From Chromatiales bacterium (GTDB lineage Bacteria > Pseudomonadota > Gammaproteobacteria > SZUA-152): a stretch of 33,984 nucleotides of DNA. Under the pieces are notes generated by a model. The model ran no database searches. It was not told the DNA's origin and was given only the letters and a program-made list of their open reading frames with translations. Of this stretch, positions 1 to 33,984 are shown piece after piece. The DNA lies in assembly GCA_026999335.1 (NCBI GenBank), contig JALTPW010000200.1, forward strand, positions 1 through 33,984, read 5' to 3'. The first letter of the stretch is position 1, and each line of letters opens with the position of its first letter. A program made the position numbers and the translations under genes.

Positions 1-35
1 GGGCGGGGCCGAAACGCTCCATGGAATGACCCACC

Positions 36-401
36 TCAGATATTGAACAACTGCATACCCTCCAACGGACGCAAGAAATCCACCATCAGCGCATCGAGGC
101 CGCCCCAGGGCAGCAGGCGCACTGCGCGTGGCACCATCATCAGCCCTGCCTCGTACAGAAACACCTCGCGGCTCAGAGGCTCACAGAAGGTGTAACCGCG
201 CAACATGGTCCGGTATTCGGCGCGGTACCCGGGCTCACCTTCCCGCGGCTCCGTATACACTGTCAGGACCTGCCCTGCACCCACAGTCAGCGGAACGCCC
301 AGACTCATCCACATCCGCGATACCCGTTCTGCCTCATAGGACTCGAGGTTCAGCAGTCGATACACCGTACCCACGCGTACAACAGCACGATCACATTTCA
401 T
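36..401 (-). CDS. Hypothetical phage early protein (121 aa)
   Basis: ORF; its ATG overlaps the upstream stop (ATGA at 398-401); last complete gene of the early operon in the window. Confidence 0.7.
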   Translation of the reverse strand: MKCDRAVVRVGTVYRLLNLESYEAERVSRMWMSLGVPLTVGAGQVLTVYTEPREGEPGYRAEYRTMLRGYTFCEPLSREVFLYEAGLMMVPRAVRLLPWGGLDALMVDFLRPLEGMQLFNI

Positions 402-619
402 GATTCATCCTCCCCCTGTGGTGGATCCTTCTTTCCCTCAGCCCGCTCCTGGACCTTCTTGCGCAAAAAATTCTCCAGGTCGCCTCTGAAGAGCAGCCCG
501 ATATACGTACCGAAATCGCACTCCTCAGGGATCCGCTCATACGACATATGCCGGATGCCCTTGCGCTGGAGCTTCGGAGGCGCTGTCGCTTCCAACCGTT
601 CTCGCCAGTCCGAGCTCAT
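398..619 (-). CDS. Hypothetical phage protein (73 aa, MSSDWRERLEATAPPK...)
   Basis: ORF 398..691 with the start moved to ATG 619, which overlaps the stop of the upstream small ORF (ATGA). Confidence 0.65.
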   Translation of the reverse strand: MSSDWRERLEATAPPKLQRKGIRHMSYERIPEECDFGTYIGLLFRGDLENFLRKKVQERAEGKKDPPQGEDES

Positions 620-738
620 GGCCGCCGCTCCAGCAGAGACAGCGCAAACAGCGGCGCCATCACAATAGTGCCGATGACTACCACCAGGCATAGCACCGCC
701 AACAGATATCCCCTGACCACCAACTCAAGCACCCTCAT
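616..738 (-). CDS. Small single-TM peptide (40 aa, MRVLELVVRGYLLAVLCLVVVIGTIVMAPLFALSLLERRP)
   Basis: Below the ORF-track cutoff, read by hand; one long hydrophobic segment; overlaps the CII-like end and is ATGA-coupled to the next ORF. Confidence 0.6.
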   Translation of the reverse strand: MRVLELVVRGYLLAVLCLVVVIGTIVMAPLFALSLLERRP

Positions 739-1207
739 CGATCAGCCCCTCCAGCCGCAAGATGAACGCGAAACCTGCCTGCACCACCTCGAAGAATTCC
801 CGCCGCACGCGATCCACCTCGACGCGCTCGATGCGGCCGTCCTCCAGCGTCTCCCGGATTGCCCGCGCGTGCTCTCCGATCTGCTCATGTAGCGCCGCAT
901 AGGCGTCCAGCAGCTCCACGTCCGAGACGCGCGAGAAGTCCCCCAGCGGGATCACGGCATGATTCAAAATCGCCGCCTCGGCCTGCAGGATCCGGAAGTC
1001 CTTTGCAGCGTTCTGGATGGCGACCGCCTCGTGGACGGTCAGGTGGTGGCTGTCCAGGTCTGGATTGACCTTGTTCGAGAGGGTGCCGGGGCGCATGCCC
1101 ACCAGCGGCGCCAGCCCCACGGCACCGGACTTGCGCCGGGCCAGGCGCGGAAACTCGTGGACCACGGCCCACATGGCCTCGTCCAACTGCGAGTGAATCC
1201 CTCGCAC
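725..1207 (-). CDS. Phage regulatory protein CII family (CP76-like)
   Basis: 160 aa; GMRPGTLSNKVNPDLDSHHLTVHEAVAI motif typical of Phage_CP76/CII; GTG start preceded by GGGGGGAGGAATCAC. Confidence 0.75.
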   Translation of the reverse strand: MRGIHSQLDEAMWAVVHEFPRLARRKSGAVGLAPLVGMRPGTLSNKVNPDLDSHHLTVHEAVAIQNAAKDFRILQAEAAILNHAVIPLGDFSRVSDVELLDAYAALHEQIGEHARAIRETLEDGRIERVEVDRVRREFFEVVQAGFAFILRLEGLIDEGA

Positions 1208-1242
1208 GTGATTCCTCCCCCCTCGTTCACGTGATCAATGGG

Positions 1243-1343
1243 GAGGCGACCGGCTTAGTTGTGCTATCATGCACGGCGAGGTGCAAGGTACCCAAAAGCC
1301 AGTCGCCTCACCGCCCCGGCAGGTGTGGCAGCACCCGCCGGGG
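1243..1343 (-). ncRNA. Structured RNA element, candidate c4-like antisense/regulatory RNA
   Basis: Arms GAGGCGACCGGCTT (1243-1256) / AAGCCAGTCGCCTC (1296-1309), inner TGCAC-GGCGAG-GTGCA (1270-1285), and CCCCGGCAGGTG/CACCCGCCGGGG (1314-1343). The single imperfect pair in each long stem is G.U on the minus strand but A.C on plus, favouring a minus-strand RNA. Confidence 0.5.
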
Positions 1344-1386
1344 CACTTCGTTTACTGCTGGAACAGATCCTGTTGCCGGGGCAACT

Positions 1387-1509
1387 TCAAGGCGCCGCCC
1401 GCTCGAACATCTCGTTTTCAGTCTTGCGGTCCAAGGACTCGAGAATGTCCTGAATTCCCTCCTTGTCCTCGTTCATCACCGCGATCTCGACATCAAGCAT
1501 TGACCTCAT
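1387..1509 (-). CDS. Small acidic protein (40 aa, MRSMLDVEIAVMNEDKEGIQDILESLDRKTENEMFERAAP)
   Basis: Read by hand; closely follows the RHH gene on the same strand. Confidence 0.45.
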   Translation of the reverse strand: MRSMLDVEIAVMNEDKEGIQDILESLDRKTENEMFERAAP

Positions 1510-1512
1510 GGC

Positions 1513-1689
1513 TCATCGCTCCTCTTTTTCCAAACTCTCGATCAACCGCACGATGATCTCGGAATTCCGGCTGCGTCCATTACGCTCCGCGGCCTCGCTC
1601 AGCAGCTCCAGCAAGCCCTCCGGGAACCGCACCAGCATGGGTCGTCCTCGCCTGCCCGCCATCGGCTTCAACGTCTTACCCTGACCCAT
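1513..1689 (-). CDS. Arc/Mnt-type ribbon-helix-helix repressor (58 aa)
   Basis: Read by hand: MGQGKTLKPMAGRRGRPMLVRFPEGLLELLSEAAERNGRSRNSEIIVRLIESLEKEER; RxPMLVRFPEGLLELLSEAAERNGRSRNSEIIVRL is a classic Arc/Mnt signature. Confidence 0.8.
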   Translation of the reverse strand: MGQGKTLKPMAGRRGRPMLVRFPEGLLELLSEAAERNGRSRNSEIIVRLIESLEKEER

Positions 1690-1691
1690 GA

Positions 1692-1757
1692 TTACACCGT
1701 GTAACTCATTTTTACCATTATGGTGCTACACCGTCAAGCCACCCATGATTACACTGT
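1692..1757. promoter_or_regulatory. Divergent operator region: palindrome TTACACCGTGTAA (1692-1704) and three TACACYGT copies (1693, 1727, 1750)
   Basis: Repeats between two divergent RHH genes; CCCATGATTACACYGTG occurs twice; candidate minus promoter TTGACG-17-TAAAAA. Confidence 0.6.
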
Positions 1758-1763
1758 GAGGCC

Positions 1764-2060
1764 ATGAGCAGAGACATCAGCCCCTTTGGCCTGCGCATGC
1801 CCCACGACCTGCGGGCCGCCCTCGAGCGATCCGCGAAAGATGCCGGTCGCAGCCTCAACATGGAAATCGTCAAGCGCCTCGAGGAGAGCGTCCAGAGCGA
1901 GCGCCGCCTCAGCCTCCTGGCAAAGGAAAGCCCACTGCATGCCATCATGATCGCCAAGGAGATGATCACCCAGGCCCTCAAGATCATCGGCGAGGCGGCC
2001 GCCCAGCTCGGCACCGACAGCGGCCGGGAGCCCCCGCCAGGGCAGGGTAGCGGCCCCTGA
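1764..2060 (+). CDS. Arc-family DNA-binding protein (98 aa)
   Basis: FGLRMPHDLRAALERSAKDAGRSLNMEIVKRLEES = Arc-like DNA-binding domain. Confidence 0.85.
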   Translation: MSRDISPFGLRMPHDLRAALERSAKDAGRSLNMEIVKRLEESVQSERRLSLLAKESPLHAIMIAKEMITQALKIIGEAAAQLGTDSGREPPPGQGSGP

Positions 2061-2123
2061 TGTGTGAGGCCTGACTGCAGGCTCACGTCCCAACACCGTC
2101 CCCATTCTGATAGCTTGACGATC

Positions 2124-2336
2124 ATGGACACCGTCACCATCACTCACGAGGGCCGTCGGTACACGGGTCAATATCGCGTCCAAGGGAGTAGATGCGTAGT
2201 TTTTCACAATCGGGCAACCAACGAGGCAGAACTACACGGCTTGCCGCCTGCAGGTCTGGCCCGTCAGCTACTTTTCGAGATCGTAGCTCGGCGAGGTCAG
2301 GGGCTTCCCGACCCGCCAGATGGGCACTCAGATTGA
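2124..2336 (+). CDS. Possible small phage protein (70 aa, MDTVTITHEGRRYTGQYRV...LARQLLFEIV)
   Basis: Protein-like N-terminus; lies antisense to the 3' part of 2140..2472. Confidence 0.35.
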   Translation: MDTVTITHEGRRYTGQYRVQGSRCVVFHNRATNEAELHGLPPAGLARQLLFEIVARRGQGLPDPPDGHSD

Positions 2337-2472
2337 AATATGCCTGCATGTACGGCACCAGCTCCGCATCGGCCATCCCCTCGTCCCGGCGATAGTCGAT
2401 GAAAAAGCCCAGCCCGATGACGGCATGCGCCAGATCCTCGCGGGAGACGGTGACGGTCGTCGCGGGCCCCAT
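2140..2472 (-). CDS. Hypothetical phage early protein (110 aa)
   Basis: Starts 7 nt after the antirepressor stop, with AGAGGTGAG upstream. Confidence 0.55.
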   Translation of the reverse strand: MGPATTVTVSREDLAHAVIGLGFFIDYRRDEGMADAELVPYMQAYFNLSAHLAGREAPDLAELRSRKVADGPDLQAASRVVLPRWLPDCEKLRIYSLGRDIDPCTDGPRE

Positions 2473-2479
2473 GGTGGAC

Positions 2480-3145
2480 TCACCTCTGATCCAGCATGTC
2501 CGGTTGGTAACTCACCCCGGCCTTGCGCGCCATGCTCTGGATCAACTGCTCCAGGATCAGGCGCTGCTGCGGGTCCTCGCTCATCCGCTTTTCCTTGATG
2601 GCCGAGAGCAGTGCCCGCGCCGCCTGGATCTGGGCAGCCTGCGCCAGGCGCTCGTTGCGGCTCATGATCCCGCCGGCGGACTCGTACTGGTGCAGCACGT
2701 CGTCCCACTCCTCCTGCTTCTGCAGCAGGAAGTCCGCGCCGTCTACGTTGCCACCGGCGCGGACTTGTTCCGGGTTGATGGTGTTCAGATAGGCGGCCAC
2801 CCGGTCCAGGCGGATGGCCAGCATCTGGCGGGACTGGCCGGCGAAATTGAACTCCGCCAGGCAAACCCCGAGACGGCGTGCGAGATAGGGTAGTTTTGGC
2901 TGGTCTGCACCGGCATTGCCTGCAGATTCCGGGCCTTGTTCCGTCGGTTTCTCGGGATCTGCAGGGTACAAAGGTACCCCGCAGGTCTCGTCTTTTACGC
3001 CGAATTTCTTCTTTTGGCGGGACCACTGGAGCCCAAAGACATCAGAAATCGGCTTCAGCGGGACGATGTCCCGCCCCTGGGCGTCCTGCGTCACCGGCAG
3101 CATCACGCCGGCGAAATTCAGATTGAGGCTGACCTTGTGCATCAT
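2480..3145 (-). CDS. Phage antirepressor (P22_AR_N-like N-terminal domain)
   Basis: 221 aa from ATG 3145: GRDIVPLKPISDVFGLQWSRQKKKF...RLDRVAAYLNTINPEQV...WDDVLHQYE matches the P22_AR_N layout; ATGA overlap with the cro-like stop. Confidence 0.8.
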   Translation of the reverse strand: MMHKVSLNLNFAGVMLPVTQDAQGRDIVPLKPISDVFGLQWSRQKKKFGVKDETCGVPLYPADPEKPTEQGPESAGNAGADQPKLPYLARRLGVCLAEFNFAGQSRQMLAIRLDRVAAYLNTINPEQVRAGGNVDGADFLLQKQEEWDDVLHQYESAGGIMSRNERLAQAAQIQAARALLSAIKEKRMSEDPQQRLILEQLIQSMARKAGVSYQPDMLDQR

Positions 3146-3351
3146 GCGGCTTCTCCTTTTGGCTGGTGCTTGTACAGGTCCTCGAACGTGACCTGCCCCT
3201 GCGTAACCTCGACGATCTTGCGCGCATGCCGGGGTTCCGGGAACTTTTTCCCATATATCCACCTGTGGACGGTAGGCTGCTTCACACCGACCATTTGTGC
3301 GAAATCCGCCTGCGTCAGATTTTTCCTAGCAATGTATTCGTCGATCGTCAT
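3142..3351 (-). CDS. Cro-like HTH regulator (69 aa)
   Basis: MTIDEYIARKNLTQADFAQMVGVKQPTVHRWIYGKKFPEP HTH; divergent from the repressor; start 3351 is set by the promoter at 3359-3387. Confidence 0.85.
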   Translation of the reverse strand: MTIDEYIARKNLTQADFAQMVGVKQPTVHRWIYGKKFPEPRHARKIVEVTQGQVTFEDLYKHQPKGEAA

Positions 3352-3358
3352 TGTGGTA

Positions 3359-3387
3359 GATATACCTGATAGGAATACATGAGTCAA
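3359..3387 (-). promoter_or_regulatory. Cro-like gene promoter TTGACT-N17-TATATC
   Basis: -35 TTGACT (3387-3382), 17-nt spacer, -10 TATATC (3364-3359); ATG is 7 nt beyond the -10. Confidence 0.65.
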
Positions 3388-3427
3388 CCTATTAGGAACA
3401 TTAACCAAAATATACCCATCGGGTATA
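3361..3427. promoter_or_regulatory. Three-operator immunity region
   Basis: 17-bp dyads TATACCTGATAGGAATA (3361-3377), TCAACCTATTAGGAACA (3384-3400), TATACCCATCGGGTATA (3411-3427, perfect 7-bp arms). Confidence 0.75.
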
Positions 3428-3429
3428 AT
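3401..3429 (+). promoter_or_regulatory. Repressor promoter TTAACC-N17-TATAAT
   Basis: -35 TTAACC (3401-3406), 17-nt spacer, perfect -10 TATAAT (3424-3429); ATG at 3436. Confidence 0.75.
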
Positions 3430-3435
3430 CCTTCG

Positions 3436-3804
3436 ATGAGTATCAATGCTCGGATAAGGCGGGCTAGGATGGCAGCGGACATGACAAAATCGGATCTAGG
3501 ACGACAAGTAGGTGTAACGCCGGCCACCGCGATCCGATGGGAGCTGCCGCCTGAGCATCCGGACAGCAGAACACCGACAGTTGATAAGTTAGCGCTGATC
3601 GCACAGATCACCGGCGTCAGCTTCGAGTGGCTGGCCACCGGCCGCGGCGAGATGGCCGCGCCGGCCGGAGGCGGCACCACAGCGCCCCCCGTCTACAGCG
3701 ACGACCTCCTCCCCCTCACCGCAGACGAACGCCAGCTCCTGCGCCGCTTCCGCGCACTGCCACCCAAAAAACGCAAGGCGGTGATCGAATTGCTGAGGGA
3801 GTAG
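3436..3804 (+). CDS. XRE-family cI-like repressor, short (122 aa), no S24 peptidase domain
   Basis: MSINARIRRARMAADMTKSDLGRQVGVTPATAIRWE HTH; ORF ends without a LexA/S24-like C-terminus. Confidence 0.8.
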   Translation: MSINARIRRARMAADMTKSDLGRQVGVTPATAIRWELPPEHPDSRTPTVDKLALIAQITGVSFEWLATGRGEMAAPAGGGTTAPPVYSDDLLPLTADERQLLRRFRALPPKKRKAVIELLRE

Positions 3805-3806
3805 CC

Positions 3807-4622
3807 ATGACCAACGAGGAAATCGCCAACGACTGGCGCAGCCGTGCAATGTCAATCCTGCAGTGGGAGAGATGTCCTAACCAGGCTGGATTAGTGGAAG
3901 GAGAAGCTGGAGGATATTTCGTTCAGGCTGATGGGTTTCCCAGGCGCGGTTATCTGAAGCCCGTAAGACCTCATTCTGATGCCGCCACGGTGTCCCGGGC
4001 GGCGCGAGAGAAAATTGCCGCTGACCTCGCGCACGATTTGGGGTTGCCTGTGCCACCTGTGCAATTGGTGCAGCTTGACGATGCGCCGGATGGGTGCGAA
4101 AAAGCCGTTGCAGTCAGCTTGATCATGTACCCTGTTCAGCACTCGTGGAGTTTGATCAACCAGATTGATCTGAGCGAAAACCCCACTGGATTGGCCATTG
4201 CACGGGTGTTGTCTGAATGTTCACCGATGCTCGTTTTTGACACATGGGTCGATCAGACAGATCATGCCGATCATCCGCACAATATCGTGTGGGGATATGA
4301 CCGTAAGAACCTAAGTGACTCCAAGATCATATTCCTGGATTTTGCTTTTTCTATGGGATTCAGAGGCTCATGGGCAAATGGTGACTGGCGAAATATCAGG
4401 ATTGCTGGATTTCCAAGAAAGATGAAGGAAGTGCTTCGTCCTGACGATATCAGTAGCACGGTTCAGAAAATCTCCGACATGGACGATAGCAACATTTACG
4501 AGATCGTGACCAGGATTCCGCCAAGCCATCTTGATGACAGCCAAAAAGAAGTGATCATCGAAGGATTGTGTGGCAGAAAAACTCTTCTTCCTCATGTGTT
4601 TTCTAGTATAATGAATGGCTAA
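3807..4622 (+). CDS. HipA-like kinase (HipA_2-type) (271 aa)
   Basis: GYLKP lysine, LGLPVPPVQLVQLD, FDTWVDQTDHADHPHNIVWG catalytic-loop-like and IIFLDFAFSMG metal-loop-like motifs; ATG 2 nt after the repressor stop. Confidence 0.65.
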   Translation: MTNEEIANDWRSRAMSILQWERCPNQAGLVEGEAGGYFVQADGFPRRGYLKPVRPHSDAATVSRAAREKIAADLAHDLGLPVPPVQLVQLDDAPDGCEKAVAVSLIMYPVQHSWSLINQIDLSENPTGLAIARVLSECSPMLVFDTWVDQTDHADHPHNIVWGYDRKNLSDSKIIFLDFAFSMGFRGSWANGDWRNIRIAGFPRKMKEVLRPDDISSTVQKISDMDDSNIYEIVTRIPPSHLDDSQKEVIIEGLCGRKTLLPHVFSSIMNG

Positions 4623-4635
4623 CGTGGAGGGGGCG

Positions 4636-5154
4636 ATGCGCGTAAGATATCATTACGCTGTTTTGAGTTACTGTGGGGATTTGACGGATCCTGGAGCACC
4701 TTCAATTCCTGTGGGTGCCATTGCTATCGGTAATCTGTCTGAGAACACCGTATTCGTCTTGTCTATTACCAGAAGCGGTTCTATCGAAGACGCCATTCCT
4801 GACTTGCAAGATCCATTTTCAGCGCGGATTCTGAGCAGATTCCACTCTTTCGTAGAACACCAAATTGAGGATGGCCTTGTGCATTCTGGTGTGGACGGAT
4901 TTTTGCATTGGTTGCAGGAAAAACTGAGGAATACAATCCATATTTCTGCTATTCATCAACGTGAATGCGAGATCCCGGATATCGCGTCTGCGACACTACT
5001 ATTGTCACAGGAAGCAGACAGTGTATTCAAAGAGCGGCTTGCAACGACATGGCGTGAGTCCACAAAGGACATCAGCCTCAATGATTTCCCAGACATCCAC
5101 CTGTCGTATAAGGAACCTTCCCGTAGTCCGCGTCATGCGGTGGCTCATGGTTGA
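4636..5154 (+). CDS. Uncharacterised partner of the HipA-like kinase (172 aa)
   Basis: ORF 4615..5154; preferred start 4636 has GGAGG 5 nt upstream; RYHYAVLSYCGDL...PVGAIAIGN loosely resembles DUF3037-type partners. Confidence 0.6.
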   Translation: MRVRYHYAVLSYCGDLTDPGAPSIPVGAIAIGNLSENTVFVLSITRSGSIEDAIPDLQDPFSARILSRFHSFVEHQIEDGLVHSGVDGFLHWLQEKLRNTIHISAIHQRECEIPDIASATLLLSQEADSVFKERLATTWRESTKDISLNDFPDIHLSYKEPSRSPRHAVAHG

Positions 5155-5175
5155 ATGCATCTGTGCAGATCGGCT

Positions 5176-5265
5176 CTATTCCCTGGTATGCCGCCCGACA
5201 GCGAACCCGAACACGGCACCGATCGTGAACGCCGTCAGCACGGCCTCTGCGAGCATCTCCATCAT
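5176..5265 (-). CDS. Small TM peptide (29 aa, MMEMLAEAVLTAFTIGAVFGFAVGRHTRE)
   Basis: Read by hand; start overlaps the holin stop (ATGA at 5262-5265); one hydrophobic helix. Confidence 0.5.
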   Translation of the reverse strand: MMEMLAEAVLTAFTIGAVFGFAVGRHTRE

Positions 5266-5810
5266 CGCCTGAGCACTCCCAGAAGTCCCGCCAACGGGCC
5301 TGGTTTCTGCATGCCCAGGCGGTTCTGCTGCTCACGGCGCAGCTCTCCGAAGTATTTGCCCAGCAGGCCCGCGGGCAGGGCAGTGAGGGAGGCGAATACC
5401 GTCCACAGGTAGGGCTGGTTCAGCGCCTCGATGCCGCCCTGGTAGACACCCCAGCCCAGCAGGCCGGCAAAGGCGACGGTCTCGAAGACGAACAGCCACG
5501 CCATCATCAGCGCGATCCGGGGCCGGGTGGACTGCCCGTCCGCCTCCGCCATGGCCTTGTAGCGCTCGGTCCAACCGCGCTCCTGCTCGATCTGCAAATC
5601 GATCTCGCGCTCCATCAGCGCCGCCCGCTGGTCTGCCGGCAAGGCGTCCACAGCAGACAGGATCTCCCCACCGGTGGCGGTGTCCGGCAAGCGCTTGTCC
5701 GGCGGCAACACGGCATTGACCGCGGCCAGGATGGCCGGGCCTCCAGGGATGAACGGCGCCGCCACCGCGGCCAGGGGCCGCAGGGATGCCAAGATCTTCT
5801 TCAGTTTCAT
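5262..5810 (-). CDS. Holin-like membrane protein (3TM / GTA-holin type)
   Basis: MKLKKILASLRPLAAVAAPFIPGGPAILAAVNAVLP...IALMMAWLFVFETVAFAGLLGWG...WTVFASLTALPAGLLGKYFGELR; start at ATG 5810. Confidence 0.75.
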   Translation of the reverse strand: MKLKKILASLRPLAAVAAPFIPGGPAILAAVNAVLPPDKRLPDTATGGEILSAVDALPADQRAALMEREIDLQIEQERGWTERYKAMAEADGQSTRPRIALMMAWLFVFETVAFAGLLGWGVYQGGIEALNQPYLWTVFASLTALPAGLLGKYFGELRREQQNRLGMQKPGPLAGLLGVLRR

Positions 5811-6061
5811 CGCCGCCACCTCGCACGCAGGTAGTGCTTGAGGATGGAGAGGTAGATCAGCCCCCAGGGCGGCAGGGCGCTGAGCACATGGGGCAGACCG
5901 ATGCGACCGCCGATCCTCGCCTTGATGAGGCTCTCGGGCAGCCCCAGACAACGCATGCCTTCAGCGAACAGATTGACCCAGGCATGTCCCTCGTAGTAAT
6001 CAGGGCTCCGGTCCCTCATCGCGTACCGGAACCGCCTCCAGTGTGGCGTCATGCAGTGCAT
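5807..6061 (-). CDS. Conserved-looking small phage protein (up to 84 aa)
   Basis: ORF upstream of the holin with ATGA overlap; start uncertain because it overlaps 6000..6365. Confidence 0.6.
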   Translation of the reverse strand: MHCMTPHWRRFRYAMRDRSPDYYEGHAWVNLFAEGMRCLGLPESLIKARIGGRIGLPHVLSALPPWGLIYLSILKHYLRARWRR

Positions 6062-6365
6062 GGTCCCTCCTTCTGCCGAGCAGGTTGGTTTGATGTGCCA
6101 CCAGGGCGTTGAATGCGTCCTGGCCCCGTTTCATGTCCTCACGCAGGATCTCGATAGCCTGGGTCTGCCCGCGGTTGGTCTGCGACATCTCCACCATCAG
6201 GATGGGTTGCCAGGCGATGGCGCAACACCACTCGTCCACGATCTCCTCGGACTGTGGATGCTTCCCAGTGATGCGCGTGTACCATGCACAACGGCGCAGC
6301 TTCCCGTCCACAGCCTCTTCGCAGGTGTGCCCCAGCGGGCAGGTCAGTTCGACATCGATGCTCAT
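6000..6365 (-). CDS. Conserved phage protein with Cys-rich N-terminus (121 aa)
   Basis: CPLGHTCEEAVDGKLRRCAWYTRITGKHPQ...DEWCCAIAWQPILMVE; resembles a family seen in phage tail/lysis regions. Confidence 0.65.
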   Translation of the reverse strand: MSIDVELTCPLGHTCEEAVDGKLRRCAWYTRITGKHPQSEEIVDEWCCAIAWQPILMVEMSQTNRGQTQAIEILREDMKRGQDAFNALVAHQTNLLGRRRDHALHDATLEAVPVRDEGPEP

Positions 6366-6375
6366 GGTGCGGCCC

Positions 6376-7194
6376 CTAGTTCTTGGTGCAGATGATCACG
6401 TCGATGTACTGCGGCGCGAATGCAGTCGGGCCGTTGCTGCTGGTATTACCAGTGCCGGATGCACCTGTCTGACCAGTGCCTGAATAGCTCGTGTTCCCAC
6501 TCGATGATCCCGTGGAGTTGGTCGTGCCAGTGTGAGTGTGTGCACCGTTGGAGGCCACGTAATGCTTGCCGGACACACCAATCGTGCGAGCTGCGCCAGA
6601 ACCAAATCCTTGTCCGCCGTTCACATCGACCAGCGCATCATGGTTGTGATTCCCCGCCGACCCTGTAGTGAACCCGTGCGTGTGCGCGATTACGGTGCTA
6701 TACGAATGGCGATGGGATGGGCCGCTGTGCGTATGGGATGGCCCAGTGTGGGTGTGCGCTGTGCTGGGCGGCGAGGACAGGGGGTGCGTGCCGCCACTGC
6801 CGCCGCCGGATCCGCTCACCACGCGCAGCGCCTTGTCGTTCTGGGTAGTGTCCTTGGTCCATCCTGAGGGTGCGGCGGCCTGATAAAACACCATCTTGGT
6901 CCCAGACGGGATCAAGTTACTATTGAGGAGCGCAGACACGCTCTTGCCGCCTACCGTGTTTGCATCGCCTGCATTGGCCGCTTTGATCTGGTACAGCGAT
7001 GACAGCGCCACCCAGGTGGTCCCATTCCATTTCTCGAACCGATTGTTGGCGCTGTTCCAGCGCACCGCGTTCGTGGGGATGTTGGTCGGTGTCCCCACGT
7101 CGAACATGGTCGCTAGGTCGTCGTCACGTGCCTTGAGCAGGTTGAGAAAGTCCTGGTAGAGATCCGTCAGGACCGGTTTGTTCCAGTCCGCCAT
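6376..7194 (-). CDS. Tail fiber/collar protein with His-rich (HxH) tip
   Basis: HTHTGPSHTHSGPSHRHSY...HTHGFTTGSAGNHNHD repeats followed by the common fiber C-terminus TAFAPQYIDVIICTKN. Confidence 0.85.
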   Translation of the reverse strand: MADWNKPVLTDLYQDFLNLLKARDDDLATMFDVGTPTNIPTNAVRWNSANNRFEKWNGTTWVALSSLYQIKAANAGDANTVGGKSVSALLNSNLIPSGTKMVFYQAAAPSGWTKDTTQNDKALRVVSGSGGGSGGTHPLSSPPSTAHTHTGPSHTHSGPSHRHSYSTVIAHTHGFTTGSAGNHNHDALVDVNGGQGFGSGAARTIGVSGKHYVASNGAHTHTGTTNSTGSSSGNTSYSGTGQTGASGTGNTSSNGPTAFAPQYIDVIICTKN

Positions 7195-7195
7195 G

Positions 7196-10100
7196 TCAGA
7201 AACCCTCCGCTGACCATGAGAACGGCCCGCTCACGCGAGCCCCCGTAGTGCTGTTGTAGAGATAGACAGAGAAACTGGTGGGGTAGGGTGTGTCCGTGAA
7301 GTCGTAGACCGCGATGACGGACCCAGAGCCCTGCGGCGTGACGGTAATGCTGTCCACATCGATGAATTGCCGGTTGAAGTTCACCACTGTTCCATTGGTG
7401 TCGGCGGCGTTTGCGGTGCCCATGCCGCCGTCGTACTTGCGCTTCACGTCCAGCCGCACCTCGAGGCCGGTCAGCTCCAGCAGGTCGTCACCGCCGGCGG
7501 CGCTGAACTCCAGGCGCACCTTGACGTACTGGAAATCGGTGGCGAACACCTGCCACACACCCGTGTAGTCCGTCCACGGGTCAGTTGCCAGCTTGCGCAC
7601 CGAGATGATGGGGTTGATGGTCACGTTGCCGGAGACAGTCACGCTGCTCAGGACCACGTTGATCAGCGTCCCGGCCAGCACGGTGCCATAGTCGAACGTC
7701 TCCTCGTAGACCGCTGTGGTTTGGGACGGCTGCATGAAGTAGGGGAAACCGGCGTTGATCTGGTCCTGAGGGGAGTTCCAGCCGTTGTTGGTAAAGTGCT
7801 GCTGATAGGTGTCGCTGGTGACCACCGGTACCAGCAGGTGTCCGTCTGCCTTGACCAGGGCGTTGGTCTTGGTGCCGGACCAGGTGCTGAGCCATTTCTG
7901 CTTGAGGATGTAGTCCGGGGGCTCATTGACCGCGGCCGCGATCGATGCCTCAGTGCCATAGTTCCCTGCAGAGTCCACGGCTACCACCCAATAGGTGTAG
8001 ATACCGGACTCGATCTCGAACAGTGGGGCAAACGTGCCAGCATGCTCCCCCACTACCTCTGCGGTGGCGAAGTCTGCGCCCTTGCGAACCTCGTAGTGGT
8101 CTATAGGCAGGGTCCCGGCGCTGGCCGACCAACTGAGCAGTACGTTGTTGTCGATCACCTGCTGGCTGACACTAGGCCGCCCGGGCGGGCTGACCACGAC
8201 GTCAATGGACCCTGCAGCACCCATATTGCCTGCTGCGTCGATAGCTGCGACCCAGTACCGGCGCGTGCCTGACCATGCCGCCTCCGTGGCAAACCGCGTG
8301 CCCTTGATGCGTCCCACATAGATGGCAGTCGCGAAGTTGCTACCGTACCGGATCTCATACTCGACGATGGGAAAATCCCCTGTGCTAGCCGTCCACTCGA
8401 TGACTGCGTTCGGTCCCTCGAAGCTGTTGGAGACCACTGGCGCACCAGGCGCATTGATGGTGAGTGTCACATAGGTGGCGGTGGCTGAGACGTGGTCGGT
8501 CGTATCCCGGGCCTTGATGCCAAACGTGTAACTCCCAGCGGCCAGGATCCGGTACAGGTAAGTATTCGATTTTGTGCGATCGATTACCTGTCCACTGTCG
8601 TAGTCCGCTCCAAGTCGCAACTCGTAGTCACGCAAGTCGATGTCCTGTACGTCATCCCAGGCCAGTAGGATGCCGTTCGCCTGCAAAGTCGCGGTGAAGT
8701 TCGTCACGTCCTCTGGGACGGCAGCCTGCCCGACGATGGTGTAGCTCACCAGTTGGGTGCTGGATCCGCCCATGCGCCCGCGTTTGTTGAATGCGCTGAT
8801 CTCGATCTCGATGGTGCCTGCTGCATCCACATCGAACTCGATGGCACGCGCTGTTGTACTCCCTAGCATTACCCAGGGCCGGTCTGTGAATCGATAGCGA
8901 ACCCAGGCGCCACCATATTCGCCAGTGACGTCCCAGGTGACGGCTACTCGGGTGCCAAACCCCGCTCCGATGCGGATCAAGGTGTCCCCAACCTGCACGT
9001 CTGTGACAGTCGGGAATTGGTTACCGTATGTGGTAGGCTGCGTGTAGCTGAACGGGTTGTTCTCGGCCGCGTAGTAGTTGGGATCCTCGTCCACGGCCGT
9101 GATACGCACACGGTGCTCGGACAACGGCTGGATGTCGACGATCTTGACCTTTTTTCCAGGCGTCGGTGCAGGCTCGAAGAACCACAGATAGTCCAGCGGC
9201 GGGTGGTTTGGATCATCGTCCGGTGCGCTGGGCAGCGGCGTGCTCAGCGAGAGCGTGTCGCTGGGCCCAGTCTGGTAATTGACGTCGTAGACACCGTAAC
9301 TGCCATCTGGGAACCGGATACCGATGTAATGTTGCTCGCCAGACGTGAACGGCACCTGACGGTCGAGCTGCAACGTCGTCGTGGTACCGGACACGAGGCG
9401 GCCAGAATATCCCCATTGGGTCAAGTCGTGGGACAGGGTGACCACGTCACCGCGGTCCACTACCAGTCCCTCCATGTCTGTTTCCCAGATGATCCGGCGC
9501 CGGCGGTAAGTCTGTGCCGCAGCCAGCAGCAGCGCCTCCTTGCCCGCCTGATCCTTGTCAGTCACGCCCCATAAGTCCACCGTCACAGGGTTGACTGGGT
9601 TTGTCACACCTGGTACCGCGGCCCGTACGGTGTCTGGTTGCCAGTCCAGGGCCGGGTTGATGAATCTGGCAACGATCTCGTCGGCGATCTTGCCGGTGGC
9701 ATACTCGATCCGAAACGAGTCCCGGACGATGTTGCTCATGCAGAAGACGGCCACAGCGGGCCGGTTGTCCTCATCCCAGACGACTCCCAACTTGCCGCTG
9801 GCCCAGGTGGGCGTGGCACGGCCGCAACGGGCGATGGCGATCAGCATCTCGTCCACGTTCATGGGCCTATCGAAGACGAGATTGCAGCTCAAGCCCTTCA
9901 TGTCGCACCATGCCCCCCAGTCTTTGATGGCCTGCTCGTCGATACGGGTGGTGGGCAGGCCAGCACCGAACAGCCGCTGCCCATTGGCATCGAACTTCCC
10001 CAGTGCCAGCCACCGGAACCACCAAGCGGGGTTGCTGGTGGCCTGCAGGACCCAAGCGGTGCCCGTCCAGGCTTCGCACCGGGCCGTAGCCAGAGCCGAG

Positions 10101-11380
10101 AGACTGTCCACTTGCCCACTGAGCTGAGAAGTCGCCTTGATCTTCAGTGCCACGCGCTTCTGGCCGGTGTAATCTCCCGTGTCCGCTTGGTAACTGCGCA
10201 GTTGCTGCCAGGTGAAGTCTGAAGTCTCTTTCGGGCTGGTCGCGTCTGGAGTCACACGCCGGACACGCACGTCATACTGGCCAGAGGGGACATCACGCCG
10301 GTAGCTGTAGCGCAGCGGCTTGCGGTCGCCGTTGGTGATGGTGATGCTGTTGGTCGTATCGAACCAGGGTTGCCACAGGCCAGATCCTGCTGAGGCATAT
10401 TCGATTTCGAAAGTGACACTGAGCGGTTCCAGGCCCTTGTTCGCGGCGAAGAACAGCAACCCTGTAATGTCCACAGCCAGTGCTGTCGCGTTCGGGCTCG
10501 ATGTCCGGGTGATCCAGCCGGCGGAAGCGGTCAGCGCACCACCGGCGATGGTGTCGACGTTGGCCGGGAAGATGGTCAAGGCCCCATCGGGACCAGATTC
10601 CTCGATCTGGACATCGCTGAATGCTCCATCGACGGTGGACGCATCGGACGCCAGGCGCGTGTTCCCGATGCGAAAGTCGCTCAGCGTCATATCGCTGAGG
10701 CCGAAGTTGAAGACTTGGTAGAGGAATTGGTCGCTGCCCAAGAATTCGGTGTAGGGGCGGGCCCCTAGATCTGGGAAGATCCTGTGTGTCCCGATTACCA
10801 GCGGCAGAGGGGCATAAGGGCGGGCACGGTTCGTACCACCAGTCAACGCATAAGTTGGGCTACCGTCCTCCAACCCAGTGGCGTTCTTGATCTCTGGGCT
10901 CGGTGGCGGCACCAGGGCGTTGACCAGCATCGTCCCGCCGATCTGAATCAGAGCAGTACCTACCGCCGCAGCCACGGCATCGCCCAGGCCCAGATTCAAC
11001 GCTCCACCTAATGGGGCACCAAACGTGAGCGCGGCCACCAGTACGGCGATCTGCAGCACCGTGCGTAGCACCTTGTCGCTGTCACTACCGCCACCTTGGA
11101 CGCGTGCGCGGACGGTGATCAGATCACCTGTAGCTGGGAACGTGGTGTCCCATACTGCTCTGGGGATCTCTCGGCCATTGAGGTACAGCACCACCGGTTC
11201 AGAGAGGGTAAGCCCTATCCGGTTCAGGTATCGGGCGATAGATTCCCCGGGCAAGAATGGGGTATAGACGGTGGTTCGGTCGCGTGTCGCGAGGATCGGA
11301 TGTGGGCAGTAGACCAGGTTCGCCTGCGCCGGATTATCCACGACTGTACTATAGCGTGGCTGTGGTGGTGTTAGCGCCAC
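7196..11380 (-). CDS. Tail tip / host specificity protein J-like (1394 aa)
   Basis: Large ORF after NlpC/P60; N-terminal J-like region and tandem FN3-like repeats. Confidence 0.9.
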   Translation of the reverse strand: MALTPPQPRYSTVVDNPAQANLVYCPHPILATRDRTTVYTPFLPGESIARYLNRIGLTLSEPVVLYLNGREIPRAVWDTTFPATGDLITVRARVQGGGSDSDKVLRTVLQIAVLVAALTFGAPLGGALNLGLGDAVAAAVGTALIQIGGTMLVNALVPPPSPEIKNATGLEDGSPTYALTGGTNRARPYAPLPLVIGTHRIFPDLGARPYTEFLGSDQFLYQVFNFGLSDMTLSDFRIGNTRLASDASTVDGAFSDVQIEESGPDGALTIFPANVDTIAGGALTASAGWITRTSSPNATALAVDITGLLFFAANKGLEPLSVTFEIEYASAGSGLWQPWFDTTNSITITNGDRKPLRYSYRRDVPSGQYDVRVRRVTPDATSPKETSDFTWQQLRSYQADTGDYTGQKRVALKIKATSQLSGQVDSLSALATARCEAWTGTAWVLQATSNPAWWFRWLALGKFDANGQRLFGAGLPTTRIDEQAIKDWGAWCDMKGLSCNLVFDRPMNVDEMLIAIARCGRATPTWASGKLGVVWDEDNRPAVAVFCMSNIVRDSFRIEYATGKIADEIVARFINPALDWQPDTVRAAVPGVTNPVNPVTVDLWGVTDKDQAGKEALLLAAAQTYRRRRIIWETDMEGLVVDRGDVVTLSHDLTQWGYSGRLVSGTTTTLQLDRQVPFTSGEQHYIGIRFPDGSYGVYDVNYQTGPSDTLSLSTPLPSAPDDDPNHPPLDYLWFFEPAPTPGKKVKIVDIQPLSEHRVRITAVDEDPNYYAAENNPFSYTQPTTYGNQFPTVTDVQVGDTLIRIGAGFGTRVAVTWDVTGEYGGAWVRYRFTDRPWVMLGSTTARAIEFDVDAAGTIEIEISAFNKRGRMGGSSTQLVSYTIVGQAAVPEDVTNFTATLQANGILLAWDDVQDIDLRDYELRLGADYDSGQVIDRTKSNTYLYRILAAGSYTFGIKARDTTDHVSATATYVTLTINAPGAPVVSNSFEGPNAVIEWTASTGDFPIVEYEIRYGSNFATAIYVGRIKGTRFATEAAWSGTRRYWVAAIDAAGNMGAAGSIDVVVSPPGRPSVSQQVIDNNVLLSWSASAGTLPIDHYEVRKGADFATAEVVGEHAGTFAPLFEIESGIYTYWVVAVDSAGNYGTEASIAAAVNEPPDYILKQKWLSTWSGTKTNALVKADGHLLVPVVTSDTYQQHFTNNGWNSPQDQINAGFPYFMQPSQTTAVYEETFDYGTVLAGTLINVVLSSVTVSGNVTINPIISVRKLATDPWTDYTGVWQVFATDFQYVKVRLEFSAAGGDDLLELTGLEVRLDVKRKYDGGMGTANAADTNGTVVNFNRQFIDVDSITVTPQGSGSVIAVYDFTDTPYPTSFSVYLYNSTTGARVSGPFSWSAEGF

Positions 11381-11757
11381 CGGTAATAACCTTCCACGGC
11401 CAATCCGTAGCGGTCCAGATCTCGAATCCTGTGCAGTACTACCTGCCCGGCGCTCTTCATGGCATGCAAGACATGTGGCACCTCACCGAGTTCGCAGTAG
11501 ATGCCGATGTGATTGAGACGACCGCGGCCGACCATGAGCACCGCGTCTCCTTCTGCTGGGTGCTCCACGGGATCAGCGTAATCATCCTTGTGTGCTTGAA
11601 TCTGGCGGCTCCAGCCACGGTAATCTGACATGCGCTCCGCAGGCAGCGCGATGTGGCGCCCAAAGACTTCCAGTTGCACTCGGGCGGCCAGCGTGGCACA
11701 GTCGTTCTCGCCCTCGATGTAGGGCTCCCCCAGGTAACGTTCCGCCCAATGTGTCAT
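11371..11757 (-). CDS. NlpC/P60 family tail peptidase (lambda K-like)
   Basis: GENDCATLAARV and NHIGIY Cys/His motifs; position between tail genes and J. Confidence 0.8.
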   Translation of the reverse strand: MTHWAERYLGEPYIEGENDCATLAARVQLEVFGRHIALPAERMSDYRGWSRQIQAHKDDYADPVEHPAEGDAVLMVGRGRLNHIGIYCELGEVPHVLHAMKSAGQVVLHRIRDLDRYGLAVEGYYRWR

Positions 11758-12233
11758 CAGAACAACCCCGGTGCCGTCTCTGGCCGGTAAGTGAGCGTGA
11801 CGCCGGGCCGGTTGAGTAGGTCATCGAAGCTGAGCACACCACTGACTTCCAGGGCAGTGATGCTCAGATTGCTGAGGTCCATGGTCACTTCCCACTCGAT
11901 AACGTCCGGAGCGCTGCGCAGGACCTGGATCATGCGGCAGGTGGCCCCCTGGCCGCCGCCGGAGGCCTCCAGCCAGGCCACCAACTCCTTTCCCACATTG
12001 TCGATGGCGAGCCGCGCCCTGGGCAGCCCTACCTCTTTGTCGTCCGGCAGGGTGGCCCTGAACGCCATCGCCACGAAGGTGTTGCCCATATGGACCAGGT
12101 CCTGGTTGTCGTTGACCACCCGGATGGGTGCGGCCAGGTCCGGGTGATCGATTTCCAGCAACAGCAGCGGTGTCTCCTTGGCGGAGGTGCTGTTGATGGT
12201 CTCCTTGAGCGTATTGGAGTAGCTCTTGGCCAT
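11757..12233 (-). CDS. DUF1833-like minor tail protein
   Basis: MAKSYSNTLKETINSTSAKETPLLLLEIDHPDLAAPIRVVNDN; ATG 12233 overlaps the upstream stop. Confidence 0.8.
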   Translation of the reverse strand: MAKSYSNTLKETINSTSAKETPLLLLEIDHPDLAAPIRVVNDNQDLVHMGNTFVAMAFRATLPDDKEVGLPRARLAIDNVGKELVAWLEASGGGQGATCRMIQVLRSAPDVIEWEVTMDLSNLSITALEVSGVLSFDDLLNRPGVTLTYRPETAPGLF

Positions 12234-12598
12234 CAGTCCCAGGTCTCCAGACGAAAGCTCACCTCCCAGGACAGTGGAGCTCCTGGATAGGGCGAGAAGG
12301 GCTTGGCGGTGTAGATCCCACCTTCGATGCGGGCGAGCTTTGTGATGCCATCCTGGGGATCGGTCCAATTGAACCAGTCTGCGCCACGGGCGATGGTGTC
12401 GCGGAACCAGGTCTTCCAGCTGGCGTATTCCGCGTCGCTGTAGACATACGTCACCGGTCGACCCACCATGGCCTTGCTGCGGACCATGGCCTGCTTCGGT
12501 GGACCGCTTTCCATCTGGGTCCGGATCAGGGCGGATTCAGGCTCTTCGCCGTACCGGTCTAGCGCCAGGCGGCCGTAGGAAGGATAATCTGTAGCCAT
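12233..12598 (-). CDS. Minor tail protein (121 aa)
   Basis: Between tape measure and DUF1833-like gene; DAEYASWKTWFRDTIARGADWFNW. Confidence 0.7.
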   Translation of the reverse strand: MATDYPSYGRLALDRYGEEPESALIRTQMESGPPKQAMVRSKAMVGRPVTYVYSDAEYASWKTWFRDTIARGADWFNWTDPQDGITKLARIEGGIYTAKPFSPYPGAPLSWEVSFRLETWD

Positions 12599-12601
12599 CG
12601 T

Positions 12602-14992
12602 CTATCCCCCGACCCTGCGCAAATTGAAGGTTCTGGCCAGCTTGCTGGATATGGGCCCGCCACGGTCTACGTCGTCGGTGACGATAGAGACCACCAGGCC
12701 GGCTGGCGTCTGACCCACCTGAGCCTGGTTGATTTCCTTCGGCGACCCTTTGTTTTCGATGACCACCTTCACTTCACTCGGACTGGCACTCTGGGGTACC
12801 GATACTGGTCCACCATGTGCCAGGCGCAGGGGCGCCGTGAATGGCCGTACCAGGCCGCCGGCGGCGAACTTTGGCCTGCGGATGGCGTTGATCTCGTCCA
12901 GGAACTGCTTGCCATAGTGCTGCACGGCCGCGGCCCGCACCACGTACTCGCCGTTTGACAGCAGCGCAGGGATTGAGTCTGAGGTTGCCGTCCCCGGACC
13001 AGTGATCAGACCACCCTCGGCCTTGGTCTGGACTGGGAACAATCCACGGAAGAAATCACCGACACTGGCGAACAACGGGTCGAATGCAGCCGTCAGGGCG
13101 ATACGCTCGATCTCACGGATGATGGAAGCGGCAAAATCGCCGAAATTACGCTCGCCATCAAGCAGCCGGTCGGCGAAGTCCCGGCTCCAGCCACGGGTGG
13201 CCAGTATCAACTCGTCGAACATGGCCTGGCCGGCGTCACCCATGTCCTCGGTCGCGGCCTCGAACTCTTGTGAGGCCTCTACAATGGCGCGGCGCCAGTT
13301 CTCGATGGCTTCTGCGCTCCCTACGACGCCGAACTTTCCTTCCAAATAAAGCCGGTTGCGCTCCTCGATCTGAGCCGCGAAGCGTTCCTCTGCCGTACGC
13401 GTGCGCTCGATAATGGCCCGGGCCTTTTCCAGGTCGGCATTCTGCTGCGCCAGGGCCTGCTGGGCATCAATGGCTCGCTCTGCCAGATCCAGATCGGCCT
13501 GCGATGCCCCTAACAGCTCCAGCCGGTATAGGGCCACCTGTTTTGCTGTCAGCCCTGTCGTGGCGGCCTCCAGTTGCAGGGCCTGGACTGTTTTCGCTAT
13601 CGATTCTCTACGCTGCGCTTCGGAGTCCACCCCTATGGGTGTCGTGCCAGCCGATCCTTCTCGATCCTGCTGTCCCTCCGAGGCGTCCAGTTCCCGTTCT
13701 GCTAGTAGGCGTGCACGCCTGGCTTGCAATCTGGCAAGGATCGCTTCTGTCTTCGCCAGGGCCTGCTCTGACGCACCACTCTGGCGCTGTGCTTCCATGG
13801 CTCGTGTCACGGCTTGGATGTCGGCCTCGAGATTCTGCAACGCAGCACTCTGCTGCTCTGTGGCATCGGTCTGGGCGCGTGTCAGGGATGCTGCCGCCTG
13901 CTGCACAGACACGTAGGTCTTGGTACCTGCTGCAGCTGCGGTGAGTGCTGGTATCAGCACCTTTAGCCATGGCGGTGCCGGGATCTTGCTGGTGATGGAA
14001 GCAGTGGCGGCGAAGGAAGCAAATGCGGCCGCTGCTGCGAGGATACCTTCCTTGTTCTCCACCAGATACCGGATCGTCTCGCCTGTGAATTTCCCGAATG
14101 CCGCCATCCCTTCGCGAAACCCAGGCTTTGAGAACGACTCGCTGAGATCGCGCATGGCATCGACCAGGGCAGTGAGGAACCCACTGTCCGCGAATGCCAG
14201 CTTGAGCCGAAAAATCTCGGTGTTGAACCGGTTGATCTGTGCGGTGGCACTTTGCGCCGCCCGTGGCACCTGGGCACCAAACTCCTGCCTGATCTGGGCA
14301 GCGAATCTGGGCAGGAATCGTTCGGAAACCAAGCGGCCTTCCTGTAGAAATTTGTCCAGTTGCTGAGTGCTGACCCCGATCGACCGGGCCGCGATCTGGA
14401 ATGCTCCAAACAGCCGCTCACCGAGCTGCTGCCTCAGTTCTTCTGCGCTCACCACCCCCTTCGAGATGATCTGCTGCACGGCACGCAAGGCGCCCTCGGT
14501 ATCCGCAGTAGACAGGTTCAGTACCGTCGCAGCCTCGGCGATGGCAGAAAAGATGTCACGTACACCCTGGCCTTCCAGGGCCGTCCCTCGCGCGGACGCA
14601 GCCAGTTGCGCGAACTGCTGCGCAGCAGTCTCCAGGTCCAGACCGAGACGCTCCGCTTCTGCTGCGACGAACTGGAATTCCCGTTCTGCAGCTTCGGCGG
14701 ATCCGGTGGCGGCCTCCAGCCCATTGCGGATCCGCTCCATGGACAGGGCCGCACGGGTGACGTCACGCAGGAACAGCCCCAGGCCGATACTGGCGACGGC
14801 AGTCCTGAGTGACAGCACGGCACGGTGTGCGCCCAGGACTGCGCCTGAAAAATCGCGTGTCTGACGGGCAGTACGCTCGGACTGCTGGCCTGAGCGCTGG
14901 ATCTCCTTGACCAGCTTCTGCAGCTCAGCCTGCGCCTGACGGATGTCAGCGCGAACCCGGATCAGCAGCTCCTTGTCCTTGTTCCTAGACAT
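12602..14992 (-). CDS. Tail tape measure protein (796 aa)
   Basis: Coiled-coil N-terminus, tape-measure-type domain (SMERIRNGLEAATGSAEAAEREF), hydrophobic centre, directly after G/GT. Confidence 0.9.
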   Translation of the reverse strand: MSRNKDKELLIRVRADIRQAQAELQKLVKEIQRSGQQSERTARQTRDFSGAVLGAHRAVLSLRTAVASIGLGLFLRDVTRAALSMERIRNGLEAATGSAEAAEREFQFVAAEAERLGLDLETAAQQFAQLAASARGTALEGQGVRDIFSAIAEAATVLNLSTADTEGALRAVQQIISKGVVSAEELRQQLGERLFGAFQIAARSIGVSTQQLDKFLQEGRLVSERFLPRFAAQIRQEFGAQVPRAAQSATAQINRFNTEIFRLKLAFADSGFLTALVDAMRDLSESFSKPGFREGMAAFGKFTGETIRYLVENKEGILAAAAAFASFAATASITSKIPAPPWLKVLIPALTAAAAGTKTYVSVQQAAASLTRAQTDATEQQSAALQNLEADIQAVTRAMEAQRQSGASEQALAKTEAILARLQARRARLLAERELDASEGQQDREGSAGTTPIGVDSEAQRRESIAKTVQALQLEAATTGLTAKQVALYRLELLGASQADLDLAERAIDAQQALAQQNADLEKARAIIERTRTAEERFAAQIEERNRLYLEGKFGVVGSAEAIENWRRAIVEASQEFEAATEDMGDAGQAMFDELILATRGWSRDFADRLLDGERNFGDFAASIIREIERIALTAAFDPLFASVGDFFRGLFPVQTKAEGGLITGPGTATSDSIPALLSNGEYVVRAAAVQHYGKQFLDEINAIRRPKFAAGGLVRPFTAPLRLAHGGPVSVPQSASPSEVKVVIENKGSPKEINQAQVGQTPAGLVVSIVTDDVDRGGPISSKLARTFNLRRVGG

Positions 14993-15580
14993 GACGCAAT
15001 CGCAGTCGTTCCACCAGTCTCCGGATGTCTTTCCCGTCTGCGGCGAACGCCGCCCTCATGTCTTCGATGCGATCGGCGCGGGCGATCCGGTCCTGGCGCA
15101 GGGCCTCACGGTAGTAGAGCTCGATCTGGCGGCGTGTATAGCTCCCGATCCGGTCTGGAGGGTGCCCATGGCGGATTAGTGTGGCGTAGACCTCACCGAA
15201 GCCATGCTCAGCGGCTGGCGTGTCACCGCCTGCATCACCAGCCGCCGCATGAAAAAACCGCCGTTGACCTCCCAGAACGCCATCATCAGTCGCTGCCCGT
15301 CGACATCCGACAGTGCCTCGACCCATGCTGGATCACGGTCTACGGCCTGTGCAATCAGACGTGTCATGACATCGGTATGACGGGTGAGGATCTCGTCCAG
15401 CACTGTGAGATCGATGTCCACATCGGGGTCCATCATCATCTGAGCCAGGTCATCGATCACTGGCTGTGCCCAGCGGCTGAGTCTGGCAGCCTCGATGAAA
15501 CCGAATTCCCGGACAACGACGGTCTCGCCGGCAATCTCGAGTTCGCGCTCTGGATGTAGGATGTCAAGGTCGGTACTCAT
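14985..15580 (-). CDS. Tail assembly chaperone frameshift product (GT-like), predicted 198 aa
   Basis: -1 frame ORF 14985..15326 extends 15176..15580 through slippery T TTT TTC at 15257-15251 in the correct phase. Confidence 0.75.
15176..15580 (-). CDS. Tail assembly chaperone (G-like), 134 aa
   Basis: Between tail tube and tape measure; start MSTDLDILHPERELEIAGETVVVREFGF at 15580. Confidence 0.8.
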   Translation of the reverse strand: MSTDLDILHPERELEIAGETVVVREFGFIEAARLSRWAQPVIDDLAQMMMDPDVDIDLTVLDEILTRHTDVMTRLIAQAVDRDPAWVEALSDVDGQRLMMAFWEVNGGFFMRRLVMQAVTRQPLSMASVRSTPH

Positions 15581-15741
15581 GCCGGCTCCGCACGCTTGGC
15601 TTCGATGAGCCGCTTTGCCTGGCTCGGCCTCAACTGGATCACATCGCCCTTTTTGCAGGGTTGTCCTGCATGTGTGTGATTGTCGTCCAATAATCTGACC
15701 TTTACGGTCTTGTGTGTCGTCTGGGTCTGTGTGTCGTTCAT
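15577..15741 (-). CDS. Small conserved-looking phage protein (54 aa)
   Basis: Read by hand: MNDTQTQTTHKTVKVRLLDDNHTHAGQPCKKGDVIQLRPSQAKRLIEAKRAEPA; VRLLxDxxHAGxxxxKGDxI pattern recurs in phages. Confidence 0.75.
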   Translation of the reverse strand: MNDTQTQTTHKTVKVRLLDDNHTHAGQPCKKGDVIQLRPSQAKRLIEAKRAEPA

Positions 15742-15752
15742 TGTGCGATCCT

Positions 15753-16505
15753 CTAATCTTGTGCCTTGATACCGTAGAGCTGATCCCCAACTGCACGCTG
15801 TGTATCCAGGAGCAGAACACCATTGATGGTCATCGGACCAGGTTCGTCCGAGATCATGTTGTCCAGTGCGCCAGGGTCGAGCTGGACCTTGTACAGCTCC
15901 ACGCGCACCCGCTTGTCGGCATTGGCTGTGTTGATGCCGTTGAAGACCAGGAACTTGTCCTGGTTCTGCGGATTGATCTTGACGTGCTGCTGCGCCGCGT
16001 AGTTGTAGTCGATCTCCACCGCTGTTCCATCTGTGATCGTGCCGCCACTGATGAACTCGATAAGGCCCTCGTCGGCGTGCACAATGTAGTCCGTGTTCTC
16101 TACATACGTGGGAGTACCTCCCACGCCGGTGACCACCACGCTGCTGACATTGGTATGTTCCAGCGGCGTGAACTTGTCGAGATAGGCTGTATGCGCCTCG
16201 TTGGTGACACTGCCAGCAGCCTTGGCCGTTACCGCACCCTGTAGTGCCAGTTTCAGGTGCGATGGTTTGACACTGCGGAATCCGATGGACACGTTGTAAC
16301 TCGTACGTTTCACACCACTCGACCCGATGGCACCTGCACCTGTTGTGTTCTCGATGACCTCGAAACGCTCAACGTTCGGGGTCAACGACACGCTCTCGAG
16401 ATCGCCGACGAACTCGAGTCCCGTCGGTTGACCGTTTGCATCGCGTCCAGCAATCATCAGCGGGCCCTGACCGCGAAAATAGATGCTGTCGAATTGTTCT
16501 GGCAT
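15753..16505 (-). CDS. Major tail tube protein
   Basis: 250 aa; ESVSLTPNVERFEVIENTTGAG... typical tail tube; location. Confidence 0.8.
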   Translation of the reverse strand: MPEQFDSIYFRGQGPLMIAGRDANGQPTGLEFVGDLESVSLTPNVERFEVIENTTGAGAIGSSGVKRTSYNVSIGFRSVKPSHLKLALQGAVTAKAAGSVTNEAHTAYLDKFTPLEHTNVSSVVVTGVGGTPTYVENTDYIVHADEGLIEFISGGTITDGTAVEIDYNYAAQQHVKINPQNQDKFLVFNGINTANADKRVRVELYKVQLDPGALDNMISDEPGPMTINGVLLLDTQRAVGDQLYGIKAQD

Positions 16506-16517
16506 GTCCGTCCTCCT

Positions 16518-16964
16518 CTAACTCAGGTTTGACCGAGGTGGGCCTGCGTCCAGGTAGACCACCACCCACCCATAGGGATGCTCCAGTTGCCGGGAATGCT
16601 CGACGCGCACGACGGACAGTCCCACACCCGGGATGGCACCGCGAGCCCATCCTTTGATGTCTTCGATGAGATCCAGCTCCGCGTCCTCGACGGCTTGAGG
16701 TTGGCTGTCGTCCGGTACCTTCAGATGGCCAATGAGAATCATCCTATGGGCCCCTTCCAGTGCCGTCATGCCGGGCCCATCCCTATACTGGCTCTCACCT
16801 GCAGAAATCAGCATGACCACGCCATCTGCCAGCTCCTGCGGCGTATGATCGTCGTAGTGCTTGAGCCAGCTGCGCTTGACGTGCCGTGTGCCCAAGGCGC
16901 TCTTCAGACTGGCTGCCACAGCATCCATACGGTCGTCCATGCGGCGGATCGGTGCGGCGATCAT
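16518..16964 (-). CDS. Tail completion/terminator-like protein
   Basis: 148 aa between gp10-like protein and tail tube; MIAAPIRRMDDRMDAVAASLKSALG. Confidence 0.6.
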   Translation of the reverse strand: MIAAPIRRMDDRMDAVAASLKSALGTRHVKRSWLKHYDDHTPQELADGVVMLISAGESQYRDGPGMTALEGAHRMILIGHLKVPDDSQPQAVEDAELDLIEDIKGWARGAIPGVGLSVVRVEHSRQLEHPYGWVVVYLDAGPPRSNLS

Positions 16965-17461
16965 TGCAACACCCTCTCGACGGCGGCCTCGATGCGGCGC
17001 CGAAAGCGGTCGCGATGCCTCTCGAATGCCGGTTCCATGAAGGGTTGCGCAGGCGTGCCGCTGCGGGCGATGTTGCGCGCGATCACGAAGGCCAGGTCGG
17101 CCTGGTCCATGTCTGGGTCGTCTGGGAGGATTCTGGCGACTCGGATCCAGTCCAGGATGTTGGCTACCGGAGGCATGCGTCCGGAGGGCGTGCCGGTCTC
17201 CCCATAGACACCGGTGCCGTCCTCGACGGCCTGAGCATAGTCCGTGGCGGCCAGTACCAGGCCCTCTAGCGGCGCTGTCTGGATGCCGCCGATGGCGTTG
17301 ACCAGTCGCGAGGTGGCCTTGGGTGCCCGGCGCCGCGCGGTTCGGGCCACTTCCAGCACCGTGCGCCCTACGACATCGTTCAGCGCCACGGCCAGCTGGC
17401 TGGGACGTTTCGCCATGGCCCGTCGCAGTCGGTCGGACTCGACGCGCATTTCCAGGCTCAT
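16961..17461 (-). CDS. HK97 gp10-like head-tail protein
   Basis: MRVESDRLRRAMAKRPSQLAVALNDVV...TARRRAPKATSRLVNAI...DYAQAVEDGTG. Confidence 0.65.
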   Translation of the reverse strand: MSLEMRVESDRLRRAMAKRPSQLAVALNDVVGRTVLEVARTARRRAPKATSRLVNAIGGIQTAPLEGLVLAATDYAQAVEDGTGVYGETGTPSGRMPPVANILDWIRVARILPDDPDMDQADLAFVIARNIARSGTPAQPFMEPAFERHRDRFRRRIEAAVERVLQ

Positions 17462-18102
17462 GCCGCCATCCTCTCGAACAGCATCATCAAGGATTGGCTG
17501 AGCGCCGCGGGCGTGCCGTTTTTCGGCATGCTGCCTACGCCGGCGCTGCCGAGTTGCACGGGCTTGGTGACGTTGTTGTGGGCCAGCTCCTGCAGTGCCT
17601 GCGCAGCGGCGCGAATCAGCAGCAGGGGCCGGTCTGAGGACTGTACAGTGGTTTGCGATGGGTCCTCGTCAATACGGTGGGTGGCGAAGTAATAGAACTT
17701 GTACACTGCACCCAGATCTGCGATCTGTGCCGCTGTGGGTGCAGGATCCAGCCAGATCTCCTGGGTACCGGCACTCTCCACCAAACGCAGTACCGGTAGC
17801 CTCCCAACCCAGTTGGGATCCCAGGGCTTGCGGCTACTCCGCTCGTGCATGCCCCATAGTGCCACCTTCGGAGCCAGGATGTCTGGTGGCGCTGGATAGT
17901 TGGGCTGATCGGCGACCAGGTTCAGCGTGCCCAATAGTGTCCGGCGCCTGACTCTGGAGAGATCCCGGGCGGCGATATCCAGGTGGCGCCAGAAGTCGGA
18001 CCCATCCTCTGCCTGGAACTTGAGTGCGGCATCCATGAGGATGGCCTTCAGGTCCTCGACTAGGTCTGCCCGGCTCATGCTACCGCTCATCTCAGTGCCC
18101 AC
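17458..18102 (-). CDS. Head-tail connector-region protein (214 aa)
   Basis: MSRADLVEDLKAILMDAALKFQAEDGSDFWRHLDIAARDLSRVRRR...; synteny with connector genes. Confidence 0.5.
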   Translation of the reverse strand: MGTEMSGSMSRADLVEDLKAILMDAALKFQAEDGSDFWRHLDIAARDLSRVRRRTLLGTLNLVADQPNYPAPPDILAPKVALWGMHERSSRKPWDPNWVGRLPVLRLVESAGTQEIWLDPAPTAAQIADLGAVYKFYYFATHRIDEDPSQTTVQSSDRPLLLIRAAAQALQELAHNNVTKPVQLGSAGVGSMPKNGTPAALSQSLMMLFERMAA

Positions 18103-18349
18103 TCATTTTCCGCACCAGACCCACGACATATTCGTAGGTCATGTAGCCAATGGCGCCGAGTACGGTGATTACACCCCATCCTGCCACCTGCTGCTTGACC
18201 CGGTCGTAGAAGCGCATGCGGCGCTCCTGCTGTTCGATCAGCCGTTCCAGCAGAGTGTGATGCTTGGCATGGATCCCAGCATCAATGGCCATGTGCTGTT
18301 GCATGGCCTCATTGACGGCATCCCTGATGTCTTCCTTCGTCAGCATCAT
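18092..18349 (-). CDS. Single-TM protein, possible holin/XhlA-like (85 aa)
   Basis: MMLTKEDIRDAVNEAM...VAGWGVITVLGAIGYMTYEYVVGLVRK; start overlaps the endolysin stop. Confidence 0.6.
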   Translation of the reverse strand: MMLTKEDIRDAVNEAMQQHMAIDAGIHAKHHTLLERLIEQQERRMRFYDRVKQQVAGWGVITVLGAIGYMTYEYVVGLVRKMSGH

Positions 18350-18861
18350 GCCTCCGGCTTCATGATCAACTCGCGCCAGTTGACACCAGGCTGCTGAAAG
18401 TGAGGATATTCTCTCTTCTTCGGCGACCAGCGACCTGCCCACTCCAGGCCCACTGACTCACCAATCTCACCCATGCGCTGCCACAGCCGGTGGTCTTCTA
18501 CCAACTCAGTCCCCCACACAGGCTTTCCAGACCGCAGCGGTACGCAATCGAAGGCACGGCGATAGTTGTGGATGGATTGTCCAGGACCTGCCCAGGTCAC
18601 GACACGACTCTCGTATTGAGGCCCAACATCGATGAGCAGGTCACCGAGATCAGGACGGTGCCACTGGCGCCGCAGCTCATCTGCCTTCTCCATGATCTGC
18701 CACAGCGGGCGTCCCTGACGGTACAAGACGGCCTGTTCCCGCTCTGAGCGGTAAGTGCAGTAGATCAGGACCTCGAGGCCAGCATCGTCGCAGGCATCCA
18801 GGAACGCCAGAGCCAGCTCGAATGCAGGCGGTTTGAGGTCATTCAGTAGCTGGCTGGCCAT
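18346..18861 (-). CDS. Endolysin, M15-type peptidase
   Basis: CTYRSEREQAVLYRQGR...PGQSIHNYRRAFDCVP...GESVGLEWAGRW...EYPHFQ, VanY/L-Ala-D-Glu peptidase motifs. Confidence 0.85.
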   Translation of the reverse strand: MASQLLNDLKPPAFELALAFLDACDDAGLEVLIYCTYRSEREQAVLYRQGRPLWQIMEKADELRRQWHRPDLGDLLIDVGPQYESRVVTWAGPGQSIHNYRRAFDCVPLRSGKPVWGTELVEDHRLWQRMGEIGESVGLEWAGRWSPKKREYPHFQQPGVNWRELIMKPEA

Positions 18862-18862
18862 G

Positions 18863-19207
18863 TCAGCCCGAGGTCTCTCCCTGGCCGGCCTGGGCGCGGT
18901 CTGCGCGGGTCAGTTTCTCCTCGGCGATGGCCTGCAGCACACCCTTTCTGGGTTTCTCCGCTGCCCGCTCCATCTCGTCCAGCAAGGACAGCTGTTCGTC
19001 GTCGAGGGTAGGGAGCGCGGCGATCACCTCGGGCGCGTTTCCCTGGATGAGCAGCACAAGCGGGTCAGGCTCCTGTGGCGATTCCTGATGTGCTGTCTGG
19101 CCTGGGATCAATGTCTCCTCGACCTCTCTGGTCTCGCCAGGCCATAGGGTCACGGTGCCGATGTGCTGGATGCTGTCCGTTTCGTTGGTATAGGGTTTCT
19201 TGGCCAT
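18863..19207 (-). CDS. Hypothetical head-region protein (114 aa)
   Basis: ORF between capsid gene and endolysin. Confidence 0.6.
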   Translation of the reverse strand: MAKKPYTNETDSIQHIGTVTLWPGETREVEETLIPGQTAHQESPQEPDPLVLLIQGNAPEVIAALPTLDDEQLSLLDEMERAAEKPRKGVLQAIAEEKLTRADRAQAGQGETSG

Positions 19208-19226
19208 ATTGCATTACCTTTGTTGT

Positions 19227-19250
19227 GCCGGCCGCCTGTAGGCGGCCGGC
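19227..19250. other. Perfect 10-bp hairpin GCCGGCCGCC-TGTA-GGCGGCCGGC without a T-tract
   Basis: Inverted repeat directly downstream of the capsid ORF stop. Confidence 0.8.
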
Positions 19251-19264
19251 AATTACGTCATACC

Positions 19265-21277
19265 TCAGCGGCTGCTGAAGGAGTAGGCCAGCACCGAGGT
19301 CAGCCGGTTGCGGATCGGCGAGGGTACTTTGATCGCGCTATACTCCTCGCCATAGGCCTGCTTCTGCCCTGTCGGCTTGCCTTGGGCATCCACGGCCTCG
19401 AATGGCTGGCCGGTGACGAACGGCTTGGCGATGGTGTAGGTCAACGTGCCGCGCTGCCCGATGATGGCGCGTTCGTCGCCCAGATCGACGCCCGGTGCAT
19501 TCGTTGCGTAGGCGGGGATGCCCTTGATGGCTTCCAAATCCCCCTGGCCGTTGGTGTCCGTGCCATTGCGCTTGCTGTCAGCTTCGAAGTTGTTGGCGTT
19601 GGTGGCCGTGTTGTTGAGGGTGTAACTCATGAGCATGAAATCCGGCACCACGAACCGGTCCTGTGCCATGACGGCCTTGCGGGCGCCGAAAGTGCGCAGC
19701 AGTCCATTGAGGTGCTGTCCGATCTCCGTGGCGCCGTTGTCCAGGTCGAACTTGGCTACGTTTGTGGCGTAGCTGTAGCTGATGTCGTCTGCGCCAGCCG
19801 AATTGGGCGGCGTCACCGGCGAGCCGGTCTCGTCGACGAACTGGACATAGCCCAGGTTGTAGTTGGTGATCCTGTAATAAGTCCCGGCAGGCTGGGTACC
19901 GCTGCCGTCGTACTCCTGGATGGCCGCACCGTTCAGGCGCACCGTGATGGGGTTCTCTACGCTGCCCACATTGTTGCCCTGCAGGTCCTTCTGCTGATGG
20001 GGACGCACGATTGGGAATAGTGCAGTCTTGATGGTGCTGACCGTTGCCCCGTCGAGCTGCGTGTCGAAGGCTTCGTTGCTCACAGCTACGGCCCCGTAGG
20101 CGTCGGCGGCGCGTTGCAGCTCATTGCAGATGCGGCGCACGATCAGCTCGCGCATGATGCGGGCATTGCTCTCCACGTTGCGTGCGTAGGCGTCCCAGTT
20201 GATGGCGCTGGCACGGGAGAAATGCATCACTTCGTTGCTGATCAGGAAGGCCAGCTTCATGGGCAGGATGTAGGCCAGATCCATTTCCTGCCTGATACTG
20301 GCTCGGTGGATGGGCTGCCCCTCGTAGACGATGCCGTCGTTCATGACGGCGCTCATGTCGCGTATCTCGTAGGGGATCTGGGTGGTGGCCGTGGCACCGA
20401 AGTCGGTCAGGGTCTGCACCAAATCCAGCACCCGCAGGTCGGATAGCGCTTCGCGGATCACCGTGCGCTGGAATCCCACCGGCAAGTCGGTGTCGGCAAT
20501 GCCGGTGGTCCCGCCGGCGAGCAGCTTGCGCTCGTGATGGATACGTGCCGCGTTGAGACGGTCGAACTCGCTCAGCACCTGGTCCACGAAGGCGGGCACT
20601 TGCTCCGACAGGCGCAGGCGGCGGTTCGCATACAGGGCGGTTCTGCGCAGGCCTTTCAGGATCTCTTCCTCCAACGCTTTGGCGTCGTTGTTCTCTCCCA
20701 TGGTGATGCGCACGTCGCCCTGGGCGTGCTGGAACCCCATGGCAGCAAGCTGGGCCGAGACGGCCATGTCGTTACCGAGGCTGATCTGGTGTTCTGCCAG
20801 GCGGCGGACTTGGTCCTCTGACATTTCCGGGGTGATGAGCTCGGCGGCCTCACCTAAGCGCTTGCGGGCGTCCTCGGGCAGGTTTTTCAGGCCATCGGCT
20901 TCCTCCAGCAGTTTGTTGAACAGGGTGATATTCCGCTCGCGCTGCTCTTCGAGCTGGCGCCGGGCGGCCTCAGCCTCGCGGGCCTGCTCTTCCATCAGGC
21001 GCTTGACGTCATCCACGGTCAGGCCACCATTGCCGGCGGGCAGGTTCAGGCCGGAGAAGTCCAGCCTGATGACCTGCTCTCCGGCCTGGTTGCCGATGTT
21101 CTCGGCGAGTTGCAGTCCGGCGGCCTCCAGTGCGGTATAGAGCGCCTCGAGGGCCTCCTGGTCGTCGCCGAGCTGCTTGGCGGCTCGCTCGAACTGGCCG
21201 CAGATCTGGTCCACGATGCCGGCGGAGAGCTTCTTTGCCTCCAGCTTGGCGCGCAGTTTCTTGAGGAATTCGTTCAT
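19265..21277 (-). CDS. Predicted internal-start product: scaffold - major capsid (670 aa)
   Basis: In-frame ATG 21277 with AGGAG 9 nt upstream (AGGAGATTGAGACGATG), protein MNEFLKKLRAKLEAKK... Confidence 0.5.
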   Translation of the reverse strand: MNEFLKKLRAKLEAKKLSAGIVDQICGQFERAAKQLGDDQEALEALYTALEAAGLQLAENIGNQAGEQVIRLDFSGLNLPAGNGGLTVDDVKRLMEEQAREAEAARRQLEEQRERNITLFNKLLEEADGLKNLPEDARKRLGEAAELITPEMSEDQVRRLAEHQISLGNDMAVSAQLAAMGFQHAQGDVRITMGENNDAKALEEEILKGLRRTALYANRRLRLSEQVPAFVDQVLSEFDRLNAARIHHERKLLAGGTTGIADTDLPVGFQRTVIREALSDLRVLDLVQTLTDFGATATTQIPYEIRDMSAVMNDGIVYEGQPIHRASIRQEMDLAYILPMKLAFLISNEVMHFSRASAINWDAYARNVESNARIMRELIVRRICNELQRAADAYGAVAVSNEAFDTQLDGATVSTIKTALFPIVRPHQQKDLQGNNVGSVENPITVRLNGAAIQEYDGSGTQPAGTYYRITNYNLGYVQFVDETGSPVTPPNSAGADDISYSYATNVAKFDLDNGATEIGQHLNGLLRTFGARKAVMAQDRFVVPDFMLMSYTLNNTATNANNFEADSKRNGTDTNGQGDLEAIKGIPAYATNAPGVDLGDERAIIGQRGTLTYTIAKPFVTGQPFEAVDAQGKPTGQKQAYGEEYSAIKVPSPIRNRLTSVLAYSFSSR

Positions 21278-21853
21278 CGTCTCAATCTCCTGTTGGAAGA
21301 GGTAGTGAATCCTGGGGCTGATGAGCGGCGGCGTCTCATCGTCGAAGGACAGCGTGATGGGGTCCAGACGCTTGACCCGTGGGCGGGTCGTCAGCGCAGC
21401 CCCATAGAGCAGGGCACCGTGCTTTTTCCCTGTCTCAGGATCCTCGTAGTCCTCCGTGTAGTCCATGGACAGGTACTTCATGCCGCGTCGTTTCACGGCG
21501 TCCAGTCCATAGTCGGTGAACTCGACCTCGGCCCGAAACTTGTTCCGGTCCACGAACAACCGCCGGATTGTCCCTGCTGACCCTTCAGAAGGGCGGTGTC
21601 CGACATCTAGCATGATCTCCTGGCCATAAACATTGGCCTCGAAGTTCCGGATCATCTGGTTGAACTTCTTGCGGGTCAGCTCGACGCGCCCATAGAACGG
21701 GTCGTTGAATGTGACGACACGGGCCAGCGTGACTGTCGTCGTGCGGTTGTCCTCTCCCAGGCGCCGCGTATCCACGCGGTCGCAGAGAATACGGATGGCG
21801 CCGTCCGGCGCCCCGGCCAGGTCAAGCAGTTTGCGTTTGTGCTGTCTCTTCAT
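19265..21853 (-). CDS. Fused prohead protease - scaffold - major capsid protein
   Basis: N-terminal Mu-I-like protease region (MLDVGHRPSEGSAGTIRRLFVDRNKFRAEVEFTDYG), Glu/Arg-rich coiled-coil middle, capsid-like C-terminal half; start 21853 chosen because ATG 21889 lies inside a terminator-like hairpin. Confidence 0.75.
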   Translation of the reverse strand: MKRQHKRKLLDLAGAPDGAIRILCDRVDTRRLGEDNRTTTVTLARVVTFNDPFYGRVELTRKKFNQMIRNFEANVYGQEIMLDVGHRPSEGSAGTIRRLFVDRNKFRAEVEFTDYGLDAVKRRGMKYLSMDYTEDYEDPETGKKHGALLYGAALTTRPRVKRLDPITLSFDDETPPLISPRIHYLFQQEIETMNEFLKKLRAKLEAKKLSAGIVDQICGQFERAAKQLGDDQEALEALYTALEAAGLQLAENIGNQAGEQVIRLDFSGLNLPAGNGGLTVDDVKRLMEEQAREAEAARRQLEEQRERNITLFNKLLEEADGLKNLPEDARKRLGEAAELITPEMSEDQVRRLAEHQISLGNDMAVSAQLAAMGFQHAQGDVRITMGENNDAKALEEEILKGLRRTALYANRRLRLSEQVPAFVDQVLSEFDRLNAARIHHERKLLAGGTTGIADTDLPVGFQRTVIREALSDLRVLDLVQTLTDFGATATTQIPYEIRDMSAVMNDGIVYEGQPIHRASIRQEMDLAYILPMKLAFLISNEVMHFSRASAINWDAYARNVESNARIMRELIVRRICNELQRAADAYGAVAVSNEAFDTQLDGATVSTIKTALFPIVRPHQQKDLQGNNVGSVENPITVRLNGAAIQEYDGSGTQPAGTYYRITNYNLGYVQFVDETGSPVTPPNSAGADDISYSYATNVAKFDLDNGATEIGQHLNGLLRTFGARKAVMAQDRFVVPDFMLMSYTLNNTATNANNFEADSKRNGTDTNGQGDLEAIKGIPAYATNAPGVDLGDERAIIGQRGTLTYTIAKPFVTGQPFEAVDAQGKPTGQKQAYGEEYSAIKVPSPIRNRLTSVLAYSFSSR

Positions 21854-21864
21854 CGCTGTCCCAC

Positions 21865-21901
21865 AAAAAAACCGGGAGACCGCATCCACGGTCGTTCCCG
21901 G
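21865..21901 (-). terminator. Intrinsic-terminator-like hairpin with T7
   Basis: Minus strand CCGGGAACGACCGTGGATGCGGTCTCCCGGTTTTTTT, 12 nt before ATG 21853. Confidence 0.6.
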
Positions 21902-21930
21902 CTTGTGCTTTACAGCTTGTGCCTTTGTGT

Positions 21931-21960
21931 CCTGATGCCACCGTATCCCGTGGCGTCAGG
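21931..21960. other. Inverted repeat CCTGATGCCAC / GTGGCGTCAGG (11 bp, one G.T)
   Basis: Seen directly; 8-nt loop. Confidence 0.75.
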
Positions 21961-21971
21961 ACAGAGTAAGG

Positions 21972-21991
21972 GCGCGGACTGTCAGCCGCGC
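21972..21991. other. Inverted repeat GCGCGG / CCGCGC
   Basis: 6-bp stem, 8-nt loop, overlaps the stop codon of 21982..22323. Confidence 0.6.
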
Positions 21992-22323
21992 ACGTGAATG
22001 ACTTTACTCACCGTAATGAGGCGTTGTGCAGGCCCGAAATCCACTTGGAGTTTGGCCCGATACCTTCCACTGTCCGGAATATCACCATCTTGCAACGTGT
22101 ATTCCACGTATTCTCCCGCAGCGAACGTCTTCTGTACCGTTGACCCATCCGGCTGCTGGACATCTGCCTGGATCGTAGAGTTGCCAATGCTGACATCATT
22201 TTGATCCCTGACGAACGAGCTACCATCAGGCCTCGTCACGGACAGTGAGATCGCAGTGGCACCACTCAGGTCATAGCCTGTGTTGATACGTAGGATCTTT
22301 CCATACTCGCCCGCATTGAGCAC
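21982..22323 (-). CDS. Phage structural protein, BppU-N/Ig-like beta domain (113 aa)
   Basis: GEYGKILRINTGYDLSGATAISLSVTRPDGSS...GRYRAKLQVDFG. Confidence 0.6.
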   Translation of the reverse strand: MLNAGEYGKILRINTGYDLSGATAISLSVTRPDGSSFVRDQNDVSIGNSTIQADVQQPDGSTVQKTFAAGEYVEYTLQDGDIPDSGRYRAKLQVDFGPAQRLITVSKVIHVRG

Positions 22324-22324
22324 C

Positions 22325-22660
22325 TCAGCCTCCGGTCATCTCAGGAGGATATTTCGTCACTCGGCCGACGGTGCCACACTTGGGACATTGTACGAAATGC
22401 TCGTGGCCGTCCGCAGGGACCTCGGCATATAGCGCCGTGAGGTCCTGACCGCAGGGCACGATACGGGTCTCGACCCTGTCAATGACGGGCTCGCCGGCAT
22501 CGCCCATCATAACGGCACCATTCTCGTCCCGGGCATAGATTGTTTCCTCTACCTCGATGCCCCGCTTGGCATGGCCCGCCATGCCGGGCTTGTTGGCCGC
22601 GCGTGCCTCTGCCTCGGTATAGGTGCCAAGTACAGGTCCGACGCATGTGATCGTCGTCAT
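22325..22660 (-). CDS. Small phage protein with Zn-ribbon-like C-terminus (111 aa)
   Basis: HEHFVQCPKCGTVGRVTKYPPE. Confidence 0.55.
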   Translation of the reverse strand: MTTITCVGPVLGTYTEAEARAANKPGMAGHAKRGIEVEETIYARDENGAVMMGDAGEPVIDRVETRIVPCGQDLTALYAEVPADGHEHFVQCPKCGTVGRVTKYPPEMTGG

Positions 22661-23397
22661 ACCGTGTTTCCTGCTAGTTGAGTGGTATAGCTGCTCTTGA
22701 TGGCTGGCGCATCGGCGGCACGACTCATCTCGATCCAGACGCCGATGTTCTCATTAGCTGCCAGACTGCCGCCCGGCACACTCTGCTGTACGGAGTCATC
22801 CACAAACGTGATACCTGCAGGAGCGGTCTTGCGGTTGGTGACACTCACAGTATCTCCCTTTGCCGTGGCCAGGCCGATGCGGATCGAAGCCGAGGGGTCT
22901 GCAGTCAGGGTCACTGTCGCATTAGTGAGGGTCAAGCTGGCATTCTCATTGCGCCAGAACTCTTTTTCATAGCGAGTAGTGGCCGCGGCCTCGCTCGTAG
23001 AATCTATGAACAGGATGGATGCGGCCGTCTTGCCCGCCGGGATGATCACGACGTCATCATTCGGGCTGGTATTGCGTTGGATGGTGACGTTCCCGGCAGG
23101 CGCCGCGGATAGGGTAGCCTTGAGGAACCGCTCGAAGGTGGTGGCAAACGTGACTGGAGTCGTGCCGTTCAACGCTTTGGTTTCGTTGACGATGGCCCCT
23201 GTCGCATCCCGTCCCGTGATGGTCAGGGTCATCGTATCCGCGGCATTGTCGGACACCGCACGCAGTTGATCGTTGGCCGCCAGTTGGGTCACATCGAGAA
23301 CGCACGAGGCATCGATGCCGCCACCACTGGTCGAGACATCGTCCTCTGGTCGACTCAAGGCGCCATATTTCTTGAGTTCGCTGGACAATATGGGCAT
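22657..23397 (-). CDS. Putative structural/decoration protein (246 aa)
   Basis: Beta-rich Thr/Ala/Asn sequence in the head module. Confidence 0.55.
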   Translation of the reverse strand: MPILSSELKKYGALSRPEDDVSTSGGGIDASCVLDVTQLAANDQLRAVSDNAADTMTLTITGRDATGAIVNETKALNGTTPVTFATTFERFLKATLSAAPAGNVTIQRNTSPNDDVVIIPAGKTAASILFIDSTSEAAATTRYEKEFWRNENASLTLTNATVTLTADPSASIRIGLATAKGDTVSVTNRKTAPAGITFVDDSVQQSVPGGSLAANENIGVWIEMSRAADAPAIKSSYTTQLAGNTV

Positions 23398-23485
23398 GTC
23401 ATGTCCCTCAAAAAGATCAGGGCGCCTGCATTATGACAACGACGGTCCGCCACAGATCAGGTTGTTCGCCATCCTATGGCCACAG

Positions 23486-23513
23486 TCAAGACATGACAAG
23501 GGCGCGGTTTGTC
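23486..23513. repeat. 28-bp dispersed motif, copy A TCAAGACATGACAAGGGCGCGGTTTGTC
   Basis: 24/28 identical to 31847-31874. Confidence 0.7.
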
Positions 23514-25381
23514 TAATGAAGATTTATATCCCTACGCAGCATCGCTTCGATCTCCTGGCTGGCGGACAGCAGCAGTTCGATATCATGATACGTAGCTGCC
23601 ACGATCACTCCGTCTGACTCGAACGGCACAGCAGCAGAGCCAGCTAACATTGACAGCGCCTCAATGGCGCTGATCCCGGAGCGCCCCATATGACGCAACG
23701 CATCGATAGGTGATCTCGATAGCCGATCGACCATAGCCTGCGACGCAATCCCTGTGCGTGACGATCGCCGTGCTGACTGAAGTGCCTCGATTGCTACTGC
23801 CACAGCAGTCGATACTGGTGTGGTAGCGATGCCGCGCACCTCGTAGCTGGTGCTCAATGCCCCAACGACACGAGCAACGGTCTCATAGGCTGCAATGGAT
23901 GCCTTGTTCGCACGAGTCAACGTCTCGATCTCTGAAGGCTTCGCCTGCAATAGCCGCATCGAGACTTCCATGCTGGATGACGTCGATACCAGCACAGGAC
24001 CAGTCGACTCCCAGCGTATGCTACCAGTCGCACCGATTTCAGCCAAGGCGCAGTACCATGACGATGCAGTAGCATCGATCATGGCTATTGACTCCATTCC
24101 ACATAAATGGGCAGAGAGAAGTGCTCTAGCGCACTCGAAACGTGAGATAGCTGCTGTTTTGATACCTTGTTGAGTTTCTACAGATGACGTGCGAGATGCA
24201 GATACTGTGTTACCTGCAGTCGGAGCAGCCCCAATAGCCAAGTACCCAAAGGTGCGGATGCTCGCTGAGACGGTATCCCAGTTTAGTGAAATAGTATCTG
24301 CTGCGAACCCAGTTATAGTTGCTCCGGTAATGACCCCATTAGAATAATCCTGGAAAGAAATAGATCTTGTGCCATCTCTCCATGATCTATCTGGATAGTT
24401 GTCTTGCTGCGACACGCTACCAACTGCAAAATTGGACGTAGCATCTGAGACGCCATAGAATTCACGATTAGGCTTTCCGTAATTACCGCTTACATTGTCG
24501 CGACCGTCGCCGGTGGTCAACACTGCGCTCGTAGTGAAACCGATGCCAGTGATGGAGTCGGCGCCAGCAGCAGTCGCAGTGTCCTTGGTACCAACCTTGC
24601 ACTGAGGACCTTTAATAGCGATGAAGCAGTGAGCTGCCTGTGTTGTACCACCTACTGTCTTGGTCAGATCAAATCCTGTTGACGTAAAGGCCGCGGTGAC
24701 TTCGTACAGAGTAGAAGTTACCGTGCCAGTAGTCCCTTCAGTTGGCATAGCATTGATTGCGCCCAACTTCCAACCACCACGATCTGCACTACCATCTGAC
24801 CGCTCTGAATGTCCCTCTGAATACTGTGTGGTACCGTCATAGAATCCGATAGAAATCGGCGGCTTGGACCGATCAGTACCAACCGGAGTTCCCACAATCC
24901 CAAACAGAATTAGGGCATCTGGTCGATAGCCCAAGTTCTGGGAATAAGTGCTTCCAGTAGGGAAATCAAATGACCCCACAGATGAGTTCGTTATGTCTGA
25001 CCCTCCGAGTGCGAGATAGTAAATCGTCTCTGATTTAGCGTGCGTCGTGAAATTTATATCAAACCCAGTATCCGTTAACTGATAGATCTGAGCAGCGAGC
25101 TCCACTCCAGTTACCATGTTGGCAAGATATATCGAGTAACCGGATATTACACCTCCAATTTTTCCCCAAATGTCCTCCCGGTTATCTTGGTGCACGACGC
25201 AGTCAGTCCCTGGACCAGTGCTTGCTCCATAGCAATAGCTCTCCTTTGTGTTGGCTGGATAATCCGAGTTCGCGTATTTACCCAACAGAATGACTAGCTT
25301 GGGTTTAAATCCGACGTTTATGCTATTGACGCCGGACGCGGAGGTGAAAGACCCTACTTTTACGTCGAGAGCCATACTCAA
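23513..25381 (-). CDS. Fiber/surface-like protein with three repeated domains and a helical C-terminus (622 aa)
   Basis: Repeated VGSFTSASGVNSINVGFKPKLVILLG / VGSFDFPTGSTYSQNLGYRPDALILFG / VGTKDTATAAGADSITGIGFTTSAVLTTG modules. Confidence 0.65.
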   Translation of the reverse strand: MSMALDVKVGSFTSASGVNSINVGFKPKLVILLGKYANSDYPANTKESYCYGASTGPGTDCVVHQDNREDIWGKIGGVISGYSIYLANMVTGVELAAQIYQLTDTGFDINFTTHAKSETIYYLALGGSDITNSSVGSFDFPTGSTYSQNLGYRPDALILFGIVGTPVGTDRSKPPISIGFYDGTTQYSEGHSERSDGSADRGGWKLGAINAMPTEGTTGTVTSTLYEVTAAFTSTGFDLTKTVGGTTQAAHCFIAIKGPQCKVGTKDTATAAGADSITGIGFTTSAVLTTGDGRDNVSGNYGKPNREFYGVSDATSNFAVGSVSQQDNYPDRSWRDGTRSISFQDYSNGVITGATITGFAADTISLNWDTVSASIRTFGYLAIGAAPTAGNTVSASRTSSVETQQGIKTAAISRFECARALLSAHLCGMESIAMIDATASSWYCALAEIGATGSIRWESTGPVLVSTSSSMEVSMRLLQAKPSEIETLTRANKASIAAYETVARVVGALSTSYEVRGIATTPVSTAVAVAIEALQSARRSSRTGIASQAMVDRLSRSPIDALRHMGRSGISAIEALSMLAGSAAVPFESDGVIVAATYHDIELLLSASQEIEAMLRRDINLH

Positions 25382-25797
25382 TCGACGGCGCCGGCATCGA
25401 GGTAAGCGCGGGCTTTTGTACGGATGTCATCGACAGTCAGCAGTGGCAATCCGACTTGCTGGCGGAGGGTATTGACCTCATCCAAAGTAACAAGAGTAAT
25501 GACCCTAAGCATCTTTCCCCATGTGCTGCGGTCGGTGTTGAACAGATCTGCGACCTGTTCACGCTGTAACAAGTTGTCATCATCCTGTGCGGCTGTCTGA
25601 AATGTAGAGATCTCCGACTGTGTGGCTTTTCTGACCTGTGTCCCATCCCAGATCAGCGGTTGTGAGAGGTCAGCTCCAGGTTCGATGGCAGGATTGTCCA
25701 ATACCGAGAAAAATCGTGTATCAATATCTGGCCATGGGTCTGTATCGATGCTCTGGGAGACGATTTCACCGCTACTCAATCTGTACAAGAATTTCAT
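25378..25797 (-). CDS. Hypothetical, tail-fiber-associated protein (139 aa)
   Basis: ORF overlapping the start of the fiber-like gene. Confidence 0.5.
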   Translation of the reverse strand: MKFLYRLSSGEIVSQSIDTDPWPDIDTRFFSVLDNPAIEPGADLSQPLIWDGTQVRKATQSEISTFQTAAQDDDNLLQREQVADLFNTDRSTWGKMLRVITLVTLDEVNTLRQQVGLPLLTVDDIRTKARAYLDAGAVD

Positions 25798-25806
25798 TGG
25801 AGTGCC

Positions 25807-25971
25807 TCATAACATTGTCAGTCCAGGAATCGTGACCCACCGTTTACAACGTGTGCATTTTACCTCTGCTGATGTACCAGATAGGCGTAACACTCTGCAT
25901 CTGACTACGGACCCGTCAAATATGCGAAATCCGCATCGACATACGACTCTTTTGCTATTTCTCTCTGGCAT
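25807..25971 (-). CDS. Com-like zinc-binding small protein (54 aa)
   Basis: MPERNSKRVVCRCGFRIFDGSVVRCRVLRLSGTSAEVKCTRCKRWVTIPGLTML resembles Mu Com (RCKNCNKLLF...IEIRCPRCKRHI). Confidence 0.6.
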   Translation of the reverse strand: MPERNSKRVVCRCGFRIFDGSVVRCRVLRLSGTSAEVKCTRCKRWVTIPGLTML

Positions 25972-26113
25972 TGTCTTCACCATCTTCAATCTCGATGATG
26001 TCCCCGGTGGTTTCACCTGCCTCGATCGCGACCGCGAACTCCGCTTGCTGCCGTGACATATTGGCCACGCGCATAAGCTCTTTGATACGTTGCTCTTTCT
26101 CTTCGTCGCTCAT
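25955..26113 (-). CDS. Acidic small protein (52 aa, MSDEEKEQRIKELMRVANMSRQQAEFAVAIEAGETTGDIIEIEDGEDNAREK)
   Basis: Read by hand, absent from the ORF track; ATGA overlap with the MuF-peptidase stop. Confidence 0.6.
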   Translation of the reverse strand: MSDEEKEQRIKELMRVANMSRQQAEFAVAIEAGETTGDIIEIEDGEDNAREK

Positions 26114-27918
26114 AGCCATTTCATTTTCCTCATGATGTTCTCGATCTCTTCGGCGACCTTAGAAAATCCCTCTGGATCCCATTGCGTTGGATAAGATATG
26201 AGGGCACTTTCCTGGTTGGCTAAAATTTCCTGTAGCTGTTCCTCAATGACGGCATCCCCGGCTCGCGCAGTAATCCATTGGGCATAGCTCCGCGCCCATG
26301 CCTCCTCGTAGCTCAATAGATATTTGACGTATGCCTTGTCAACGTAATGTACCGTCCCGTCAGCTAATTTCAAGGTAGATGGCCCTTGTAGCAGTGCACG
26401 CAGGTGCTGCATTTCGGCAGTGTTGTCCACAGCATTCCGCCATCCCCTGAACAAATCATGATATGTTGAGGAGAACCCTTTACCTGGGGCGGCCTTGTGA
26501 TCTATGAAATGTCCGACCTCATGCAGCAGCGTCAGTTCTTTGTGGTCGCCTCCAGCCCTGATACTGATGTGGGATGGCTCTCCGGTGAATTTCCTGTAGT
26601 AGTATGCGCCCAGATAATTTGCATTGTGCGGGCTGCTCTTTATCGGGATCACCGGCAAATTACCGTCACCGTGCACGCTGTCTATCGCCTGTAGTGCCCG
26701 TTGAGATTCAGTTTTGTGTGCCATGACCTTCAGGGCTGCCGAAACTGGTGCTTGAGGCGCCGTTTTCCCTGTAGTCGGAACAGTTTGTGATGACGGCCTG
26801 GCAGGCTCGATGTCTGAGACCACGAGTGCATCGACGTCGATTCCTCTCCGGGTATACCGCTTTTTGAGCACGCGCCATGGCGTGCCGATCTCGCTTTCAC
26901 GGAGAATCCCTCTGACCAGCGCGGCGCGCTTCTTTCTCGAACCCAACACGGCTTCCTGAATGGCCGGGCGCTGCTGCTTGAGCCATGTGATCCGATCTGT
27001 TTTCCCGGCCCTGTCCTCTTCGGTGATTTCATCGGCGAAGACCACCTCCTCGTAACTGAGCGTGTTGGGATGTGCCGGCCAGGGTGACTTCCCCTTCGGA
27101 TAGACGCCGGGCCCGAGCCCGTATCGGTTGACTCTGGCGTGCATGTCGCAGATATCCGGCTCGGGGTGCCTGGGGCTGAGCAGGAAGCGCGTGCCGACGA
27201 CGTCGGGATGCTTGAATGCCGCGGCCCGATAGGCCTCACCATGGGCACGGTTCAGTTCGGTCCGGAATAACCGCAGGGCATGGACTCTCGGGTTGTCGTC
27301 AGAGATCAGGAGCGCCGATGCGGCGGATGCGCCGACGGCGCCGGCGTTGGCGGCGTTGATTTTGCCTGTAATGCCGGCGGGCACCGGCCGTCCCGCGGCC
27401 AGGAATTCATTGGCCGCCTGGCTGGCGGAGTGGCCCTCGATGATGGCGCTCTCAACGGCGCGGCGCACGCCATCGATGGCCCCCCGGTCCAGGCGCCAGA
27501 GTCTGTCCGAGAGCTGCAGGCCGTCCTTGTCAATGAAGTTCTTGACGAAGCGCACCGCCTCGTCAGACAGGCCGGAGAGCAGGCCTGAAACTTCTGGTGC
27601 AGCAGAGAACGGCTCCACGCCTAGCCTTGCGGCGGCGCGCAGGCCACGGTCTAGCATTTGGTTGCGTCGGTCTGCAAGATCGCGCAAACGCAGGTCGATT
27701 TGGACCTGCAGCCGTTGCAAGACCTCGAGGCGCAGCAAACCCTGGCCGCCTGCGAAATCCTGGATGACGGATTTGATGCGCTCTGCAGCGTCCCGGTAGA
27801 GGCGGTCTAACGCCTCCAGGTAGTCCCGGTCCAGGCGGTTCATGTCCGCACGAGCCCTGGCGGAGGCACGTTTGATCGCAGCCTTGACCGACGTTCTTTT
27901 GTTCTCCGCCAGGCGCAC
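26110..27918 (-). CDS. MuF-type head morphogenesis protein fused to a C-terminal zincin-like metallopeptidase domain
   Basis: N-terminal MuF region (LFRTELNRAHGEAYRAAAFKHPDVVGTRFLLSPRHPEPDICDMHA) plus LLHEVGHFIDH and YEEAWARSYAQWI. Confidence 0.8.
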   Translation of the reverse strand: MRLAENKRTSVKAAIKRASARARADMNRLDRDYLEALDRLYRDAAERIKSVIQDFAGGQGLLRLEVLQRLQVQIDLRLRDLADRRNQMLDRGLRAAARLGVEPFSAAPEVSGLLSGLSDEAVRFVKNFIDKDGLQLSDRLWRLDRGAIDGVRRAVESAIIEGHSASQAANEFLAAGRPVPAGITGKINAANAGAVGASAASALLISDDNPRVHALRLFRTELNRAHGEAYRAAAFKHPDVVGTRFLLSPRHPEPDICDMHARVNRYGLGPGVYPKGKSPWPAHPNTLSYEEVVFADEITEEDRAGKTDRITWLKQQRPAIQEAVLGSRKKRAALVRGILRESEIGTPWRVLKKRYTRRGIDVDALVVSDIEPARPSSQTVPTTGKTAPQAPVSAALKVMAHKTESQRALQAIDSVHGDGNLPVIPIKSSPHNANYLGAYYYRKFTGEPSHISIRAGGDHKELTLLHEVGHFIDHKAAPGKGFSSTYHDLFRGWRNAVDNTAEMQHLRALLQGPSTLKLADGTVHYVDKAYVKYLLSYEEAWARSYAQWITARAGDAVIEEQLQEILANQESALISYPTQWDPEGFSKVAEEIENIMRKMKWL

Positions 27919-29288
27919 TATGAACTGCTCCTGGTCGAGATGGTCGTGGCGCTGTCACCCTTCCTCGCATTGCCGGGCGTGACACTTACGCGGGGCCTGT
28001 TAGCGCTCTCCTCGGGTAGGATAGAGGGGTATGGATCTGTGCTTTCTGCCTCTAGCTGGTCCTTGACAGCTGCCGGATCCAGCCCGGCAGCCTCGAATAC
28101 CGTCTCTTTGGGTGCCCCGATGGCCTGATACTTCAGCGCCAGGTCAGCGCGCTGATTCGGTGTATCGGTACGGCGCTCCGCGAACACGATATCGAAATCA
28201 TAGGCGTCAGGATTGATTCCCTGCAGCAGTAGCTCGAGCCTGAACCCAATATAGTAGGCAAAGGACAACGTATCCTGCAGTGCGTCGATCTCGTCGTAAT
28301 AGTCCCGCTTCAGGTCCTCCAGAATGTCCCTATTCAGCCCTTCGGAATAACCGAACAGTCCCTTGGGTGCCGGAGCGCCGGCGAAGAAGGTGTCTAGCAG
28401 GTAGGAGACATCGGCGATCTGATCGAGGCTGGCATCGCCTTGGACGGCTGTCACACCGCCTTTCTTGTTCAGGTAGTAGTCCGTCGTGATCTCGTATTGG
28501 TCGTTCTCGACCTGGGTGCGGTATTTCTCAATATCCTCATCGGTGGCGCCCTCCAGCACATGGGCCATGCGCAGGGGCGCACGGGTCCGGCGCCGGATGA
28601 CCAGGTCCTCCTCGGTCATCGTGAGCTTTTTCCATACCGACCGGGTGGCATCGAGGTAGGGCCTGCCCATGCATCCCAGGTCATCGTAGTTGTCCGGGGT
28701 CAGCCGCACGAGCGTCAGCTGCCACAAGGCGAAGCTGGCGATTTTCCGTCCGGTGAATACGTCCATCTGCTCATAGGCGATGCGCGGGTCCGTGAACCTC
28801 CCGGTTGTCCCGACGATGGGTCTGATGGTCTCCGCTGGCATACGGATGCCGGCTGTCACCCGGCCGTCCTCGCTGATGACCCATTGGATGGGTAGGTTTC
28901 CTTCCATGACCAATCCGCGGGCGTCGCTCTCGAGCTTCTCGAGACGGTGCAGGTTGAGCCGGCGCTCGAAGGCCTGCCACAGCCGGATGATCCGCTTCTC
29001 CGTGCTCTTGATGTTGATGCGCAGCCCGCCCTTGATCGCAGTCCTGGCCATGCGGCCATGAATCTTTTTGACCCTGGGGTCGGCGCGGTCCATTTCCCTG
29101 AGATCCAGGATGGTCGAGCGCAGGCTGTAATCCACCAACATTCGTTGGTAGAGGTGTTTGATCTGGTTTTCCGGCGTAGGTCGACGCCCAACCTCCGTTG
29201 TCTGTGGTAGCGTCTCCCCGGGCAGCGGGTCCACATCGCCTGGCATCCTTCTCCCGAATCGTCTGAGCAGGTCTGTGATAAGTGACAT
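27918..29288 (-). CDS. Portal protein (456 aa)
   Basis: Position after terminase large subunit; portal-like PTPENQIKHLYQRMLVDYSLRSTILDLREMDRADPRVKKIHGRMARTA. Confidence 0.8.
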   Translation of the reverse strand: MSLITDLLRRFGRRMPGDVDPLPGETLPQTTEVGRRPTPENQIKHLYQRMLVDYSLRSTILDLREMDRADPRVKKIHGRMARTAIKGGLRINIKSTEKRIIRLWQAFERRLNLHRLEKLESDARGLVMEGNLPIQWVISEDGRVTAGIRMPAETIRPIVGTTGRFTDPRIAYEQMDVFTGRKIASFALWQLTLVRLTPDNYDDLGCMGRPYLDATRSVWKKLTMTEEDLVIRRRTRAPLRMAHVLEGATDEDIEKYRTQVENDQYEITTDYYLNKKGGVTAVQGDASLDQIADVSYLLDTFFAGAPAPKGLFGYSEGLNRDILEDLKRDYYDEIDALQDTLSFAYYIGFRLELLLQGINPDAYDFDIVFAERRTDTPNQRADLALKYQAIGAPKETVFEAAGLDPAAVKDQLEAESTDPYPSILPEESANRPRVSVTPGNARKGDSATTISTRSSS

Positions 29289-29300
29289 GTCAATCTCCGA

Positions 29301-30875
29301 TCAGGCCGCGGCCCGCCCCAGAAGCTGGTCCCGCGTTTTCTTCCTGTGCTGGATGATGGTTGTGGACGGCGCCGCGCCACGAGTGACCAACGCCCATACG
29401 GAGGCCATGGCGGCGTCGAACAGGTCATCGCCCAGGTCCGGTTTCGCCATCCTATAGCTGGCATAGCTCGCTTTGGTCGTCTCGGGCTTGATGTTCCCCA
29501 ATTGCCGGATCAGGGTCCGCAGGTCGAGTGTCTCCGGGTCGCTGGGATCCAGGTCGTCGATGTACGGGATTGCCGCTTGTCCGTTGTGGAACACGGCTCT
29601 CAGCGCAGTGGCCATCTGGTGCTTAGTCATCCCCTCGAATCGGATAGGGGAGAACGCCCACTCTGGCCAGGTGCTGGCCGTGCTCTCGCCATCGCCTATG
29701 GCCAGCCGGTCGATACGTGTCAGTCCCTCAGCGAACAACTCGTCGTTGAGTTGGGTGAGCAGGCCGATGCCATAGGCGTCGCCCATGGCATAGTCGGGGC
29801 GGAAATAGCGCCAGAATTCCTTGATATCGTTCTTGACTACTTTTTCGTCAGTGCCAGGCGCCCAGGTCCGGGCAAAGATGATGCAACAGAAATTTCCGAT
29901 CATCTCTGTGACCACCAAGGCATAGCGTGATGCATGCGAGTTTTCTCCGTGCCCGGAGTGGTCATAGCCGAACGAGATCAAGCCGCGGCGTTGATACTCC
30001 ATGCCGGGGAGTGGCTGCGCCAGCTCTAGGCCTGACTTCAGGCCGACCTGGATGGCCCGGCGGATGTATTTCTCCCAGATGAGGTGGCGGGCGGAAACGT
30101 TCTTGCACAGAAGCTGGCGGATATATTCGTCCGGGGACAGCTGGTCGCGCATGTCTTCCATGAATGCCTGGTCCAGAATCCCCATTTCCATGCCGAGATA
30201 GACATCCACAGTAGGGAGAAGGTGGTATTTCCCGCTCTCGATTAGGTCTGACAATGTGTCCGCACCTTTGAAGACGCCGGTGATCCGGATCTGCGGGTCG
30301 TTGCGGCTCTCCTTGCTGGCTCCCAGGCGGCGCTTGGAACCCATCATCAGCAGGAATCGGCTGAACAGGCGATCCCGCGGCATGTCGTCCACCTCCTCGA
30401 GGCTGGCGACGGTCAAATCGCCGCCGTCGACCTGAGACATGATACCGTAGGCTCTGCCAATGGAACGGTTGTAGAACTGGTAATAGGTATCTGCCATTTG
30501 TGTCCGTCCAGACTTGTGCGCCAGGTAGGCGGTCAAAATCTCGGACCTGCGGATGGCCTCCAGGTGATAGTTCAGATTGGTCTGGGACTGCGCCTCTCGC
30601 GGCGCGACGATGCCCAGTTCCTGGTCAGCGTGCTTGGCGTTCCACTCCAACAGGTAGAGCTCCTTGACAGCAGTCTTGCCGGTGCGTCTGCAGGAGAAGT
30701 CCACCGTGTTGCGGTGTTGGTCCATCTCTATCATTTTGAGTATTTGGACCGGGTCCAGATCTACGTTGTGGACGTACTTGTGCCACAGTGCATGATCGTC
30801 GGCGTAGCGGTTGATTTCGCGCTCGGCGACATGCTGCATCCGGATGCGGCGTGTCTTGGAGACCCTGTCAGCCAC
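29301..30875 (-). CDS. Terminase large subunit
   Basis: Walker A-like SCRRTGKT; TVASLEEVDDMPRD; nuclease-like region ISFGYDHSG / YAMGDAYG. Confidence 0.9.
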   Translation of the reverse strand: MADRVSKTRRIRMQHVAEREINRYADDHALWHKYVHNVDLDPVQILKMIEMDQHRNTVDFSCRRTGKTAVKELYLLEWNAKHADQELGIVAPREAQSQTNLNYHLEAIRRSEILTAYLAHKSGRTQMADTYYQFYNRSIGRAYGIMSQVDGGDLTVASLEEVDDMPRDRLFSRFLLMMGSKRRLGASKESRNDPQIRITGVFKGADTLSDLIESGKYHLLPTVDVYLGMEMGILDQAFMEDMRDQLSPDEYIRQLLCKNVSARHLIWEKYIRRAIQVGLKSGLELAQPLPGMEYQRRGLISFGYDHSGHGENSHASRYALVVTEMIGNFCCIIFARTWAPGTDEKVVKNDIKEFWRYFRPDYAMGDAYGIGLLTQLNDELFAEGLTRIDRLAIGDGESTASTWPEWAFSPIRFEGMTKHQMATALRAVFHNGQAAIPYIDDLDPSDPETLDLRTLIRQLGNIKPETTKASYASYRMAKPDLGDDLFDAAMASVWALVTRGAAPSTTIIQHRKKTRDQLLGRAAA

Positions 30876-31845
30876 TGTCTGCCTCGTCGTATTCGATCAG
30901 TACCGGGTCGCGTTGCAAACGTTCGCGACTACGTTCGAATTTCTCTGCCAGTGCTGCCAATTGCGCTTGCTGCCGACGCTGATGCTCGACCAGGCTCTCT
31001 CTGTTGGCCTGATGATCGAGATAGCCTCGCAGTAGATCCTGCTCTTCCTGGGCTTTCGGCGTCATGTTCAGATCTGCCAGACTCATGTTGTTCTTCGCCA
31101 GGAAGTCAGAAAGAGTTTTCAGTAGTGGGTGTGCACTGATCTTATAGACGTATTCCTCTCTACCGTCCTTTTCGTAGGATACTAGGTGGAAGTTACCGTT
31201 CTTCGGGTCGAAATACCACTCGGGCTGCCTTAATTCTACGCCTGTCGATGCGATCGCTAGCAGGATGTCATTGATGATCGCCTGGACCATGGCTTGGGTC
31301 TCGGCCTGCAGGCCCATGATCAGTGAAGGGTCGCCTGTCTCGAATGCCACGTCGTACCGCAAGAACAGCTCTGTGCGTCTCAGGCAGGCCACTTGCTCTT
31401 CGCACCCATTGTCCAGGTACTCGCATGTGTTGCAGTGTGGATATTTACCAGGCTTTGCGGGGAAGTACCGTGCAACCCTGGCAAACAACCCGTGCTTCAT
31501 CGCGTTGAACCGAGTGCGCAGCGCCTCTTCCGGTGTCGGGTGCCCAGATAGATTTTCAGACACTCTGGCCTTTCCTTCTGGCGTCCTGGGCCCCGTCTGG
31601 CGACCGTGTGCTGCCATGAGCCCCTTCTCCCAGGGTGCTTGTTCGGCCTCTTCACCACACTCCGGGCAGGGCGCGAAGTACAGGTATGGGTGCCAAATCC
31701 GTTCAGGCGCTTCCACGATACGACCAGGCTCGGCTTCGAACTTGTGATCGCATGAGGAACACCTGAAATTGACCATTTTCAGGTGGTCGCCGTGATGATG
31801 TTTTTTCCGGCGCGGGTATCCCATCGTGCTGATTTTTAACGCCAT
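30868..31845 (-). CDS. Terminase small subunit-like protein with Cys-rich zinc-binding regions
   Basis: CSSCDHKF...CPECGEE; TGPRTPEGKARVSENLSGH...NAMKHGLFA; adjacent to terminase large subunit. Confidence 0.6.
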   Translation of the reverse strand: MALKISTMGYPRRKKHHHGDHLKMVNFRCSSCDHKFEAEPGRIVEAPERIWHPYLYFAPCPECGEEAEQAPWEKGLMAAHGRQTGPRTPEGKARVSENLSGHPTPEEALRTRFNAMKHGLFARVARYFPAKPGKYPHCNTCEYLDNGCEEQVACLRRTELFLRYDVAFETGDPSLIMGLQAETQAMVQAIINDILLAIASTGVELRQPEWYFDPKNGNFHLVSYEKDGREEYVYKISAHPLLKTLSDFLAKNNMSLADLNMTPKAQEEQDLLRGYLDHQANRESLVEHQRRQQAQLAALAEKFERSRERLQRDPVLIEYDEADSG

Positions 31846-31846
31846 A

Positions 31847-31874
31847 TCAAGACAGAACCAGGGCGTGGTTTGTC
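31847..31874. repeat. 28-bp dispersed motif, copy B TCAAGACAGAACCAGGGCGTGGTTTGTC
   Basis: 24/28 identical to 23486-23513; immediately upstream of the terminase operon start. Confidence 0.7.
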
Positions 31875-31899
31875 GGCCTGTGGTTTAGGTGTGTATATT
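31870..31899 (+). promoter_or_regulatory. Candidate integrase promoter TTGTCG-N18-TATATT
   Basis: Hexamers at 31870-31875 and 31894-31899 upstream of the integrase ATG at 31948. Confidence 0.4.
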
Positions 31900-31947
31900 G
31901 GTCTCGAGTTCACGTGACCGAAACCAGCGGAGAGGTGAGAATAAGCC

Positions 31948-33570
31948 ATGACCGCAAAGAGAGCAGTTATTTATGCGAGAGTCAGCACGTCTAGGCAGGC
32001 AGATGACGATGTATCCATCCCGGCACAGATCGAGCGAGGTAGAGAGAGGGCTGCTGAACTAGACGCAGACGTGGTGAGGGTGTTTTGTGACGAGGGGTTG
32101 ACAGGCACAGATGATAGGAGACCAGCGTTCCAAGATGCCATCGCGTTCTGCGAGCTGTACTCTCCAGACTTCTTCATCACATGGTCCACCAGCAGATTCT
32201 CACGTAACAAGATTGATGCAGCTCTCTATAAATTGCGTCTGGACAGATGTGGCACCAGTATCGTCTATCTGTGCACACCTATCGACAGAGACACAGACAG
32301 TGGTTGGATGCTGGAGAGCATGCTGGAGGTGTTCGACGAGTATTACAGCAGGCAGATCGCTGCTGATACAAAGCGGTCCATGATCAAAAATGCCAGGGAA
32401 GGGTACTGGAATGGTGGCTCACCACCGTATGGCTATCGCCCTGCGCCAGCTGCAGACAATCCTAGAAGAAAGCGGCTCAAAATATATCCGCCCGAGGCAG
32501 AGGTGGTCGAGTGGATATTCAACATGCGCCTCGCAGGACAAGGTGCCAAAGCTATTGCTACATCACTTAATCGAAGAGGAATTACCCACAGAGGACGCCC
32601 GTGGCAAAAAGGGGCAGTTCTGCACATCCTGCGTAGTGAGTCCTATCTCGGTCATGTGATCTTCAACCGGAGGGACAGGAAGACCATGCGCGACAGAGAT
32701 AGGAAGGACTGGATCGTAGTACAGAGTCATGACCCGATTATCCCGATCGAAACCTGGCGCTCGGTGCAAGAGATGTTGGACACTGAGTACCCCGCCCGTG
32801 ATACTGGCTCACATGCCAGCCGTTTCCTGTTCACCGGCCTGCTGCGTTGCGGCCGGTGCGGCGCCAGTCTCCAGATCGAGAGCGCCAAGGGCAGATCCCG
32901 TCGCTACCATTATTACAACTGCAGGACCGCTCAGCAGAAGGGTAGATGCACAAACCGGCGTATTCCAGCACACGACCTCGATGACTGGTTACTGGATCAA
33001 TTACTGGATCAGATCCTGAATGCAAAGACTGTGGCCAATCTGTACTTGCAGCTGGCACAGGTGTGTAGTGGATGGAAGAAAGACCAGCAACGACGCCGAC
33101 AGGCAGTCCTATCCGAAATCCGGGTGATAGAGCAAAAAACCAGAAAAATCTATGAGTTATTTGAGGAATATGGCAAGGATACGCCAAACCTGGGCGATTT
33201 CACCAGGAGATTGAGAGAACACAACAGTCGCCTCAAAAGCCTAGAGCAACAGCTTGCTGCAATAGAGTCGGAGGTCCCACCGGAAATGCCCATTGACGAA
33301 AACCAGGTGATGCAGCTGGTCTACTTCCTGATCGACACGATAAAGTCTTCTGAAAATGTCAAGAAAACCAGAGGGTTACTGTCAAGATTCATAACAGAGA
33401 TCGTAATTACCGACGATCATGCACGAGTGAAATACGACAATCGCGCCCTGATCGAACTGACTGCCAGGGGTGCGGTTCCCAGTAAGGAATGGTGGCTCCC
33501 CGCACATTCCATACCAGGAACCGAGATTCTAACATTATTTCTGCCTCAGCGATTTTGCGCGGCTGCGTGA
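31948..33570 (+). CDS. int: Large serine recombinase / integrase (540 aa)
   Basis: AVIYARVSTSRQADDDVSIPAQIERG catalytic region, STSRFSRNKIDAA, recombinase domain (NAREGYWNGGSPPYGYR), zinc ribbon CGRCGASL...CRTAQQKGRC, coiled coil. Confidence 0.97.
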   Translation: MTAKRAVIYARVSTSRQADDDVSIPAQIERGRERAAELDADVVRVFCDEGLTGTDDRRPAFQDAIAFCELYSPDFFITWSTSRFSRNKIDAALYKLRLDRCGTSIVYLCTPIDRDTDSGWMLESMLEVFDEYYSRQIAADTKRSMIKNAREGYWNGGSPPYGYRPAPAADNPRRKRLKIYPPEAEVVEWIFNMRLAGQGAKAIATSLNRRGITHRGRPWQKGAVLHILRSESYLGHVIFNRRDRKTMRDRDRKDWIVVQSHDPIIPIETWRSVQEMLDTEYPARDTGSHASRFLFTGLLRCGRCGASLQIESAKGRSRRYHYYNCRTAQQKGRCTNRRIPAHDLDDWLLDQLLDQILNAKTVANLYLQLAQVCSGWKKDQQRRRQAVLSEIRVIEQKTRKIYELFEEYGKDTPNLGDFTRRLREHNSRLKSLEQQLAAIESEVPPEMPIDENQVMQLVYFLIDTIKSSENVKKTRGLLSRFITEIVITDDHARVKYDNRALIELTARGAVPSKEWWLPAHSIPGTEILTLFLPQRFCAAA

Positions 33571-33966
33571 TGCGATTCTGTCGATGTGCCTGATGCTGAT
33601 TCTTTCTCCCAGCTCAGACGCAATGATCTTCTGGATTTCATATTTCGAGACTCCATCAGCAGACAGCGCATGGATCAGTTTGTTCCGCTGGAACCTGAAA
33701 TATCTCCGCATCTGAGGGATCCACACTCTGACACATTCCCGCTCAGATGGGGATTGCAGATTGTCACGGTCCAGGATAGCCCACATCTTGAGAAACGCCT
33801 CTATGCCTATGGCCTCGGCGACATCCAACCAACGCTGCGACAGGCCCATCTCTCGCAACTCACTGATTCTCAGGTCGAGTGCGGGTGCGCGCGATTTTTC
33901 GAGCGCCCCTAATGGGGCGTCTGAATTGATGTAGATATCCTGGTACCCACCCCCCGAACCAGCCAC
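33535..33966 (-). CDS. Mor/C-like putative transcription activator (up to 143 aa)
   Basis: RWLDVAEAIGIEAFLKMWAILD...WIPQMRRYFRFQRNKLIHALSADGVSKYEIQKIIASELGERISIRHIDRI resembles the Mor layout; GTG start or an internal ATG. Confidence 0.4.
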   Translation of the reverse strand: MAGSGGGYQDIYINSDAPLGALEKSRAPALDLRISELREMGLSQRWLDVAEAIGIEAFLKMWAILDRDNLQSPSERECVRVWIPQMRRYFRFQRNKLIHALSADGVSKYEIQKIIASELGERISIRHIDRIASRSRAKSLRQK

Positions 33967-33984
33967 CCCGGGCCTGGGCTGCCG

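Follow-up and report, generated by a model that had tools for sequence, protein, structure and literature searches.

A divergent HipA_2-type kinase and its conserved partner directly behind a prophage repressor

In bacteriophage lambda the two genes directly after the repressor, rexAB, are expressed in the lysogen and exclude other phages. What, then, is encoded by two genes (ORF1 and ORF2) that lie in the same place, directly behind a short cI-like repressor, in the DNA analysed here? The window is a whole contig of 33,984 bases (C200) from a metagenome-like assembly of 1,068 contigs, and it carries phage genes for head, tail and lysis functions, a CII-like protein and a large serine recombinase. 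A preliminary description, made from the sequence alone, had proposed that ORF1 is a HipA-like kinase and that the pair is a lysogen-expressed exclusion or toxin module. Below we examine the gene order, both proteins and their relatives, and then weigh what the pair may do.

Gene order at the lysis-lysogeny switch

The features on which the argument depends are the following (positions are those of the window).

3142-3351, minus strand: Cro/YdaS-like HTH regulator (Pfam YdaS_toxin 1.3e-8, HTH_3 5.5e-8; PHROG transcriptional repressor 1.1e-12)
3359-3387, minus strand: probable PR-like promoter, TTGACT-17-TATATC, read by eye; points to the Cro-like gene
3361-3377, no strand: operator-like site 1, TATACCTGATAGGAATA (repeat scan and sequence)
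3384-3400, no strand: operator-like site 2, TCAACCTATTAGGAACA, a direct repeat of site 1
3401-3429, plus strand: probable repressor promoter, TTAACC-17-TATAAT (promoter scan, 10/12 matches; a single consensus match, not proof)
3411-3427, no strand: operator-like site 3, palindrome TATACCCATCGGGTATA, an inverted repeat within the repressor promoter
3436-3804, plus strand: short cI-like repressor, HTH only, 122 aa (HTH_3 4.7e-8, Phage_CI_repr 1.5e-4, PHROG transcriptional repressor 4e-14)
3795-3801, plus strand: kinase ribosome binding site GAGGGAG (sequence), inside the end of the repressor gene
3807-4622, plus strand: ORF1, HipA_2-type kinase, 271 aa, proposed toxin (PF20613, hhalign, tree)
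4626-4633, plus strand: partner ribosome binding site GGAGGGGG (sequence)
4636-5154, plus strand: ORF2, partner, 172 aa, probable divergent DUF3037 (HipD-like) protein, proposed antitoxin (family conservation, hhalign)
31948-33570, plus strand: large serine recombinase (integrase; PHROG 95, E 9e-116), far from the switch region, at the other end of the contig

The Cro-like gene is divergent from the repressor operon and marks the early lytic side. The PR-like promoter in front of it is missed by the consensus scan because the sixth base of its -10 element is C. On the other side, the -10 element of the repressor promoter ends 7 nt before the ATG at 3436, so that the repressor mRNA would be leaderless or nearly so. 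The three 17-base operator-like sites and two facing promoter-like sequences (3340-3440) resemble the lambda right operator arrangement, and both promoter-like sequences would give leaderless or nearly leaderless mRNAs, for the repressor and for the Cro-like protein. An antirepressor-like gene with a P22_AR N-terminal domain (E 1e-11; 2480-3145, minus strand) adjoins the Cro-like gene.

As the preliminary description had read it, ORF1 begins with an ATG at 3807 after a gap of two nucleotides (CC) from the repressor stop codon (TAG, 3802-3804), and ORF2 (ATG at 4636) is preceded by the clean ribosome site listed above. ORF1 stops with TAA at 4622, leaving 13 nt before ORF2, which stops with TGA at 5154. 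The promoter scan called no promoter between the repressor and the kinase. From the 2-nt and 13-nt gaps, the overlapping ribosome sites and this result we infer that repressor, kinase and partner form one operon; the pair is thus probably expressed together with the repressor, and both proteins would be made in the lysogen.

The pair is also AT-rich, as first noticed: its GC content is 0.50 (kinase) and 0.48 (ORF2) against 0.59 for the contig, which places it within the lowest 1.5% of equal-size segments of the contig. A stretch of structural genes at 23513-26500 is equally AT-rich (GC 0.48-0.52) and may hold genes for tail fibres or receptor binding that were acquired recently. Near the lysis and tail genes, an unassigned protein with hydrophobic stretches (5262-5855, minus strand), without a PHROG match, is possibly a holin.

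The kinase and its partner protein

The four motifs that had suggested a kinase (GYLKP, LGLPVPP, DQTDHADHPHN and LDFAF) are all found in ORF1, in the order claimed. The Pfam model PF20613 matched ORF1 at 3.6e-6 and 26.8 bits (27 with neighbours) against a cut-off of 27. Comparison of profiles agreed with the HipA-like assignment: a kinase profile built from 12 clade members aligned by hhalign with HipA_2 at 97.5% (E 8.7e-12, score 86.0), while the maximum score among 40 block-shuffled versions was 33.7. The catalytic K, E, D, N and D are present, the proposed active-site residues being K51 (YLKP), E68, D152, N159 and D178 (LDFA). K51, N159 and E68 are invariant among seven aligned close members, and the position of D152, which corresponds to the Asp in the DR motif, holds Asp in 10/12 aligned members (T in L051, E in L061). 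The usual Arg of that motif is replaced by H153, giving DH; the closer members share this His, and the canonical form, NTDR or NADR, is found in the Myxococcota intermediates L076-L078. The first four sequences had pointed to D155 as the catalytic residue, but it is absent in L060 and L074, and the role was given to D152 instead. In the tree, ten clade kinases fall on one branch (97/94), with the window kinase and that of L050 as sisters (100/99). The AlphaFold2 model of the kinase (pLDDT 40.9) was too poor to use, and the claim of a kinase fold therefore rests on sequence; as judged from these alignments, ORF1 is a divergent HipA_2-type kinase.

ORF2 matched no named family in Pfam, NCBIfam, PADLOC or PHROGs, which bears out the initial remark that no family could be named firmly for the partner. 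Its relatives keep a core, Y..A..S.C.DLTDP...S.P and LRN[ST][IL]H, followed by a variable C-terminal tail; across the first seven members 16 positions are invariant, including those of the first motif. A seven-sequence partner profile aligned over residues 1-112 with DUF3037 from HipA_2 operons at 57-66% (E ~1e-4, score 36-38; 60 to 100 block-shuffled versions reached 28-32 and an unrelated profile 13.6), and a 13-sequence profile scored 37.2 (E 8.8e-5) against a wider DUF3037 set, with a control maximum of 25.5. Against an 18-sequence DUF3037 set the 13-sequence profile scored 27.7, inside the shuffle range (29.5), so that the score exceeded the block-shuffled maxima (25-32) in 3/4 profile comparisons. 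In the Myxococcota intermediates the partners carry F[IV][DE][YF]R.DP..P....RI.LG (also given as F.DYRPDP..PEK.RI.LG), which is closer to DUF3037 (YAIVRFLPYMETGEFANIGVLAF in L007). ORF2 is thus probably a very divergent, short DUF3037 protein, the hhalign value of about 60% being suggestive only.

The structure model of the partner, a weak one (pLDDT 58.6), has the order beta-beta-beta-alpha-alpha-alpha-beta and gave no significant match in the PDB. Foldseek returned one viral match, a 114-aa protein of Caulobacter phage CcrPW (A0A385ECM2, locus L071; E 7e-4). A check of the CcrPW genome for DUF3037 gave no recognisable match, and the Foldseek result therefore says nothing for the DUF3037 reading.

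Relatives of the pair and its place behind repressors

A scan of the genome collection found three kinase relatives (66, 44 and 46% identity), and further searches added members from Myxococcota. We inspected twelve relatives, ranging from an alphaproteobacterial prophage to Myxococcota (L050, L051, L052, L059-L061, L073, L074, L076-L079), and in 12/12 an ORF2 homologue lies directly downstream of the kinase. The preliminary description had named the absence of the partner beside the kinase elsewhere as a main observation that would speak against the proposal; with the partner next to the kinase in all twelve, that objection falls away. Identity across relatives ranges from 67 to 36% for the kinase and from 44 to 23% for the partner. 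Between the window and L050, synonymous change in the two genes is saturated (pS 0.81 and 0.87), and pN is 0.25 and 0.40. Since relatives conserve both frames and pN lies far below the saturated pS, both are real genes.

L050 also answers the call to look for the pair in other prophages, because this alphaproteobacterial prophage has the same kinase and partner. The pair is the only similarity between the window and L050; in L050 it follows a Peptidase-S24 repressor, and a gene for a tyrosine integrase is close by. Two repressors of unrelated type, HTH-only in the window and S24 in L050, thus each came to have the pair behind them. The Myxococcota members lie on GC-rich chromosomal contigs with no obvious prophage or repressor neighbour (neighbours were annotated in little depth), and on one myxobacterial contig HicB-like and other toxin-antitoxin-like genes are found near the pair. 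In L051 (3320-3496) and L052 (1-1020) the kinase is frameshifted and the partner looks intact, and L056 holds a kinase fragment, perhaps through decay of the toxin or assembly errors.

Searches of phages and plasmids by single-protein tblastn with either protein, and scans of viral contigs with four queries from the window's clade, returned no relatives, so that at this sensitivity the clade is rare among sequenced viruses. A match within the same genus (L002) lies in a glycine-cleavage operon and was set aside as a chance match. The size of the clade is a lower bound, as the profile search covered ~2,000 genomes and the scan of 85,000 species relied on exact 8-mers.

The family to which the pair appears to belong reportedly received the name HipAD in a 2025 paper by Brenes and Laub. 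In its canonical form a HipA_2 kinase and a DUF3037 protein make up the antiphage toxin-antitoxin system HipAD (DS-6; PADLOC candidate PDC-M66) (PMC12548924, PMC13092281). HipA_2 kinases elsewhere have a DUF3037 gene directly downstream in nearly every locus examined, including 78 of the best 80 viral loci. These loci come from a scan of viral contigs with canonical HipA, which found 147 relatives; the 80 best of them were retained (L084-L163). Among the best 80 of the 147, a repressor ends within 450 nt upstream (<=450 nt, median 136 nt) on the same strand in 66; a repressor is so placed for 44/474 other ORFs in the same loci. At 70% identity the repressors of the 66 repressor-adjacent loci form 23 clusters, and the best 80 kinases of the 147 form 14. 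The viral contigs show redundancy and probably include too large a share from enterobacteria, and phage sequences seeded the scan; 66/80 is therefore not a population estimate. The repressor-adjacent position of the pair is not accidental. The best 80 viral HipAD loci also form a data set for lysogeny-linked defence.

Annotated phages illustrate this position. In the lambdoid Escherichia phage PhiR5_1 (PV340545) the annotation reads integrase-excisionase-...-exonuclease-Bet-Gam-Kil-HipD-HipA-cI, with Cro-cII-O-P on the other side; HipA, annotated as a toxin, is PF20613, and HipD, annotated as an antitoxin, is PF11236. Klebsiella phage Kp4864-1 has an S24 cI, HipA and HipD consecutively, and Salmonella phage SW-37 an HTH-only repressor, a truncated HipA and HipD. 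The comparison with the position of lambda rexAB, drawn at first from the window, is thereby strengthened: PhiR5_1 carries HipA and HipD between cI and kil-gam-bet-exo.

Proposed function, alternatives and known systems

Two sets of experiments on canonical pairs bear on function. In Retron-Sda1, deletion of the kinase removed defence against Bas51, deletion of DUF3037 was toxic, and the retron was not needed (PMC12548924); in DS-6, defence is lost when DS-6A carries a catalytic mutation (PMC13092281). By homology with these deletion and mutation experiments, we infer for the window pair a toxin role, an antitoxin role and phage defence. We consider it likely that the pair is a divergent, prophage-borne module of the HipAD type, expressed in the lysogen from the repressor operon, in which a kinase toxin is held by a restraining partner and released by an infecting phage. 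The HipA_2-type kinase would be the toxic effector, and the DUF3037-like partner would bind and restrain it. Infection by another phage would lift this restraint, the freed kinase would phosphorylate a target that the cell cannot do without, probably one in translation as with HipA and HipT, and the infected cell would be arrested before making phage. By analogy, a cell that carries the prophage would probably be shielded by the pair from other viruses.

Stabilisation is a classical role of kinase-antitoxin pairs, and the window pair might instead serve mainly to retain the prophage (addiction) or to slow growth, with phage defence absent or incidental; the myxobacterial copies without an obvious prophage, one of them near other toxin-antitoxin-like genes, would suit such a role. 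This is unlikely, however, as an integrated prophage needs addiction little, the slot after cI is the exclusion slot of rexAB, and canonical HipAD confers protection from phage (PMC12548924, PMC13092281). The kinase could also work on regulators of the host or on the switch of its own prophage, and so adjust lysogeny or host physiology instead of keeping phages out; the pair's conserved place beside the repressor, and its translational coupling to that gene, would fit this. The pair, however, accompanies unrelated repressors in the window and L050, and none is obvious beside the Myxococcota copies, which argues that the repressor is not the specific substrate of the kinase and makes this explanation improbable.

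It is very improbable that the clade consists of pseudokinases or of a decaying, inactive module. The atypical DH loop, the frameshifted kinases of L051 and L052, the fragment in L056 and the poor structure model would fit such decay, but K51, N159 and E68 are invariant in seven close members, D152 is kept in 10/12, and both genes are under purifying selection between the window and L050. Still harder to credit is a unit like HipBA or HipBST, in which the short HTH repressor directly upstream would be a HipB-like antitoxin and ORF2 an accessory: the HipB model does match the repressor, very weakly (E 0.094, 12.7 bits), but this is far under the cut-off of 79, and the protein, encoded next to operators and a Cro-like gene, has the look of a phage repressor. 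Moreover, ORF2 is conserved with the kinase and the repressor is not, L050 having S24 instead.

A bolder proposal, to which we give an outside chance, is that the clade is a separate phage-lysogen weapon. Its DH...HPHN loop and short partner would then imply another target or phosphotransfer chemistry and another way of restraining the kinase, and the cassette would have been captured into repressor operons from a myxobacterial chromosomal lineage.

If the favoured reading, a HipAD-type module deployed from the repressor operon, is right, HipAD, whose validation in E. coli and in a retron host is recent, extends to a new clade. What is new here is this unrecognised clade of a known type of defence pair, with its DH catalytic loop and short partner, together with the count of repressor adjacency. 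The clade escapes the present Pfam, NCBIfam and PADLOC models, so that genome annotation would miss it. The repressor-adjacent slot, classically that of rexAB, is on this count the usual home of HipAD in viral contigs (66 of the best 80), which makes testable the idea that prophages in general turn kinase toxins on rival phages through expression tied to lysogeny. The intermediates, whose DR loops are canonical, offer a handle on which residues changed.

Among known systems, HipBA and HipBST share with the window pair a HipA-like kinase toxin (a toxin here by analogy), but no HipB or HipS homologue is conserved with the window kinase, and its partner lies downstream and belongs to another family. 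PDC-M03A is the best PADLOC model for the window kinase (1.5e-6), covering only the C-terminal 54 aa; membership of PDC-M03 was rejected, as true PDC-M03A loci have a different downstream partner, of HIRAN-like look, and not ORF2. The PDC-M03A kinases of L025, L026, L030 and L031 have a conserved partner that resembles a HIRAN-domain protein. With lambda rexAB the pair shares its place as the repressor-distal genes of a cI operon, with a 2-nt gap and no promoter called between, but it has a kinase where rexAB has a DNA-sensing protein and a membrane channel, and no Rex family was found among the Pfam or PHROG matches. The HipA/DUF3037 pair of Retron-Sda1 is likewise a two-gene unit of kinase and DUF3037, although it sits with the retron RT and ncRNA and its DUF3037 is canonical.

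From canonical HipAD the window pair differs in a kinase at or below the Pfam and PADLOC cut-offs, with DH instead of DR and an HPHN loop, and in a partner of 172 aa that has no Pfam DUF3037 match and is without the long C-terminal half of canonical HipD. The PDC-M66 models reflect this distance: on the window pair M66A gave E 0.021 and M66B no match, whereas the canonical PhiR5_1 proteins match at 6e-15 and 4e-16. The two nevertheless agree in the order of kinase then partner, the kinase superfamily, the catalytic residues and the site behind a temperate-phage repressor, and, if the suggestive profile match is right, in a partner of DUF3037 type; judged by sequence, this HipAD-like clade is a separate one (97/94) that occupies the rexAB slot.
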